This document shows, piece by piece, positions 1 through 64,000 of a stretch of DNA of 64,000 nucleotides. Numbering within the stretch: position 1 is the stretch's first letter; each line of letters begins with the position of its first letter. Source of the stretch: Agitococcus lubricus (GTDB taxonomy: Bacteria > Pseudomonadota > Gammaproteobacteria > Pseudomonadales > Moraxellaceae); contig NZ_QAON01000001.1 of the NCBI RefSeq assembly GCF_003051055.1, positions 496,001-560,000 on the forward strand, given 5' to 3'. A program made the translations under genes and the position numbers. The notes below the pieces were generated by a model. That model was not told the origin of the DNA. It searched no databases and worked only from the letters and a program-made list of their open reading frames with translations.

Positions 1-917
1 GCCAAATTGGTTATATGTTTTTGGCTTTAGGGGTAGGCGCATGGCAGGCTTCGGTGTTCCATTTAATGACCCATGCCTTTTTCAAAGCCTTGTTATTCTT
101 ATCCGCAGGGGCAGTCATTATTGCCTGTCACCATGAGCAAAATATTTTCAAAATGGGCGGTTTGTACAAAAAGATTCCGTTTGTCTATGCCTGTTTCTTG
201 ATTGGTGGTGGTGCATTGGCAGCGTTCCCATTCATCACGGTAGGTTTCTACAGTAAAGATGCGATTTTGTTGCAAGCCTACGCCAGTGGTCATACCGATT
301 TATTTTGGGCAGGATTATTAGGTGCGTTGTTTACCTCTATTTATACCTTCCGCTTAATTTATATTGTGTTCCACGGCAAAGAAAATGGTCATGCCCATGA
401 AATTCATGGCGTTTCTTACTGGTTACCTTTAGGGGTGTTATTGGTGTTATCTACTGGCGTAGGTGCCTTTATTCATCAACCTTTAGAAGGTGTATTGCCA
501 GCTTTTGCCAGTCCAATTAGTGAAGAAACCAAACATTTTGTTGAAATCTTAGCGATTGGTACAGGGTTAGTCGGTTTAGCGATTGGTGCTGCCTTATTTA
601 TGGGTGAGCGTCGTATTCCAACCGCGTTAGCGAATAGTTCTATTGGTAAGGCCATCTCCCGTTTGTGGATGGGCGGCTGGGGTTTTGACTGGTTATACGA
701 CCTGTTATTTGTCAAACCTTTCTTATTTATTGCTCATATTAATCGTCATGATGTCATCGACAAAATCATCGGCCTGATTCCTCGTACCGTTCGTGCAGGT
801 AATGAGCTCATGGTTGTCTCTGAAAATGGTCGTTTACGTTGGTATGCAGCCAGTGTTGCCTTAGGTGCCGTTTTAATACTGGGTGTGGTTTTATTTTTGC
901 AAATGAGTAGAGGATAA
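1..917 (+). CDS. nuoL: NADH-quinone oxidoreductase subunit L, C-terminal part
   Basis: This is the C-terminal half of the NuoL antiporter-like subunit of respiratory complex I, an inner-membrane proton-pumping subunit. The frame is open from the first bases (codons QIGYM run into the window), so the gene is truncated by the window edge and its true start lies upstream. The conserved segment FHLMTHAFFKALLFLSAG lies at the beginning, followed by alternating hydrophobic helices, a probable lateral helix region, and a final membrane anchor (VALGAVLILGVVLFLQM). nuoM follows after 8 bases and nuoN after that, the usual end of a nuo operon. Identification is secure from motif and gene order. Confidence 0.96.
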   Translation, partial: QIGYMFLALGVGAWQASVFHLMTHAFFKALLFLSAGAVIIACHHEQNIFKMGGLYKKIPFVYACFLIGGGALAAFPFITVGFYSKDAILLQAYASGHTDLFWAGLLGALFTSIYTFRLIYIVFHGKENGHAHEIHGVSYWLPLGVLLVLSTGVGAFIHQPLEGVLPAFASPISEETKHFVEILAIGTGLVGLAIGAALFMGERRIPTALANSSIGKAISRLWMGGWGFDWLYDLLFVKPFLFIAHINRHDVIDKIIGLIPRTVRAGNELMVVSENGRLRWYAASVALGAVLILGVVLFLQMSRG

Positions 918-925
918 GCCAAACC

Positions 926-2470
926 ATGATTTTATCGGCACTCATTCTGATTCCTTTTATTGGTGGCCTACTCTGTTGGTTAGGCGAGCGTTTAGGTGCA
1001 GGCATTCCACGTTGGATTGCCTTATTTAGTATGGCCGCTGTTTTTGGCTTAGGCGTCATGTTGTGGATGCAAGGTGACTATAGCTTAGCCAATCAAACGG
1101 TGGGCGCACATCCACAATGGCAACTTGAAGAGCGTTATACATGGATTCCCCATTTAGGTGTGAGCATCCATTTAGCCTTAGATGGTTTGTCGCTGTTAAT
1201 GGTGCTGTTGACAGGTTTATTAGGCGTGATGGCGGTTGGCTGTTCTTGGACAGAAATTCAGCGTCATGTCGGCTTCTTCCATCTAAACTTATTATGGAGT
1301 TTAGGCGGTGTGATAGGGGTGTTCCTTGCGATTGATATGTTCTTATTCTTCTTCTTTTGGGAGATGATGTTAGTTCCTATCTACTTTTTGATTGCTTTAT
1401 GGGGACACAAGGGCGCCGATGGCAAGAGCCGTATTCACGCTGCGACCAAGTTTTTTATTTTTACCCAAGCCAGCGGTTTAATTATGCTGGTGGGGGTGTT
1501 GGCCTTAGTGTTAGTCAATTACCAAGCTACAGGTAATTTATCCTTTGACTATCACGACCTACTCAATGCACACCAATACATGAGTTTAGACTTACAAAAA
1601 GTCTTGATGTTGACCTTCTTTATTGCCTTTGCGGTGAAGTTGCCGATTGTGCCTGTACATTCTTGGTTGCCTGATGCCCATGCACAAGCACCGACGGCAG
1701 GTAGTGTCGATTTAGCAGGTATTTTGCTAAAAACGGCTGCTTACGGTCTGTTGCGTTTTGCCTTACCTTTCTTTCCTGAAGCCTCACAATGGTTTGCACC
1801 GATTGCGATGTGGTTGGGTATTTTTGGGATTTTCTACGGGGCATTCCTTGCCTTTGCTCAAACCGATATCAAACGTCTCGTGGCGTATACCAGCATTTCG
1901 CACATGGGTTTTGTTTTAATCGGGATTTATTCGGGCAATTTGCTCACGCTGCAAGGTTTAGTGATTCAAATGTTGGCACACGGGATTTGTGCGGGTGGCC
2001 TATTTATTTTATGTGGCCAATTGTATGAGCGTTTACATACCCGTGACTTGCGCGAAATGGGCGGTTTATGGGGACGTTTTACCTATTTACCACCGCTGTT
2101 AATGTTTTTTGCCGCTGCACTATTGGGTATGCCAGGCACCGCGAACTTTGTTGGCGAGTTCCTGATTTTATTAGGGGCATTTAAGGTTGTGCCAGTCATT
2201 ACCATCATTGCCACCTCGAGCCTGATTTTGGCAGGGGTATATTCCTTAATCATGATTCATCGTGCTTTATTTGGTAAAGGTAAATCCGAAGAACAATTAC
2301 CTGATTTATCTGGTCGTGAACTTGGATTAGTCGTGAGTCTAGTCGCTATTTTATTGTTCTTAGGTTTATATCCACAGCCTGTGCTCAATGTTTCGCATGG
2401 GGCTATGTCTGGCATTCAGCAAGCATATTTGCCGTCGCTCATGCCTACAGCACCGACGATTGCTCCGTGA
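926..2470 (+). CDS. nuoM: NADH-quinone oxidoreductase subunit M
   Basis: NuoM is a 514-residue proton-translocating membrane subunit of complex I. About 14 hydrophobic helices are evident. The key glutamate in FFFFWEMMLVPIYFLIALWG and the lysine in FAVKLPIVPVHSWLPDAHAQ match residues needed for proton transfer in this family. The ATG lies 8 bases after the nuoL stop and 7 bases before the nuoN start (2478), so the three genes are translationally close. Length is normal for the family (about 500 residues). No anomaly is seen. Confidence 0.97.
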   Translation: MILSALILIPFIGGLLCWLGERLGAGIPRWIALFSMAAVFGLGVMLWMQGDYSLANQTVGAHPQWQLEERYTWIPHLGVSIHLALDGLSLLMVLLTGLLGVMAVGCSWTEIQRHVGFFHLNLLWSLGGVIGVFLAIDMFLFFFFWEMMLVPIYFLIALWGHKGADGKSRIHAATKFFIFTQASGLIMLVGVLALVLVNYQATGNLSFDYHDLLNAHQYMSLDLQKVLMLTFFIAFAVKLPIVPVHSWLPDAHAQAPTAGSVDLAGILLKTAAYGLLRFALPFFPEASQWFAPIAMWLGIFGIFYGAFLAFAQTDIKRLVAYTSISHMGFVLIGIYSGNLLTLQGLVIQMLAHGICAGGLFILCGQLYERLHTRDLREMGGLWGRFTYLPPLLMFFAAALLGMPGTANFVGEFLILLGAFKVVPVITIIATSSLILAGVYSLIMIHRALFGKGKSEEQLPDLSGRELGLVVSLVAILLFLGLYPQPVLNVSHGAMSGIQQAYLPSLMPTAPTIAP

Positions 2471-2477
2471 GGTCACC

Positions 2478-3986
2478 ATGAACGTAACGCTTGACACGTT
2501 TTTACCGTTATTACCCATTTTAATTTTATGTACTACGACCGTCATTTTGATGTTGGCCATTTCCTTTGTCCGTCATCATTGGTGGAATGCAACCATCAGT
2601 GTTGTTGGCCTAAACTTGGCTTTAGTGAGTACCGTACTGTTAGGTTTAGCCAAACCAGCAGGTTTAGCCGCTATCGTTAGTCAGTTAGGTATTCCACAAT
2701 TTGCACCTGCGCCTGTGATGTCCTTATTGGTGGTAGATGCCTATGCTTATTTTTATATGACCTTGATTTTGGTGGCTGCTTTAGCTTGTACCACCTTAAC
2801 CCATGCATTTTTAGAGCGTTATCAAATTAACCGCGAAGAAATGTATCTGTTGTTGTTGATGGCAACTACAGGGGCGTTGGTATTGGTATGTAGTCGTCAC
2901 ATGACTTCATTCTTTATCGGTTTAGAGTTAATGTCAGTGCCTGTCTATGGCATGGTGGCTTATACCTATCACCGTAGTCGCTCCTTAGAAAGTGGGGTGA
3001 AGTACCTTGTTTTATCAGCGACTGCGTCGGCTTTTATGCTGTTTGGTATGGCGTTAATTTATGCACAAACAGGCACTTTAGCGTTTTCGGGCGTGAGTGA
3101 GCAGTTAGCAGGTGGCGCAAAAATGGGGACATTAGCCAGCTTTGGTGTGGGGATGATTATCATTGCCCTCTGCTTTAAGTTGTCCTTAGCTCCGTTCCAT
3201 TTGTGGACACCTGACGTCTATCAAGGTTCACCTGCACCTGTTGGCGCATTTTTAGCGACCATTAGTAAAATTGCGGTCTTTGCCGTGATGATTCGTTTCT
3301 TAGTCGAAACACCGTTTGAGTACACCTTGCCCTTGCGTGAAGTATTTACCATTGTGGCGGTATTGTCGATTGTGGTCGGTAACTTATTGGCTTTACGTCA
3401 AAATAATCTCAAACGTCTATTGGGCTACTCCTCAATTGCACATTTTGGTTATTTATTAGTAGCCATTGCGTCGGGTGGAGCGACAGCCTTAGAAACCACG
3501 CATGTCTATTTATTGACCTATGTCTTAACCTCATTGGGCGCATTTGGTGTCGTCACCCTGATGTCTTCGGCAGAAAAGGACGAAGATGCAGACAGCTTAC
3601 AACATTACCGTGGCCTATTTTGGCGTCGTCCCTATTTAACGGCGGTAATGACGGTGATGATGTTATCCTTAGCGGGCATCCCACTGACTGCGGGTTTTAT
3701 GGGTAAGTTTTATGTGGTGTTGACGGGCGTGAACACGGGTAGTTGGGGTTTACTGACTGCGGTGGTGCTAGGCAGTGCCATAGGCTTGTACTATTACTTG
3801 CGGGTGATGGTCACGCTGTACATGGCAAGCTCAAACATGCCTAAACATGATGCGGATAGCCACTGGGGCGAACGTGCTGGTGGTCTGATGGTATTAGGTG
3901 TAGCAGGTTTAGTCTTGTTTATTGGTATTTACCCACAACCTGCCCTAGAGTTTGTGCGTATGGCTAAATTATTGATTATTCAATAA
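2478..3986 (+). CDS. nuoN: NADH-quinone oxidoreductase subunit N
   Basis: NuoN is the third antiporter-like complex I subunit. I start it at ATG 2478 (MNVTLDTFLPLLP), giving 502 residues; the open frame reaches back to 2388, but that would overlap nuoM heavily and adds a non-membrane leader unlike the family. Typical motifs are FFIGLELMSVPVYGMVAY and CFKLSLAPFHLWTPDVYQG, with the conserved Glu and Lys of proton transfer. It is the last gene of the nuo operon, followed by an intrinsic terminator at 4016-4044. Confidence 0.96.
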   Translation: MNVTLDTFLPLLPILILCTTTVILMLAISFVRHHWWNATISVVGLNLALVSTVLLGLAKPAGLAAIVSQLGIPQFAPAPVMSLLVVDAYAYFYMTLILVAALACTTLTHAFLERYQINREEMYLLLLMATTGALVLVCSRHMTSFFIGLELMSVPVYGMVAYTYHRSRSLESGVKYLVLSATASAFMLFGMALIYAQTGTLAFSGVSEQLAGGAKMGTLASFGVGMIIIALCFKLSLAPFHLWTPDVYQGSPAPVGAFLATISKIAVFAVMIRFLVETPFEYTLPLREVFTIVAVLSIVVGNLLALRQNNLKRLLGYSSIAHFGYLLVAIASGGATALETTHVYLLTYVLTSLGAFGVVTLMSSAEKDEDADSLQHYRGLFWRRPYLTAVMTVMMLSLAGIPLTAGFMGKFYVVLTGVNTGSWGLLTAVVLGSAIGLYYYLRVMVTLYMASSNMPKHDADSHWGERAGGLMVLGVAGLVLFIGIYPQPALEFVRMAKLLIIQ

Positions 3987-4015
3987 ATGTTTTAGTGTAT
4001 ACAGCAAATGAAGAA

Positions 4016-4044
4016 AAGCCTCATCCATAGATGGGGCTTTTTTT
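4016..4044 (+). terminator. Rho-independent terminator of the nuo operon
   Basis: AAGCCTCAT (4016-4024) pairs with ATGGGGCTT (4031-4039; one G-T wobble) across a 6-nt loop and is followed by a run of T. It lies 30 bases after nuoN, so it probably ends the nuo transcript. Confidence 0.85.
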
Positions 4045-4321
4045 ATGGCTCATGGGTGGGATGGCTTGTAGAGACTAGACAGTATAAATGTGATGATAAC
4101 CACAAATTTTATATGTGTATTATCTGTGCGATGGAGTGATGCGCTATACAAGTAAAATGATTATATATCCATAGTCATGGTTTATTTTGTATCAGCTAAA
4201 AAGTAATTAACAAAATTGATAAAAATCATAGATATGTCACTGAATCTAAGAGCGGAGCAGCTTTTAAGTTTCTTGCAAAAAACCTATCTATGACACATTT
4301 TTTGTCCCAAGGAGCATCGGT
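4045..4321. other. Intergenic region before ompW-like gene
   Basis: This AT-rich stretch has no convincing ORF or repeat. The AAGGAG ribosome binding site of the next gene lies at about 4309-4314; the promoter should lie upstream but no single -10/-35 pair stands out. Confidence 0.5.
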
Positions 4322-4933
4322 ATGCGTACTTTAGTTGCATGTTTACTCAGTTCTTTTATGGTTTTTCCTGTTCTGGCACAAGCAGAATCACCGTGGTCAG
4401 TAAAAATTGGCGGCAGTTATGTAATTCCCAAAAGTAATAATGGCGCTTTAGCAGGTGGTGCAGTAGAGGCAGATGTCAGCTCGGAGTTAGGTTTGACACC
4501 CTCCATACAATATCAATTTAGCCCCAATATTGTGGGTGAAGTCCTATTAGCGATACCCTTTGAGCACGAAGTCAAAGACTCACTGACGGGCGATAAAGTA
4601 GCGACTTTTAAGCATTTACCACCAACTTTTTTTGCAAAATATTTACTAACACCTAATGAGGCGTTGTCCCCTTATGTCGGCTTAGGTCTAAATTACACCT
4701 TAGTCTATGATGAAGAGCTTGATGGCGGCGGTGGTAAATTAAAAGGGGATGATAGTTTTGGTTTGGCAGCGACCGCAGGTGTTGAGTACCGTCCTACCAA
4801 TAGCTCATGGGGCGTTGCACTAGACATTCGTTATATTAAAATTAAAAGTGATTTAACCTTAGATGGTAAAGATATCGGTAGCTTGACCGTTGATCCTTTA
4901 GTCGTCGGTGTCAGTGCCGCTTACCATTACTGA
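4322..4933 (+). CDS. OmpW family outer membrane beta-barrel protein
   Basis: A 203-residue protein with a clear Sec signal peptide (MRTLVACLLSSFMVFPVLAQA, cut about residue 21). The mature part alternates hydrophobic strands with short turns: it opens with SPWSVKIGGSYVIPKSNN, has the segment SPYVGLGLNYTLVYDEE in the middle and ends in an aromatic strand (VVGVSAAYHY), as expected of the eight-stranded OmpW/AlkL barrel. The family forms small channels for hydrophobic compounds in the outer membrane. AAGGAG stands 7 bases before the ATG. The gene appears monocistronic, between the nuo terminator and a convergent gene. The exact substrate cannot be told. Confidence 0.85.
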   Translation: MRTLVACLLSSFMVFPVLAQAESPWSVKIGGSYVIPKSNNGALAGGAVEADVSSELGLTPSIQYQFSPNIVGEVLLAIPFEHEVKDSLTGDKVATFKHLPPTFFAKYLLTPNEALSPYVGLGLNYTLVYDEELDGGGGKLKGDDSFGLAATAGVEYRPTNSSWGVALDIRYIKIKSDLTLDGKDIGSLTVDPLVVGVSAAYHY

Positions 4934-5114
4934 TGTTAGTTTGGTGCACTCACTGTTTTGTTCATCAACCTCTAGACGTAGGTAGGTCAGTGCAATAACT
5001 GCATTTTTTACCCCAACTCAATCCCCCCTGAATAAGGGGTATGCCGAAGACGGGGAGAAAATGTCAATAGAAAAGTTATAAATGCGGAAGTTATCCAAAT
5101 GTCGGCTTTTTTAT

Positions 5115-5588
5115 TTACAGATTTAAATCACTTAAACTAGGATGATCGTCAGGACGACGGCCTAATGGCCAAAAGAATAAACGCTCGGACGCTTTAATGG
5201 GCAAATCATTAATGCTAGCAAAACGACGCTGCATTAAGCCTTGTTCATTAAATTCCCAATTTTCATTGCCATAAGAGCGATACCACTGACCACTATCATC
5301 ATGCCATTCATAGGCAAAACGTACCGCAATACGATTGCCATCAAATGCCCATAATTCTTTAATTAAGCGATATTCCAGTTCACGCGCCCATTTTCGGGTT
5401 AAAAACTCAATAATTTGTGGTCGACCACGCGGAAATTCAGCACGGTTACGCCATTGACTATCTTCGGTATACACCAAAGACACACGTTGAGGATCACGGC
5501 TATTCCAACCATCTTCAGCCATCCGTACTTTTTGAATAGCGGTTTCACGGGTAAAAGGAGGAACAGGTGGACGAATTTCGTGAGTCAT
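5115..5588 (-). CDS. NTF2-like protein, DUF1348 family
   Basis: A 157-residue small cone-shaped NTF2-like protein. It carries the strongly conserved family blocks: [58 protein letters not shown] and a C-terminal [15 protein letters not shown]. The biochemical role of DUF1348 is not established; members are widespread and often sit near redox or detoxification genes. Here it is the distal gene of a minus-strand group with PNPOx-like, glutaredoxin and AhpD-like genes divergent from a LysR regulator. A repeat copy (5604-5704) lies immediately upstream. Family assignment is confident, function unknown. Confidence 0.85.
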
Positions 5589-5603
5589 TATCGTATTCCT
5601 TTT

Positions 5604-5704
5604 TAGGACTTACGCGGTTATCGCTTATTTGCTCGCATTTAAATCGTTTTTAACGATTTTATGCTCACAAAACGCGCTAATTTCGGGGAAATGCGTCAGT
5701 CCTA
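5604..5704. repeat. MITE-like repeat family A, copy 1
   Basis: A 101-bp element bounded by inverted ends TAGGACTTACGC and GCGTCAGTCCTA (one mismatch), with a small central palindrome (AAATCGTT/AACGATTT). It is the reverse complement of the copy at 6816-6915 and is related to the copy at 52421-52544. It lies between two genes of one probable operon. Confidence 0.85.
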
Positions 5705-5710
5705 TTTTGC

Positions 5711-6355
5711 TTAAGGTTTAAATAGTTCAGCACCACCAGAGTGTAATGCGCGCTGCTGGTTTTGGAGCTGTATTTTGAGTTGTGCAACCTGTTGATGTAA
5801 GTCTGCTAATTGTTCAGTGAGTTCATCTTCACTATAACGGGGCGTAATATGTTTTGGACAATTCCAGTCCCATGCCTCAACACGAATTAAAATACCACGT
5901 TCAACAGGCGCACGGTAATCAGGCATCTCTAATTGTGCTAATAACTCTGGATGATCATCAGCATGAATAATCTGTGTCGTTCCCCAAAGTTTTAAGCGAC
6001 GTTTATTGGGGTAATCCATCAAAAATAAGGAAATTTTATGATTGGCAGTCAGGTTGCCAACACTCAGGTATTGCCGATTTCCAGAAAGATCGGCATAACC
6101 CAAGGTACGACTGTCTAAGGCTTTTAAAAATCCACGTGCACCACCACGATGTTGCACATACGGCCAACCTTCTTCGTTAACGGTTGCCTGATAAAAGCTA
6201 TTACGTTCGGCAATAAAAGCAATTTCACGGGCAGTGAGTTCGTTACGAGGATCAGTCGCCAGTTCAAAGCCTCGGTTTGCCTCACGACTGCCGTAACGTG
6301 TTTGTGCCGATTTAACGGCTGGCGTAAAAGTTAATTCAGCAAAAGCACGGGGCAT
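5711..6355 (-). CDS. Pyridoxamine 5'-phosphate oxidase-like FMN-binding protein
   Basis: A 214-residue protein starting at ATG 6355 (MPRAFAELTFTP), preceded by GGAG on the minus strand; the open frame continues six codons upstream to a TTG, which is less likely. It has the split-barrel flavin-binding fold signature of the PNPOx-like superfamily: FIAERNSFYQATVNEEGWPYVQHRGG, then GYADLSGNRQYLSVGNL and RRLKLWGT. Residues about 175-210 form a Gln-rich coiled coil (EQLADLHQQVAQLKIQLQ). These proteins reduce or bind small substrates with FMN or F420; the substrate is not predictable. It sits between a glutaredoxin and an NTF2-like gene on the same strand. Confidence 0.82.
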   Translation of the reverse strand: MPRAFAELTFTPAVKSAQTRYGSREANRGFELATDPRNELTAREIAFIAERNSFYQATVNEEGWPYVQHRGGARGFLKALDSRTLGYADLSGNRQYLSVGNLTANHKISLFLMDYPNKRRLKLWGTTQIIHADDHPELLAQLEMPDYRAPVERGILIRVEAWDWNCPKHITPRYSEDELTEQLADLHQQVAQLKIQLQNQQRALHSGGAELFKP

Positions 6356-6418
6356 GATAGTTCTCCAAACCAAGGGGTGAACGCGCTTATACCAATCGTT
6401 AAAAATAAATGATCATGA

Positions 6419-6506
6419 GTAGCCTGTGTGAAGTGCAACGTAACACAGGATTTCCTACATTAACTCTTTGTTTTTCCTGTATTTCGCTACGCTACATACA
6501 GGCTAC
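6419..6506. repeat. Imperfect palindromic repeat (REP-like)
   Basis: GTAGCCTGTGTG at 6419 is mirrored by the complement of CATACAGGCTAC ending at 6506, with further pairing inside (ACACAGGA / TCCTGTAT region). The whole could fold as a long imperfect hairpin between the glutaredoxin and PNPOx-like genes. I see no second copy in this window. Confidence 0.65.
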
Positions 6507-6512
6507 AAATAT

Positions 6513-6791
6513 TTAACTTAGTTCTGACGAATGGTATGAGTTGTTAATCAGTTTTAGCAATTCGCCACTCTGTTCATAAGCAACTAAATCATTAAAGCCA
6601 CCAATATGAACATCGCCAACAAAAATTTGCGGTACAGTACGACGGCCACTACGTGTAATCATAGACTCTAATTGAGTATCTGATTGATCAACACGGATTT
6701 TTTCAACCGTTGCACCCACCCGTTTTAATAAATTCTCGGCTTGCACACACCAAGGGCAAGTACCTGTACTATAGACGGTGACAGCAGTCAT
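6513..6791 (-). CDS. grxC: Glutaredoxin, GrxC type
   Basis: A 92-residue dithiol glutaredoxin that reduces disulfides with glutathione in the cytoplasm. The active site is CPWC (C12, C15) rather than the commoner CPYC. The cis-proline motif TVPQIF and the glutathione-binding GGFNDL follow at the expected positions. It lies within a minus-strand cluster of redox genes, about 150 bases upstream of the PNPOx-like gene. Because the main housekeeping grxC often neighbours secB, this may instead be an accessory paralog; the gene symbol denotes the subfamily. Confidence 0.88.
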   Translation of the reverse strand: MTAVTVYSTGTCPWCVQAENLLKRVGATVEKIRVDQSDTQLESMITRSGRRTVPQIFVGDVHIGGFNDLVAYEQSGELLKLINNSYHSSELS

Positions 6792-6815
6792 GATGGTTCT
6801 CCTCAGAGTTAAAGG

Positions 6816-6915
6816 TGGACTTACGCATTTCGCTGAAATTAGCGCGTTTTGCGAATATAAAACCGTTGAAAACGGTTGAAATGTGAGTAAATAAGCGATA
6901 ACCGCGTAAGTCCTA
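6816..6915. repeat. MITE-like repeat family A, copy 2
   Basis: A 100-bp element with ends GGACTTACGC (6817-6826) and GCGTAAGTCCTA (6904-6915) and a central AACCGTT/AACGGTT palindrome. It is in inverted orientation relative to copy 1 at 5604-5704. It separates the AhpD-like gene from the glutaredoxin gene. Confidence 0.85.
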
Positions 6916-6923
6916 AAAAATGC

Positions 6924-7463
6924 TTAGATAGTTAAAGCGACTTTTGGAAAGTCAATGTCAACACGGCTGGCTTTACCAATTAAGTTGGTTAAGAAATTCA
7001 GGCCAACGTGGGTAATTACTTCAACGATATCACTATCGCTATAGCCTGCTTGACACATCGCTTGAATTTCACCTGTCGTGACTTCACCTTTGTGTTCAAT
7101 CAACGCACGGGCAAATTGCACAGCAACAGCAGCTTTTGCGTCTTGGCTGCCACCTGCGCGATTTGCGGCCATTTCTTCATTGTCTAAGCCAGTTTTGCGG
7201 CCAATGGCGGTGTGTGCAGAAACACAATATTCACAAGTGTTTTGTTGAGCAATCGCTAAGGCAATACGCTCACGAGTGGCGGCATCTAAACTGCCTTCAT
7301 TAGCAATACTGTGGAAGCCTAAAAAAGCACGCAATGCAGCAGGAGAATTAGCAAAAATTTTTAAGAAGTTTGGCACCATGCCGAGTTTCTGTTGGATGGC
7401 ATCAAACAATGCTAATTGTTCTTGGTTAGCAGTTGCCTTAGTGACAGTGTTAATACGGCTCAT
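6924..7463 (-). CDS. AhpD-like / carboxymuconolactone decarboxylase family protein
   Basis: A 179-residue all-helical protein of the AhpD-like superfamily. The catalytic signature CEYCVSAHT (C77, C80, H84) with the upstream RERIALAIAQ helix indicates alkylhydroperoxidase-type thiol chemistry. It is the first gene of a minus-strand cluster and starts 136 bases from a divergent LysR gene, so it is the likely principal regulatory target. The spacing region holds a 27-bp palindrome (7533-7559). Peroxidase activity is inferred from the motif, not shown. Confidence 0.88.
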   Translation of the reverse strand: MSRINTVTKATANQEQLALFDAIQQKLGMVPNFLKIFANSPAALRAFLGFHSIANEGSLDAATRERIALAIAQQNTCEYCVSAHTAIGRKTGLDNEEMAANRAGGSQDAKAAVAVQFARALIEHKGEVTTGEIQAMCQAGYSDSDIVEVITHVGLNFLTNLIGKASRVDIDFPKVALTI

Positions 7464-7532
7464 GATTTTTTCCTCGCTTAGGCTTGTTGGTGTGGGTATA
7501 GTGATATAGTTTATTTTTTTAAAGAATCCTTG

Positions 7533-7559
7533 TTTTAGGTAATTATTTATTGCCTAAAA
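7533..7559. promoter_or_regulatory. Candidate LysR-type operator
   Basis: TTTTAGG..AAT (7533-7543) is mirrored by ATT.CCTAAAA (7549-7559) around a 5-base centre in the divergent intergenic region. LysR regulators usually bind interrupted dyads of this kind (T-N11-A core). Its position between the LysR gene and its neighbour fits autoregulation and control of the redox cluster. Confidence 0.6.
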
Positions 7560-7599
7560 TGGAATAATGATGGTATTAAAGAGAAAAAAAGGGAAATAT

Positions 7600-8499
7600 A
7601 TGGATCGTTTAGACTTAATGACGATTTTTGTCGCTGTTGCTGAAGCCGAAAGTTTTTCGGGTGGAGCAAGACGTTTGGCGATGTCACCACCTGCCGTCAC
7701 CAGAGCCATCTCAGCTTTAGAAAGTCGGTTGGCGGTTAAATTATTAGATAGAACAACACGTTATGTTCGAGTAACCGAGTTAGGTCAACGCTATTTGGAT
7801 GATGCTCGGCGTATTATTGCCGAAGTTGATGAAGCCGAAGATGCCTTGGTTGGCATTAATGGCACGCCCAAAGGGCAATTAACCCTAACCGCACCCGTCT
7901 TATTTGGCAAAATGTTTGTCATGCCTGTGGTTGTTGAATATTTACAACGTTATCCCAGCATGGATGTCAGTGCCTTGTTTTTAGATCGTGTGGTTAACAT
8001 GATGGAAGAAGGCGTAGATGTGGGCATTCGGGTTGGTGAATTACCAGATTCCAGTTTAAAGGCGGTGCGTATCGGGCAAATCCGTCGGGTGTTATGTGCC
8101 TCACCACAATATTTGGCGGAATATGGTGTGCCTAATCATCCTCATGATTTGCAACAGCATCGAATTGTTGCGGCAACGGGGGTAACACCCAGCGTGGAAT
8201 GGAAATTTTGGCAAGAGCAACAAGCTTTGTCGGTACGTTTGCGACCACGTTTAACGGTGACCACCAATGATGGTGCGATTGAATCTGCCTTAGCAGGCTT
8301 TGGTGTGACACGTTTAATGTCGTATCAAATTGCGCACTTTGTCGAGAGTGGTCAATTACAGATTTTATTGCCCGATTTTGAGTCAGCACCCTTACCGATT
8401 CATGTCTTGCATCGTGAAGGTCGACATAAATCGGCGCGTGTGCGTAGTTTTGTCGATTTAGTCGTTGAACGTTTACGCCAAGAAAAAGCCTTGAGTTAA
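7600..8499 (+). CDS. LysR family transcriptional regulator
   Basis: A 299-residue LysR-type regulator from ATG 7600 (MDRLDLMTIFVAVAEAESFS), preceded by AGGGA; the frame also opens at 7567, but that adds a lysine-rich leader unlike the family. The N-terminal winged helix-turn-helix is clear (AARRLAMSPPAVTRAISALE-like region, residues about 18-40, actual text GARRLAMSPPAVTRAISALE). The C-terminal co-inducer domain follows (LTAPVLFGKMFVMPVV onward). It is divergent from the AhpD-like/Grx/PNPOx/DUF1348 cluster, which it probably regulates. The inducer is unknown. Confidence 0.92.
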   Translation: MDRLDLMTIFVAVAEAESFSGGARRLAMSPPAVTRAISALESRLAVKLLDRTTRYVRVTELGQRYLDDARRIIAEVDEAEDALVGINGTPKGQLTLTAPVLFGKMFVMPVVVEYLQRYPSMDVSALFLDRVVNMMEEGVDVGIRVGELPDSSLKAVRIGQIRRVLCASPQYLAEYGVPNHPHDLQQHRIVAATGVTPSVEWKFWQEQQALSVRLRPRLTVTTNDGAIESALAGFGVTRLMSYQIAHFVESGQLQILLPDFESAPLPIHVLHREGRHKSARVRSFVDLVVERLRQEKALS

Positions 8500-8624
8500 T
8501 CGCATTAAAATTATTGCAAAAATAACAATTATGATTTGCTTTTTATAGGTATTCTCGTTAATTAAAGAAATAATCACAATAGCACTCATCAAATAGTATT
8601 TATCTTCATCAAAAGGGTAAAACC

Positions 8625-9653
8625 ATGAGTGCTGTTGTTGCTTTATCGTCATGGCCAATTAATGCTGAAACGCCAATGGCCAATGCGCCAAGTATTGAAT
8701 TGCCCAATGGTTATATTGGCATTCCTCAGCACTATTTACGTTATCAACAAACCCTAAGCTCTGTGCGTGCTTTACTCGCTGATATTCAGTTTGACGATAA
8801 AACCTTGTTGTTTGCAGGGCAAGACCCTAATGGTTTGTATATTCAAGTGGGTATCATTGGCCGTGAAAATTATGAGCGTGGTGATCAACAGCGCCCACAC
8901 AAATTGGTTTATGGTCGTAAATGGCGTATTGACCGTGACACGCCAAGCTCCGAAGTCATTCAAACGGCATTTTTGGCGATTAGCAAAGCCTATGAGCATG
9001 AAGTACGAGAATTATTAACCGTAAAAGATGCTTGGTAAGCAAAGGTCAGTGCGCCATTTAGCTGTCATCAAGATTTGCCTTTATTGACAGAAAATGCTGA
9101 TTTGGTTGCAGCAGAAGAGCAAGCTCGTTTGCAAACGTTGGCCGATATTGAGCAATTATTGGCAGGTGTAAAGTTTGCTCAGCATGACATTGACGTGGTG
9201 AGTTTTCATGCTCAACAGCCATTTAGTTATTTAGTGGTACGTTTGGGCAATACACCTCTGGCTCGTCAGCAAGAAGGGGATTTAGCCTATTTTAATCAAC
9301 AGTTGGTGTCAGTGACCTTACAGGAGAATACCGCTTCTGAGGTGTTGTTTGCTTTATTAGATAGTTTTTTGCACATTAATCAACGTTGGGTTGAGGAGAC
9401 TTTTGCTTATCAAGGTTTTGCGCGTTTTAGTCGTAGCCTTGATCCACGTCAAATTGCGGCGGTATCTGTTGCGACTCGTCCTTATCGTCGTGATGCAACG
9501 AATGAACATTTTAGCCGTGGTTTCCGTCAGGCCAATTATAATGTTGATCGTTCGCGTGTGCCAAGCTTGGGAACGGGCTTTTTAGCCAAGCGTAATCGTG
9601 AGGTTATTCAAGCTTATCAAGGCTTGTTGGGACATATGCCTGATGGGTTGTAA
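8625..9653 (+). pseudogene. Two-domain conserved protein split by an in-frame TAA
   Basis: One reading frame runs from ATG 8625 to 9653 except for a single TAA at 9036-9038, after TTG-free codons DAW. The first part (137 residues) and second part (from 9039, 204 residues) look like diverged copies of one domain: SSVRALLADIQFDD.. aligns with TLADIEQLLAGVKFAQ.., and SSEVIQTAFLAISKAYEHEV with ASEVLFALLDSFLHINQRWV. The sequence between TAA and the next possible start (TTG 9075) stays open and protein-like (AKVSAPFSCHQDLP), so this is most simply one gene with a nonsense codon, or a readthrough gene. No ribosome binding site precedes TTG 9075. I do not recognise the family. Confidence 0.6.
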
Positions 9654-9772
9654 GTTTAAGGTGGGTGATTAAAGATGTATTTTAATTTGAGATATTTAGT
9701 GAAGGGTAGTTGATTTTTGGTAATAAATTTAGTCATATAGCATTATAACAATAAGATTTAGGGGCTAAAAAT

Positions 9773-12700
9773 ATGAGCATGGAAGAGGCATTGAGGCGTA
9801 TTGCGGAGTGTAAAAAAAATCATACTTTAGAATTAAATTTATCTAGCTTGAATTTAGAAGAAATTCCTCAAGAATTGACTAGATTAGTATGGTTAAAATA
9901 CTTAAATTTAAATGGCAATCAACTGAGCAAACTAGAAGGATTAAACTATCTTTACTTATTGAAAAGCCTTAATTTAAGTGAAAATCAACTAACTAAAATA
10001 GAGGGCTTAGAAAATCTTAAATCATTGGAAAGCCTTGGTTTAAGTGAAAATCAATTAACTAAAATAGAAGGCTTAGACAAACTTCAATCACTGACAGAGC
10101 TTAATTTAATTGGCAATCAACTAACTAAAATAGAGGGTTTAGAAAATCTTAAATCATTGACGCTCCTTTATTTAGATAACAATCAACTAACTAAAATAGA
10201 GGGTTTAGAAAATCTTAAATCATTGACAAGACTCGATTTAGATAATAATCAACTGACTAAGATAGAAGGTTTAGACAAACTTCAATCATTAACAGAGCTT
10301 TATTTACGTGGCAATCAACTGACTAAAATAGAAAATTTAGACAAACTTCAATCACTGACAGAGCTTAATTTAATTGGCAATCAACTAACTAAAATAGAGG
10401 GTTTAGAAAATCTTAAATCATTGACAAGACTCGATTTAGATAATAATCAACTGACTAAGATAGAAGGTTTAGACAAACTTCAATCATTAACAGAGCTTTA
10501 TTTACGTGGCAATCAACTGACTAAAATAGAAAATTTAGACAAACTTCAATCACTGACAGAGCTTAATTTAATTGGCAATCAACTAACTAAAATAGAGGGT
10601 TTAGAAAATCTTAAATCATTGACAAGACTCGATTTAGATAATAATCAACTGACTAAGATAGAAGGTTTAGACAAACTTCAATCATTAACAGAGCTTTATT
10701 TAGATAACAATCAACTGACTGATATAGAAAATTTAGACGAACTTCAATCACTGACAAGTCTTGATTTAAGTGAAAATAAAATTAATTTAGATGTTTTAAA
10801 AATTGTTGTATTTCCAGAAAATTTAATTGAATTAAAAATTGCTAATAATCCATTTTGCCAAGAATGTGGTTTGGTGTTAGATGAATATTGGGATGCCAAT
10901 CATTTAAAAATAATTAAAAGCTTTTTAGCGCAAGAGCATCGAGAACTATCTTTACCTTGTCGCATCATGTTATTAGGTAATCATGCCGCAGGAAAAAGCA
11001 GTTTATTGCATTATATTAAGTATCAAACCTTAGCTCAAAAAAGTCGTAGTACACATGGTTTACAAGTAGAGTCATTAACCTTCTCTCAAAGTGCTACCTT
11101 ACCCGATGCAATATTTTTTGATTTTGGCGGCCAAGATTATTATCACGGAATTTATCGTTTATTTTTGCGTCAACAAAGTAGCCAAATTATTGTGGTTAAT
11201 CCTAGCTATAACGTTAATCAACTACGTTTAGAAAATTCCGAAACGGTTGATAATCAACAATATACCCAAGATTTTAGCCTTGATTATTGGGCAGCACAGC
11301 TTAGTTATTTTCATCATGCAAATGATGAGCAAATAATGAATAAAGATACGTTTTTAGTGCAAAGTTATGCAAATAGTCATCAGCAACAATGGCATTATAG
11401 CCATTGCCTAGAGTCTCGTTTGCTACGTTTTGATTATTTAGAGTTAAAAAATAATCCTCAACTCTTAAACTTACAGCATTTTCGCGAAGCATTGTTGCTC
11501 CATATTAAAAGCAATAAAAAGACGGTTTTTCAAACAGAAAAAAGGAGTCAGCTAATTAAATATGTACTAGCAAATTGGCATGGGGAAAAAATATCTTCAA
11601 AGCCTATCAAAGTTGATACACTCAATCTTAAGTTAAATAAGAAAAAATATCCCTTAGACTGGTTTAAAATAGATTTAAGCCAATTAAGTGCTGCTGGTTT
11701 AATTTGGTATGACGAAAAAATCGCAAATGGTGACTTTGTTTGGCTTAATCCTAAAGCTCTAGTCGAAGATTTACATCAACGCGTTTTTAGTCCTGAATGT
11801 TTACGCCATGCTAGCCATCAGGGGCGATTAACAGCAAAAGAATTAGAAAAACTAAAATTACATCAGGCAACAATAGAGTTATTACAGTTTTATCGTGTCA
11901 TTTTTAAGCATCAGCCTAATAAGTTTGATGATCAAAAGATTGAATATATTATCCCTAATTATTTACCCTTATCATCACAGGATAATGCGTTATATAGCTT
12001 AAGCACCTTTGGTTTAGAGCAAGCAACTTTTAGACTACGTTTTTTGCATTTTATGCCAATAGGCTTAATTAATCATGTAGTGTGCTTTTTTGGTCTTCAG
12101 CCTGATTACAAATTATTTTGGCGTGATTTAATCGTTTTTACCTTATCGGAGGAATTACAAGGGCGTTATCGAATAATGATTAAATTGGATTTTAATCAAT
12201 TAGAAATACAAGTGTGTATTCAGCCTCAAAATAATAAAAATAAAGAAGAATATCAACAAGTTAAAAAATATTTATTTTATTGTTTAATGCGTTTTTATTG
12301 GGATTTATATGCTAATGATGGTGAGCCTGCTACATTTACTCATTTTAGAGCTATATTGATAAATAATGAGCCAGAGTTTGAACATGAAAAAGAGGGGAAA
12401 CGTGCAGTATGGGGTAATCCTGAATATTGTTTCGGTCGTCCTATATGGTCACGCTTTTATGCGATTAGGCCAAATCGAACAGAGACTGAAAGTTTACGCT
12501 TTATTCCTAATGATTTATATGTGTCGATAGGAGCAGAGCATTGGGTGTATTATCATCAATTGGCTCAACATCCAAATAATGAACCCCATATTCAAAGTTA
12601 TCGCTTAGAAGAAAGTACCCCCAAATTAGCAAAAGTTATCCCAGTCAAACCCTTTGAAATATTTTTAAATCGTGAGTTACGCGCCGTGAAAAAGATTTTT

Positions 12701-13255
12701 ATTTCTTATAGTCGTAAAGATGTTGAATATAAAGATGAATTAAGCCTATTTCTAAAAACCACGTTAGGTAGTCATGGCCATGAAGTATGGGATTGTGGTT
12801 TGTTGGAGGAGGGCAAATGGGATGAGCAAATTCAAACAAAATTAGCCGAAGCGGATTTAGTGATTTTTATGTTATCTATTAATTTTTTTGCTTCTAACTA
12901 TATTGTTAATCAAGAGTTATTAAATACATTAGCTAACATTAATCAGGCAAATGCCAAACAAAAAATTATGTGCATTGTGGTTAAAACTTTTCCTTGGGAT
13001 AGTTTTGCAAGATTGGCCAAACAAAGTCACGTTGATGATGACAGAATTGGCGAATTAGCAGACATCTATCATCAAAAACCGCAAAAAGAAGACATTACAC
13101 AATACCAATTTTTACCGTATCGCCGTTTGCCTCAGAGCAGTATTAATGACCAAAAACACGAGTTAATTATGCCGTTGGCGCGCATGTCTGCTGATGAACG
13201 TGATGAAGTATATTCTGATATTGTGGCACGAGTGATGAAGGCTTTAGGTATTTAA
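9773..13255 (+). CDS. LRR-Roc-COR-TIR (ROCO family) protein
   Basis: A 1160-residue multidomain protein. Residues about 20-345 hold 14-15 leucine-rich repeats of exactly 22 residues (NQLTKIEGLxxLxSLTxLxL, SDS22-like). A Roc GTPase follows, with P-loop GNHAAGKS at 402-409 and a switch-II DFGGQDYYHG. A COR-like region spans about 600-950. A TIR domain begins at residue 973 (KKIFISYSRKD) and includes SINFFASNYIVNQEL with a glutamate at the catalytic position of NAD-cleaving TIRs. No signal peptide. The coding sequence is much more AT-rich than neighbours, suggesting horizontal acquisition. ROCO-TIR proteins are candidate immune or signalling proteins; the function here is inferred only. Its last 12 bases overlap the convergent BtuF-like gene. 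Confidence 0.9.
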   Translation: MSMEEALRRIAECKKNHTLELNLSSLNLEEIPQELTRLVWLKYLNLNGNQLSKLEGLNYLYLLKSLNLSENQLTKIEGLENLKSLESLGLSENQLTKIEGLDKLQSLTELNLIGNQLTKIEGLENLKSLTLLYLDNNQLTKIEGLENLKSLTRLDLDNNQLTKIEGLDKLQSLTELYLRGNQLTKIENLDKLQSLTELNLIGNQLTKIEGLENLKSLTRLDLDNNQLTKIEGLDKLQSLTELYLRGNQLTKIENLDKLQSLTELNLIGNQLTKIEGLENLKSLTRLDLDNNQLTKIEGLDKLQSLTELYLDNNQLTDIENLDELQSLTSLDLSENKINLDVLKIVVFPENLIELKIANNPFCQECGLVLDEYWDANHLKIIKSFLAQEHRELSLPCRIMLLGNHAAGKSSLLHYIKYQTLAQKSRSTHGLQVESLTFSQSATLPDAIFFDFGGQDYYHGIYRLFLRQQSSQIIVVNPSYNVNQLRLENSETVDNQQYTQDFSLDYWAAQLSYFHHANDEQIMNKDTFLVQSYANSHQQQWHYSHCLESRLLRFDYLELKNNPQLLNLQHFREALLLHIKSNKKTVFQTEKRSQLIKYVLANWHGEKISSKPIKVDTLNLKLNKKKYPLDWFKIDLSQLSAAGLIWYDEKIANGDFVWLNPKALVEDLHQRVFSPECLRHASHQGRLTAKELEKLKLHQATIELLQFYRVIFKHQPNKFDDQKIEYIIPNYLPLSSQDNALYSLSTFGLEQATFRLRFLHFMPIGLINHVVCFFGLQPDYKLFWRDLIVFTLSEELQGRYRIMIKLDFNQLEIQVCIQPQNNKNKEEYQQVKKYLFYCLMRFYWDLYANDGEPATFTHFRAILINNEPEFEHEKEGKRAVWGNPEYCFGRPIWSRFYAIRPNRTETESLRFIPNDLYVSIGAEHWVYYHQLAQHPNNEPHIQSYRLEESTPKLAKVIPVKPFEIFLNRELRAVKKIFISYSRKDVEYKDELSLFLKTTLGSHGHEVWDCGLLEEGKWDEQIQTKLAEADLVIFMLSINFFASNYIVNQELLNTLANINQANAKQKIMCIVVKTFPWDSFARLAKQSHVDDDRIGELADIYHQKPQKEDITQYQFLPYRRLPQSSINDQKHELIMPLARMSADERDEVYSDIVARVMKALGI
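10201..10700 (+). repeat. 198-bp tandem repeats inside the LRR gene
   Basis: The 198-bp unit (three 22-residue LRRs) at 10201-10398 is repeated without visible change at 10399-10596, and a third copy runs from 10597 for about 100 bases before diverging. The 66-bp LRR units before and after are similar but not identical. The unit length is a multiple of three, so gain or loss keeps the frame. Confidence 0.92.
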
Positions 13256-14044
13256 CCTATACCAACCCTCAACAATCTCCACCAATTGTGCCAAACCATC
13301 GGTTAACGTCGCAGGGCCGGGTTGCAAAATATCTGCCGATTTAATTTCAAAAATTTGTTGGTTTTGTACCGCTGGCAAATGTTGCCAGCCTTCGCGTGCA
13401 GCCACTAGTTCGGGTCTAAATTTTCGCCCACACCAAGAGCCAATAATAATATCGGGTTGTTTAGCAATCACTTGTTGATGGTCAGCCACAATCCGATTTT
13501 TTGCTAAAGACTGCCGAGCGTGTTCAGGGAAAGCATATTGTCCACCTGCAATTTCAATTAACTCAGCTACCCATTGAATACTGGTAATAATGGGGTCGTA
13601 CCATTCTTCAAAATACACAACGGGTTTAACGGTTTGTTGGCTATGTTGTTGTTTTAATTGTTCAATATATGCCTGACGCTCATTAACCCACGCCAACGCT
13701 GCTTGTTGTTGGCCAACCATTGCCCCTAATTGCACACACATTGCCAAAATTTCATTAACCGAGCGTTGATTAAAAATATAAACGTTGACCCCTTGTTTAA
13801 TCAATTCAGCCGCAATATCAGCTTGCAAGTCCGAAAACCCCAATACCAAATCGGGCTTCAGTGCCAAAATTTTGTCAATTTTGGCCGAGGTAAATGCCGA
13901 AACTTTGGGCTTTTCTTTGCGTGCTTGTGGTGGACGGACGGTAAATCCCGAAATACCCACAATGCGATGTTGTTGACCTAATAAATACAAAAGCTCAGTG
14001 GTTTCTTCGGTTAAACAGACAATACGTTGGGGAAAGAAATCCAT
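13244..14044 (-). CDS. BtuF-like periplasmic-binding-fold protein without signal peptide
   Basis: A 266-residue helical-backbone substrate-binding domain of the BtuF/FecB type (MDFFPQRIVCLTEETTELLYLLGQ; KIDKILALKPDLVLGFSDLQ; PDIIIGSWCGRKFRP). Family members bind cobalamin, haem or siderophores for ABC import. No signal peptide is present, which is typical for a subgroup annotated as cobalamin-binding protein and leaves a cytoplasmic role open. It is alone, with no permease or ATPase near, and no cobalamin riboswitch core could be seen upstream. Its stop overlaps the ROCO gene tail to tail. Confidence 0.78.
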   Translation of the reverse strand: MDFFPQRIVCLTEETTELLYLLGQQHRIVGISGFTVRPPQARKEKPKVSAFTSAKIDKILALKPDLVLGFSDLQADIAAELIKQGVNVYIFNQRSVNEILAMCVQLGAMVGQQQAALAWVNERQAYIEQLKQQHSQQTVKPVVYFEEWYDPIITSIQWVAELIEIAGGQYAFPEHARQSLAKNRIVADHQQVIAKQPDIIIGSWCGRKFRPELVAAREGWQHLPAVQNQQIFEIKSADILQPGPATLTDGLAQLVEIVEGWYRLNT

Positions 14045-14638
14045 GATTATTCCTAAGATTCAAACGGTTTTAAGCCTTGCATCGTCAGCCAGATAAGGTG
14101 TAGTCAATGATTGGCGCGGGAGTCATCATACGTTTAGACGCCTTTGCTGCCAAGATATAAAGACATATACCCACCGAGACGCTATAGCCTACGACGGGTT
14201 CATTTCAACAGCCCCTAATAGAATCAGATAAAAATGCTCAACTCTCAGTGAATGCGGCAACTATATTTTATGAGTGACAGTATCCTAATAGCAGGTCTCT
14301 CTAAGAAAATCACAGTCTATACAAACAAACGTGCCTATAATCCGCTTATTGATTGAAAGCTCGTTGATTAGCTTGACATGGTGCTTCACGCGTTATAGAT
14401 AAAAATCGTCCCGTGTGCCATCATCAAAACGGCAAAAGACCCTATGTTTAAGAGCATAATAGCTACTTGTCAAACCACTAAAAGTATGCCAAAACAGTAA
14501 AAAGAATGCTAAAAATGCGTTCTTTTTGTTGTTAATAGAACATAAAACGGGCTATACACAAAACCCCGCAACAGTACCTTGTTAATTTAATAAGCGATAA
14601 TAAATGGCTTACGGAATTAACAGACTAAGGAGCAGTGA
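14045..14638. other. Long intergenic region upstream of the phosphorelay operon
   Basis: About 594 bases with no convincing gene. It contains a copy of the short motif TCAACAGCCCCTA (14205-14217), shared with 27745-27757, 32021-32033 and 47241-47253. The promoters of the BtuF-like gene and of the kinase operon must lie here. AAGGAG at 14627-14632 precedes the GTG start of the first kinase. Confidence 0.55.
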
Positions 14639-17600
14639 GTGCCTTTATTGCATAAGATATCTTTATTAAATCAAGAAAAACTATCTCATAAAGAACTATG
14701 TTGGCATATCCTTGTCAAATCAGTATTAGTTTATTTTTTGTCTTTATTAGTGCTTGTGTATTTGCCACTCACTGACAAATTAACTCAGCTATGGATAGTA
14801 AACGCATTTCTTTTAGGAATTGCACTTAATAATGGTTTGTCCAAATTATATATTCGCAGTATTTCTTTGTTTGTTGGAAATTTGGCTGCCAATTTGAGTG
14901 TTTTATATCCTCTGCATATTAGCCTCGCTTTTGCACTGGCTAATACAGTAGAGCTGAGTTTAGCCGCTTTTTTAATATATCGTTATATCCCCCATATATA
15001 TTACAAAAAAGACCCTGCCGATATCGTTAAAGCCAGTATTATTAACTTGTTATTTGCAGTACCTTGTGGGGCTACTATCGCTACCTTGTCGGTATCATCA
15101 CTTTGGGCGGGTACAGATTTTGAATTGTTTTATAAGTGGTGGTTTAGTCATGTAATAGGCACATTGTTGGTTTTTTTACCTGTACTATTAATTGCGGCAA
15201 GTATTCAGAAAAACACATTTAGTCTAAAAAATATCATATCTATGTTTATGGCTAGTATGTTTTTCTGTTGTTTAATTTTTTTTCTCATAAAAAAAGAGTT
15301 ATTTTATTTTGTTTTTATTACAGCACCCTTGATTATTTTTGCCTTATATAATGGTGGCTGTAAAACAGCGTTTGTAGGGTTATTTAATGTTATTGTAATC
15401 GGTAGCTTATTATGGTTGGGTCTCATCCCAAATGACGAAATATTTACTAACCAAGAAGCCAATAGATTATGGTTGTCTACTGCACTGACAGTATTTTTCC
15501 CAACCTTCGTTGGTCTCATCACAGACCAAGTGCGCATACAAAATCAGCAGCTTATTGCCAGTGAGGCACGTTTCAAAAATGCAATGGAATTTGCGGCAAC
15601 GGGTTTTGTTTTAGTCAGTGCAGAAGCAAAACTGATTGAAGCAAATAGCTTTTTTTGCCGTATGGTTGGGTATAGCCGTGCAGAATTAGAGGTCATGGAT
15701 TATAGCATTTTGACCCATCCAGACGACTATCAACGCTCACAAGAACGTCTGCAAGGTTTATTAGATGGCCAATACAACAGTTATCGTCTAGAAAAAAGAT
15801 ATATTCATAAATATGGCCATATTGTTTGGGCAGATTTGAAAGTATCTAAATTAGAAGGCGATAGTGATGGCTTAATTATTGTTCAGATTGATGATGTCAG
15901 TGAACGTAAAAAACAACAAGAAGAAATATTAAAACTCAGTGACCGACTGAGATTAGCAACCGATGCCGTAAAAATGGGTATTTGGGATTGGCATATCATG
16001 TCAGATACCTTAATTTGGGATGAGCGTATGTATGATTTATATCATATTGAACGCTCACAAATCCCCAGTTATGACTTCTGGAGAAGTTTGGTTCATCCTG
16101 ATGATATCATCACGGTTGACGCGGATTTACATGCAGCATTAGAAAAGGGTGATTACTTTAGTGCATCATTTAGAATTAATGTCAGTGGTGTGGTCAGATA
16201 TATTAGAGCCGAGGGTATTATTTTACGTGATGGCGAGCAGCAGGCACTGAGGGTTGTCGGTGTTAATTTCGATATTACCCTACAAAAAGAAGCAGAATAT
16301 GCCCGTGATTATGTCAATAAGCAACGGCAAATGTTAATTGATGCGATGCCAGCTATGATTAGTTACTGGGATACGCAGTTAGTCAATCATTTTGCCAATC
16401 ATCAATCATGGAGTTTCTTTGCCCGTAGTGCAGAGCAAATACATCAGCAACACTTGTATGATTTATTACCAAACTATGCTTGGTTTGAGCCATATATTCA
16501 GCGTGTGTTGGCAAAAGAAAGTGTACAAGTTGAATATAGTCCACCCCATCAAGCGGATAAAACCATTCTCTTATCTTATGTGCCTGATATCGAAAATAAT
16601 AGCGTCAAAGGCTTCTATTTATTTGCGACAGATATTACGCATCTAAAACAAGCACAGCAGGCCAAGGAGTCGGCACAAGCCTTACTGGTGAATGTGATTG
16701 ATGCGGCCAGCGAGTTTTCGATTATTGCCACAGACATTGATGGCAAAATTACCTTATTTAGTAAAGGCTCTGAGCGTATGTTGGGCTATCGCGCCGATGA
16801 GGTCGTGAATCAGCATACCCCCGCCTTGATTCATAAGGCCGAAGAAATAGCGAGCCGTGCAGCGATATTAAGCGTAGAAACAGGGAAGCAAATTTCAGGG
16901 TTTGCTGTTTTTACCCACGATACGCGTGGTGGTGGTGCACATGCGCGGGAGTGGAGTTATGTACGTAAAGATGGCCAGACCCTTCCTGTGTATTTGGTGG
17001 TAACCGCTTTACGTGACTCGCATAATCGGGTCACAGGTTTTGTTGGTGTTGCTAAGGACATCAGCGCCGAAAAACGTTTTTCACAAGAGCTGATTAGCGC
17101 AAAAGAACAAGCCGAACAGGCCAGTCGTGCCAAAACCGAATTTGTCGCCAATATGAGCCACGAAATTCGTACGCCGATGAATGCGGTCTTGGGGATGAGT
17201 TATTTGTTAGCAAATACCGAGCTATCGGTAGACCAAAAAAAATATTTAGAAATGATACGCGTCTCTAGTCAGTCGTTATTAGATATTCTTAACGATATTT
17301 TGGATTTTTCCAAAATCGAAGCAGGCAAAATGAGTCTGCATCCTGTCGATTTTTATTTAGATGATACCTTAAATGCACTGGCATCGATTATGACGGTGAA
17401 CGCGGGGCAAAAAGATTTAGAGTTAGCGATTGGTGTAGACCCTGATGTGCCGTCGATGTTGATAGGGGATGCGTTGCGCTTACAGCAGATATTAGTCAAC
17501 TTAACAGGCAATGCCATTAAATTTACCGAACGGGGAGAGGTTGTTGTCGCGGTGAGTTTGGTGACACGGCAGTATGACAGAGTACGCTTGCGTTTTAGTG

Positions 17601-19342
17601 TCAAAGACACAGGCATTGGCATGACACCCGCACAACAAGAAAATTTATTTAATGCTTTCTCGCAAGTAGATGGCTCTATCACCCGACGTTTTGGCGGCAC
17701 AGGTTTAGGGTTGACCATCTCACAACGGCTCGTTGAAATGATGGACAGTGATATTCAGGTCAAAAGTCAGTTGGGGCAAGGCAGTGAGTTTTCGTTTACG
17801 GTGGACTTACAAGTATCGCAACGAGAAGTGCCCGTACAACGTAAACCCAGTATGGGGTCGCTGCGTTTATTGATTATTGATGATAATAAAACCTCATTAA
17901 CCTTTTTATCGCAAATGATAGCGCGTTGGGGCTGGCAAGCTACCTTAGTTGATACCGCAGAACAAGCCTTGCAGTGGATTGAACGTGAGCAACAAGCGGG
18001 GCGTTATTATGATGCTATTTTGACTGATTGGCAGATGCCAGCCATGGATGGTTTGGCCTTAGCCCTCACTGTCAAATCCTCAAAACAACGTGCACCTATT
18101 CCTGTGATGATTATGGTCAGTGCCTTTGCGCGCGATACCTTAATGCATCAAAAACAAATTGATTATATTGATGGTGTGCTCATTAAACCGATTACCAGTT
18201 CGGTATTATACGATACCTTACATGAAACGCTGAATCAGCGTCGAGGGCAGATTGATTTGCATCGCGTTGTCGCACGGACAACGGCCAATAAACAGTTAGA
18301 TGGACTACGCTTATTATTGGTCGAAGATAACCATCTTAATCAGGTAGTGGCTAAAAATATTTTAGAGCAGGCAGGTGCGAAGGTTGATATAGCGCATGAT
18401 GGACAACAAGCCATTCATGCCTTACAACAATATCCTCACTATCATGCCGTTTTAATGGATGTACAAATGCCTGTGATGGATGGTTTTACGGCGACACGCA
18501 CGATTCGCCAACAACTTCGGTTATCGTTACCTATTATTGCCATGACCGCAGGTGTGATGGACAGTGAGCGTCATCAATGTGAAACGTCGGGTATGAATGG
18601 CTTTATTGCCAAGCCTTTAGATGTCAATGAGATGCTGAGTACTATTTTGCGTTTGGCGCATACGAGCGCATGGCGAGAGACGAATACCGTGACGACTACT
18701 CAGGGAGGAAAACAAACCATGACAACCGAGCCTAACGTGACTATCCCTCCGATTGAGCAATTTGACCCACAAGCCTTTTTAACGGTAGTGGGGGGTGACC
18801 ATATCTTACAATACGAGTTAACAGAGCAATTCATCGAGAATTATCAAACGGTTGTCGACGAAGTGAATGCTTGTTTAGCACAACATGATATTGATGGGGC
18901 AGCGCGTTTATTGCATACCTTAAAAGGCTTAGCAGGGACATTTAAGGCGAATAGTTTGGCACGCAGCGCATTAGCCTTAGAGCACGAGTTGCTTAAGCAT
19001 CAAGGTTATGCCAACCAAGACTCCGAGTTAGCAAACTTTCAATATCATGTCACTCAAACCTTAGAACGTATGCAGCAATGGTTGGTCACCCATCCCATAC
19101 CAAACAACGTGGTGGTAGCCAGCCATGACAGCTTAAATGTGCAGCAATGGCAGGAATTATTGCTACTCTTAGAGCAGCATAATATGAAAGCCTTTGATGT
19201 ATTTGAGCAGATGCGGTCGACCTTAGTTGGGTTATTACCCACAGAGTTATATACCGAGATTGATACAGCCATGAATAAACTTCAATTTAATCAAGTGAAA
19301 AGCAAATTGACGACATGGCATAACACCGTGACCCAGCATTAG
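14639..19342 (+). CDS. Membrane multi-PAS hybrid histidine kinase (BarA-like architecture)
   Basis: A 1567-residue tripartite hybrid kinase. It begins with GTG 14639, six bases after AAGGAG. Residues about 25-300 form eight or so membrane helices resembling a MASE1 sensor. Four PAS-like domains follow (about 305-425, 432-555, 565-685, 690-815), then HisKA with phospho-His H841 (NMSHEIRTPMNAVLGMSYLL), HATPase (NLTGNAIKFTERGE; DTGIGM; GGTGLGLTIS), receiver 1 with D1130, receiver 2 with D1274, and a C-terminal HPt with H1426 (LLHTLKGLAG). All phosphotransfer residues are intact. It heads a five-gene operon; the next gene starts 14 bases later. The signal is unknown. Confidence 0.93.
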   Translation: MPLLHKISLLNQEKLSHKELCWHILVKSVLVYFLSLLVLVYLPLTDKLTQLWIVNAFLLGIALNNGLSKLYIRSISLFVGNLAANLSVLYPLHISLAFALANTVELSLAAFLIYRYIPHIYYKKDPADIVKASIINLLFAVPCGATIATLSVSSLWAGTDFELFYKWWFSHVIGTLLVFLPVLLIAASIQKNTFSLKNIISMFMASMFFCCLIFFLIKKELFYFVFITAPLIIFALYNGGCKTAFVGLFNVIVIGSLLWLGLIPNDEIFTNQEANRLWLSTALTVFFPTFVGLITDQVRIQNQQLIASEARFKNAMEFAATGFVLVSAEAKLIEANSFFCRMVGYSRAELEVMDYSILTHPDDYQRSQERLQGLLDGQYNSYRLEKRYIHKYGHIVWADLKVSKLEGDSDGLIIVQIDDVSERKKQQEEILKLSDRLRLATDAVKMGIWDWHIMSDTLIWDERMYDLYHIERSQIPSYDFWRSLVHPDDIITVDADLHAALEKGDYFSASFRINVSGVVRYIRAEGIILRDGEQQALRVVGVNFDITLQKEAEYARDYVNKQRQMLIDAMPAMISYWDTQLVNHFANHQSWSFFARSAEQIHQQHLYDLLPNYAWFEPYIQRVLAKESVQVEYSPPHQADKTILLSYVPDIENNSVKGFYLFATDITHLKQAQQAKESAQALLVNVIDAASEFSIIATDIDGKITLFSKGSERMLGYRADEVVNQHTPALIHKAEEIASRAAILSVETGKQISGFAVFTHDTRGGGAHAREWSYVRKDGQTLPVYLVVTALRDSHNRVTGFVGVAKDISAEKRFSQELISAKEQAEQASRAKTEFVANMSHEIRTPMNAVLGMSYLLANTELSVDQKKYLEMIRVSSQSLLDILNDILDFSKIEAGKMSLHPVDFYLDDTLNALASIMTVNAGQKDLELAIGVDPDVPSMLIGDALRLQQILVNLTGNAIKFTERGEVVVAVSLVTRQYDRVRLRFSVKDTGIGMTPAQQENLFNAFSQVDGSITRRFGGTGLGLTISQRLVEMMDSDIQVKSQLGQGSEFSFTVDLQVSQREVPVQRKPSMGSLRLLIIDDNKTSLTFLSQMIARWGWQATLVDTAEQALQWIEREQQAGRYYDAILTDWQMPAMDGLALALTVKSSKQRAPIPVMIMVSAFARDTLMHQKQIDYIDGVLIKPITSSVLYDTLHETLNQRRGQIDLHRVVARTTANKQLDGLRLLLVEDNHLNQVVAKNILEQAGAKVDIAHDGQQAIHALQQYPHYHAVLMDVQMPVMDGFTATRTIRQQLRLSLPIIAMTAGVMDSERHQCETSGMNGFIAKPLDVNEMLSTILRLAHTSAWRETNTVTTTQGGKQTMTTEPNVTIPPIEQFDPQAFLTVVGGDHILQYELTEQFIENYQTVVDEVNACLAQHDIDGAARLLHTLKGLAGTFKANSLARSALALEHELLKHQGYANQDSELANFQYHVTQTLERMQQWLVTHPIPNNVVVASHDSLNVQQWQELLLLLEQHNMKAFDVFEQMRSTLVGLLPTELYTEIDTAMNKLQFNQVKSKLTTWHNTVTQH

Positions 19343-19355
19343 AGCGATTGCAGGC

Positions 19356-20867
19356 ATGACAACAACAATAAGGCCTCAGGGATTAATTTTAATTATTGAT
19401 GATAGTGTGGCCAATATTTTGGTATTAACTAAATTATTGGCGCTACAAGCCGATATTATTTTTGCGACGGATGGCCAAGATGGTTTGCAGAAAGCCTATA
19501 GCCAACGGCCAGATTTAATTTTATTAGATGTGTCCATGCCCGACATGGATGGCTACCAAGTCTGTCAGCAGCTCAAAGCCAATCCGCGAACCAAAGATTG
19601 CCCTATTATTTTTATTACCAGCCATGAAGGCGACGAGCATGAAGTCAAGGCTTTAGCCGCAGGCGGAGTCGATTTTATTCGTAAGCCCTTTAACCCCCCG
19701 ATTGTCAGTGCCCGCGTACAGACCCAGCTTGCCATGCGTAAAGCCTTATATGAGTTATCGTTAGCCAAAGAGCAAGCAGAGCAGGCCAGTCGCGCCAAAA
19801 GTGAATTTATTGCAACGGTCAGCCATGAGTTACGTACGCCTTTAACCTCGATTTCTGGCGGCTTATCTTTAGTATTAGGTAAACTCAGTGACACCTTAAG
19901 TCCTAAAGCAAAATTGTTATTAGAGACCGCCAGCCGTAATAGTGAACGTTTAACCTTATTAATTAACGATATTTTAGATATAGAGCGTATAGAGTTAGGC
20001 CAATTGACTTTTGATTTTCAAACGATAGATTTAGTGCAACTGGTACAGCAGGCGATAGTGGCTAATCAAGGCTATGCGCTGAAACACCACGTGCAACTGA
20101 CGATTACTCACCTGCCTTCATCCCCTGCGTGGGTCATGGCAAATAGTCACCGTTTACTACAAGTATTTGCGAATTTATTGTCCAACGCCATTAAGTACTC
20201 CCCGCCACAGGGTCTAGTCGAGTTGAGTTTAGTCGAGGTAGAAAATGCTTGGCGTGTGACCGTCAAAGATTATGGTCGGGGGATTCCTAGCCATTTTAAG
20301 ACGCAAATTTTTCAGCGTTTTGCGCAAGCAGACAGCTCAGATACCCGCGAGCAGGGAGGCACTGGCTTAGGTTTAAGTATTAGCAAAGCCATTATTGAAC
20401 GTCATCAGGGGGTGATTGGTTACTGTTCTGAAGAGGGGCAAGGCTCAGCGTTTTATTTTGACCTGCCACTGTTAGCCATAGAAAATACACCCGTCGTACA
20501 GCCAACAGCAAATGCTCAGAGCCAATTGCCACACATTTTGCATGTGGAAGACGATATAGACCTGATTCACATCAGTCATGCACTATTAGAGGACATTGCG
20601 GATTACAGTTATGCCCACTCCTTGCAGCAGGCAAAAGACAAGTTGGCAAATCAGCATTATGACCTCGTCATATTAGATATAAACTTGCCTGACGGCTCTG
20701 GCCTGAGCTTATTGGCAGCATTAACGAACACACCGATAATGCTATTTACGGAACAAGATAATCACATGACGACCCATGAAAATGTATCAAGTGTTTTAAT
20801 TAAATCAAAAACCAGTAACGAAGAGTTCGTGGCTATGGTAAAAAAATTACTGGCAATCACGCCTTAA
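19356..20867 (+). CDS. Cytoplasmic REC-HisKA-HATPase-REC hybrid kinase
   Basis: A 503-residue soluble hybrid kinase. Order: receiver (D58 in LILLDVSMPDMDG), a short coiled coil, HisKA with H157 (VSHELRTPLTSISGGLSLV), HATPase (NLLSNAIKYSPPQG; GGTGLGLSIS), and a C-terminal receiver with D441 (VILDINLPDGSG). There is no sensor domain, so it is probably phosphorylated through its N-terminal receiver, plausibly by the upstream membrane kinase. Its HisKA/HATPase region closely resembles that of the next gene, indicating tandem duplication. The gene starts 14 bases after its neighbour. Confidence 0.93.
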   Translation: MTTTIRPQGLILIIDDSVANILVLTKLLALQADIIFATDGQDGLQKAYSQRPDLILLDVSMPDMDGYQVCQQLKANPRTKDCPIIFITSHEGDEHEVKALAAGGVDFIRKPFNPPIVSARVQTQLAMRKALYELSLAKEQAEQASRAKSEFIATVSHELRTPLTSISGGLSLVLGKLSDTLSPKAKLLLETASRNSERLTLLINDILDIERIELGQLTFDFQTIDLVQLVQQAIVANQGYALKHHVQLTITHLPSSPAWVMANSHRLLQVFANLLSNAIKYSPPQGLVELSLVEVENAWRVTVKDYGRGIPSHFKTQIFQRFAQADSSDTREQGGTGLGLSISKAIIERHQGVIGYCSEEGQGSAFYFDLPLLAIENTPVVQPTANAQSQLPHILHVEDDIDLIHISHALLEDIADYSYAHSLQQAKDKLANQHYDLVILDINLPDGSGLSLLAALTNTPIMLFTEQDNHMTTHENVSSVLIKSKTSNEEFVAMVKKLLAITP

Positions 20868-20953
20868 GGGCAGCAAAAAAGATAGGACAGGCGCACTCAA
20901 ATAAAAACAGCGTGTTATTGGTAATCCTTAGATTGAGTCATGATGAGTGAAGT

Positions 20954-23275
20954 ATGCAAATTCCTAAATTGCCTGCCAACGAAGCAGAACGCTTAAAAGT
21001 CTTGTATGACTTACAAATTTTAGATACGCCGCGCGAGGAACGCTTTGACCGTTTGGTGCGTATCACCCAATCCCTATTTAATGTGCCCATCGCCCTCATT
21101 GGTTTAATTGACGAAGAGCGGCAATGGTATAAGTCCTGTGTGGGTCTACCGAATACCGAAGTCGACCGTAATGGCTCTTTTTGTGCGCACGCCATTTTAA
21201 GTCCTGATACGTTGTATATTCCTGATGCCCGTTTGGATAGCCGTTTTGCAGACCATCCTGCGGTTTTGGGCGCGCCTTATGTGCGTTTTTATGTGGGTGC
21301 GCCCCTGATTCTCAAAGAGCGTTATTGCTTAGGTACATTATGTTTGGTCGATTATGAGCCGCGCCATTTGAGTGATGAGCAGCTCAAACTGTTACGTGAT
21401 TTGGCTGATTTAGTACAACAACAACTAGAAACACAATTAAGCCTAGACCTCGAAAAAATGTTGTCTGAGGAAAAAGCACGCCATCAACTCCTATTTGAAA
21501 CCATGATTGATGGCATTGCGATTATTGACCAATATGGTCATATCGAAAACAGTAATCTGGCGCTACAAACGCTATTAGGTTTAAGTGCGAACACACTATA
21601 CCACATGCCATTACAACAGCTATTTGCCAGTCACTGCCATCGAGACTATCAAGACTACCTCAACCAATGTGTACAACAATACCAAACAGGGCAAATCAAC
21701 CATCGTTGTGAGTTACAGATACGACATCAAGAAGGGCATTTTATAGACGTGGAGCTGTTATTTAGCCCAATGCGTTTGCATGAGCGTTTATTGTTTACCG
21801 CCATTATTCGGGATATGACCGAACGTAAAGCCATTGAACGCATGAAAAATGAATTTATTTCTACCGTGAGTCATGAGCTACGTACCCCCTTAACCTCTAT
21901 TCGTGGGGCGATTGGCTTAGTGTTATCTAAAGCCGCAGAAGGCTTATCACCCAAAGCTAAAATGCTACTCAATACCGCCAGTCGTAATAGCGAACGCTTA
22001 TCTTTATTGATTAACGATATTCTGGATTTAGAAAAAATTGAATCAGGTAAATTAGATTTTGACCTCAAGCCGATAGACCTTGCACAATTAATCCAACAGG
22101 CAATCACAGGCAATGAAGGCTACGCGGTGAATCATCAGGTCGCCCTCGTCTTAGCAGAAACCCTCGTAACGGCGCCTGTGTATGCAGATGACCATCGTTT
22201 ATTACAAGTCTTTTCTAATCTCATTTCCAATGCCATTAAATATTCCCCCCCTCAGGGCAGAGTAGAGCTCCGCTTACAAGACCAAGATGAACAATGGCGT
22301 ATCGGTGTGCGTGACCACGGACGTGGCATTCCAGAGGCGTTTAGAGAGCGTATATTTCAACGTTTTGCCCAAGCCGATGCCTCAGATACCCGAGAAAAAA
22401 ATGGGACAGGATTGGGATTAACCATCAGTAAAGCCATTATTGAACGACACGGTGGCAATATCGCGTATCATTCTGTCATTGGAGAAGGGACGGAGTTCTT
22501 TTTTACGTTGCCTAAGTTAGTCAGTACGGCGTCCGAAGCCTCGCAAGCACACATTCTCATTTGTGAAGATAATGCAGATGTCGCGTTGATTTTGAGCGAG
22601 TTATTGGCACAAGAGTCGATGAGCAGTGAGATTGCCTATACAGCGCACCAAGCAAAAGCCCGTTTGGCACAACAACACTATGACGCCATGTTACTCGACC
22701 TCAACTTACCCGACCAAGATGGTATGGAGCTGCTATTAGAGTTACGACAAAATCCTGACTATGCACAATTACCAATTGTTATCGTCAGTGGCCGCGCTGA
22801 GCAACATTCTAAACAACTGGTAGACGAAAGTGTGGCCGTGATTGAATGGTTACAAAAGCCCATCGACCGTCAGTTATTACGTCATGCCCTCAATCGGTGT
22901 TTAAGTTCCGAAATACAAAAGCCCTCAATTTTACATATTGAGGATGAGCCAGATGTCATTCAGGTAACGCAAATGTTGGTGGCAGAGGTTGCAGACTATT
23001 ATTTTGCTGTCAGTGTCGAGCAAGCACGTAGCTTATTACAGCAACGCACATTTGATTTAGTCATTTTGGACTTAAATTTACCAGATGGCTCAGGTTTAGA
23101 ATTACTATCGGCGATTAACGTCAATAGCCAAGTTTTAGTCTTTACTGGGACTGAAATGAGTAGCGTGTTATCGGAACAAATAGGACTGGCCTTAACCAAA
23201 GCCAGTACCAGTAATCAACAATTGTTAAATACCATTAAAAAACTAATTGCTAAAAATGAGAGCCAACATGACTGA
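20954..23275 (+). CDS. GAF-PAS-HisKA-HATPase-REC-REC hybrid kinase
   Basis: A 773-residue soluble hybrid kinase. Residues 1-170 form a GAF domain of the type beginning LPANEAERLKVLYDLQILDT, with VDRNGSFCAHAIL. A PAS domain follows (about 175-295), HisKA with H307 (VSHELRTPLTSIRGAIGLVL), HATPase (NLISNAIKYSPPQG; NGTGLGLTIS) and two receivers with D582 and D706. The kinase core and last receiver are paralogous to the preceding gene. It overlaps the following stand-alone receiver gene by 8 bases. The GAF ligand is unknown. Confidence 0.93.
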   Translation: MQIPKLPANEAERLKVLYDLQILDTPREERFDRLVRITQSLFNVPIALIGLIDEERQWYKSCVGLPNTEVDRNGSFCAHAILSPDTLYIPDARLDSRFADHPAVLGAPYVRFYVGAPLILKERYCLGTLCLVDYEPRHLSDEQLKLLRDLADLVQQQLETQLSLDLEKMLSEEKARHQLLFETMIDGIAIIDQYGHIENSNLALQTLLGLSANTLYHMPLQQLFASHCHRDYQDYLNQCVQQYQTGQINHRCELQIRHQEGHFIDVELLFSPMRLHERLLFTAIIRDMTERKAIERMKNEFISTVSHELRTPLTSIRGAIGLVLSKAAEGLSPKAKMLLNTASRNSERLSLLINDILDLEKIESGKLDFDLKPIDLAQLIQQAITGNEGYAVNHQVALVLAETLVTAPVYADDHRLLQVFSNLISNAIKYSPPQGRVELRLQDQDEQWRIGVRDHGRGIPEAFRERIFQRFAQADASDTREKNGTGLGLTISKAIIERHGGNIAYHSVIGEGTEFFFTLPKLVSTASEASQAHILICEDNADVALILSELLAQESMSSEIAYTAHQAKARLAQQHYDAMLLDLNLPDQDGMELLLELRQNPDYAQLPIVIVSGRAEQHSKQLVDESVAVIEWLQKPIDRQLLRHALNRCLSSEIQKPSILHIEDEPDVIQVTQMLVAEVADYYFAVSVEQARSLLQQRTFDLVILDLNLPDGSGLELLSAINVNSQVLVFTGTEMSSVLSEQIGLALTKASTSNQQLLNTIKKLIAKNESQHD

Positions 23276-23654
23276 AGCCGTACGTATTCTATATGTCGAT
23301 GACGAACCCGATATCCGTATGATTGTTGAGTTCGCCTTAGAGGATGAAGAAGGCTTAGAACTGGTGCTGTGTGCATCAGGTGCAGAGGCCTTAGCAAGGG
23401 TTGCTGATTATCAGCCTCATTTGGTGCTGTTAGATGTCATGATGCCCACGATGGATGGGCCGACGACTTTGCAGCAGATGAAACAAATGCCCGAATTGGC
23501 TAATACCTTGTTTGCTTTTATGACCGCAAAAGTACAACCCCAAGAGGTTGCTCAGTTAAAAGCACTAGGCGCGGTATCGGTGATTGCCAAGCCTTTTGAC
23601 CCTATGACGCTAGTAGATACCGTATGGCAAATCCTTAAGGGAGAGTCAAGATGA
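23268..23654 (+). CDS. Stand-alone response regulator receiver
   Basis: A 128-residue single-domain receiver starting at ATG 23268 (MTEAVRILYVDDEPDIRM). Acidic pocket DDE, phospho-acceptor Asp in LVLLDVMMPTMDG, conserved Thr in FAFMTAK and Lys in VIAKPFDP are present. There is no output domain, so it acts as a phosphate shuttle or by protein contact. The start overlaps the end of the upstream kinase and its stop overlaps the next start (ATGA), implying translational coupling. An earlier in-frame ATG at 23247 is possible but would extend the overlap. Confidence 0.9.
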   Translation: MTEAVRILYVDDEPDIRMIVEFALEDEEGLELVLCASGAEALARVADYQPHLVLLDVMMPTMDGPTTLQQMKQMPELANTLFAFMTAKVQPQEVAQLKALGAVSVIAKPFDPMTLVDTVWQILKGESR

Positions 23655-26065
23655 GCGAACGGCAAGCACGTCTAGAAGAACGTATTCGCAGTGTACAACG
23701 TAACTTTATTGCGGCCTTACCTAACTTAATGGCGGATATTAGTGACCGTTGGAATACATTACGCCATACAGGTTGGGAGCGTGCCATCGTCTTAGAATTA
23801 CAGTCGATTGTGCATCGTTTAGCTGGCTCAGGAGGAACATTTGGTTTTCCTGATATCAGCCGTACCGCAGCGACCTTAGATGTTGCCTTAGGACAAACAC
23901 TGGCCGATGCAGAGTATGTTGCACCCGAAACCAAGCTCAGTTTAGATACCCAAGTTGACGACTTACTCAGCGTACTGAAGGCGGCTTTAGTGAGCCAAGA
24001 CGACGCAGGTAGTGAGCCACCGTTATTAACTTCGATGGTGGTAGGCGGTCAAAAGTTAGTCGTGATGATTGAAGATGACGACTTACTCCGTGAGCGACTA
24101 TCCGCATTATTAGAAAGTGCAGGTTATCGGGTGGTCGGTTTTGCCGCCCCTGCCTTAGCAACAGGCTTTTTACAAGAAGAACAGCCTGCACTGGTTTTAT
24201 TGGATTTAATGTTTCCTGGTCAGCGTTGGCCAGCTTTTGAAGTGATAAATGATATACGTGGTGAAACAGGCGAACGCACACCCGTCGCCGTGATGAGTGG
24301 CCATGTCGATTTTCGTTCACGTTTAGACGCAACCCGTGCAGGCGCAGACGCGTATATTGTCAAACCCATCAATGAGACCCAATTATTAGAGGTCGTTGCC
24401 CAGTTAGCCAATCGTCGTTTAGATGATAGTTGGCGCTGTTTGGTGATTGATGATGACACCTTATTATCTGACCATATTGTCGCATGGTTAACCGATGCAG
24501 GCATGATTGCTCAGTCGGTGACCTCCGCTCGGGATAGCTGGCTCAAGGTACGTGAGTTCAAGCCCGATGTCTTAGTGCTTGATATTAATATGCCCGAATG
24601 TAATGGCATTGAATTAGCCACTATGCTGCGTCAAGATGCTAACACCTCACAATTACCCATTGTATTTTTAACTTCAGATACTGGTGAGCGCACACGACGT
24701 CATGCAATGGCAGCAGGTGCAGATGATTATTTGTTAAAGCCCATTTCGCGCTCTGCCTTGGTGCAAGCTGTGGTTGCGCGCGCCCGTTTAGGCAAACGGA
24801 TGCAAGGGCAAGTAGCACGTGTGACTCAGCAAGCGCCGCAAGGTTATGGTTTGTCACGACACTACTTCTTTACCGAGTTAGAGCGTGCTTTAGATGAAGC
24901 AGACGGCGGGTCTGTACAGGCTGCTTTAGTACTGATTGCGCTTACAGAAATGAGCAAAGTCTCAGAGCAACACGGTGCACTCGGATTGGCCGCCCTACAA
25001 GAGCAATTGTTTACCCGACTGACTAAATTAAACGTTGATACATGGTCGATGATTGGTGAAAATACCATCGCCTTTTTATTGCCGCGCGATACCATCGTGG
25101 CACATAAAAATTATATTAGCCATATCTTAGAAAAGCTCTCCGTTCAACCCTTTGAATTTGGTCAGCATACGATGCCTGCAACGGCTGCCGCTGCTAATTT
25201 GCAACTAAGGCAGCCACAAGCCATCTCCTCCGTGTTATTACAAGCCGAACAAATGTTAGGTTTAGCACTGGATGGTGGGGCAGGGACGATTATTGATGGT
25301 TTTGTCGGCACATCAAACAGTGTCGATGCAAACAGTGGCCGTTTGGCAGTCAGTCGCTTACGGGCGGTATATCAACCCATTATCACGATTGGAGATAATG
25401 AAAACCCGATTAATATGGTACTAGCGCGCTTGAGTGATACAGACGGTAATTTATTACCCGCAGGTCGTTTTTTGTCGGCGCTAGAAAAGCGGGGTTGGTT
25501 GCCAGACCTCGACACATGGGTATTTCAACACGCGCATAAATTATTGACCCAAGAAACAGCGATTGAAGATAGTCTAAATTTAGTGATTCACGTTAGTCCA
25601 CAAAGTCTCAGTAATGCGATTTATATGACGACGGTATTGACACTGTTACATGACCATCCGATGCCCAGTGATAAACAACGTTTGATTATGGCGATTGCCG
25701 AAAGCACACTCATTACCCATCGTAATATGGTCAATCAGTTACAACAGGCCATGACGACGGCTGGTGCGAGTATGATGATTACGCAATACGGCGCATCAGG
25801 TCATTCGGTATCCTTGTTACAACAAATCAAACCTGCTTTTGTCCGCTTAGATGAGAATTTAAGCCGCCGACTGGAGCAAAGCGATTATTTAGCAGCCGAC
25901 CGTGTCCTGATTGAAGCTGCAGAAGCAGAAAACGCCATTATTGTGGCTAGCGGTATAGAGACAGCCAGTAGTTTATCTGGCTTATGGAGCAAAGGTATTC
26001 GTTGGTTTCAAGGCTATTTTGTTCACGAGCCTGCACCGACTCCCACGACGATATCTACGCTCTAA
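23651..26065 (+). CDS. HPt-REC-REC protein with degenerate GGDEF and EAL domains
   Basis: An 804-residue terminal component of the phosphorelay operon. It opens with an HPt domain (H55 in VHRLAGSGGTFGF), then receivers with D185 and D311 (VLDINMPECNG; K in LLKPIS). The region about 385-560 resembles a GGDEF fold but lacks the signature (GENTIAF at that place). Residues about 590-795 resemble an EAL domain (YQPIITI; FVRLDENL; GIETASSL), but catalytic motifs are missing: LARL replaces EALxR, AESTL replaces ExTES, and ITQYGASGHS replaces the DDFGTGYS loop. It is probably a non-catalytic c-di-GMP or protein-binding output. ATGA overlap with the preceding gene. Confidence 0.88.
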   Translation: MSERQARLEERIRSVQRNFIAALPNLMADISDRWNTLRHTGWERAIVLELQSIVHRLAGSGGTFGFPDISRTAATLDVALGQTLADAEYVAPETKLSLDTQVDDLLSVLKAALVSQDDAGSEPPLLTSMVVGGQKLVVMIEDDDLLRERLSALLESAGYRVVGFAAPALATGFLQEEQPALVLLDLMFPGQRWPAFEVINDIRGETGERTPVAVMSGHVDFRSRLDATRAGADAYIVKPINETQLLEVVAQLANRRLDDSWRCLVIDDDTLLSDHIVAWLTDAGMIAQSVTSARDSWLKVREFKPDVLVLDINMPECNGIELATMLRQDANTSQLPIVFLTSDTGERTRRHAMAAGADDYLLKPISRSALVQAVVARARLGKRMQGQVARVTQQAPQGYGLSRHYFFTELERALDEADGGSVQAALVLIALTEMSKVSEQHGALGLAALQEQLFTRLTKLNVDTWSMIGENTIAFLLPRDTIVAHKNYISHILEKLSVQPFEFGQHTMPATAAAANLQLRQPQAISSVLLQAEQMLGLALDGGAGTIIDGFVGTSNSVDANSGRLAVSRLRAVYQPIITIGDNENPINMVLARLSDTDGNLLPAGRFLSALEKRGWLPDLDTWVFQHAHKLLTQETAIEDSLNLVIHVSPQSLSNAIYMTTVLTLLHDHPMPSDKQRLIMAIAESTLITHRNMVNQLQQAMTTAGASMMITQYGASGHSVSLLQQIKPAFVRLDENLSRRLEQSDYLAADRVLIEAAEAENAIIVASGIETASSLSGLWSKGIRWFQGYFVHEPAPTPTTISTL

Positions 26066-26077
26066 GGCTGCCAGCAA

Positions 26078-26098
26078 GAGGGACACACAGTGTCCCTC
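26078..26098. terminator. Hairpin between convergent genes
   Basis: GAGGGACAC (26078-26086) and GTGTCCCTC (26090-26098) form a perfect 9-bp stem with a 3-nt loop between the phosphorelay operon and the convergent HMG-CoA reductase gene. It lacks a T run, so it may be a weak or bidirectional terminator. Confidence 0.5.
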
Positions 26099-26107
26099 GC
26101 ATCACGC

Positions 26108-27277
26108 TTATTTACGATTACGACCTAAGCGGTCATGGCTAGATACCCATTGGTCAGAGACAATGGCTGACGCTAAAGACAACTCACCACATAATACTGT
26201 TGCAGCGACAATTTCGGCCAATTTATGGACCTTGCCTGTGCCATAACAACCTAAGACTTCGAGGCATTCCCGTTGTGTCGCTAAGGCCGTACCGCCGCCA
26301 TAAGTCGCAACAATCAGCGCAGGGATGGTCACCGAAAAATAATAATCGCCATTTTCCTTGAGTTCACCATGTACGTACCCTGCGGAGGATTCAGCCACAT
26401 TCGCCACGTCTTGTCCGCAAGCAATAAACATCGCCGTAATCCCATTGGCAAAGTGTGCCCCGTTATTCACCGAGCCTGCGAGCATCGCACCCATATTGGA
26501 TAACTGCCGTTGTTTAAATAAGGCCGCTCCTGTGGTGTGCATCACGCTTTCAATTAAGGCCGCAGGCAGTGTGATTTCAGCAACTACGCGTTTGCCGCGC
26601 GTATGTAAGGCATTGACTTGCGAATGCTTTTTATCGGTATCAAAGTTAGCCGCTAACGAAAAATGTTCTAAGCCTGTGGGTTGCTGGTCTAATATCCACA
26701 AACACGCATGGCGAGTTGCTTTGGACACCATGTTCTGACCTGCGGCATCACCTGTCGTAAAACAAAAACGTAACCAACGCATTTTGCCCAGTGCATATTG
26801 CTCAATATGACTTAATTGGCCAGCGCGTGTGGTTTCTTCGGCAATGGCTTTAATTTGTGCAAAGTGTTCAGTCACCCACAAACCAAAGTCACGTGCGTAA
26901 CGTGCATTTTCAAAGACAAAAATGGGCGCACGTTGCATGGAGTCATCAATCACGGTCGTGGTAATACCCCCCGCTTCACGCGTGAGGCGCATGCCTCGAC
27001 TATAACTTGCCACCAATGTCCCTTCGGTGGTCGCCATAGGGACATAAAACTCACCTTGTGCATGTTCGCCATTGACCAATAAAGGGCCTGCAAAACCAAT
27101 AGGAATTTGAGCCACACCCGTAAAGGCTTCTATATTGCCTGGCAGTGTTTGTGGGTCAAAAGAATATTGGCTGACATGGCTGAGGCTCACGCCTGTTTCT
27201 TCTAAGATGGTGTGTTGACGGGCGGTGGCACTCTCAACGCTATAGTCGTTTTGTGGGTCACGCGGGAGTTTTTTCAT
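26108..27277 (-). CDS. Hydroxymethylglutaryl-CoA reductase
   Basis: A 389-residue HMG-CoA reductase. Family blocks are present in order: IPIGFAGPLLVNG, MATTEGTLVASYSRG (catalytic Glu85), GDAAGQNMVSKATRH, NFDTDKKHSQVNAL (catalytic Lys216/217), ANGITAMFIACGQDVANVAES (Asp290), and a C-terminal SHDRLGRNR (His381). The DKK motif, the length and the TEG block favour class I (NADPH) over class II. The enzyme makes mevalonate from HMG-CoA, normally for isoprenoids. It is monocistronic here, and no other mevalonate-pathway gene is visible. Most gammaproteobacteria use the MEP route, so acquisition or a special role is likely. Confidence 0.93.
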   Translation of the reverse strand: MKKLPRDPQNDYSVESATARQHTILEETGVSLSHVSQYSFDPQTLPGNIEAFTGVAQIPIGFAGPLLVNGEHAQGEFYVPMATTEGTLVASYSRGMRLTREAGGITTTVIDDSMQRAPIFVFENARYARDFGLWVTEHFAQIKAIAEETTRAGQLSHIEQYALGKMRWLRFCFTTGDAAGQNMVSKATRHACLWILDQQPTGLEHFSLAANFDTDKKHSQVNALHTRGKRVVAEITLPAALIESVMHTTGAALFKQRQLSNMGAMLAGSVNNGAHFANGITAMFIACGQDVANVAESSAGYVHGELKENGDYYFSVTIPALIVATYGGGTALATQRECLEVLGCYGTGKVHKLAEIVAATVLCGELSLASAIVSDQWVSSHDRLGRNRK

Positions 27278-27626
27278 GGCGAATCCTTATTTTTTTCTTG
27301 ATATCATAGGGGGTCTTGAATCGTGTGATGGCCAAAGGCAAAAAAAGACAGATATCACAACCTTGTGTCTATTGAACAAGGCACGACCCAGTCACAACAA
27401 TACGAACTGACTGCTAATGTGCAACAGTCGTCAGCGATTGTCGATGGAATACATCGTATAGCAAATGACTTTCTTATTTTTATCTCGTGTCAATAAAGAG
27501 AATAGCGCAGGCATAAGGCCTAGCTTTTAGACTAGACCCAGAAAAGAGGAGGTATTAAAGCGGGATATGGCTCGTCAGAGCATGGTCGCTTTGACCCTGC
27601 TTAGCTAACAGAGTCAAATCACAGGG
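27278..27626. other. Intergenic region upstream of HMG-CoA reductase gene
   Basis: No coding signal. It must contain the HMG-CoA reductase promoter (minus strand). The right part merges into the repeat at 27627-27757. Confidence 0.45.
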
Positions 27627-27757
27627 AAAGAACTATTTTTTGAGGCTACTTTGTTGTTCATCGCTTATTTGGAATCACCAAATCACGTGATTCACGCCGC
27701 GTATCCTCTAAAAAATAGTCTCTTTCGCAACCACAATCAAAACGTCAACAGACCCTA
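27627..27757. repeat. Repeat family C copy with internal inverted repeat
   Basis: AAAGAACTATTTTTTGAGG (27627-27645) pairs with the complement of the segment at 27705-27725 (CCTCTAAAAAATAGTC...), giving a long imperfect hairpin. It ends in TCAACAGACCCTA (27745-27757), a motif also at 14205, 32021 and 47241. The final CTA supplies the stop codon (TAG) of the START-domain gene on the minus strand. Confidence 0.6.
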
Positions 27758-28468
27758 AGATTCGGTGAAAGAAAAGGGCGCAGGTGTTTGATATTTACCT
27801 GTCATTTGTCGTGTATTTAAGACACGCATAAAACCTAATACGCCTTCATAGGGCGCGCGTCGTTGCACGTAATTAATTGCCCAACTTGGGAATGCTGCAC
27901 CAGGGTCGACGTAACCTTCAATAATGCCCCGAATTTTATTATTGCCTATGGGCATCAATTTAATATTGATGGTATAGCCTTTAATACGTACATAGGGAGG
28001 TTTAGCGGGTAAATAATCGGGTACGGAATTGATTTTGAACAGTGCATAACCCCGTTTGGCATTATAGGGTTCAATCACGGCATGTAATACCGCGTCTCGG
28101 TCGGCCAGTGTCGGTGGGGCATTATGGACAATATAATAATAAAATTCGGTCGAAGACACTTTTTTCAGTAGTTTGGAGTCAATGACTTCATAATACCAAT
28201 CTTTGTAACTCTCAAAATCAAAATATACTTTAGCTAAGGTCTCAAAACTTTCTTCTACCTCATATTCCGCCTTAAACGAGCGTAAGGTTTTGCCTTCTTC
28301 GCGTTTGTCGTAGACCTTAATATTGCGCGTTTTATCGTTTTTGATTAAACGCCACTCAGCGGCAGGTAAACTCGGTGCACGTAAATCGTCTAAGTCTTCG
28401 TTGGCAGCATAACTGTACGAACTTAACAAAATGCATAAGGCGGCAAGAGCTTTTTTCATACTGTTCAA
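27755..28468 (-). CDS. Secreted START-domain lipid-binding protein, paralog 1
   Basis: A 237-residue protein with a signal peptide (MNSMKKALAALCILLSSYSYA, cut about residue 21). The rest is a START/Bet v1-like fold: AEWRLIKNDKTRNIKVYDK, LRSFKAEYEVEESFETLAKV, SKLLKKVSSTEFYYYIVHNAPPTLADRDAV, and a C-terminal helix WAINYVQRRAPYEGVLGFMRVL. Such proteins bind lipids or sterol-like molecules; periplasmic location is inferred. It is clearly paralogous to the product of 32285-32977 (shared KLLxKVSxTE, APxTxxDRDxV, VDPxxxxPxWxxNxVQRxAPY). Its stop codon lies within a repeat. Confidence 0.85.
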   Translation of the reverse strand: MNSMKKALAALCILLSSYSYAANEDLDDLRAPSLPAAEWRLIKNDKTRNIKVYDKREEGKTLRSFKAEYEVEESFETLAKVYFDFESYKDWYYEVIDSKLLKKVSSTEFYYYIVHNAPPTLADRDAVLHAVIEPYNAKRGYALFKINSVPDYLPAKPPYVRIKGYTINIKLMPIGNNKIRGIIEGYVDPGAAFPSWAINYVQRRAPYEGVLGFMRVLNTRQMTGKYQTPAPFSFTES

Positions 28469-28720
28469 TGACCATTAGCTAAAATTGTGAGACATATCAC
28501 GCTGCATTCTACGGTTACATGAAATAACACTGTTACGAAAAGCAGATATAGCTGAGCAATTTCTAGATAAGCGGTGCTTTGTCAATGTGAATAAGGGTCA
28601 TTAACACGTAAATGCTAATGATTGACTGAAAAAAACACGTTTTCTGTGTATTTTAACCTTATATGAGTGTATCTGTAGCTAAGCAGTGTGATGAGTGCGG
28701 TGAATGTTGATGGTTGTGTA

Positions 28721-28736
28721 GGCAAAATCCCTTGCC
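28721..28736. terminator. Small hairpin after the GGDEF/EAL gene
   Basis: GGCAA and TTGCC (28721-28736, 6-nt loop) sit just downstream of the minus-strand GGDEF/EAL gene. Short stem and no clear T run, so this is a weak candidate. Confidence 0.25.
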
Positions 28737-28744
28737 AACACCCC

Positions 28745-31087
28745 CTAAGACAGGTGGTATTGTTGCCACCATTGCTCAAATTTATCACTGGGCATGGGGC
28801 GTCCAATGCCATAACCTTGGGCAATATCGCATTGGTATTGGCCAAGTAAGGTCAAAATATCCTGATTCTCTACGCCTTCAGCGACCAATTTCAAACCCAT
28901 GTTATGGCCTAATTCAATGGTAGAACGGACAATAATGGTGTCATCACGGTTATGAGATAAATCCATGACAAAGGATTTATCAATTTTAAGTTCGTCAACG
29001 GGCAACCGTTTAAGTTGTGCCATCGACGAATAGCCTGTTCCATAGTCGTCAATAGCTAAACGCACACCCATATCATGCAGTTGCGTCAACATGGCAATCG
29101 CTTTTTCGATGTCTAACATCACGGCACTTTCGGTGACTTCAAGTGCTAAACGTGCAGGGGCTAGTTGGTATTTTTCTAGGGTATGTTGTACATAATCGAC
29201 AATACTGGCGTCCTGTAAGTCTACAGAGGAAATATTGACCGCAACATCTAATAATTTGCCTTCGTTTTGCCAACGTTGGCATTGTGCCAAGGCGGTGTCA
29301 ATCGCCCATAGGGTCAGATAACGGATATTGCCTGTTTTCTCAGCCAGTGGAATAAAATCATCGGGATTTACCATGCCATGTACAGGATGTTGCCAGCGTA
29401 CTAGGCATTCGACACTGATAATTTTACCCTGCTTGATAGCGAGTTTAGGCTGATAAAATAAGACTAATTCGCCACGCGCAATGGCACCACGTAACTCACT
29501 CATCAGTGACAGTCGTAACAGGCTATAGCGATTCTGTTGTTGCGTGTAAAGCGCACAGGGTAGGCGTTTTTCTTTGGCAACATACATGGCAATTTCTGCC
29601 CGTTGTAGTAGGGTGCTGGCTGCTTCGGCATGGTCTGGATAAATGGCAATACCAATCGCCGCGTTAATAGACATGGCAATATTTTCGACCATAAAGGCGT
29701 CGTCAAAAATTTGCTTATAGTACATGGCCTCTTTGAGTACATCGTTACGTTCGACATCGGTTAATAACACGACAAACGCATCACCCGAAAAACGGGCAAT
29801 TTCGTCCTGTGGATGGCATTTTGCTAATAAACGATGCCCCACTTGCCGTAATAACATATCGCCTGTGGTGTGACCAAGTGTGTCATTGATATCTTTGAAA
29901 TGATTGAGACCTAAGACTAAAATCGCGGTGGTTTGACCTTGATGACCATTAAAATAGGCTTGTAATAACTGCTGAAAACGTAAACGATTGGGTAAGTCGG
30001 TGAGTGGGTCGTGATAAGCGGCATAGGCAATTTGTCCTTCCCGTTCGGCAATCGCTTTACGCATATTATCAAATTCATTAAATAGGACTTGTACTTCCTG
30101 TTGTTTGGTTGAAGGGGTATGACTAAGGCCGTAATCACCACTGCCAATACGACGTACATACTGTGCTAGTGTGGATAAAGGTTTACTGGTTTGGTTGGCA
30201 ATAACAAAAGCACCAAATAGGGTAAAGCCCAAGGTTAAGATGACAATAATCACCAATTGCCAAAATAATCGCTGATAGCCCACCATGGCTTCACTTAACG
30301 AGCGTTGTAATATGACATAGAGGCCATTATCTTGACGCTCATCTAGGTGATGTAGCAAAAATAATTGGTCTTGTGCTAATTGTAATTCTTGGCTGTCGAT
30401 ATGTGGTTGCCAATCAATCAGGTTTAACAACCCCCGTTGTTCGGAGGCTAAGCTACTGGCTAATATCGGTGTTTGTGTGCCGTCGTGTTGTACAAAAGAG
30501 ACATGAAGGTCTGTTATGTGAGCCAAATTGAGTGCCGTTTGGTCATTAAGTGCATAAACTAAAATAAACCAGCCTAATAAATTGGGGGGTGGTGCATAAA
30601 TGGGATTCACAAAAACATGATAAAGCTGGCCATTTTTCACCATTAAGCGGTCTGTACCCGTGCCATTATCCACCAACATGCTATCTAAAAAAGCAGGGTC
30701 GTTTGCAAAATTCGCATCGGTAGCGGTTAAAATATGTCCTTCATGGTTAGCGGCAATGGCGACATTGGCGGCACTGCGCTCTCTAAAATTGTTTAGTACG
30801 ACTTGTAAGGATTCGACGTTTTCTTGACTCGAAAAAGCGGCAATTTCTGAGCGTAAGCCAAAATCTTGGGTCACTAATGAGGCCAGTTGCGCTTGGTTCA
30901 GACGTCGGGCATCGAGTTCATTTTTAAAGACTTTCCAGCCTGCCTCTAATTGTTGGCCGATTTGTGCTTTGGTATGTATGTACGTGCTACGATAGACCAG
31001 TCCAAAGTTGATACACATGGCCAGCATGAGTAAACCAACAAAAAAGAAAAAAATCGTACTTCTAAGACTACGCATAACAGGACTCAA
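28745..31087 (-). CDS. Membrane GGDEF-EAL protein with periplasmic sensor (likely c-di-GMP phosphodiesterase)
   Basis: A 780-residue inner-membrane signalling protein. One helix at residues 10-30, a large periplasmic sensor (about 35-270), a second helix (WQLVIIVILTLGFTLFGAFVI), HAMP-like region, GGDEF (about 355-520) and EAL (about 530-780). The GGDEF signature reads SGDAF, so cyclase activity is unlikely. The EAL domain is nearly intact: VECLVRW replaces EALxR (Glu kept), with EVTES, IDDYGTGYSSM, LKIDKSFV and VAEGVEN. It therefore probably hydrolyses c-di-GMP. It overlaps the upstream cupredoxin gene by 4 bases, so the two are co-translated and the cupredoxin may feed the sensor. Confidence 0.9.
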   Translation of the reverse strand: MSPVMRSLRSTIFFFFVGLLMLAMCINFGLVYRSTYIHTKAQIGQQLEAGWKVFKNELDARRLNQAQLASLVTQDFGLRSEIAAFSSQENVESLQVVLNNFRERSAANVAIAANHEGHILTATDANFANDPAFLDSMLVDNGTGTDRLMVKNGQLYHVFVNPIYAPPPNLLGWFILVYALNDQTALNLAHITDLHVSFVQHDGTQTPILASSLASEQRGLLNLIDWQPHIDSQELQLAQDQLFLLHHLDERQDNGLYVILQRSLSEAMVGYQRLFWQLVIIVILTLGFTLFGAFVIANQTSKPLSTLAQYVRRIGSGDYGLSHTPSTKQQEVQVLFNEFDNMRKAIAEREGQIAYAAYHDPLTDLPNRLRFQQLLQAYFNGHQGQTTAILVLGLNHFKDINDTLGHTTGDMLLRQVGHRLLAKCHPQDEIARFSGDAFVVLLTDVERNDVLKEAMYYKQIFDDAFMVENIAMSINAAIGIAIYPDHAEAASTLLQRAEIAMYVAKEKRLPCALYTQQQNRYSLLRLSLMSELRGAIARGELVLFYQPKLAIKQGKIISVECLVRWQHPVHGMVNPDDFIPLAEKTGNIRYLTLWAIDTALAQCQRWQNEGKLLDVAVNISSVDLQDASIVDYVQHTLEKYQLAPARLALEVTESAVMLDIEKAIAMLTQLHDMGVRLAIDDYGTGYSSMAQLKRLPVDELKIDKSFVMDLSHNRDDTIIVRSTIELGHNMGLKLVAEGVENQDILTLLGQYQCDIAQGYGIGRPMPSDKFEQWWQQYHLS

Positions 31088-31707
31088 TCAAACCCATTCA
31101 TGTTACGACGCAAATCGGGTTTGAGTGCTTTGGTGAGCTTAAAATTCAGGTTTTTGGCGTTGACTTTTTGCACAAGTTGCGTCGGGTCATCATTAATTTG
31201 TGGATGCCAAATCTGTACCTCTTTTGCACCGCCTTCAGGCTCGGCAATACGGGCAATGCCCATTTTGTCTGTTTGGGCAAAATAAGCACTCTCTAAAACG
31301 ACAATATACCCGAGCATCCAGTCATGAATATTACAACCTAAGGTCACAATCCCTGCTTTATCAAACAGTACGGTATGGGTCGTATTTTTAGAGGGTGTTA
31401 ATTTGAGTTCAAAACGTTTGGCAGGCGAAAATGAATAAACATGGTGATTAATAGAATCTGAATTGGGAAAGTCTACGGTTGTGCCTACTTGTACAGGTAA
31501 AATATACGGTACAAAGGTTTTACGAATTTGATCCATAACAGCCTGTTTTTTGGTGTTTTTATCTTGGTTGGCGGTTAGCCAAACAACAGCTTCGGAGAGC
31601 GGCTTATTATCGACGGTCAAGATTTGAACCTTAATCTCACCTGCATGGCAGATATTAAAGCCAATTAAACAGCTAATCAGGCTCAAAAAACGATATAAAA
31701 AAGACAT
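31084..31707 (-). CDS. Periplasmic cupredoxin-like protein (methylamine-utilization-type annotation)
   Basis: A 207-residue protein with a signal peptide (MSFLYRFLSLISCLIGFNICHA). It has a type-1 copper arrangement: His88/89 in SINHHVYSF, Cys125, His128 and Met131 in LGCNIHDWMLGY. This Cys-x2-His-x2-Met triad with an upstream His is the plastocyanin/azurin pattern. The C-terminal part (after 140) resembles a carboxypeptidase regulatory-like fold (ADTDKMGIARI-like; EVQIWHP). It is the first gene of a two-gene operon with the GGDEF-EAL protein (ATGA overlap), suggesting copper or redox sensing linked to c-di-GMP. That link is inference from gene pairing. Confidence 0.82.
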   Translation of the reverse strand: MSFLYRFLSLISCLIGFNICHAGEIKVQILTVDNKPLSEAVVWLTANQDKNTKKQAVMDQIRKTFVPYILPVQVGTTVDFPNSDSINHHVYSFSPAKRFELKLTPSKNTTHTVLFDKAGIVTLGCNIHDWMLGYIVVLESAYFAQTDKMGIARIAEPEGGAKEVQIWHPQINDDPTQLVQKVNAKNLNFKLTKALKPDLRRNMNGFD

Positions 31708-32284
31708 AGCCTATTCTCAGTACAAAGCTAAAAACACCGTTTAGCTTAGGGGTATATGTAGAAGCCCAGATTTCGCATAGTCCACAGTCAAAGCCTAAGA
31801 CCTTTGGCTCATGTGATTAGACCTAAACAACCTTAGCAATAAATGCGTGTTATAGATACCTGAAACTGTTACAACATAATAAAATAGTTCTTTCACGTTG
31901 GCTTGCGTTAAAAATCGCCTCATACGCTGTGACAAAACGACTCAATAGAATCACTATTCGCTGTGTTTTGTGCCTTGTCTGAGTCCATTTTTAGCAGCAA
32001 CGCGGCTCACACCTAAAACATCAACAGCCCCTAGTATCAGCCATCCTCAATATTGTGCGATTGGGCAAATAAGAACAAAACGCTCAAGAGGATATTGGAC
32101 AAAAATAGGACAATTTTTTAGTGTCTCTGTGCTTCTAGCAAGATATTAACCACTCATAACCCTTTTGGGTACGCTGGTCGGAATTGCCTTAATCGTGACT
32201 CATTGTTAGGCAGTTTCTCGAAATTTTATCATACGCATTGTTAGAGTGTGTCCTGCCTATATTGGTTGTTAGGGAGGCACGGTC
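31708..32284. other. Divergent intergenic region with repeat family C copy
   Basis: 577 bases between the cupredoxin operon and START paralog 2. Around 31885-32033 lies an imperfect inverted repeat (ACAAAAC..CAATAG / CTATT..GTTTTGT at about 31931-31973) ending in ACATCAACAGCCCCTA (32018-32033), the family C end motif. Promoters for both flanking genes should be here; none is clear. No ORF looks real. Confidence 0.5.
32018..32033. repeat. Repeat family C end motif
   Basis: ACATCAACAGCCCCTA matches the ends at 27742-27757, 14205-14217 and 47241-47253 (core TCAACAGMCCCTA). Confidence 0.55.
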
Positions 32285-32977
32285 ATGAAATATTTATTCT
32301 GTTTATTGTTAATGAGTTTATCGATGTGGAGTTACGCCGATAAAGACGACCTAAATACCTTACAAAAACAACAAAATGAATGGTTTATCGTTAAACAAGA
32401 TAACTCACGTCAAATTACGACGTATGCAAAAAATGAAGAGGGTAAGAAGATTCGCTCATTCAAAGTAGAGGCGGTTGTTGATGCTTCGTTGGCGACGTTG
32501 GCACGTATTCATTTTGATGTCGCAAACTTAAAAAAATGGTACTGGGAAGCCTTAGACTCTAAGTTGTTGAGTAAAGTGTCTGATACCGAATATGTCTATT
32601 ATATGCGTTTTCAAGCCCCTTTAACCACAGACAGAGATGTAGTGATTCATGCCAAGGTAGAACCTTATCAAGATGTGGTGCATCCTTATATGCGTTTGAG
32701 CTTAAAATCGGCAGCTTCAACCTTACCTGTCCCTCAGAATATGACACGAATCGCGGCATTTGATGTCGATATTAAATTTACCCCATTGCGTGATGGAAAA
32801 ACGCAAATGGAAGTAGAAGGTTTGGTTGACCCTGCAGGGGATTTACCCGCATGGACAGTGAATATGGTACAGCGTCAAGCACCCTATGCCACCATGTTGG
32901 GATTGTATCGTATGATACAAAAGCCCGAATACAAGCAGTTAAACGACCCGTTAGCCTTTAAGTACGCACAAAAATGA
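32285..32977 (+). CDS. Secreted START-domain lipid-binding protein, paralog 2
   Basis: A 230-residue protein with signal peptide MKYLFCLLLMSLSMWSYA. The START-like core includes NEWFIVKQDNSRQITTYAK, KIRSFKVEAVVDASLATLAR, SKLLSKVSDTEYVYYMRFQAP and VNMVQRQAPYATMLGLYRMI. It is a paralog of the gene at 27755-28468, which lies on the opposite strand with the cupredoxin/c-di-GMP operon between them. GGGAGG precedes the ATG. Ligand unknown; lipid binding is inferred from the fold family. Confidence 0.86.
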   Translation: MKYLFCLLLMSLSMWSYADKDDLNTLQKQQNEWFIVKQDNSRQITTYAKNEEGKKIRSFKVEAVVDASLATLARIHFDVANLKKWYWEALDSKLLSKVSDTEYVYYMRFQAPLTTDRDVVIHAKVEPYQDVVHPYMRLSLKSAASTLPVPQNMTRIAAFDVDIKFTPLRDGKTQMEVEGLVDPAGDLPAWTVNMVQRQAPYATMLGLYRMIQKPEYKQLNDPLAFKYAQK

Positions 32978-32984
32978 TGGTAAG

Positions 32985-33013
32985 TTAGCCCGAATACATA
33001 ATATTCGGGCTAA
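32985..33013. terminator. Terminator-like hairpin between convergent genes
   Basis: TTAGCCCGAATA (32985-32996) pairs perfectly with TATTCGGGCTAA (33002-33013). It lies between START paralog 2 and the convergent thiolase gene. The T run is absent, so termination efficiency is uncertain. Confidence 0.6.
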
Positions 33014-33017
33014 GGAC

Positions 33018-34316
33018 TTAGTCGGTTTCTAAGACCATTGCCGCACCCACACCGCCCGCAGCACACGCGGTTGTTAAGGCTAAACCGCCACCACGACGTT
33101 GTAACTCATATAAGGCCTGCATAATCACCCGTGCGCCTGTTGCACCAAAGGGATGGCCATAGGCAATAGAGCCGCCATTGACATTTAATATACGACGGTC
33201 AACGTCGCCCAATGCACTGCTACGATTGAGATATTCTTTGAGGTAGGCGGCATCATTTAAGCCGCGTAAATTACAGGCTAATTGACCTGCAAAGGCTTCG
33301 TGCATATCGACTAAGGTTAAATCGCTTAAACTTAAACCTGCTCTATCCATCGCAATCGGTGCAGCTAAAACAGGCCCCATCAATAAATCATCGTGTGGTG
33401 TTTTTGCAGCAAAAGCATAAGAACGAATATAACCTAATGGCTGATAGCCCAAGGCTTTGGCTTTACTTTCGCGCATCAATAATAACGCAGCTGCCCCATC
33501 AGTTAAGGGGCTACTATTGCCTGCGGTCACGGAGCCACGACCCGACGTTGTGTCGTACACAGGTTTCAGTTTGTCGTAATCGGCACGATGGGACTGTGTG
33601 CGAATTAAATTGTCTTTACTGACGGTTGTACCATTAGCCAATTTGACCGCCATGACTTGTTTAGCCATACGCCCCTCAGCCCACGCATTAGCCGCATTGC
33701 TGTGCGAAGCATGGGCTAAATCATCTTGTTCGCTACGATTAACGCCCCATTTTTTGACCATTTTTTCGGTGCTTTCGCCCATTGTTTCACCGACTGAATA
33801 TTCGGTAATCGATGGTCGTTGGGGGAGTAAATCTTTAGCTTTGAGTTGTGCCAATAAGCGTAATTTATCTTTGGTGGTTTTGGCAAAATTGACATCACGT
33901 AAGGTGGCACTTAATTTGGCCGATAAAGGAATACGCACACACGTGGTAGAGTCTGTGCCGCCTGCAATACCAATATCGGTATAACCTGCCAAAATATTGT
34001 CGGCTAAGCTGGCAGTCGTCTGAAAACTGGTGGCACACGCACGGGTAATCGAATAAGCATCCATGTTGCTATAACCACAGGCGAGGGCAATTTCGCGGGC
34101 AATAAATGGGGCTTCAGGAATCATCACCGTCATGCCAAATACCAATTGTTGTACATCGGCAGGACTAAGGTTATTACGACCAATAATTTCTTTGACCACC
34201 AACACGCCCAAATCAATGGCATTTAAGTCTTTATAGTGAGTGGCAATGCGAGCAAACGGGGTACGTACCCCATCAACAATCGCAACACGGTCTATTATTT
34301 TGCGAGCTTTGGGCAT
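33018..34316 (-). CDS. fadI: Acetyl-CoA C-acyltransferase (thiolase), FadI type
   Basis: A 432-residue thiolase starting at ATG 34316 (MPKARKIIDRVAIVDGVRTPF), with AGGA about 9 bases upstream; the frame opens 34 codons earlier but that leader is not thiolase-like. Active-site elements: nucleophilic Cys in SITRACATSFQ, HEAFAGQLACN, GGSIAYGHPFGATGAR and the acid/base Cys in ALTTACAAGG. The family cleaves 3-ketoacyl-CoA in fatty acid beta-oxidation, with the FadI branch acting in the trimeric or anaerobic system. The partner fadJ is not adjacent. Role in degradation is likely but substrate length unknown. Confidence 0.88.
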   Translation of the reverse strand: MPKARKIIDRVAIVDGVRTPFARIATHYKDLNAIDLGVLVVKEIIGRNNLSPADVQQLVFGMTVMIPEAPFIAREIALACGYSNMDAYSITRACATSFQTTASLADNILAGYTDIGIAGGTDSTTCVRIPLSAKLSATLRDVNFAKTTKDKLRLLAQLKAKDLLPQRPSITEYSVGETMGESTEKMVKKWGVNRSEQDDLAHASHSNAANAWAEGRMAKQVMAVKLANGTTVSKDNLIRTQSHRADYDKLKPVYDTTSGRGSVTAGNSSPLTDGAAALLLMRESKAKALGYQPLGYIRSYAFAAKTPHDDLLMGPVLAAPIAMDRAGLSLSDLTLVDMHEAFAGQLACNLRGLNDAAYLKEYLNRSSALGDVDRRILNVNGGSIAYGHPFGATGARVIMQALYELQRRGGGLALTTACAAGGVGAAMVLETD

Positions 34317-34477
34317 GATGATGTGTCCTGTGAGCGGGGATGTAATTGGACAATCGTAAGGTAAGTTTGGAGAATGTGTTATGGCTATGCTGACCAGAGT
34401 CGGTGTAGCTATAGTCAATTAAAGCATCCATTCTGCAAAAGAAACATCGTCCAGTATCATCTTGTTTGATTGTTAAG

Positions 34478-34811
34478 TTAACTTAAGCTCGGGATAAGCC
34501 TACGGCTTTTTAGTTGAAATATGACTGTTTATAACGTCAAAGGCACTCTTGGGAGGTTGTGGTGCAACTGTTTGAGCCAAGGGTGAAGCGGGGCTTTCAA
34601 GCAACACCCTTGCTTGCCCGCTGAACGCCTGAGCCATGCAGGGCGAAGGCTGGATTGCGGTTAAGTAACGAGTTTTGCACCACGAAATAGTTTTGCTGAC
34701 GTTGGCCGAAACCAACGTCAGTCCCGCGGAAGGCGGCTGTCATAAGGGCTTGAAATAATTTCTATATAAAATTCAAGAAATTAACATTTTTTTATCCCGA
34801 ACTTAGGTTAA
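34478..34811. mobile_element. MITE-like element with folded core
   Basis: Terminal inverted repeats of 20 bases: TTAACTTAAGCTCGGGATAA at 34478-34497 and the complement (18 of 20 matches) at 34792-34811, both ending in TTAA. The 334-bp interior has no credible ORF but several exact stems: GTGGTGCAA 34559-34567 with 34675-34683; AAGGGTG with CACCCTT; CTGACGTTGG 34696-34705 with CCAACGTCAG 34712-34721. This fits a non-autonomous transposable element or a structured RNA. Confidence 0.7.
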
Positions 34812-34853
34812 GTTACACTGTCTATCTTAATTTCATGCACAGGAAGCCAATGA

Positions 34854-35594
34854 ATGTTAAAAAAAATCCTTATCATGCTGGTGATGATGCTTGCACAAAC
34901 CGTACATGCGGCATTTGACTCCATAGACCAAGCCAATCAATGGTTACAGCATTATTATCAACAGCCTGAGCCTGCCAATTTAGTCACTGCGCTCAAAGAC
35001 CTCAACCAACATATGCCTGCGCAAGATTGGCAAAAAGCGACCCCTTTTTTATTTGGTTTTATTGCGGGCGCAGTACAACAACAGCCCCAGCTTGCCACTC
35101 AGTTACTAGAAGAATTAAAGGACACGAATGACAATTTATATAGCGCGATTTTAATAGGTGTTTGGTATGCCGACTTAGCACAACCCAATACCACCGCATT
35201 GGTACAAGCCGCCTTAATTAATAAGCCAGCACTTCAAGCGCGCTTAGGCTTTTTAATGAGCAATGCCGTGAATATCTTGGCATTAACGGTAGAGCGTGGC
35301 CCGTGGGTATTAGATGCATGGTGGGGGCATTTTTTTGCCACAGGACAAGGCCGTGCAGTCGAGCAGATTATCAGTGCAACACAATGGTTAGATGACAGTC
35401 ATAAAGAAGCAATCATGGCCAAAGGTAAAGCAGGTTTGCTGTTATTGGCCATTGCAGGCGCGGCTAAATGGTCTTTGTTGAGTAATGCAAAGGTGCATCC
35501 TCGCGTATTAACGATTTGTCAAACACAGGTGCATAAGCAGCCACCTGCTGTTGCCAACCAACTGAATGAGATTTTGGCTAAAATAACGCAATAA
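34854..35594 (+). CDS. Hypothetical secreted helical protein
   Basis: A 246-residue protein with a signal peptide (MLKKILIMLVMMLAQTVHA, cut before AFDSIDQ). The mature part is helical, with repeated LxxAL patterns (TALKDLNQHM; LATQLLEELKDT; LVQAALINKPALQARLG), and a hydrophobic stretch GLLLLAIAGAAKWSLL at about 202-217 that could be a membrane helix. I do not recognise the family. It starts 42 bases after the MITE-like element and ends convergent with polA, separated by a perfect hairpin. Confidence 0.75.
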   Translation: MLKKILIMLVMMLAQTVHAAFDSIDQANQWLQHYYQQPEPANLVTALKDLNQHMPAQDWQKATPFLFGFIAGAVQQQPQLATQLLEELKDTNDNLYSAILIGVWYADLAQPNTTALVQAALINKPALQARLGFLMSNAVNILALTVERGPWVLDAWWGHFFATGQGRAVEQIISATQWLDDSHKEAIMAKGKAGLLLLAIAGAAKWSLLSNAKVHPRVLTICQTQVHKQPPAVANQLNEILAKITQ

Positions 35595-35615
35595 ATTCAA
35601 AACATTTGTCTTAAG

Positions 35616-35644
35616 GCAATGACTGCGCGTGAGGCAGTCATTGC
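35616..35644. terminator. Terminator-like hairpin between convergent genes
   Basis: GCAATGACTGC (35616-35626) and GCAGTCATTGC (35634-35644) form a perfect 11-bp stem between the secreted protein gene and polA, with no strong T run. Confidence 0.6.
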
Positions 35645-35656
35645 GTATCAAGATTA

Positions 35657-38359
35657 TTAATGTGCCTCATCCCAATTGTTACCAACACCCACTTCCACCA
35701 ATAACGGTACAGCTAAATTAGCTACACCACTCATGGCAATCGGCAACATGGCTTTGACGCGCTCTACATGCTCGTTTTTGACTTCTAACACCAATTCGTC
35801 ATGAACTTGTAATAACAAATAAGCGTCTAATTGTTGCAGTTTGAGTTGAGCATCAACGGCAATCATGGCTAATTTAATAATGTCTGCTGCTGAGCCTTGT
35901 AACGGTGCATTAATGGCAGCGCGTTCTGCCGCTTGGCGAATGCTCGGGTTTTTAGAATGAATATCACGCATCGGTAATTTGCGGCCAAACAAGGTTTCGA
36001 CAAAACCTTTGTCACCCGCTTGATGACGAATATTGTCCATATAACGTTTAACGCCTGTATAACGATTAAAATATAAATCAATATAGGCTTGGGCTTCGCT
36101 ACGCGAGGCATTGATTTGTTTAGCTAAACCAAAGGCTGACATACCATATAACAAACCAAAGTTAATGGCTTTAGCGTTACGGCGTTGCTCGTTGCTGACC
36201 TCATTGAGAGGGATACCAAAGACTTCGGCGGCGGTGGCTTTGTGAATGTCTTCGCCCATGCTAAACGCGTGTAATAAACGTTCATCTTGGCTTAAATGTG
36301 CCATTAAGCGTAATTCAATTTGCGAGTAGTCGGCAGCCACTAATTGATAACCGTCGGCGGCAATAAACGCTTGGCGAATTTGGCGACCCTCAGCACTACG
36401 AATAGGAATATTTTGCAAATTAGGGTCGGACGATGACAAACGACCTGTGGCAGTCACTGCCTGATGATACGAGGTATGAATACGTTTACTGACAGGATTA
36501 GCCATTTTGGGCAGAGTATCTGTATAAGTGCCTTTTAATTTACTTAAACTGCGATGCTCTAAAATCACTTTAGCTAAAGGATGTTCTAACTGCTCTAAGA
36601 TATTTTCGCCGGTTGCATATTGGCCTGTTGCCGTTTTTTTGCCCCCTTCTAAACCTAATTTATCAAATAAAATTTCACCTAATTGTTTTGGGGAGGCTAA
36701 GTTAAACACTGTGCCTGCAATGTCGTGCGCTTGTTTTTCGAGTTCAGTTAAACGTTCACCCATTTGCTGACTGAGTTTTTGCAGTTGGGCAAAGTCTAAT
36801 AAAGTGCCACGCGCTTCCATCTGTTGCAAAATCGGTGCAACAGGCATTTCGATATCGTGCAATAAATGATTGAGTGATGGCTCTGCCAATAATTTAGGCA
36901 CAAATAACTCTTTGAGTCTTAAAGTAATATCGGCATCTTCACAGGCATAATTGCTCGCTGCGTCAATTTCTATTTGGTCAAACGTCAGTTGTTTTACGCC
37001 TTTGCCCGCTAATTCCTCAAAAGTCGTGGTTTGATAGTTAAGATAATGTTTGGCTAAATCATCCAAATTATGGCGAGTAGCGGTAGCATCTAACACATAA
37101 GAAGCGAGCATGGTATCAAAGACAATGCCTTGTAAACTAATGCCATGATTAGCTAACACATGTGTATCATATTTGAGATGTTGACCAATTTTGCCAATAT
37201 GCGGATTTTCTAAAATGGGTTTGAGTTGTTTTAACACCGTATCACGGTCAAGTTGTTCGGGCGCGCCCAAATAACTGTGTGCAAGCGGTACATAGTAGGC
37301 TTCGCCGACCACTAAAGACACCGAAAAACCGACAATACGCGCTTCTTTATAATTTAGGCTAGTGGTTTCGGTATCAAAGGCAAATGCAGGGACTAAATTG
37401 AGTTTATCTAATAACGCTGACCATGCCGAAGTTGTCGTAACCGTATGATATTTAGTGCTAATCGGTGGAGCTTCGGGTTCACTTTGCTCATCCAGTGTCG
37501 GTAGGGCAGAAGCATCTACGCTGGCTAACAAACCATTAAATTCAAAACGTTGATATAAGTCTTTTAAGACGGTGTGATTGGGTGTGTGACGAATTAACGC
37601 ATCAGGATGCACTTTTAAGGCTAATTGACAATCAATGGTGGCGAGCTGTTGACTCAACGCGACTTGGCTAAGGCTATTTCTAAAAGTTTCACCGACTTTA
37701 CCTTTAATACTGGCGGCATTGGCAATTAAATTGGCAATTGAGCCGTATTCTTGCAGCCATTTTACCGCTGTTTTTGGCCCTACACCTTGCACACCTGCAA
37801 TGCCATCCGAGGCATCACCGACTAAAGCCAAATAATCAATAATTTGACTCGGTTTTACGCCAAATTTGGCTTCTACACCAGTTGCGTCTAGCACCGTATC
37901 CATAAACGGATTGACAAGGGTAATACGCTCATTCACCAATTGCGCCATGTCTTTATCACCTGTAGAGATAATCACATCCCAACCATGACTCGCGGCTTCA
38001 ACGGCTAATGTGCCTAAAATATCATCCCCCTCGACGCCTTGCTCTAATAACACAGGCAAACCCATCGCCCGTACAATGTCTTGTAAAGGGGCAAATTGTG
38101 CTTTTAAGTCGGCAGGAGTCGGTGGGCGGTGTGCTTTGTAATCGGCAGACAGTTCATGTCTAAAGGTTGCGCCACCTGCATCAAAAATTACAGCAACATG
38201 GCTCGGTTGATATTGTTTGAGTAGTTTATTAAGGGCGTTGAGTGCGCCCTTAATTGCGCCTGTGGGTTGGCCGTCTTTGGTAGACAGGGGAGGCAAGGCA
38301 AAAAAGGAACGATAGATATAAAATGAACCATCGACCAACACCAGTGGTTTACGCGACAT
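35657..38359 (-). CDS. polA: DNA polymerase I
   Basis: A 900-residue DNA polymerase I acting in Okazaki fragment maturation and repair. The N-terminal 5'-3' exonuclease domain is complete (LVLVDGSFYIYRSFFALPPL; VEGDDILGTLA; KDMAQLV; HhH region VGPKTAVKWL). The 3'-5' exonuclease keeps FDTETTSLN, so proofreading is likely active. The polymerase motifs are DYSQIELRLMAHLS, RRNAKAINFGLLYGMSAFGLA and LLQVHDELVLEV. Length is close to the enterobacterial enzyme (928). Single gene, minus strand. Confidence 0.97.
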   Translation of the reverse strand: MSRKPLVLVDGSFYIYRSFFALPPLSTKDGQPTGAIKGALNALNKLLKQYQPSHVAVIFDAGGATFRHELSADYKAHRPPTPADLKAQFAPLQDIVRAMGLPVLLEQGVEGDDILGTLAVEAASHGWDVIISTGDKDMAQLVNERITLVNPFMDTVLDATGVEAKFGVKPSQIIDYLALVGDASDGIAGVQGVGPKTAVKWLQEYGSIANLIANAASIKGKVGETFRNSLSQVALSQQLATIDCQLALKVHPDALIRHTPNHTVLKDLYQRFEFNGLLASVDASALPTLDEQSEPEAPPISTKYHTVTTTSAWSALLDKLNLVPAFAFDTETTSLNYKEARIVGFSVSLVVGEAYYVPLAHSYLGAPEQLDRDTVLKQLKPILENPHIGKIGQHLKYDTHVLANHGISLQGIVFDTMLASYVLDATATRHNLDDLAKHYLNYQTTTFEELAGKGVKQLTFDQIEIDAASNYACEDADITLRLKELFVPKLLAEPSLNHLLHDIEMPVAPILQQMEARGTLLDFAQLQKLSQQMGERLTELEKQAHDIAGTVFNLASPKQLGEILFDKLGLEGGKKTATGQYATGENILEQLEHPLAKVILEHRSLSKLKGTYTDTLPKMANPVSKRIHTSYHQAVTATGRLSSSDPNLQNIPIRSAEGRQIRQAFIAADGYQLVAADYSQIELRLMAHLSQDERLLHAFSMGEDIHKATAAEVFGIPLNEVSNEQRRNAKAINFGLLYGMSAFGLAKQINASRSEAQAYIDLYFNRYTGVKRYMDNIRHQAGDKGFVETLFGRKLPMRDIHSKNPSIRQAAERAAINAPLQGSAADIIKLAMIAVDAQLKLQQLDAYLLLQVHDELVLEVKNEHVERVKAMLPIAMSGVANLAVPLLVEVGVGNNWDEAH

Positions 38360-38460
38360 GGCAGCTACTCAGACAAAGCGGAAATTGTCGTGGATTATAG
38401 CGTAGTTAAGTAGAGGGAGGAGAATGCTTGTCCGTGGTGCGTCAAATTGTGACGATAAAT

Positions 38461-38483
38461 AAAAAGCCCTATAAGGCTTTTTT
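38461..38483 (-). terminator. Intrinsic terminator downstream of ahpF
   Basis: AAAAAGCC (38461-38468) pairs with GGCTTTTT (38475-38482) and both sides carry A/T runs, so it can work in either direction. It lies between ahpF (ends 38569) and polA (starts 38359) and would end the ahpF transcript. Confidence 0.78.
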
Positions 38484-38493
38484 GCTGGCGTGG

Positions 38494-38563
38494 TTTCGAC
38501 TTCGCTCAACCAACCAGACCCCACTCAGGCAACGCAAGAGGCATCCTGAGCGGAGTTGAAGGG
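38494..38563. repeat. REP-like palindrome family B, copy 1
   Basis: TTTCGACTTCGCTCAA on the left is mirrored by CTGAGCGGAGTTGAA on the right of a 70-bp unit downstream of ahpF. The core CTTCGACTCCGCTCAG recurs at 40196-40211 and 52464-52480. Confidence 0.75.
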
Positions 38564-38568
38564 CAGAC

Positions 38569-40116
38569 CTAAGCCCCTTGTCTAATCAAATAATCAAAGG
38601 CAGCTAATGAGGCTTTTGCACCTTCACCCATAGCAATAATAATTTGCTTAAAGGGGGCAGTCGTCACATCACCCGCAGCAAACACACCCGCCATTGAGGT
38701 TTCGCCACGTGAATTGACTTCTATTTCACCCCGATTAGTTAAGTTGAGTGTGTCTTTTAACCAATCAGTATTGGGCAATAAACCAATTTGGACAAACACG
38801 CCAGCAACAGCCAAGTGATGACTTTCGTTAGTCAAACGGTTGGTATAACTTAAGCCCGTCATTTTTTGGCCATCACCATGCACTTCAGTGGTTAAGGCTG
38901 AGGTAATGACGGTGACATTGGGCAAACTATAGAGTTTCTTTTGCAACACGGCATCAGCACGTAGTTTGCTATCAAACTCTAATAACGTGACATGGCTAAC
39001 TATGCCTGCTAAATCAATGGCTGCTTCTACGCCTGAGTTTCCACCGCCAATCACCGCAACGGCTTTGCCTTTGAATAATGGCCCATCACAGTGTGGGCAG
39101 TAGGCAACTCCACGACCACGGTATTGTTGTTCACCATTGACGTTCATTTCGCGCCAGCGTGCGCCAGTGGCAATTAAAATGGCTTTGCTGCGTAAGGTTG
39201 CACCACTGGCTAACTCAACATGAAATAAGTCATCTTGGCTTAAACGGCTGGCACGTTGATTGTTGATAATATCAACCTCATAGCTTTTCACGTGTTCTTC
39301 TAAAGAACGTGCTAATTTTGCGCCATCAGTTTCTTTCACCGAGATAAAGTTTTCAATGGCTAAGGTATCCATTACTTGGCCACCAAAACGCTCGGCAACG
39401 ACACCCGTTCTAATGCCTTTACGGGCAGCATAAATCGCTGCGGCTGCCCCTGATGGGCCACCACCAACAATTAACAAGTCATAAGGGGCTTTGTCGTGTA
39501 ACTGAGCGGCGGCTTTGGCTTCGGCCTCAATATCTACTTTGGCCAAAATCTCTTCTAAAGTCATTCGGCCTTGACCAAACTCTGCACCATTTAAACGTAC
39601 AGATGGCACAGCCATAATGTTTTTATCGGTCACTTCTTGTTGAAACAACGCCCCATCAATCATGGTATGACTGATATTGGGGTTAAGTACCGCCATAATA
39701 TTTAACGCTTGCACCACGTCTGGACAGTTGTGACAAGACAACGAGACATAGGTTTCAAAATTTAAGCGAGTAGACAAGCCTTTAATTTGCTCAGCAATCG
39801 CCGCCTCAATTTTGGGGGCATAACCGCTGACTTGTAATAAGGCTAATACTAAAGAGGTAAATTCGTGCCCTAAAGGGATGCCTGCAAAACGTACTCTAGG
39901 TGTTTCTCCCACACGCGCAATCGCAAATGAAGGTTGACGTTCACCAGAGACAGGTTCGGCAAGACGAATTTTGGCATTTAAACCAGCAATTTCTTGCAAT
40001 AACTGATGCAATTCTTGCGCGGCTTGGCTGTCATCTAAACTGGCAATCAATTCAATGGGATTAACCAGTCGTTCTAAATAGGCTTGTAATTGAGCTTTTA
40101 AGTTGGCATCCAACAT
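38569..40116 (-). CDS. ahpF: Alkyl hydroperoxide reductase subunit F
   Basis: A 515-residue flavoprotein that reduces AhpC using NAD(P)H. The N-terminal thioredoxin-like double domain carries SCHNC (C128, C131), the FAD motif is [18 protein letters not shown], the thioredoxin-reductase-type redox site CPHC lies in [12 protein letters not shown] about residue 340, the NAD motif is [16 protein letters not shown], and the end is [23 protein letters not shown]. Length matches the family (about 520). ahpC lies 200 bases upstream on the same strand, separated by a REP-like palindrome, so ahpF may have partly independent expression. Confidence 0.96.
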
Positions 40117-40193
40117 GATATGACTCCAGTAGAATTAAGTCCCCTCTTGAGAGCAATGCTGGTCAGTTAAGAGAAATTTGTGTTTAATAACAG

Positions 40194-40245
40194 CCCTTCG
40201 ACTCCGCTCAGGGCGCGTTTTTGCGTTGACTGAGCAGAGTCGAAG
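40194..40245. repeat. REP-like palindrome family B, copy 2
   Basis: CTTCGACTCCGCTCAG at 40196-40211 pairs with CTGAGCAGAGTCGAAG at 40230-40245 (one mismatch), forming a 16-bp stem between ahpC and ahpF on their shared transcript. Such a hairpin could stabilise the ahpC mRNA or attenuate ahpF. Confidence 0.78.
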
Positions 40246-40316
40246 TCAGTAAAAACACTTAACTGACTGACATCGCGCCAAAGAGAGGCGTTTAATCGTT
40301 AATGATGAGAATATGA

Positions 40317-40883
40317 TTAAATCTTGCCAACCAAATCTAAAGAAGGCTTCAAGGTTTCTGCACCTTCTTGCCATTTTGCTGGGCAAACTTCACCAGGATG
40401 GTTAGCAACATATTGTGCGGCTTTGACTTTGCGCAGCAATTCACTGGCATCACGACCAATGCCGTTGTCATGGATTTCACAGAGTTTGATTTGACCTTCG
40501 GGATTAATCACAAACGTACCGCGTAAGGCTAAACCTTCTTCTTCAATCATCACTTCAAAGTTGCGGGCTAATGTGCCTGTTGGGTCGCCAACTAAAGGAT
40601 ATTGCACTTTGCGGATGGTGTCAGAGGTGTCGTGCCATGCTTTGTGAGTAAAATGGGTATCGGTAGACACACCATAAATTTCAACGCCTAATTTTTGAAA
40701 CTCGGCATAGTTATCCGCTAAATCACCGAGTTCTGTTGGGCAAACAAAGGTGAAGTCAGCAGGATAAAAGACAACCACAGACCATTTGCCTAACAAGGTT
40801 TCGTTGCTAACAGGAACAAATTTGCCGTTGTGATAAGCCGTGGTTTTGAAAGGTTTTACGGTGGTATTGATTAAGTTTGCCAT
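40317..40883 (-). CDS. ahpC: Alkyl hydroperoxide reductase subunit C (peroxiredoxin)
   Basis: A 188-residue typical 2-Cys peroxiredoxin that detoxifies peroxides. Peroxidatic Cys48 lies in DFTFVCPTE and resolving Cys167 in EVCPAKW; the motif [17 protein letters not shown] and the C-terminal tail match the bacterial AhpC group. It is followed by ahpF on the same strand. Upstream, the ATG is preceded by GAGGAAAATC, which holds the ribosome binding site. OxyR or similar control is expected from the family; I did not identify a definite site. Confidence 0.97.
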
Positions 40884-41028
40884 GATGATTTTCCTCAGAG
40901 AGTTTAAGTTTAGGACAGAGACATTTGAAGAAAATGTCTCTGTCGCTGTTCAATCTGAGGCCAATCGTAGCGAAAGTTTTTAGATAGTTGAAATTGATTT
41001 TTTATTAAATTTTAATAGTTTTTAGCTA

Positions 41029-41574
41029 TTAAATGGGCTTTAACCAATACACAGGATTGACTTCAATGCTGTGTTCACCAATCGAAAACCACAACTGGCC
41101 TTGTTGAATAGTGCATTGAATCTGCATGGTACGTTCAACGGCTTTGCCAAGGGCTTCGACTTCGCTAGGAATCAAATTAATTACCGTTAAGTTGTCAAAA
41201 CGGCCAAGTTTATCTTGTGTCTTTTTCCACCACACATCCGCCGTACCCCCACCATAACTGACAATCACTGCTTGTTGACCACGACTCGCTGCTTTACGTA
41301 GACGTTTTTCATCGGGTTGGCCTAAATCAATCCACAACTCGACTTCATCGCGTAGGTTTTTTTGCCACAAATCAGGTTCATCTTCAGCACTTAAACCTTT
41401 GGTAAATTGCAAAGACTCACTGGCATATAAGGCAAAAGCGACAAGTCGAATCATCATCCGTTCATCGGTTTCTGACGGATGCTGAGCAATGGTGAGTTGA
41501 TGTGTTGCATAATAATCTCTATCCATATCGGTAATAGAGAGTTCTGCTTTAAAAATGGTAGATTTAAGCGCCAT
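41029..41574 (-). CDS. YaeQ family protein
   Basis: A 181-residue protein of the YaeQ family, which adopts a PD-(D/E)xK nuclease-like fold. Conserved blocks: MALKSTIFKAELSITDMDRDYY, LTIAQHPSETDERMMIRLVAFALYA, PDLWQKNLRDEVELWIDLGQPDEKRLRKAASR and VIVSYGGGTADVWWKK. The molecular role is not settled; links to transcription elongation/RfaH suppression have been described for YaeQ. It is divergent from the DEAD-box helicase gene with 90 bases between. Confidence 0.9.
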   Translation of the reverse strand: MALKSTIFKAELSITDMDRDYYATHQLTIAQHPSETDERMMIRLVAFALYASESLQFTKGLSAEDEPDLWQKNLRDEVELWIDLGQPDEKRLRKAASRGQQAVIVSYGGGTADVWWKKTQDKLGRFDNLTVINLIPSEVEALGKAVERTMQIQCTIQQGQLWFSIGEHSIEVNPVYWLKPI

Positions 41575-41664
41575 GTCGACTATCTATCTTGCAAAAATAA
41601 GCCGAGTAACATAACAGAATTACGTTAAAATAGCGGCTACTTTTCATCTTTGAAACGATTGTTA

Positions 41665-42810
41665 ATGACTTCTACGCCTACTTTTAGCCATCTTGGTATT
41701 GATTCTTTATTAGTTAAAGCCGTCAATGCGCTTAATTACCAACAACCCACCCCCATCCAACAAACCGCTATTCCCGCAATTTTGCAGGGACGTGATGTGG
41801 TGGCAGGCGCAGAAACAGGCTCAGGCAAAACCGCTGCCTTTGCTTTACCGTTGTTGCAACGTTTATCTCAGCAAGCACAAACAAGTCAGGCGAAAGGCAA
41901 TCAGATTCGCGCCTTAGTTCTTGCACCTACTCGTGAATTAGCCATACAAATAGGTCAGGCCATCAATAGTTATGGTCAATATTTGCAGCCACGTCTCAAG
42001 GTATGTACAGTGTTTGGTGGGGTTTCTATTAACCCACAAATGTTAGCGCTGCGTGGCGGTGCAGATATTGTTGTGGCGACAACAGGCCGTTTGCTCGATT
42101 TAATGGCACATAATGCGCTTAAGTGCGATGCGTTAGCGTATTTAGTGTTGGATGAAGCCGACAAGATGCTTGGATTAGGCTTTAGTGAAGAATTAACCCA
42201 AATTCTTAAAGTGTTGCCTAAAAAACGCCAAAATTTGTTATTTTCGGCGACGTTTCCACCCGAATTACAACAGTTGATTGAGCAATTATTACATCAACCT
42301 CTCGAAATTAACCTTGCGAAACAAGACGAAAATTTAATTGAGCAGCATGTATATGTCGTTGAGCAAGAACGTAAAAATGCTGCTCTAATTCATTTAATTC
42401 ACAGTGAAAATTGGCAACAAGTATTAGTGTTTGCCAGTGCTAAAAACACCTGTAATCGTTTGGTATTAAAGTTGGCCAAAGCAGGTATTCAAGCGGCCGC
42501 GTTTCATGGCGATTTAAGTCAAGGTGCGCGTAACAAGGCCTTAGAGGATTTTAAAGCCAAAAAAATTCGCGTATTGATTGCCACCGATGTGGCTGCACGC
42601 GGTATTGATATTCAACAATTGCCTTATGTAGTGAATTTTGAATTGCCACGCTCAGCCAATGATTATATTCATCGCATTGGTCGTACAGGCCGTGCAGGTC
42701 AACAAGGTTATGCTGTGGCATTAATTACCGAAGAAGATGAAGAGCATTTTCGCTTGATTGAAAAACGCATGAAAAAACGTTTGCCACGTGAACAATTGTT
42801 GTTAACCTAA
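41665..42810 (+). CDS. DEAD-box RNA helicase
   Basis: A 381-residue ATP-dependent RNA helicase from ATG 41665 (MTSTPTFSHLGIDSLLVKAV); an upstream TTG at 41650 is less likely. Motifs in order: Q motif PTPIQQTAIP, I AGAETGSGKT, Ia APTRELAIQIG, Ib TTGRLLDL, II LDEADKML, III FSATF, V ATDVAARGID, VI HRIGRTGRAG. There is almost no C-terminal extension (KRMKKRLPREQLLLT), so it is a minimal two-RecA-domain helicase of the RhlE/SrmB broad group. Divergent from yaeQ. Confidence 0.93.
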   Translation: MTSTPTFSHLGIDSLLVKAVNALNYQQPTPIQQTAIPAILQGRDVVAGAETGSGKTAAFALPLLQRLSQQAQTSQAKGNQIRALVLAPTRELAIQIGQAINSYGQYLQPRLKVCTVFGGVSINPQMLALRGGADIVVATTGRLLDLMAHNALKCDALAYLVLDEADKMLGLGFSEELTQILKVLPKKRQNLLFSATFPPELQQLIEQLLHQPLEINLAKQDENLIEQHVYVVEQERKNAALIHLIHSENWQQVLVFASAKNTCNRLVLKLAKAGIQAAAFHGDLSQGARNKALEDFKAKKIRVLIATDVAARGIDIQQLPYVVNFELPRSANDYIHRIGRTGRAGQQGYAVALITEEDEEHFRLIEKRMKKRLPREQLLLT

Positions 42811-42918
42811 TGTTTGTGTTTGATGAAAAATACAAAGAAATTTTGGCTTTTGGGTTTATTTTGGCATTGATTATGAGAAAAACAAAAATGAGCTATCAAC
42901 CATTTTTTGAGGTGTATT

Positions 42919-43539
42919 ATGGCTTCTGCTGTGCGTAATTTAGATGAGCCAATCTGTGAAGAGGCTTACCTTGAGTTAGAAAAACAAACCGACATTCGTC
43001 ACGAATATATTGATGGTTATGTTTATGCGATGGTTGGCGGTAGTTTTAATCATGGTCGAATTACTCAAAATCTTGCTCGCAAAATTGGTAACTATCTTGA
43101 AGGCAAACCATGCGAAGTATTTGCAGAAAGCACCAAAGTAAAAATGCCAATGCCGTATGGTCGTTCTAATTATGTGTATCCCGATGTCGTGGTCGATTGT
43201 TCGGTAAACAAAGCAGAGGACAATACACTAACTACGCCTGTGATAGTGGTTGAAGTATTATCTAAGTCAACGCATTACCGTGATAAAGTCACAAAACGTC
43301 ATCTTTATCAACAAATTGAAACTTTGCAAGAATATGTGTTGGTTGAACAAGATGTCGTTGAGGTGATTATTCGTCGTCGCCGTAGTAATTGGATTTCTGA
43401 GGAGTTTTTTTTAGGTGATAGTGTGACTTTTGAGTCCATTAATTTGACGCTAACGGTTGCTGACATTTATGACCGTGTGCAAAATGAAGAAATGGCCGAT
43501 TGGCTAGCGCAAAAAACGCCTGATGCTAATAACGGATAA
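42919..43539 (+). CDS. Uma2 family endonuclease-like protein
   Basis: A 206-residue protein of the Uma2/DUF820 family (PD-(D/E)xK fold) from ATG 42919 (MASAVRNLDEPICEEAYLEL), with GAGG just upstream; a TTG 12 bases earlier is in frame. Family blocks: RHEYIDGYVYAMVGGSFNHGRITQNL, VYPDVVVDC (the D of the catalytic core), TPVIVVEVLSKSTHYRDKVTKRHLYQQ (ExLSxST with E and K), and LQEYVLVEQD. It is solitary; Uma2 proteins are abundant in mobile-rich genomes and their substrates are unknown. It converges on the next gene over a hairpin terminator. Confidence 0.85.
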   Translation: MASAVRNLDEPICEEAYLELEKQTDIRHEYIDGYVYAMVGGSFNHGRITQNLARKIGNYLEGKPCEVFAESTKVKMPMPYGRSNYVYPDVVVDCSVNKAEDNTLTTPVIVVEVLSKSTHYRDKVTKRHLYQQIETLQEYVLVEQDVVEVIIRRRRSNWISEEFFLGDSVTFESINLTLTVADIYDRVQNEEMADWLAQKTPDANNG

Positions 43540-43565
43540 AAGTCGGGTTAAACCCCGACTTATGT
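43540..43565 (-). terminator. Intrinsic terminator
   Basis: AAGTCGGG (43540-43547) pairs with CCCGACTT (43554-43561). On the minus strand the stem is followed by TTTTATC, so it best ends the phase-variable gene, but it may serve both convergent genes. Confidence 0.75.
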
Positions 43566-44677
43566 TTAAACCAACGGTTTTACCTCATCACGAAGATATT
43601 GAACGAGTTTTGGCCATGCAATACTTGGTGCTATTTTTTGTGTTGCAGACCATTTTTTTTCGCCGAAACCAAATTTACCCAAACTAACGACTAGCTCATT
43701 AAAGTCGGGGTTATTGGCTAAACGCGCCACGGTTAAGGCATAGGGCATAAACCATTTTCGATGCAAACTTTCTTTGACTCTTTTGTCTATGTCACCATTG
43801 AACAGCGCATCAATTCCTTTAATATCTAATGCTGCATCTGACCATCTTAAAGCACTCTGTTTTAGCGTTAATAAAAACTCTTCAAAACTTTCCCAGTTAT
43901 AAATCTTAAATCTGCTCTCTTGAGAGGAGAGAATATTGGCGATATTAAAATAAACCCCCCCCCCGCATTCATAGGAAATTTAAAATCGGATAATTGAACA
44001 ATGTCAATCATCGTATTTTCAACGATTTGAAAAAAACTCATCAATGTAAATTGACCATCGCCCCCTCTACAGTCAAAGCTAATTTGATGATTTCCTGATG
44101 AAATTTGTCGCATATAGTTAATATAAAACTCTTCACCATATTCACTTAATTCATCTCTGTCTACCACAAAATTATGCTCAGCCAATAATGCGCCGATGCG
44201 TGTTTTAATAAGGGTGTAAAATTCAGCGACTGTTTCGGGAAAGGCATTTTTTTGTTTGGGGGCATTTAAAATCTGTAACCACGATTTACGGCTATTTTCT
44301 GGCAAAATTGTGCCATTAGGTAACAACACTAAAATAATTTGCTCATCAAATAAGGCTAAACCATGTTTAATGGCTTCTTGTAATAAAATTTTGACAATGT
44401 GTTGCCAGTTATATTCAGGCAGGTTAAAACAGTAAGCAGCCATACCTTCGGCTTTTATATCATCTTCAAAGCCCACAAAATATTGAGCAACGACAGGTGG
44501 TACATCATTGGATTGACTGTATTTTTCTACATCACGCGCAAACGCCAGTAATTTTTTACTGGGTTCGGCAGGTTGTTTTATCAAAGAATAGGCTTTTTGG
44601 TAAGTATATTCGCTAAAACCATTTGGTGCGCCATAAATATCGGCATCCCAAATAATCACATCATGACGATTCGCCAT
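43566..44677 (-). pseudogene. Unknown protein gene interrupted at a G10 tract (probable phase-variable)
   Basis: The upstream frame starts at ATG 44677 (MANRHDVIIWDADIYGAP..) and stops at 43868, 269 residues. On the minus strand a run of ten G (plus-strand C at 43955-43964) lies at MNAGGG. Downstream in another frame the codons remain open and protein-like through NIANILSSQESRFKIYNWESFEEF.. to the stop at 43566 (ending LRDEVKPLV). G8 or G11 would restore a single 370-residue protein; G10 leaves it out of frame. The product has no signal peptide or membrane helix and I do not recognise the family with confidence (the central part LLAEHNFVVDRDELSEY..ISFDCRGGDG may be a DUF4304-like fold). It overlaps no other gene and follows a 33-aa ORF. 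Confidence 0.7.
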
Positions 44678-44679
44678 TA

Positions 44680-44781
44680 TTAACCTCCTCTTAAACGCAT
44701 AAAAATGGCTTGTGCTTCATCGTAGGTATCAGCAAAACCTCGGTCTACAACGCTCCATAAATATAATACTTTGCTGCTCAT
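44680..44781 (-). CDS. Small 33-aa ORF upstream of the poly-G gene
   Basis: A 33-residue ORF (MSSKVLYLWSVVDRGFADTY then DEAQAIFMRLRGG) preceded by a strong AAGGAG. Its TAA ends 2 bases before the ATG of the poly-G gene, implying translational coupling, and its own last codons AGAGGAGG provide that gene's ribosome binding site. Its sequence resembles the start of the downstream protein (VLYLW.. / VIIWDAD.., then a Tyr/Asp..A helix), so it may be a truncated paralog or a genuine small protein. Confidence 0.6.
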   Translation of the reverse strand: MSSKVLYLWSVVDRGFADTYDEAQAIFMRLRGG

Positions 44782-44905
44782 TTTAGGTCTCCTTAAACTT
44801 GTCTGTTATAATCTAACTATTCATATTTTAACTAAGCCAAGCTAGTTGCTTTGTGTTGGCCTGTCAATGCTCAAAGGCTAAGCTATGGCGTAAGAGCGTC
44901 ATAAA

Positions 44906-45850
44906 ATGTCTGTTTATACTCAGTTAACCTTAAGCGAAATCCAAGAATTTGTTAGCCAATACCAATTACAAGCGGTTGGCTATCAACCTATTCAAGCAGG
45001 AATAGAAAACAGTAATTATTTTGTTAGTACTGCCAATGGCCAAGAGTTTGTGCTAACCATTTTTGAAGAGTTAAATGGCCAAGAGGCAAATTTTTTAGCC
45101 CCTTTATTACAACATCTGCAACAAGCAGGCGTGGCTGTAGCCGCTCCTTTAATTGCCAATAATGGTCAAAGTTTATTGACCATTAAAGATAAAGCCGCGC
45201 AATTAGCACCGCGCATTCAAGGTCAACATCCCTTACAGGTTAACGTTGCCCAAGCACAAATTATGGGCGAGCAACTGGCAAAATTACATTTGGCTCTAAA
45301 AAAATACCCACTCAAACGTAGCAACGCACATGGGGCAGCTTGGTGGCAAAAAGAAGCCGCCAAAGCACGCAATGGCATGTCTCAAGTTGAACAGTTGATT
45401 TTAGATACTGTGCTCAATGATTTTGAAGAAACCACCGAAGATTTTGATGATTTGCCTAAAGGCTTAATTCATGGTGATTTATTTCGCGATAACACCTTAT
45501 TTGCTGGTGATGAACTCAAAGCGATTTTAGATTTTTCCGAGGCGGGTAAAGATTATTGGTTGTTAGATATTGCTATTACCATCAATGATTTTTGTAGTGA
45601 TTGGCCGAATGTGGCTCTTAATCAAGCGTTATATCACGCCTTTTTAAGCGGCTATCAAAAAGTACGCACACTCACCGAAGATGAGCAAGAAGTCTTACCC
45701 ACGTTTTTGACGATGGCAGCAACACGTTTTTGGTTGTCACGGCTGAGTGTTGCCAAACGCAATGCCGCCGAAGGTCGCACAGGCGAGCATGTGTTACAAA
45801 AAGACCCGCAAGAAATGTTAGCGATGGTAAAAGCACGCTTAGCATCTTAA
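44906..45850 (+). CDS. thrB: Homoserine kinase, APH-type ThrB
   Basis: A 314-residue kinase of the aminoglycoside-phosphotransferase fold, the ThrB form used by Pseudomonas and Acinetobacter. It phosphorylates homoserine for threonine synthesis. Motifs: YQPIQAGIENSNYFVSTANG (nucleotide loop), catalytic GLIHGDLFRDNTLF (Brenner His-Asp), and AILDFSEAGKDYWLLDIAITIND (metal-binding Asp). The end (TRFWLSRLSVAKRN) is family-typical. It converges tail to tail on a GGDEF gene, overlapping by 4 bases. Confidence 0.92.
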   Translation: MSVYTQLTLSEIQEFVSQYQLQAVGYQPIQAGIENSNYFVSTANGQEFVLTIFEELNGQEANFLAPLLQHLQQAGVAVAAPLIANNGQSLLTIKDKAAQLAPRIQGQHPLQVNVAQAQIMGEQLAKLHLALKKYPLKRSNAHGAAWWQKEAAKARNGMSQVEQLILDTVLNDFEETTEDFDDLPKGLIHGDLFRDNTLFAGDELKAILDFSEAGKDYWLLDIAITINDFCSDWPNVALNQALYHAFLSGYQKVRTLTEDEQEVLPTFLTMAATRFWLSRLSVAKRNAAEGRTGEHVLQKDPQEMLAMVKARLAS

Positions 45851-46983
45851 CGGTTAACGGTACAATCTCGACCATTGGCTTTGGCTTGATACAAGGCTTC
45901 GTCTGCACGTTTAATGGTTTCATGGATGGTTTCATGTTGACGATAACTGCTAATCCCTGCTGAGAAGCTGACACGCAATGCAGGCTGATGTTGGCTAATG
46001 GGATACTCTTGTAGCAATTTCCGCAAACGGTCTAAGCCAATGCTCGGCTGGCCAGCGTTGGTTTCGGGCATGAGTAATAAAAACTCTTCACCGCCCCAAC
46101 GGCTTAATAAGTCTGCTTTACGCAGTGTGTTTTTGGCAATTTCGGCAAAGCCGTGTAACACTTCATCGCCAACTAAGTGGCCATACTGGTCATTGATTTT
46201 CTTAAAATAGTCTAAATCAATCATGGCAATCGAAAACCCTGTGGGTTCACGCTCTTGATTCTGTACATATTCAGCCAAGACCTCACTCATGCGGCGACGA
46301 TTGATAAGGCCTGTTAATTCATCGTGGGCGGCTATTTTTTTAATATGTTCCAGTGCTTGTTCTAGCTCGTATTTTTGGGCTTTTAGTTTGTCGCGCATTT
46401 CACTGATTTGTGCAGCCAAACTGCCAATAGTCGGCATAATGGTCAGCGCCAAAATAAAATTGACCAACTCTAAGGCAAAGGGATAGTTGTCTGGGTCGGT
46501 GTTGACCTTATAAAGCATGGCAATTGCCAAGGTTAGCACACCGTAAGCGGCAGAAATCACCGAGCTACGGGCACTCATGGTAAAAATACAAAATACCATC
46601 ACTAACGCATATAAACTTAAGATGCTACTGTGCGCTTGTCCCGTGACGGTATATGACAACGAAATCCACGTCAGGGCGACTAATACTTGTGGTAAGGTCA
46701 GCGCAGGTTCTTTGAAACGTAGATTGATACCCGTACGTAAGGCAATATAAAAGCCCAAACATGAGCATAACATGCCAATATTCAGCCAATGCGCTTGCTG
46801 AGGATTCATACCCCCTACAGATGAAAAATAGAGTGTAATACCTACAGAGACAACAAAGACTAAGCCCGCCAATAAAGAACGGCGTATTCGCAAACGCTGC
46901 TTGCTATTCGTGCTTAATAAAAAGTCAAGGATACGGCTATAAAATGGGGGTGTAGCCATAGTACCACTAGCGTGTGTCATCAT
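45847..46983 (-). CDS. Membrane diguanylate cyclase
   Basis: A 378-residue protein with six or so hydrophobic helices (residues about 28-205) followed by a short coiled coil (SEMRDKLKAQKYELEQAL) and a GGDEF domain (about 215-375). The domain has HDELTGLINRRRMSEVL, IDLDYFKKINDQYGHLVGDEVL and an intact signature WGGEEFLLLMP, so it should make c-di-GMP. Start may be either of the two adjacent Met codons. It overlaps thrB tail to tail. No I-site (RxxD) mismatch was checked further than the visible RKADLLSRWGG (RKAD present). Confidence 0.92.
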   Translation of the reverse strand: MMTHASGTMATPPFYSRILDFLLSTNSKQRLRIRRSLLAGLVFVVSVGITLYFSSVGGMNPQQAHWLNIGMLCSCLGFYIALRTGINLRFKEPALTLPQVLVALTWISLSYTVTGQAHSSILSLYALVMVFCIFTMSARSSVISAAYGVLTLAIAMLYKVNTDPDNYPFALELVNFILALTIMPTIGSLAAQISEMRDKLKAQKYELEQALEHIKKIAAHDELTGLINRRRMSEVLAEYVQNQEREPTGFSIAMIDLDYFKKINDQYGHLVGDEVLHGFAEIAKNTLRKADLLSRWGGEEFLLLMPETNAGQPSIGLDRLRKLLQEYPISQHQPALRVSFSAGISSYRQHETIHETIKRADEALYQAKANGRDCTVNR

Positions 46984-47240
46984 CTGATATGTCGGTTGTT
47001 GTTGTAAGTCATAAAACGCTTTAAGTGCGTCCGAGCATAGTCAGCGTGTAATCAGCCATGATAATCGTCTGTGGTATGGCTTGAGTCGTAAAAAGTGTTG
47101 TCATTATCACAAAACAACACAAGAGCAAGGGAGTATCCCTAGTATGACTATGCGAGTGTTTATTTATTGGCCTAATCATAGAGCAAAACGCTAACGCATA
47201 CCAATATTATTTATGGCACTTTCGTACCGCTTAGCAGTAG

Positions 47241-47253
47241 TCAACAGACCCTA
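47241..47253. repeat. Repeat family C end motif at znuA stop
   Basis: TCAACAGACCCTA (47241-47253) repeats the motif at 27745-27757. As there, the CTA forms the TAG stop of the minus-strand gene (znuA). Confidence 0.55.
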
Positions 47254-48093
47254 CTGTAAGCACTTAAAAATCGTATCGGCAATTTGTTGTAGTCCCATAC
47301 TATAGCTGCTGGCTTGGCTAAAGTTTTCATCAACCATCGCATATCGCATCTGCTTACCAAACACTTGTTCGGTAAATTTGCGGTCAAATTGTGGTTCGGT
47401 TAACAAGCATTGCCACGCTTGTGCTTGTGCCTGTTGTTTAATTTGTAAGACGTGTTTTAGCCCGGCTTTTTGTTCGGGACTGACTGTTAAACTGCCACGA
47501 TAATGCAGACCTAAGCTCGCTTCTAAATATTGATAGGCATCGTGATAAGCTAAATAGTCACGTTGTTTGAGTGTGGCAAAACGCTGTTGGATTTGCACTA
47601 AAGTACCTTTGACCTGCTCGGCAAAATGATGAGCATTTTGTTGATATTTGGCTGCATATTCGGGACGCTGCTTGCCGCGTATTTCTGCAATTTTATAGGC
47701 CAACTTTATCGCATTGTCGGGGGCTAACCATAAATGACTATCTAAGGTTTTGGGTTGGCCTTGTAAGCTATTGAGGTCTCGCCACGTCAAGGCTTGACTA
47801 CTGACACTCCGTAGACTTAAAACATGCGCATGATTGGCCATGAGTTTTGCCAAAAAACTTTCATGGTCTGCACCGACCCAAATCACTAATTCTGCACGTT
47901 GGATGGCCAAACGCTCAGACGGTTTTAGCGCGTAATGATGCGCTGAAGCACCGATGGGTAATAATTGTTGTGCTTGTTCGACGCCGTCAGTCACCGCATT
48001 ACTAATTAAGGTTAACGGTTTGATGGTGGTGACAATGGACGCGTGAGAAAAGGCACTGAGAATGAGTAAACAAAAGCAAAGAAGTACTTTCAT
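47251..48093 (-). CDS. znuA: Zinc ABC transporter substrate-binding protein
   Basis: A 280-residue periplasmic metal-binding protein with signal peptide MKVLLCFCLLILSAFSHA. Metal ligands and motifs of cluster A-I proteins are visible: GASAHHYALKPSERLAIQ, GADHESFLAKL, DSHLWLAPDNAI, DYLAYHDAYQYLE. The His-rich loop typical of many ZnuA proteins is absent, so the protein is compact. It is divergent from zur-znuC-znuB with a Zur box between, which fixes zinc as the probable substrate. Its stop codon sits in a repeat motif. Confidence 0.93.
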   Translation of the reverse strand: MKVLLCFCLLILSAFSHASIVTTIKPLTLISNAVTDGVEQAQQLLPIGASAHHYALKPSERLAIQRAELVIWVGADHESFLAKLMANHAHVLSLRSVSSQALTWRDLNSLQGQPKTLDSHLWLAPDNAIKLAYKIAEIRGKQRPEYAAKYQQNAHHFAEQVKGTLVQIQQRFATLKQRDYLAYHDAYQYLEASLGLHYRGSLTVSPEQKAGLKHVLQIKQQAQAQAWQCLLTEPQFDRKFTEQVFGKQMRYAMVDENFSQASSYSMGLQQIADTIFKCLQ

Positions 48094-48171
48094 GCATGTG
48101 TCGCTAGGTAGGCTAAATCAGAAAAATCAGGAGCACGATTAAACGCGTTAAAGACCATGTTTACCGTGGTA

Positions 48172-48196
48172 GATGTGTTATATTATTACATTATTT
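48172..48196. promoter_or_regulatory. Zur operator between znuA and zur
   Basis: GATGTGTTATATTATTACAT at 48172-48191 (continuing TATTT) matches the gammaproteobacterial Zur-box pattern with core GTTATANTATAAC (one mismatch). It is centred in the znuA-zur intergenic region, so zinc-replete Zur would repress both directions. Confidence 0.8.
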
Positions 48197-48213
48197 CTGT
48201 GGTTCTACCAATC

Positions 48214-48699
48214 ATGACGCCCGATGTTTTTCATCACCATCAGCATGAACAATGTATTCATAGTGCGCTAGAAGCAGCAGAGCGCTTATGTGCCGACCGT
48301 AATGTCCGTTTAACCGCTATTCGCAAACGGGTATTGGAGTTGGTATGGGCAAGTCATCAACCACTAGGGGCGTATGCTATTTTAGATAGACTGACCGAAG
48401 AAGGGCATAAGCCAGCACCGCCAACGGTATATCGTGCCTTAGATTTTTTATTAGAGCAGGGCTTGGTACACCGTATTGCCTCATTGAATGCGTATTTAGG
48501 TTGTACGCATCCACAACAACAGCATTTAGCGTGTTTTTTTCTGTGTCAGCAGTGTGGTAATGCCGAGGAAATGACCGATAGTCATACCTTACAACAAGAA
48601 ATCAATCGCCATGCCGCGCATGTGGGCTTTAGTATTCGTCAGCCTGTATTAGAGCTAACGGGCGTTTGTCAGCATTGTTTACAGGCCACGACACCATGA
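48214..48699 (+). CDS. zur: Zinc uptake regulator Zur (Fur family)
   Basis: A 161-residue Fur-family repressor from ATG 48214 (MTPDVFHHHQHEQCIHSAL); the open frame reaches 48157, but that would place coding sequence over the Zur box. The HTH region RLTAIRKRVLELVW and PTVYRALDFLLEQGLVHRI fit Fur proteins. Zinc-binding Cys pairs are CQQC and CQHC near residues 110-155. Its TGA overlaps the znuC ATG (ATGA). It represses the zinc-import operon in high zinc. Confidence 0.92.
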   Translation: MTPDVFHHHQHEQCIHSALEAAERLCADRNVRLTAIRKRVLELVWASHQPLGAYAILDRLTEEGHKPAPPTVYRALDFLLEQGLVHRIASLNAYLGCTHPQQQHLACFFLCQQCGNAEEMTDSHTLQQEINRHAAHVGFSIRQPVLELTGVCQHCLQATTP

Positions 48700-49478
48700 C
48701 CGAGACCCTATTAGCTTTTCAGAATGTCAGTTGGCAGCATGAACAACGCATCATTGTCCGAGACATCGACTTTACGGTACAACGTGGCGAAATTGTGACG
48801 CTGATTGGCCCGAATGGTTCGGGAAAGTCCTCATTGGTCAAAATGGCGGTTGGCCTGCTTACTCCGACAGCAGGGGTACGTCAACTGGCGAACAAGGTGC
48901 GTATTGGCTATATGCCGCAGGCTTTACGCTTAGACCGTTCATTACCCTTAACTGTGCGTCATTTTTTAGAGTTAGCCTCGCCCAAACCCGCCCCCATTCA
49001 GTTATTAATTGCCTTAAATGAAGTTGGTGCAGAGCATTTATTAAACAATTCGGTACACACGCTATCAGGTGGCGAATGGCAACGTATTTTATTGGCCAGA
49101 GCCTTACTGAGGCAGCCCGATTTATTGGTCTTAGATGAGCCAATGCAAGGCGTAGATTTGACAGGACAAGAAGAACTCTACCAACTGATTGCGCAATTAC
49201 CAACGCAGCACCGTTGTGGGGTCTTGATGGTGTCCCATGATTTGCATTTGGTGATGGCTGCGACCGATAAAGTCATCTGTTTGAATGGGCATATTTGTTG
49301 TCAGGGACACCCAGAGTCTGTCAGTAACCATCCTGAATATTTACGGTTATTTGGCTTACAAGGCAGTCAGGGTCTAGCAGTTTATAGTCATCATCACGAC
49401 CATCAACACGATGCGCATGGCTGTGTTACGCCTCACCTTGCACCACGTCTAGATTTGCGTCGGCAGACATTATCCTAA
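48696..49478 (+). CDS. znuC: Zinc ABC transporter ATP-binding protein
   Basis: A 260-residue ABC ATPase starting at ATG 48696 (MTETLLAFQNVSWQHEQRII), overlapping the zur stop. Walker A GPNGSGKSSLVKMAVGLL, Q-loop YMPQALRLD, signature LSGGEWQRILLARALL, Walker B LLVLDEPMQGVD and switch MVSHDLHLVM are intact. The C-terminus is His-rich (YSHHHDHQHDAHGCVTPH), which may bind zinc. znuB follows after 12 bases. It energises zinc import with ZnuA and ZnuB. Confidence 0.96.
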   Translation: MTETLLAFQNVSWQHEQRIIVRDIDFTVQRGEIVTLIGPNGSGKSSLVKMAVGLLTPTAGVRQLANKVRIGYMPQALRLDRSLPLTVRHFLELASPKPAPIQLLIALNEVGAEHLLNNSVHTLSGGEWQRILLARALLRQPDLLVLDEPMQGVDLTGQEELYQLIAQLPTQHRCGVLMVSHDLHLVMAATDKVICLNGHICCQGHPESVSNHPEYLRLFGLQGSQGLAVYSHHHDHQHDAHGCVTPHLAPRLDLRRQTLS

Positions 49479-49490
49479 AAGGTACATTTC

Positions 49491-50282
49491 ATGTGGGAGA
49501 TTCTTTGGCCTGCTTGGTTGGGTGGCGTATTGGTCGCCATGACAGCTGCACCGTTAGGGTGTTTATTAGTGTGGCGGCGGCTGGCTTATTTTGGCGATAG
49601 TTTGTCGCACGCGACCCTATTAGGTGTTGCCTTGAGTTTATGGTGGCAAATCCCTGTTTGGGGCGGTATTTTGAGCGTGTGTTTATTATTAGCACTCGCT
49701 TTAGCCAGTTTATTGGCAGGCCGACATTTACCGTCAGACGCGATATTATCGTTATTATCTGCAACGACACTCAGTGCAGGCCTGATAGCCATTAGCCAAC
49801 TGCCGACAGCTCGCGTCGATTTATTGGCCTATTTGTTTGGTGATTTATTGAGCCTCACCGAGGCAGATTTACCGTTATTAGCGGGCATATTGCTCGTTGT
49901 GATGGCGGTGATGGCCTATTTTTGGCGTGCTTTAGTGTTAGTGGCGGTAGATGAGGAATTAGCCGCGGTCGAAGGGGTAGCGGTGCTTCGTTTACGCTTG
50001 CTATTACTGGTATTATTAGTGCTGGTGATTACCGTCGCCATGAAAGTCGTTGGTAGCTTACTGATTACGGCGTTATTAGTCATTCCAACCTTAGTCGCGC
50101 GGCCTTTAACACAGCATCCTACACAGATGGCATTGGTAGCGGCGATGACGGGCAGTGTGGCGGTGAGTGTGGGCTTGGCAGGCAGTTTTTATGGGGATAC
50201 ACCCGTCGGGCCGAGTATTGTGGTTGTAGCGGCATTGCTGTTTGTTGGCGTGCAATTACAGCAAAAATTAAAACGAAATTAG
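49491..50282 (+). CDS. znuB: Zinc ABC transporter permease
   Basis: A 263-residue inner-membrane permease of the ABC-3 family with about eight helices. Conserved parts: [56 protein letters not shown] and [22 protein letters not shown]. It is the third gene of the zur-znuC-znuB operon, and the yebC-like gene begins 16 bases after its stop. Confidence 0.96.
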
Positions 50283-50298
50283 TTTCTGGAGAGCGCAC

Positions 50299-50991
50299 AT
50301 GGGTGCACAGTGGAAAGCGAAACATAAAGAAGTCGCTGCCAACCTAAAGGGCAAGGTGTTTGGCAAATTGTCTAAAGAAATCATGGTAGCTGCACGTAAT
50401 GGTGCAGACCCTGCCATGAATCCGCGTTTACGTTTGGCGATTGAACAAGCCAAAAAAGCTTCTATGCCGCGTGACACCTTAGAGCGTGCTATAAAAAAAG
50501 GCGCAGGGTTATTGGATGGTGGGGTGAACTTTGAAAAAGTGGTGTATGAAGGCTTTGCTCCACATCGTGTCCCCGTGATTGTTGAGTGTTTAACCGATAA
50601 CGTCAACCGTACCATTTCGAGTATGCGGGTGTTATTTCGTAAAGGGCAATTAGGCGCGTCAGGTTCGGTGTCATGGGATTTTGACCACCTTGGTATTATT
50701 GAAGCCTCAGGCCAAGCCGATGCGGAGTTAGCAGCGATTGAAGCGGGTGCAGAAGATTTTGAAGTAGATGACGAAGGTGAAGTCACGTTTTATACCGCAA
50801 TGACAGACTTAGACAGTGTGTGTCGTGAGTTGCCACAACACGGTTTTACCGTACAGTCGGCAAAGTTAGGCTATCGCGCCAAGAATCCCGTCAGTTTAGC
50901 AGACGCTGAACGGGATGAAGTGATTGCCTTTTTAGAAGCGATGGATGCTGATGACGATGTGCAGCATGTATATGTGGGCTTAGGGGCTTAG
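50299..50991 (+). CDS. YebC/PmpR-family regulatory protein (YeeN type)
   Basis: A 230-residue YebC-family protein (DUF28) starting [41 protein letters not shown]. This opening is the YeeN subgroup rather than MAGHSKWANI of canonical YebC. Further blocks are [34 protein letters not shown] and [13 protein letters not shown]. The family includes transcription factors and factors aiding translation of polyproline stretches. It directly follows znuB and may be transcribed with it. RBS GGAG lies upstream. Confidence 0.93.
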
Positions 50992-51057
50992 TGCGAAAAG
51001 TACTTGACCGATAGACATAAGTTAGCGATTATCAAAACAGCTATTTTTTATTGAATG

Positions 51058-51222
51058 ATGACCATGACCTCCGTTTTATTGCGCCTTGTAAATCACAAAC
51101 GCTGTAACGACAAGCTGCCAGTCGCGGCTGTGTCTGTGTCGTCATTTGCTGCCGCTCGTGCCAAGAAGGCCGCACTCCGCGTCGTGGTGTGGCATGTACT
51201 TCTGTTTTGGCGGCCGAAATAG
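51058..51222 (+). CDS. Possible small basic protein
   Basis: A 54-residue ORF, MTMTSVLLRLVNHKRCNDKL followed by PVAAVSVSSFAAARAKKAAL and RVVVWHVLLFWRPK, ending at 51222. It is basic, more GC-rich than its surroundings, and ends 20 bases before a strong terminator. The ATG lies in ATGATGACCATG after a poor ribosome binding site. Evidence is weak; it may be spurious. Confidence 0.3.
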   Translation: MTMTSVLLRLVNHKRCNDKLPVAAVSVSSFAAARAKKAALRVVVWHVLLFWRPK

Positions 51223-51241
51223 CAGAAATTGCCATCTTCCC

Positions 51242-51270
51242 AAAAAAGGCCGCTTTTAGCGGCCTTTTTT
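51242..51270 (+). terminator. Strong intrinsic terminator
   Basis: AAAAAAGGCCGC pairs with GCGGCCTTTTTT across TTTTA (51242-51270). It lies between the yebC-like gene or small ORF and the DMT transporter, and the 30-base gap to the next start is short. Confidence 0.92.
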
Positions 51271-51301
51271 ATTTTCTGTCCCTTTGTTTTGGAGCGCAAT
51301 C

Positions 51302-52243
51302 ATGGACAACGACCCCCCGCAGATGCACTTAGTCAGTCGTTATGCCTTGCTGGTTTTTATTTGGTCAACTACCCCTTTAGCCGTCGTGTTAAGCATTCGC
51401 GAGTTACATCCAATTTGGGCCTTAGCCTTACGTTTTGCCTTAGCCACGCCCTTTGCAACCTTGTGTTTATGGTTGTGCAAAGCACCATTACCACTGACTA
51501 AAGCTGCCTTCGTCAGTTATAGCGTTGGCATGTTAAGCCTGTTTGGTGCGATGATTTTTACCTATTTGGGGGCAGTGTATTTGCCATCTAGCTTGATTTC
51601 GTTGCTATTTGGCTTAGCGCCTTTGTTTGTGGGGATGTTGGCGCATGGTGTCTTTAAGACGCAAAAACTAGGGGTAAACCAATGGGCGGGACTGATACTG
51701 GCATTGTTGGGGTTATGGATGATTTTTGCCCATGACGAGCAGCACGGCACACAGCACTATGCCTTAGGTATTGTTTTGACCTTGTTAGGGGTTTTTTGTT
51801 ATGTGGCTTCGGTATTTTTATTAAAAAAACAAACCATAGTATTACATCCCTTAGCGCAAACAACAGGCTCTTTATTGTTGTCTAGTGTGGCGATGTTATG
51901 TGTTTTACCTTTTTATTGGTCATTTAGACCAACACAGATGCCGTCGGTTGTCACTATCACGGCCTTACTGTACAGTGTGGTGATGGCTTCTGTCGTGGCG
52001 ATGTTTTGTTATTTTTATTTGGTCAAACAGCTTGCCCCTGCAACCATTTCGTTGACAACGTTACTCACACCAATGTTTGCGCTGTTATGGGGATATTGCT
52101 TTAATGACGAGCGATTTAATGGCGATACCGCATGGGGCATGTTGTCTATCATGCTCGGTTTATTGGCGTATTTTGCCAAAGACATAAAGTTATATTTTAA
52201 CCCTGCAGAGGCTGTAAGTCCTGAATCCAAAAGTGCGCTATAA
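51302..52243 (+). CDS. EamA (DMT superfamily) transporter
   Basis: A 313-residue membrane protein from ATG 51302 (MDNDPPQMHLVSRYALL), seven bases after GGAG; a TTG at 51284 is in frame. It has ten hydrophobic helices in two EamA repeats (FIWSTTPLAVV, GMLSLFGAMIFTYLGAVYLPSSLISLLFGLAPLFVGML in repeat 1; VFLLKK..SLLLSSVAMLCVLPFYWSF in repeat 2). Such transporters export metabolites such as amino acids; substrate unknown. It follows a terminator closely and so has its own promoter. Confidence 0.88.
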   Translation: MDNDPPQMHLVSRYALLVFIWSTTPLAVVLSIRELHPIWALALRFALATPFATLCLWLCKAPLPLTKAAFVSYSVGMLSLFGAMIFTYLGAVYLPSSLISLLFGLAPLFVGMLAHGVFKTQKLGVNQWAGLILALLGLWMIFAHDEQHGTQHYALGIVLTLLGVFCYVASVFLLKKQTIVLHPLAQTTGSLLLSSVAMLCVLPFYWSFRPTQMPSVVTITALLYSVVMASVVAMFCYFYLVKQLAPATISLTTLLTPMFALLWGYCFNDERFNGDTAWGMLSIMLGLLAYFAKDIKLYFNPAEAVSPESKSAL

Positions 52244-52420
52244 GCCTAACGGCTATTGACATTAGGCGCATCAGTACCTTGAACATCTAAACAGAATTGC
52301 GTACAACACCTTGCCAATAGCGATACGCGTGGCAAGGTGAGTTTGTATCAAATCGATATCAAGGGTCGTCCCCAAATATCTATTTGTAGCGAGAGACAGA
52401 TGAGGGCAGATAACGTAATC
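52244..52420. other. Intergenic stretch
   Basis: No gene seen. Imperfect hairpin potential occurs around AAGCCTAACGGCTATT just after the transporter stop. The repeat family A copy 3 follows at 52421-52544. Confidence 0.4.
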
Positions 52421-52544
52421 AGGATTTAGGCATTTCACCGAAATTAGCGCGTTTTGTGAACATAAAACCATTACTTCGACTCCGCTCAGTAACCATAAAA
52501 ACGGTTGAAATGTGAGCAAATAAGCGATAGCCGCGTAAGTCCTA
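52421..52544. repeat. MITE-like repeat family A, copy 3, with inserted REP half-site
   Basis: Related to 5604-5704 and 6816-6915 (shared GCGTAAGTCCTA at 52533-52544, CATTTCACCGAAATTAGCGC at 52431-52450). Compared with copy 2 it carries about 24 extra bases in the centre, including CTTCGACTCCGCTCAG (52464-52480), the core of repeat family B. Its right end abuts the stop codon of the Spy-like gene. Confidence 0.78.
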
Positions 52545-52919
52545 TTAATGTGTTTGTGTGGGCGCACGCATCTCAGCATCAGGCATGGGCGGATGAGGGG
52601 GATGACGACGTTTGAGCATCTTATCAAATTGTGCCATTTGTTTGTCGTTCAAAATCGTCGCCATTTCTGCGCGTTGGCTTGAACGTAGCTTTTCGACCTC
52701 AGCCCGCTCGTTGTCATGTGTTTGCTGATATTGGTCATGGATTTTATCCATCGCGGCGCGATGTTTAGCCATCAGTTTTTCCAGCTTTTCTGTTTGGCTG
52801 GCATTGAGTTGTAAATGGCGGCTCAAATCGGCTTGACGAGGACAATCCTGCACTGAGTTGGCTAAGACGGGGCTACTGAGTATTAGCCCTAACATAAAAG
52901 TAGGTAGGTATTTAGACAT
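52545..52919 (-). CDS. Spy/CpxP-like periplasmic protein
   Basis: A 124-residue protein from ATG 52919 (MSKYLPTFMLGLILSSPVLA, signal peptide), with GGAG upstream; the longer open frame is not favoured. The mature part is helical and carries the LTxxQ-like pattern twice: LNASQTEKLEKLMAKHRAAMD and LNDKQMAQFDKMLKRR. This is the Spy/CpxP/P-pilus chaperone-like (LTXXQ motif) family, which binds unfolded periplasmic proteins. It lies near a BaeSR-like system, the usual regulator of spy, supporting the call. Its stop follows directly on a repeat. Confidence 0.78.
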   Translation of the reverse strand: MSKYLPTFMLGLILSSPVLANSVQDCPRQADLSRHLQLNASQTEKLEKLMAKHRAAMDKIHDQYQQTHDNERAEVEKLRSSQRAEMATILNDKQMAQFDKMLKRRHPPHPPMPDAEMRAPTQTH

Positions 52920-53042
52920 TATCATTTCTCCTATAACCGCATCGAAAAACCAAGTCTTTAGCGTAGATTTGGTGTTGATGAGCACATTATGCGCATTAAA
53001 TGCGTAGCAAATAAGGACGTATCGTGGAAAGATAAAGCGAGT

Positions 53043-53834
53043 TTATGCGGCAATGCCTGCGGTTAAACTCGCAATATAACCTGTATTGACGTCACCCGTT
53101 ACGGTGGTCATTTGATAGCTAACACCATCACTAAAGACATTGTCAGCACTAAAGCTACTAACCGAACTATTTTGGCCATGACTACTGTATAAACTGCTAT
53201 TGTAAACGGCTTGGCTAATGGCTTGCGGAAAGGCCATTTGTGAGGTAGCAATGGCGGAGACATTTAAGTTATTTGCCAAATACACCTGAAAATGAATATG
53301 GGTAATTCGACCTGCATACCAACCAGGATAAATCGTGGTAAAGGTGACTTCGCCATTGTCATCACTGACTTGTACGCCACGTAAAAAACTTTCGTTGGCA
53401 TGATTGCCGTTTTGGCCAGAGCTATAACCCGAATACGCCCCATCTTTATCACAATGCCAAATATAAACGGCGGTATTGGCTAAGGGACGACAACTGTCAT
53501 TCACATTGACGATTTTTAATTTCACGGTCAATAACACGCCCGTTCTGTCATCGCGAATATCTTGGCGACGTACGGCCGAATTACTGAGAAACGCTAATAA
53601 AGGATAGGGGCCAATGGTTTCGGTGGGAATAATCACGCAATTGCCATTGAGCGTATCCGTTGTTGTCTCGCTGGTCGTGTTGTTAGTAGCGCTATTATTT
53701 TGGCTACTGGTATTGTTGCTACTATTGTCACCACCACTGTTGCAACCGATGACACTGAGCGCGGTTAAGGCGCTGAGTCCTCCCAATAGTTGGCGACGAT
53801 TAAAGCCACGATGTTGAGAAATAGGCGTAGTCAT
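53043..53834 (-). CDS. Tat-signal intradiol ring-cleavage dioxygenase-like protein
   Basis: A 263-residue protein with a twin-arginine signal (FNRRQLLGGLSALTALS) and a lipobox-like LSVIGC (Cys31), then a Ser/Asn/Thr-rich linker (about 35-62). The core keeps the intradiol dioxygenase ligands: Tyr134 in DGAYSGY, Tyr173 in YPGWYAGR, Arg176, His179 and His181 in THIHF. The family cleaves catechol rings with Fe(III); extracytoplasmic lipoprotein versions exist with unknown substrates. It sits between a Spy-like protein and the BaeSR-like system, all on the minus strand. Confidence 0.85.
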   Translation of the reverse strand: MTTPISQHRGFNRRQLLGGLSALTALSVIGCNSGGDNSSNNTSSQNNSATNNTTSETTTDTLNGNCVIIPTETIGPYPLLAFLSNSAVRRQDIRDDRTGVLLTVKLKIVNVNDSCRPLANTAVYIWHCDKDGAYSGYSSGQNGNHANESFLRGVQVSDDNGEVTFTTIYPGWYAGRITHIHFQVYLANNLNVSAIATSQMAFPQAISQAVYNSSLYSSHGQNSSVSSFSADNVFSDGVSYQMTTVTGDVNTGYIASLTAGIAA

Positions 53835-54051
53835 TTTTTAATCCTTATAAAGAAACGGAGGTGAATACGATGTATCCATAACGCTTAGTGTGTATAAGGA
53901 ATGTGCAAGAAATAAGATGAGAATACGGATAAAACAAGGTTTCGTCTGCAAGGACGATGCAAGTACTTGCTACAATAGGCGGGAGCGCATGTGTCTGATT
54001 TGGGTTTATGGTTAGCCGTCATGCGGCTCACACGCCAAGCGTGAATAATGC

Positions 54052-54738
54052 CTAAAGGCCAGTCCATTCGTATTTATAGCCAACACCATATAAAGAATGA
54101 ATCAGTTCTTGGTTAGGCAGTATTTGACTGATTTTGCGCCGTATTTTTTTGATATGGCTGTCAATCGTTCTATCAGCAACCACACGATGGTCTTGATAGA
54201 TAAGGTTCATTAATTGTTCACGATTAAAAATACGCGTTGGATGTTCGACGAGCGTGGCTAATAATAAAAATTCAACAGCCGTTAATTCAAGGTTATGGCC
54301 ATGTAACCATGCTTGATAACTGGCTCTGTCTAATTTGAGCGGGGAGAGGTGGGTTGTGTTAAGGGCGGGCTGTTGGCAACGACGCAACACGGTTTTCACC
54401 CGAGCAACCACTTCGCGTGGGCTAAAGGGTTTGCAAATATAATCATCAGCGCCCAATTCCAAGCCTAATAAACGGTCAATTTCTTCAGTACGTGCGGTTA
54501 CTAACATAATCGGAATGTTGGCGTTTTGTCGAATTCGTTTGCATAACTCCAGACCAGACACCGCAGGCAACATCACATCCAATAAAATTAAATCGGCATG
54601 TTGTTGTGCTAACCACGGTTCAACGGCATCTCCACGACTCAAATGTGTACTCGTCATGCCTTCGTGATGTAAATAGTCTTGTAATAATTGCGCGATTTTA
54701 TGTTCATCTTCAACCACTAAAATATGACTACTCATCAT
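54052..54738 (-). CDS. baeR: OmpR-family response regulator, BaeR-like
   Basis: A 228-residue response regulator. Receiver: VVEDEHKIA, phospho-Asp in DLILLDVMLPAVSGLEL, Lys in DYICKPFSP. Winged-helix DNA-binding domain with FLLLATLVEHPTRIFNREQLM and VVADRTIDSHIKKIRRKI, the BaeR/OmpR pattern. It is co-transcribed after the sensor kinase gene (start 8 bases downstream of that stop). Targets plausibly include the nearby Spy-like gene; BaeSR responds to envelope stress. The symbol is by similarity. Confidence 0.85.
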   Translation of the reverse strand: MMSSHILVVEDEHKIAQLLQDYLHHEGMTSTHLSRGDAVEPWLAQQHADLILLDVMLPAVSGLELCKRIRQNANIPIMLVTARTEEIDRLLGLELGADDYICKPFSPREVVARVKTVLRRCQQPALNTTHLSPLKLDRASYQAWLHGHNLELTAVEFLLLATLVEHPTRIFNREQLMNLIYQDHRVVADRTIDSHIKKIRRKISQILPNQELIHSLYGVGYKYEWTGL

Positions 54739-54745
54739 ACCACTC

Positions 54746-56167
54746 CTAAATCCGCTTAAATGCTAATGTCCAACATAACCCGCCTAAATGGCTATGGCTG
54801 GCTTCCAATGAGGCATGATGAGCATCAGCAATGGCTTTGACGATAGACAAGCCTAATCCCGAGCCGCCTGTTTGCTGTTGTCGAGAATGGTCTACCCGAA
54901 ATAAACGCTCCGTGAGGCGGGGGAGGTCGGCATCACTGACACAAGGGCTAGAATCTTCCCAGATGACGATGAGCTTTTCGCCAACAACCTTGAGTGTGAT
55001 ATGCAGTTGCCCACCTGCATCGGTATAACGTAAGGTGTTTTGTGCCAAATTCTGCCACAGTTGCTTGAGCCGATTATCATCCGCCATGATGATGGCCGAC
55101 GTGCCTGTCAGTGTGAGTGTTAAGGCTTTGTTGGCAAAGGCGTGACTCATTTGGTCTAAACAATCTTCGAGATGTTCATACACATCTATCGGCTGCCAAT
55201 GATAAGACAAGGAGCCAGCATCGGCTTGCGATAAAAGATGCAAGTCAGATACCAGTCGTGTTAAACGCTGAATTTCTTGCCATAAGGACTGCAAATAATC
55301 AGGTGATGCAGGTCTAATGCCATCACATAAGGCTTCTAACTCGCCTTGTAATATCGTGAGTGGCGTCCGTAATTCATGGGAAATATCAACAATCCAACGC
55401 TGCCTATCCTGTTGATGCGCCTCTAGACTTTGCGCGAGACGATTAAAATCAGCCGCTAATTGACTTAATTCATCTTGACCTGTGATGGCTAAACGATGTT
55501 GGAATTGGCCTTTTATTAAGTGTTGTGTACCTTGGGTGAGCGGTCGCAAACGGTGGTTGAGCCACTGTGCAATCCCCCATGCCAATAAAATTGACCCACC
55601 TAACATCGCCAAGGCAATCAACGCAAAAGTCTGTTGTTGTTGTTGCCTAAACGCCGTATCTAAACTATTACTCAAATCGTGACGTGGTAAATAACTTAGA
55701 TAGCCAATCAGTTTATCGTTAAGGTGTAAAGGACGACTGACGGCATCGGGCGGGAGTTGTTTGAATCCCATTAAGGGGATGCCTTTTGCATCTAGTACGA
55801 TAAGACCAAAAAAATAACGCTCATGACGTGGAGGTGGTGGTGGACGCTCTTGCGAATGCCTATGTTCAGACGGTAGCGGTGGCAAACGTAAGCGTTTGAG
55901 TCGGTCTTGGCTATAAGTTAGCCCTAACTCTTGTAAGACTTCGGGTTTTTCTTGTAGCCATTGCCAACTACCAAAGCGTTGATAACGACTAATCAAACCT
56001 GCGGCTAATTCGTCTTGTTCGGCTAATAATTGTTGTGCCAAATAATTACTAAACCCCCGCTCAAAACTACGGTTATTTTGCCAATACATGACGGATGTCA
56101 GCACCATATTGACGGTAATCATGGCAAATAATAATTTGTTGCGTACGCTTAAACCTTGCCACATCAC
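54746..56167 (-). CDS. baeS: Envelope-stress sensor histidine kinase, BaeS-like
   Basis: A 473-residue membrane kinase. Helix 1 at 11-27, a periplasmic segment of about 150 residues that is rich in Pro/His/Arg (HSQERPPPPPRHERYFFG), helix 2 (ALIALAMLGGSILLAWGIA), HAMP, HisKA with WIVDISHELRTPLTILQGEL, and HATPase (NLAQNTLRYTDAGG; WEDSSPCVSDADLPRLTERL; GSGLGLSIVKAIADAHH). It is upstream of and coupled to the response regulator. Assignment to BaeS rests on the regulator and kinase motifs. Confidence 0.86.
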   Translation of the reverse strand: MMWQGLSVRNKLLFAMITVNMVLTSVMYWQNNRSFERGFSNYLAQQLLAEQDELAAGLISRYQRFGSWQWLQEKPEVLQELGLTYSQDRLKRLRLPPLPSEHRHSQERPPPPPRHERYFFGLIVLDAKGIPLMGFKQLPPDAVSRPLHLNDKLIGYLSYLPRHDLSNSLDTAFRQQQQQTFALIALAMLGGSILLAWGIAQWLNHRLRPLTQGTQHLIKGQFQHRLAITGQDELSQLAADFNRLAQSLEAHQQDRQRWIVDISHELRTPLTILQGELEALCDGIRPASPDYLQSLWQEIQRLTRLVSDLHLLSQADAGSLSYHWQPIDVYEHLEDCLDQMSHAFANKALTLTLTGTSAIIMADDNRLKQLWQNLAQNTLRYTDAGGQLHITLKVVGEKLIVIWEDSSPCVSDADLPRLTERLFRVDHSRQQQTGGSGLGLSIVKAIADAHHASLEASHSHLGGLCWTLAFKRI

Positions 56168-56473
56168 CTAAACCTTGGGCTACTCTATAAATTCTGGTCG
56201 ATTTTAGCCTTAAATCGTGCAACAAATATGGACTCTATGGCTTTTGCTCAACATTTCAACCAAATAAACTGACCATTTGTAAGGTTACAGGCTTGGCTCT
56301 GTGTAGAATTGTGATAGATTTCTAATTATCAAGGGCAACGGTGCGCTATTTACCGACGACTGACGATTACCCCATTGGGTGAGCCGCTCAAATAAAGACT
56401 CATCAGCAGAGATAGGCAGACAGTTAGCCTTGATGTACAGTCAAAATAAGCATCACTAGCAAACGGATGAATT
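56168..56473. other. Divergent promoter region
   Basis: 306 bases between baeS-like (minus) and the PilZ-like gene (plus). No ORF or repeat is convincing; both promoters should be here. Confidence 0.45.
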
Positions 56474-58246
56474 TTGGGTAACGCACATATCATGACAACG
56501 CTGAGCGATAGTATTCTTGGTTTATCCTTACCAACACGCGACCGTAAAACGCTGAGTTTGGTGCATCATCATAAAGACGCGATGCGGCAATGGGTTCAGT
56601 CGTTGCCGATTATGAATGCAGCAGAAAGTGGTAAGCAGTTATATCAAACCATTACCGAGCTCAGCACCCTCGATATTGATGAAGACCTACGTTTTGAGTT
56701 GTTAGAAATTATTCAACCCACGATTCATAGTCTGATTAATACCTTAGAAAAGCATTATCAAAATCAGAGTCTTGTATTACCTAAATATGGCCGACGGGTT
56801 TATGCCTTAACATGGGCACTACGCAAAACCTTAGCCTTAAATTACAAAGTAGTTGCTATTGAGTCCTTACACAAACTACAAAAGAAAACAGGTTTTTTGA
56901 GTTGGGGACGTAAGAATTTACTTAATTTAGCCGCTAGTGCGATTTACCGTGCCCTCACCGAGCTAAGACAACTCCTGTTAGACAGCTTCAGGCAATACGA
57001 AGATTTACCGACAGGGATTTGGGCAGATATTCATAAGTTAAGCCGTGTTGCCCAAGCACAAGATTTATGGGACTTAGAACTCAAAGTCTCGGCCACAGAA
57101 ACCAGTACCATTCGTCAAAGTTATTTACGGGCAGTGTTATTAGCCGCCAGTCAACCCAATAAACTCAGGCCAGTCGAAATAACCCTCATCGAAAAGCATA
57201 GCCAGCAGTGGCAAAGTTTGGTCAGTTTATCTACCGATATACAGGGTAGCTTATTGGTCTGTAATTTAGACGATAACCCGCCTTTATATCATCATCGTGC
57301 GATTACCGCGTATGACAGTTGGTATATTCAGGTATCTGCGTTGGTGACGGATTTAGAAAAACAAGCACAAGCCGACAGCCCCGTCTTACCTCTCAGTCTG
57401 CTCTTACATTTAATCAGAGTGTGGCGGCAGCCTTTACAACGAGATTTTGAACGTACCGCGTGCCATAAACATATTTTGTTGTGTTTAGGCTTGTCATCGG
57501 CACACTATTATGCGGGTGGGCAAACCGAATTTAAGACCTTAGTGCGTGGCGAGGAAAAAAAAGACGAAATAGAGCAACCCAAATTTTTGTTTGGTTTAGA
57601 TGATGGCGAAATATTAGAGGAACAGCCCGATGCATGGCAAATTTGTTATGGCGCTGTCAGTGCCATAGACGAAGAGCCAGAAGACACACCCATGCCCGAA
57701 GTACCAAAAATGACCTATATGCCCTATCGTGCAACGGCAATTAACCGTTGCCCCGCAGGTTATGGCTTGCTTTGGCCAGACCAAGTACCCGACTTGTTGC
57801 GTGTGGGTGAAATTATTGGCATGAGCGAACAACGTGGCCAAGGGTGGGGGATTGGTATTTTGCATTGGCTAAAGCAAACAGCACAACAGCAAGTGGAGTT
57901 AGGTGTGGAGTTATTGGCAGCTCAACCTAAACCCTGTGGGGTCTGTTTAATGAAAAACGGCCATGTGGCCAGCGAATACATGCGTGGATTTTTGATTCCT
58001 GAAATGCGCATATTAGAGCGGCCTGCATCGATTATTGTGCCTAATGCGGGCTTAGTTTCTGGCAGTACCATTGGCGTGAGTTTGAATGGCCAACAAGTAC
58101 AAATGCAATTAACACACTTGCTATTAGCTACCCAAAGTATCTATCAATTTGAGTTTGCCATTATCAATACCGAATTACCACCTGTCGATGACGGTTTAGG
58201 TAATTTAGATGAGGTAGATGTAGACGATTTGTGGGCTAAGCTCTAA
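56474..58246 (+). CDS. Conserved protein with PilZ-like C-terminal region
   Basis: A 590-residue cytoplasmic protein without signal peptide. The N-terminal two thirds is helical (WVQSLPIMNAAESGKQLYQTITELSTLD) and resembles a conserved Pseudomonadales protein group sometimes annotated as chaperone or c-di-GMP-binding. The C-terminal part has YRATAINRCPAGYGLLWPDQ at about 416-435, which matches the PilZ pattern R-x(n)-N-x-[SC]-xx-G-x-G-L. The last residues are acidic (LGNLDEVDVDDLWAKL). A c-di-GMP role is plausible given the many GGDEF/EAL genes nearby. The start chosen is ATG 56474; a second ATG is six codons later. Confidence 0.6.
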   Translation: MGNAHIMTTLSDSILGLSLPTRDRKTLSLVHHHKDAMRQWVQSLPIMNAAESGKQLYQTITELSTLDIDEDLRFELLEIIQPTIHSLINTLEKHYQNQSLVLPKYGRRVYALTWALRKTLALNYKVVAIESLHKLQKKTGFLSWGRKNLLNLAASAIYRALTELRQLLLDSFRQYEDLPTGIWADIHKLSRVAQAQDLWDLELKVSATETSTIRQSYLRAVLLAASQPNKLRPVEITLIEKHSQQWQSLVSLSTDIQGSLLVCNLDDNPPLYHHRAITAYDSWYIQVSALVTDLEKQAQADSPVLPLSLLLHLIRVWRQPLQRDFERTACHKHILLCLGLSSAHYYAGGQTEFKTLVRGEEKKDEIEQPKFLFGLDDGEILEEQPDAWQICYGAVSAIDEEPEDTPMPEVPKMTYMPYRATAINRCPAGYGLLWPDQVPDLLRVGEIIGMSEQRGQGWGIGILHWLKQTAQQQVELGVELLAAQPKPCGVCLMKNGHVASEYMRGFLIPEMRILERPASIIVPNAGLVSGSTIGVSLNGQQVQMQLTHLLLATQSIYQFEFAIINTELPPVDDGLGNLDEVDVDDLWAKL

Positions 58247-58292
58247 CGAGGGTGTTGCTGTAGAGCTTGCACAAGCAATATGGGTCTAGTCG

Positions 58293-59321
58293 CTAAGTGC
58301 GTAACCTAAAATTACTGGGTGTTTCGCCCGTCCATTTTTTGAAGGCACGGGTAAAGTTTGCAGGGTCGGTATAACCCAAACGCTGTGCGATTTGTTCAAT
58401 GGTGAGCGGTGTGGTTTGGATTAACTGAATCGCATCGCGCTTACGTGCCTCATCTAACAAGTGTTGAAAGCCTAAGCCATATTCTTGTAAGCGCCGTTTT
58501 AAGGTACGTGATGACACACACAGGCGTTCAGCGACTTGCTCTAAATTGGGGTAGTGGCCTTGTTGATGATTTAATAACGCACGGACTTGGCTAGGTATAT
58601 CATGGCTCATATCCATTAAGGCTAATTCGCGTTCGCATTGTTCGGCAGCGAGTTTGGCTGCTACAGGGTCTGCCATGATTAAGGCTTGTTGTAAGTAGTG
58701 CTTAGGAAACCGAAGTTGATTGGCAGGTCGATTAAAATAAACAGGCGGCACACGGTCTTTAATGTGAGCATAATAATCGGGTTCGGGAAAATCAAAATAA
58801 ATCTTCCCGTCATATAAACTGTTGCCAGTAATAAAGCTGCCTGCACGCGCTAAGCTGAGCAGTAAACTTTCAAACACAAACTGCCGTAATAAGCCCACAG
58901 GGTAGTTAGCGGTTGCCTCAACAACGGCTTCATCACCTTCAATAAAATAATGAAAACGCATGAGAACTGTACGTAAACGGACAAATCGTTGTGCGAGTTT
59001 GATAGCCTCTTCGAGGTTGGCACAACTCATCACCCCGTAGCCCAAAAAGCCGTGTGAGGTGACAGGCGTGCGTAGCCCCATTTCATAGCCTAAACTGGCG
59101 TCCTTACTCAAATAAAAACTATTAAGCACAATAAACAAAAATTGTGCAGGACTAATACGTTGTTCTGGTTGGTCAAACAGGCTCTCTTGTAAGTTTGAGC
59201 CAGCTAACACGACATGACGACTAAAACCGCGCTCCGCCATAATATCTAATAGCAAACGTGGGTAAGCGATGGGGACAACGGCTTTGTTAGGGTCTAAATC
59301 ATGTTTCATGGGCAATGTCAT
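58293..59321 (-). CDS. AraC family transcriptional regulator
   Basis: A 342-residue regulator. N-terminal domain of the arabinose-binding/OruR-type kind (GYEMGLRTPVTSHGFLGYGVMSC; LRTVLMRFHYFIEGDEAVVE). The C-terminal double HTH is canonical: NLEQVAERLCVSSRTLKRRLQEYG and IEQIAQRLGYTDPANFTRAFKKWTGETPSNFR. It is monocistronic on the minus strand. Possible targets are not evident; neighbours are a PilZ-like gene and yheV. Confidence 0.93.
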   Translation of the reverse strand: MTLPMKHDLDPNKAVVPIAYPRLLLDIMAERGFSRHVVLAGSNLQESLFDQPEQRISPAQFLFIVLNSFYLSKDASLGYEMGLRTPVTSHGFLGYGVMSCANLEEAIKLAQRFVRLRTVLMRFHYFIEGDEAVVEATANYPVGLLRQFVFESLLLSLARAGSFITGNSLYDGKIYFDFPEPDYYAHIKDRVPPVYFNRPANQLRFPKHYLQQALIMADPVAAKLAAEQCERELALMDMSHDIPSQVRALLNHQQGHYPNLEQVAERLCVSSRTLKRRLQEYGLGFQHLLDEARKRDAIQLIQTTPLTIEQIAQRLGYTDPANFTRAFKKWTGETPSNFRLRT

Positions 59322-59402
59322 TCACAACAGAAAATGAGGCCGACTGATAGTGCCACAAAAAAGACTGTTATGGCGCGAATCGTGAGGTATTCATGCCGTT
59401 CA

Positions 59403-59609
59403 CTACGTAAATTTGACAATATTGACGATATTCTCCTGTGGTTGTGGATGCTCAGCCTGCATCACCGCGTCGGCACGATTTTCGTGATAGCCACAACTCA
59501 CACATTCAATCCATTCTTGGTCATTAATGGCATCTTTACACCAACGAATCACATCTTGTTTCTGACACTGTTTACAGGTTGCGCCTGCAATAAAACGTTT
59601 TTTTATCAT
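59403..59609 (-). CDS. YheV-family zinc-ribbon protein
   Basis: A 68-residue protein from ATG 59609 (MIKKRFIAGATCKQCQKQDV), with GAGG 8 bases upstream; a GTG at 59618 is in frame. It has two CxxC knuckles, CKQC and CVSC (in IECVSCGYHENR), as in the YheV family of putative metal-binding proteins. It lies downstream of prlC on the same strand, the arrangement found in pseudomonads. Function unknown. Confidence 0.85.
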   Translation of the reverse strand: MIKKRFIAGATCKQCQKQDVIRWCKDAINDQEWIECVSCGYHENRADAVMQAEHPQPQENIVNIVKFT

Positions 59610-59819
59610 CAATAACACCTCATGATTTTCAGGATGCTCAGTTGCGATAACAGCCGTTGAACGCTAAGTAAGTCCTCAGCGCGTTAAGTCTAGTCCGATA
59701 ATGAGGATGGCGTTATGGGAAGTCAGCCGAGTCAACGCTGTGCAAAACAGTGACACATTCGCAGAAGCTGTGCTTCAGCCCAGCTTCGTTTCTAACCACA
59801 ATCAAACGCCCAACATAAA

Positions 59820-61844
59820 CTAAGCCTGCTCTAAACCGCTGTGGCGTAGTAATGCATCGATATTGGGTTCGCGGCCTCTAAATGCAATAAATAAATCTAA
59901 AGCGGGTTGGCTACCACCTTTAGCTAAAATAGTTTCACGGAACGCTGCCCCTGTCTGTGCATTAAAAATCCCTTCTTGCTCAAAACGAGAAAAGGCATCG
60001 CTCGATAATACTTCTGCCCACTTATAGCTATAGTAACCTGCAGCGTAACCACCTGCAAAAATATGGCTAAAACTGTGTTGGAAACGATTAAAGGGAGGGG
60101 GAATTAGCACACTCACGTCAGCGCGTACGGCATCAAGTTCAGCCTGAATTTGTGCAGCAGTGAGTGGCGCTTGACTATGAATGCGTAAGTCGAAGAGAGC
60201 AAATTCTAATTGGCGTAGGGTTTGTAGACCCGACTGAAAGTTTTTGGCTGCCAATAAACTATTGAGTAAGGCTTTAGGCAGGGCTTCTTGGCTATCAATA
60301 TGTCGAGTCATCAAGGCGAGTGCTTCTTCTTCCCAACACCAATGTTCCATAAACTGGCTTGGTAACTCGACGGCATCCCATGCGACGCCATGAATGCCGC
60401 CAACGGCACTGATATTGACTTCGGTCAGCATGTGGTGCAAACCATGACCAAACTCATGGAAGAGGGTAATGACTTCTTCATGTGTCAGTAGAGCAGGTTG
60501 TTGACCAACAGGCGGCGTAAAATTACAGGTTAAAAAAGCGATGGGCAATTGCTCACGGCCATCGGCTAATTGACGACGTGAACGGCAGTTACTCATCCAT
60601 GCACCGCCCCGTTTGTTGGCGCGTGCATAAGGGTCTAGGTAGAAACTGGCAATAGTGCGCCCTTGTTCGCTAATTTCGTAATAGCTGACCCCCTCTGCCC
60701 AGACTTCTGTGTCTTTGGCGTAAATTTGAATGCCATAGAGCTTTTCGACAATGGCAAATAAGCCTGTTATTACCTGTGGAGCAGGAAAATAAGCGCGTAG
60801 GGTTGCCTGCGATAAATTCAGCTTTTGTTGTTTAATTTTTTCGGAAATATAGCCAATATCCCACGGCTTGACGGTGTCAATACCCAGTGTTTGGCCATAG
60901 GCTTGTACTTCGGCAAGGTCTTGTTGAGCAGCAGGTTTAGCACGCTGGGCAAGGGTTTGCAAAAACGCCATGACCACATCAACCGAAGCGGCCATTTTAG
61001 GGACTAAAGACAATTCGGCATAATGTGCATAACCTAAAAGTTGTGCTTGCTCATAACGTAAAGCCAGTATCTCACTCATTAATGCGGAGTTATCAAACTG
61101 ACCCTCAGCACTCAATTCGGAGGCGCGGGTAACATAGGCACGATAAACGGTTTCACGCAGTGTACGGTCGTCGGCATAGGTCATGACCGCCAAATAAGCA
61201 GGTGCATCCAGCGTCACAATGTAGCCTTCAAGTCCACGTTGTTGCGCTAATTGTGCTAACAATGCACGTTGTGCCTCAGGAATACCTTGCATTTCTGCCG
61301 TGCTCAACGATTTATGCCATGCTTGTGTGGCATCTAATAAATTATCGGCAAATTTGGCAGAGAGTGCGGATAGCCGTTCTTCAATCGCGGCAAAGCGCTG
61401 TTTTTCTGTCGGGGCTAAGGCGACCCCACTTAAACGAAAGTCGCGCAAAGCATTACGTACGGCTTGTTGTTGGGCAATACTCAAGGTCTCAAAGTCAGGA
61501 CTATCGGCAATACTTTGATAGGCCTGAAAAAGTGCCGTGTTTTGTCCTAGCTCGGTGTAATATGCCGAAATCAAGGCTAAACAGTGGTTATAAGCATCAC
61601 GCCAAGCAGGACTATTGGTTACGGCGTTTAAGTGGCTAATAATTGACCATGCCCTGCTCAAATTGTCATCTAATTCCTCTAACTTAGCCGCTAAAGATGA
61701 CCATGTGGGTGTATGTTGTGTCGCCAGTCTCGCAATGTGTGTACGATTATCGTCAATTAATTGCTGAATGGTGGGTTGAGCGAGTTCAGGTGTGATTTGG
61801 CTAAAAGCGGGTAAGTGCGTATTTATAAGTAAAGGATTAGACAT
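59820..61844 (-). CDS. prlC: Oligopeptidase A (M3 metallopeptidase)
   Basis: A 674-residue cytoplasmic zinc peptidase of the M3A family that degrades signal peptides and other oligopeptides. The zinc motif HEFGHGLHH is at His463-Glu464-His467, followed by GGIHGVAWDAVELPSQFMEHW with the third ligand Glu. The C-terminal FNRFQHSFSHIFAGGYAAGYYSYKWAEVLSSDAFSRF block and FRETILAKGGSQPALDLFIAFRGREPN are typical. Length matches PrlC (about 680). yheV follows after a 210-base gap. Confidence 0.96.
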   Translation of the reverse strand: MSNPLLINTHLPAFSQITPELAQPTIQQLIDDNRTHIARLATQHTPTWSSLAAKLEELDDNLSRAWSIISHLNAVTNSPAWRDAYNHCLALISAYYTELGQNTALFQAYQSIADSPDFETLSIAQQQAVRNALRDFRLSGVALAPTEKQRFAAIEERLSALSAKFADNLLDATQAWHKSLSTAEMQGIPEAQRALLAQLAQQRGLEGYIVTLDAPAYLAVMTYADDRTLRETVYRAYVTRASELSAEGQFDNSALMSEILALRYEQAQLLGYAHYAELSLVPKMAASVDVVMAFLQTLAQRAKPAAQQDLAEVQAYGQTLGIDTVKPWDIGYISEKIKQQKLNLSQATLRAYFPAPQVITGLFAIVEKLYGIQIYAKDTEVWAEGVSYYEISEQGRTIASFYLDPYARANKRGGAWMSNCRSRRQLADGREQLPIAFLTCNFTPPVGQQPALLTHEEVITLFHEFGHGLHHMLTEVNISAVGGIHGVAWDAVELPSQFMEHWCWEEEALALMTRHIDSQEALPKALLNSLLAAKNFQSGLQTLRQLEFALFDLRIHSQAPLTAAQIQAELDAVRADVSVLIPPPFNRFQHSFSHIFAGGYAAGYYSYKWAEVLSSDAFSRFEQEGIFNAQTGAAFRETILAKGGSQPALDLFIAFRGREPNIDALLRHSGLEQA

Positions 61845-62417
61845 AAGATTTACCGTCTACAATAAATGGGATAAAGCATCTCAGCATGCCGTATTTAGGA
61901 CTTAGCTTAAACAGTTCAATCCCTAAGTAAAAGAGACGATTGTTGCTTTGTTGATACCAACAAAGTGCCGTATATCGACTCAAACAGAAGACATAGCTTT
62001 AGGCGGTCTATTTTTTATGCCAAACCCAATAAATGACTCTTTTGAATCGCTCGTGGGTGTTGCCAAAAAATCGCTAACACCACTCAAAATGCTTGCACTT
62101 TATTGGTGCGATTTTTGGCAAAAATAGGGCAAAAAAGTTGGCAAAACTTTTGCATCAATCCCTTTTAAGTGTGAAGAGTCAGCCAACGCTGTTGTCCTGC
62201 TATTCACTGTCTATGCTGTTATGGGCAGATTACGTGTTTATTGACACCATAACGTAGACATACTCAGTCCAAGATTTGCACTAAAACAGAGCGCGTTACG
62301 CCTTATGATGACTGGCTACTCACAATAATCATAGGACAGTATAAAGGGCGATGGTCTGACTGAGTAATGCACATTTTTGCCAATGATGATGACGACATAA
62401 AAGGGGAGTAACTCAAG
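61845..62417. other. Long intergenic region with a large hairpin
   Basis: 573 bases between prlC (minus) and the ATP-grasp gene (plus), with a long hairpin at 62060-62122. A weak ORF of 73 codons lies antisense at 62316-62537 and overlaps the ATP-grasp start, so I reject it. GGGGAG precedes ATG 62418. Confidence 0.5.
62060..62122. repeat. Long inverted repeat
   Basis: TTGCCAAAAAATCGC (62060-62074) pairs with GCGATTTTTGGCAA (about 62108-62121; one bulge), and the loop contains further pairing (CACCA with TGGTG). It lies between divergent genes, not at a transcript end. It could be a solo palindromic element or a regulatory RNA. Confidence 0.7.
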
Positions 62418-63878
62418 ATGGCCTGTCACAATATTGTTGTTTCTGAAAATAACTATGGCTATTTTCCAAACCCAACACACTATGACGAGATGATGAGTCA
62501 AGGTGAAAATCGTCCACATTATCAACAGATTGCCCAATGGTTAGCGCAAACGCCTTTGGAGCAAATGTTAAAAAACAGGCAACAAGCCGACACCTTGTTC
62601 CGCCAACAAGGTATTACCTTTACCGTCTATGGCGACACAGCAGGCACCGAGCGTTTGATTCCTTTTGACATGATTCCGCGTGTGATTCCACATCACGAAT
62701 GGCAAATCATGGCCAAAGGCTGTGAGCAACGGGTGTTAGCCTTAAATGCGTTTTTGCATGATGTTTACCATGAACAACACATTATTAAAGCAGGCATTAT
62801 TCCGCGTGAGCAAATATTAGGCAATGAACATTATCAAGCGGCCATGATTGGTCTGACCTTGCCGAATAAAATTTATGCGCATATTGCAGGTATTGATTTA
62901 GTGCGTCATAGCGATGGCCGTTATTATGTGTTGGAAGATAATTTACGCACGCCGTCAGGTGTGTCCTATATGCTCGAAAATCGAAAAATGACCGAGCGAT
63001 TATTTCCTGACTTAATGGCCAAACATAAGGTCTTACCTGTTAATCAATATCCTGATTATCTGAAGCAAACGTTATTGGAGGCTGCGCCGCAAGGGACACC
63101 GACCATTGCCATTTTAACACCTGGTCGTTTTAATAGTGCCTTTTTTGAGCATGCCTTTTTAGCCCGTTCTATGGGCGTAAATTTGGTCAGTGGCAGCGAT
63201 TTAGTGGTCAAAGATGACATTGTATACATGAAAACTATCAACGGTTTAGAGCGTGTTGATGTCATTTATCGCCGTTTAGATGATGCGTTTATTGACCCCT
63301 TAGCCTTTAATCCCAATTCGATGTTAGGTGTGGCTGGTTTAATGTCTGCTTATAAAGCAGGGAATGTAATTTTAGCCAATGCCGTTGGTACGGGTGTCGC
63401 AGATGACAAATCTATCTATCCCTATGTGCCTGATATGATTCGTTTTTATCTGAGTGAAGAACCTATACTAGAAAATGTACCGACATGGCAATGTCGTAAA
63501 CCTGCCGATTTAAGCCATGTGTTGGCTAATTTACCTGAGTTGGTGGTCAAAGAAGCGCAAGGTTCGGGCGGATATGGCATGTTAATTGGCCCAGCAGCCA
63601 CACAAGCCGAATTAGAGGAGTTTAGAGCGAAGCTCATAGCCACCCCAGAGGCCTATATTGCGCAACCCACCCTCGCGCTTTCTACCTGCCCAACCTTTGT
63701 CGCCGCAGGTATCGCACCCCGACACATTGATTTGCGTCCTTTTGTGTTATCGGGTAAAACGACACGCTTAGTGGCAGGTGGATTAACACGCGTCGCCCTA
63801 AAAGCAGGCTCCTTAGTGGTTAATTCATCGCAAGGGGGTGGAACTAAAGATACGTGGGTGTTAGCGGAGGCGGAATAA
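62418..63878 (+). CDS. Circularly permuted ATP-grasp type 2 protein
   Basis: A 486-residue protein of the DUF404/DUF407 (COG2308) family. Conserved segments: IPFDMIPRVIPHHEWQIMAKG, RHSDGRYYVLEDNLRTPSGVSYMLENR, VDVIYRRLDDAFIDPL, ELVVKEAQGSGGYGMLIGP, HIDLRPFVLSG and VNSSQGGGTKDTWVL. These predict an ATP-grasp ligase making an amide-type bond; substrates are unknown. An alpha-E protein gene starts 3 bases later, the standard partner in this family, often with a transglutaminase-like protein beyond. Confidence 0.92.
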   Translation: MACHNIVVSENNYGYFPNPTHYDEMMSQGENRPHYQQIAQWLAQTPLEQMLKNRQQADTLFRQQGITFTVYGDTAGTERLIPFDMIPRVIPHHEWQIMAKGCEQRVLALNAFLHDVYHEQHIIKAGIIPREQILGNEHYQAAMIGLTLPNKIYAHIAGIDLVRHSDGRYYVLEDNLRTPSGVSYMLENRKMTERLFPDLMAKHKVLPVNQYPDYLKQTLLEAAPQGTPTIAILTPGRFNSAFFEHAFLARSMGVNLVSGSDLVVKDDIVYMKTINGLERVDVIYRRLDDAFIDPLAFNPNSMLGVAGLMSAYKAGNVILANAVGTGVADDKSIYPYVPDMIRFYLSEEPILENVPTWQCRKPADLSHVLANLPELVVKEAQGSGGYGMLIGPAATQAELEEFRAKLIATPEAYIAQPTLALSTCPTFVAAGIAPRHIDLRPFVLSGKTTRLVAGGLTRVALKAGSLVVNSSQGGGTKDTWVLAEAE

Positions 63879-63881
63879 ATT

Positions 63882-64000
63882 ATGTTGCTACTTTCGACAG
63901 CGGCAGATTTGTATTGGTTAGGTCGTTATTTTAGTCGTAGCCAAGCATTAGTCGATTTACTATTAGATTGCTTAAAAAACCCAAGCATTGAGAGTTTGGG
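63882..64000 (+). CDS. Alpha-E domain protein, N-terminal part
   Basis: This is the start of a DUF403/alpha-E protein cut by the window end. Only 39 codons are visible ([20 protein letters not shown], then [18 protein letters not shown]), which matches the family opening of an aromatic, Arg-rich helix. GGAGG lies about 12 bases upstream. It pairs with the ATP-grasp gene as in other genomes; this is the family's usual two-gene module. Confidence 0.82.

What the first reader, a model, noticed from the sequence alone, without database searches (positions are those of the whole stretch)
9773..13255. LRR-Roc-COR protein ending in a TIR domain: candidate immune-type NADase
The sequence shows an SDS22-like LRR array, a P-loop GTPase with GNHAAGKS, a COR-like region and a C-terminal TIR with a Glu in the expected catalytic helix. 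Known bacterial TIR domains often cleave NAD, and LRR/NTPase-TIR fusions resemble immune receptors. The gene is AT-rich and stands alone, as expected of an acquired defence gene. An anti-phage or signalling role is inference; there is no partner gene near it.
Basis: partly seen in the sequence, partly recalled or inferred. Interest (0 to 1): 0.75.

Follow-up and report, generated by a model that had tools for sequence, protein, structure and literature searches.

The report
Bacterial LRR–ROCO–TIR immune-type protein
This bacterial gene encodes one large protein that joins a repeat-built sensor, a GTPase switch related to human LRRK2 and a TIR domain that probably destroys or converts NAD; the architecture had been predicted to guard against invaders, and this is a rare, divergent, recently acquired member rather than a new kind of system.

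Summary
Confirmed: window 9773-13255 (+) is one intact 1160-aa ORF with LRRs (14 regular 22-aa units), a Roc GTPase, a divergent COR and a C-terminal TIR. Pfam sees LRR, Roc and TIR; COR was shown by profile and fold matches to LRRK2 and Chlorobium Roco.

The architecture is known: Kaur et al. 2021 predicted bacterial LRR–Roc–COR proteins with swappable C-terminal effectors, TIR included, as counter-invader systems. The same genome carries a second ROCO ending in the GT4-conflict effector.

New here:
- The protein belongs to a sharply separate, patchy clade of seven (support 100/100).
- Its LRR array contains a DNA-perfect 198-bp tandem amplification.
- Its G4 motif has lost the base-reading Asp (D to N).
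- Its conserved TIR Glu1048 sits in a YxxxxE rather than WxxxE register.
- ROCO-TIR relatives lie beside Thoeris-type TIR/SLOG genes in three genomes and beside a type IIG restriction system in one.

In its own genome it stands alone, is absent from sampled relatives and is AT-rich, which fits acquisition.

Best reading: a single-gene, LRR-sensing, GTPase-gated TIR NADase acting in phage defence or abortive infection. NAD cleavage and defence are inferred, not tested. New member of a known kind.

The parts
9773..13255 (+). LRR-Roc-COR-TIR (ROCO-TIR) gene, 1160 aa
   Evidence: ORF; Pfam; fold
9824..10843 (+). N-terminal LRR array (aa 18-357): 14 regular 22-aa units from aa 41; predicted ligand-sensing part
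   Evidence: LRR_4, 12 stretches; unit register; TRF period 66, 13.2 copies
10180..10702 (+). DNA-identical tandem repeat, period 198 bp (three LRRs): 325-bp exact repeat, 10180-10504 = 10378-10702; recent expansion of the LRR array
10961..11497 (+). Roc GTPase domain (aa 397-575; Pfam 397-480)
   Evidence: profile match to LRRK2 and CtRoco; fold
10976..10999 (+). G1/P-loop GNHAAGKS (aa 402-409)
11120..11137 (+). G3/switch II DFGGQD (aa 450-455)
11363..11374 (+). G4 motif SYAN (aa 531-534), in the place of [TSG][HYF][AV]D in the six relatives; the base-reading Asp is Asn (codon AAT 11372-11374)
11510..12307 (+). COR domain (about aa 580-845), divergent; not scored by Pfam in this protein
12308..12682 (+). 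Linker between COR and TIR (about aa 846-970), with a subfamily-conserved P-x-D-L-Y-x-S ... F/W-V ... L stretch
   Evidence: low model confidence at aa 850-887
12689..13252 (+). C-terminal TIR domain (aa 973-1160)
   Evidence: (TIR_2 aa 975-1072)
12914..12916 (+). Predicted catalytic Glu1048, helix aa 1042-1056, in YxxxxE register

Best explanation
A horizontally acquired, single-gene bacterial immune-type receptor. The LRR array binds an invader molecule or a disturbed host target (inferred). Binding is relayed through the Roc-COR GTPase, which in ROCO proteins changes between dimer and monomer with nucleotide state (known for CtRoco; inferred here). This lets the C-terminal TIR domains associate and become active (inferred). 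The TIR then cleaves NAD+ through Glu1048, either exhausting the pool or making an ADP-ribose product, and so stops growth of the infected cell (inferred). Shown here: domain make-up and order, folds, conservation of the Glu, patchy distribution, recent LRR amplification, and recurrent Thoeris-type or restriction-modification neighbours of relatives. The direct-depletion version is preferred for this genome because no STALD or LD_cluster3 SLOG receptor was found in it, though that negative is weak.
For: Domains. Clade: window plus six proteins from Bacteroidota and Rheinheimera, support 100/100 on a long stem; sister group (95/93) is 13 Bacteroidota ROCO-TIRs. All members whose contig reaches the C-terminus have a TIR, and L062 ends inside one. 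Glu conserved in 34 of 35 ROCO-TIRs; the profile aligns it with the Glu of TIRs such as Cat1 and BtTir with a one-residue shift. Neighbours: Niastella vici L063, five PADLOC-ThsB-like genes plus LD_cluster3 SLOG on the same strand immediately upstream; L064, the same TIR and SLOG types plus a NACHT-like gene; Chryseobacterium gambrini L073, sister-clade ROCO-TIR followed by the same set; L062, type IIG RM. Patchy spread: no subfamily member other than the gene itself in 391 (order), 398 (phylum) or 369 (class) sampled genomes. AT-rich. Second ROCO with the PF20706 GT4-conflict effector in the same genome, the pattern of swapped effectors described by Kaur et al. 2021.
Against: No experiment shows NADase or anti-phage activity for any bacterial ROCO-TIR in the paper library searched. 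No defence neighbour in the window itself. Glu is in YxxxxE, not the WxxxE described for NADase TIRs. G4 Asp replaced by Asn, which could weaken GTP specificity. Neighbour evidence is a handful of loci without a formal control.
Confidence: 0.6

Rival explanations
1. The ROCO-TIR is an additional sensor of a Thoeris-type pathway: its TIR makes a cyclic or modified ADP-ribose signal that a separate SLOG or macro-domain effector reads, rather than depleting NAD itself.
For: Relatives in three genomes sit next to ThsB-like TIR genes and an LD_cluster3 SLOG gene. The window's genome has its own island of ThsB-like TIR genes on another contig. Thoeris systems are known to use several ThsB sensors with one effector (PMC11204291).
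Against: No STALD or LD_cluster3 match in the window's genome (weak negatives, since the STALD control rang nowhere and LD_cluster3 only weakly in one genome). Four of six subfamily loci have no such neighbours. The window gene is alone.
Confidence: 0.2
2. A non-defence signalling protein: a ROCO switch whose TIR is a protein-interaction scaffold without enzymatic activity, used in stress response or development.
For: YxxxxE register differs from the motif described for NADase TIRs; some relatives have ordinary neighbours such as glutamate dehydrogenase; TLR TIRs are scaffolds and appear among the best profile matches.
Against: Near-invariant Glu across divergent ROCO-TIRs, patchy distribution, LRR turnover, recurrent defence neighbours; no orthologue in the sampled genus or family, so not a core function.
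Confidence: 0.13
3. A decaying copy: the G4 Asp-to-Asn change marks a protein that has lost its GTPase switch and is on the way out.
For: D534N is unique to the window protein among the seven members.
Against: The frame is intact over 1160 codons, P-loop, switch I and DFGGQ are intact, and the TIR Glu is kept. Some other ROCOs (L056, L057) also have a non-Asp residue at the aligned G4 position. Recent in-frame LRR amplification suggests a gene in use.
Confidence: 0.07

Closest known systems
Bacterial AP-GTPase (Roc)-COR conflict proteins with LRRs and variable C-terminal effectors (Kaur, Iyer, Burroughs, Aravind 2021, PMC8195603)
   Same: LRR, Roc, COR and a C-terminal effector; TIR named among the effectors; several copies per genome with different effectors (here TIR and GT4).
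   Different: This protein is in a divergent subfamily with a Pfam-invisible COR, a distinct GNH P-loop and an altered G4. Whether that study's data set includes this subfamily could not be checked.
Chlorobium tepidum Roco and human LRRK2
   Same: Same Roc-COR fold and order; best structural matches.
   Different: C-terminal TIR instead of no added domain (CtRoco) or kinase-WD40 (LRRK2); 10-16% identity in the structural matches.
Niveispirillum cyanobacteriorum plasmid protein WP_158660235.1 (L058), a Roc-COR-TIR
   Same: Same order of Roc, COR and TIR.
   Different: Falls in another part of the ROCO tree; no LRR hit in its 723 aa.
Plant TIR-NLRs and bacterial TIR-NLR (STAND) proteins
   Same: Work-alike plan: repeat sensor, NTPase switch, TIR output.
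   Different: The switch is a Ras-like Roc-COR GTPase, not a STAND/NB-ARC ATPase; domain order is reversed, with LRR first and TIR last.
Thoeris (ThsA/ThsB)
   Same: TIR output domain; relatives lie next to ThsB-like and SLOG genes.
   Different: No ThsA partner here; the TIR only weakly matches ThsB profiles (2.5e-6).

Membership tests
ROCO (Roc-COR) proteins | Roc GTPase domain with P-loop and DFGGQ switch II | tested here: met
   Pfam PF08477 42.9 bits; motifs invariant in the subfamily
ROCO (Roc-COR) proteins | COR domain directly after Roc | tested here: met
   Not by Pfam, but by profile to LRRK2/CtRoco and fold
ROCO (Roc-COR) proteins | Intact G4 base-reading Asp (THxD in LRRK2, from memory) | tested here: not met
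   SYAN at aa 531-534; the six relatives keep Asp. A departure within the family, not a defining exclusion
ROCO (Roc-COR) proteins | Nucleotide-dependent dimer-monomer cycle | not testable with these tools
   Needs biochemistry
LRR-AP-GTPase-COR conflict proteins (Kaur et al. 2021) | N-terminal LRRs, AP-GTPase-COR core, C-terminal effector of conflict type | tested here: met
   effector list in PMC8195603 includes TIR
LRR-AP-GTPase-COR conflict proteins (Kaur et al. 2021) | Rapidly evolving LRRs | tested here: met
   325-bp perfect repeat at 198-bp spacing; unit number and consensus differ between relatives
LRR-AP-GTPase-COR conflict proteins (Kaur et al. 2021) | Paralogues with different effectors in one genome | tested here: met
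   C33 protein (L053) LRR-Roc-COR-GT4-conflict, PF20706 414 bits
NAD-cleaving TIR domains | TIR fold | tested here: met
NAD-cleaving TIR domains | Catalytic Glu in helix C, WxxxE motif | tested here: inconclusive
   Glu1048 conserved in 34/35 but as YxxxxE; WxxxE from PMC11374754
NAD-cleaving TIR domains | NAD+ hydrolysis | not testable with these tools
   Needs an assay
Thoeris | ThsA effector beside the TIR gene | tested here: not met
   No defence neighbour in the window; STALD and LD_cluster3 not found in the genome (weak negatives)
Bacterial NLR/STAND-TIR | STAND NTPase (NACHT or NB-ARC) | tested here: not met
   The NTPase is Roc; no NACHT/NB-ARC Pfam match

The most novel reading that the evidence does not exclude
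The subfamily is a distinct class of GTPase-gated TIR sensors that plug into Thoeris-type SLOG pathways where these are present and act alone where they are not. In the window member, the G4 Asp-to-Asn change may have altered the nucleotide that gates it (for example xanthine rather than guanine nucleotides, as in engineered D-to-N G proteins; from memory).
Probability: 0.12. Interest if true: 0.75.

Novelty: new member of a known kind. Interest (0 to 1): 0.42.

Why it matters
Bacterial ROCO proteins have been studied mainly as models for LRRK2, and their natural role is open; no experiment on a ROCO-TIR turned up in the papers searched. A one-gene, intact ROCO-TIR with a readable output (NAD loss) and a recently amplified LRR array makes that question directly testable: whether ROCO GTPases are immune switches in bacteria and what GTP turnover controls. 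It also gives a bacterial case of the LRR-plus-TIR logic of plant and animal immunity built on an unrelated NTPase.

Tried and rejected
Single-query pattern scans of genome contigs and viral contigs gave nothing, because single-protein patterns were too specific; an alignment query then found the clade. Viral contigs again gave none with the subfamily alignment. Phage records gave only LRR-LRR matches, mostly to Listeria records, which were rejected as homologues of the whole protein, and none for the Rheinheimera relative. TIR-only matches in the same order are N-terminal TIR proteins with another NTPase and were rejected as relatives of the whole protein. Internalin and XopAC NCBIfam matches are far below their curated cut-offs, come only from the LRRs, and were rejected. 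Flank comparison for an empty site failed because neither flanking gene was found in the other genomes of the genus searched. No terminator-like site was found and promoter-like hits were at chance level; inverted repeats around the gene looked like chance matches in AT-rich DNA. A macro domain suspected in the N-termini of L063/L064 was not confirmed (Pfam Macro E 0.32 in L064 only; PDB nothing).

Full report
Observation. The ORF at 9773-13255 (+) is intact and encodes 1160 aa. Pfam places LRRs, Roc (aa 397-480) and TIR_2 (aa 975-1072) above their cut-offs. The LRR array has 14 regular 22-residue units. A stretch of 325 bp repeats without a single difference at 198-bp spacing, 10180-10504 = 10378-10702, so three-LRR blocks were copied very recently. 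The NCBIfam internalin matches come only from the LRRs and miss their cut-offs by far.

COR. Pfam COR-A and COR-B do not score the window protein. The region aligns with COR of other ROCOs. A profile of the seven-member subfamily runs continuously through LRRK2 Roc-COR and hits Roc and COR stretches of CtRoco. The AlphaFold model of aa 378-1160 from a 33-row alignment matches LRRK2, LRRK1, CtRoco and Methanosarcina Roco2 best. COR is therefore present and divergent.

TIR. The model of the TIR alone matches RPS4, RUN1 (including the NAD-bound E100A mutant structure), TLR1, AbTir, BtTir and SPARTA TIRs. Glu1048 lies in the expected helix and is Glu in 34 of 35 ROCO-TIRs, but as [YF][IV]xxxE, so the aromatic is one residue further from the Glu than in the WxxxE motif reported for NADase TIRs. 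The catalytic Glu is well supported; activity is not shown. Pocket geometry could not be measured because the tools return no coordinates.

Relatives. The gene is absent from the three other genomes of its genus searched, and no other subfamily member was found in sampled genomes of order, phylum and class. They are a Bacteroidota MAG, a Prevotellaceae MAG, a Flavobacterium MAG, a Bacteroidetes MAG, Niastella vici and Rheinheimera sp. SA_1. On a Roc-COR tree they and the window protein form one clade (100/100) on a long stem, next to 13 Bacteroidota ROCO-TIRs (95/93); the GT4 ROCO of the same genome lies in the other half of the tree. In that tree the TIR label needs about 14 changes, which suggests repeated swapping of effectors. 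The tree was drawn with L062 and L064 labelled as without TIR only because their contigs end too early. N-termini vary too: an arginase-family domain is fused in front of the LRRs of L059, and an unidentified module in L063 and L064.

G4. The six relatives have [TSG][HYF][AV]D; the window protein has SYAN with codon AAT. This Asp reads the guanine base in Ras-like proteins (general knowledge). The change may lower GTP affinity or alter specificity; this is inference.

Context. In Niastella vici the ROCO-TIR follows five ThsB-like TIR genes and an LD_cluster3 SLOG gene on the same strand. In L064 the same TIR and SLOG types lie nearby, with a NACHT-like gene between. In Chryseobacterium gambrini a sister-clade ROCO-TIR is followed by the same set. 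L062 is beside a type IIG restriction system. L060 is beside glutamate dehydrogenase and L059 beside mostly unidentified genes; L061 has a second ROCO-TIR in tandem. This is more than one chance adjacency but not a controlled test. In the window the PADLOC matches at E <= 1e-10 are polymerase/helicase-type, one protein per family, which I read as housekeeping genes.

Acquisition. GC 0.319 and GC3 0.233 lie nearly five and more than three standard deviations below 41 other window ORFs. Its stop overlaps the convergent neighbour by 12 bp. Neither direct neighbour was found in the other genomes of the genus searched, so an empty site could not be shown.

Known work. Kaur et al. 2021 describe bacterial LRR-AP-GTPase-COR proteins with at least 24 alternative C-terminal domains, TIR and GT4 among them, as predicted counter-invader systems, with several paralogues per genome. 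The window's genome fits: a TIR version here and a GT4-conflict version on C33. I found no experimental paper on a bacterial ROCO-TIR in the library searched; subscription papers are mostly not held.

Mechanism. Best supported: an LRR sensor and Roc-COR switch gate TIR assembly and NAD cleavage, a one-gene abortive-infection device. Sensing, gating, NAD cleavage and defence are all inferred; architecture, folds, conservation and distribution are shown. The Thoeris-linked signalling version is the main rival.

Verdict. Observation confirmed, interpretation partly supported, new member of a known (predicted, untested) kind, with a few unusual features worth a bench test.

Noticed in passing
L053 (G000:C33) 1681-6213 (-): Second ROCO in the same genome: 1510 aa, LRR-Roc-COR-GT4-conflict (PF20706, 414 bits), followed directly by a 315-aa PLD-like protein; the small contig also has a Bro-N gene.
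   Followed up: partly
L054 (G000:C25) 6533-11195 (+): Island of four TIR-family genes in a row (one ThsB_TIR type, three TIR_2/PDC-S66-like or related) with a small unidentified gene among them, downstream of a primase-like PriCT_2/Toprim/DUF927 gene: looks like a multi-TIR, Thoeris-like set on an integrative element, without a recognised ThsA.
   Followed up: partly
L063 495-10271; L064 1065-8999; L073 6708-16398: A recurring gene set, ThsB-like TIRs + PDLC00434-type TIR + LD_cluster3 SLOG, next to ROCO-TIRs in three Bacteroidota: a candidate compound Thoeris-type system.
   Followed up: partly
L059 6231-10193 (+): ROCO-TIR with a complete arginase-family domain (PF00491, 185 bits) fused in front of the LRRs.
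   Followed up: no
L063 6237-7400 and L064 6246-7400: Shared N-terminal module of about 380 aa before the LRRs; looks macro-like by eye but only E 0.32 to Pfam Macro in L064.
   Followed up: partly
A4 alignment, 34 of 35 ROCO-TIRs: TIR helix-C motif is [YF][IV]xxxE rather than WxxxE; the same register is seen in N-terminal TIR-NTPase proteins of the same order (L009-L012).
   Followed up: partly
window 8625-9038 and 9075-9653 (+): Two small genes upstream without significant Pfam, PADLOC or NCBIfam matches; the second has one 42% identical relative in 30 other genomes of the family.
   Followed up: no
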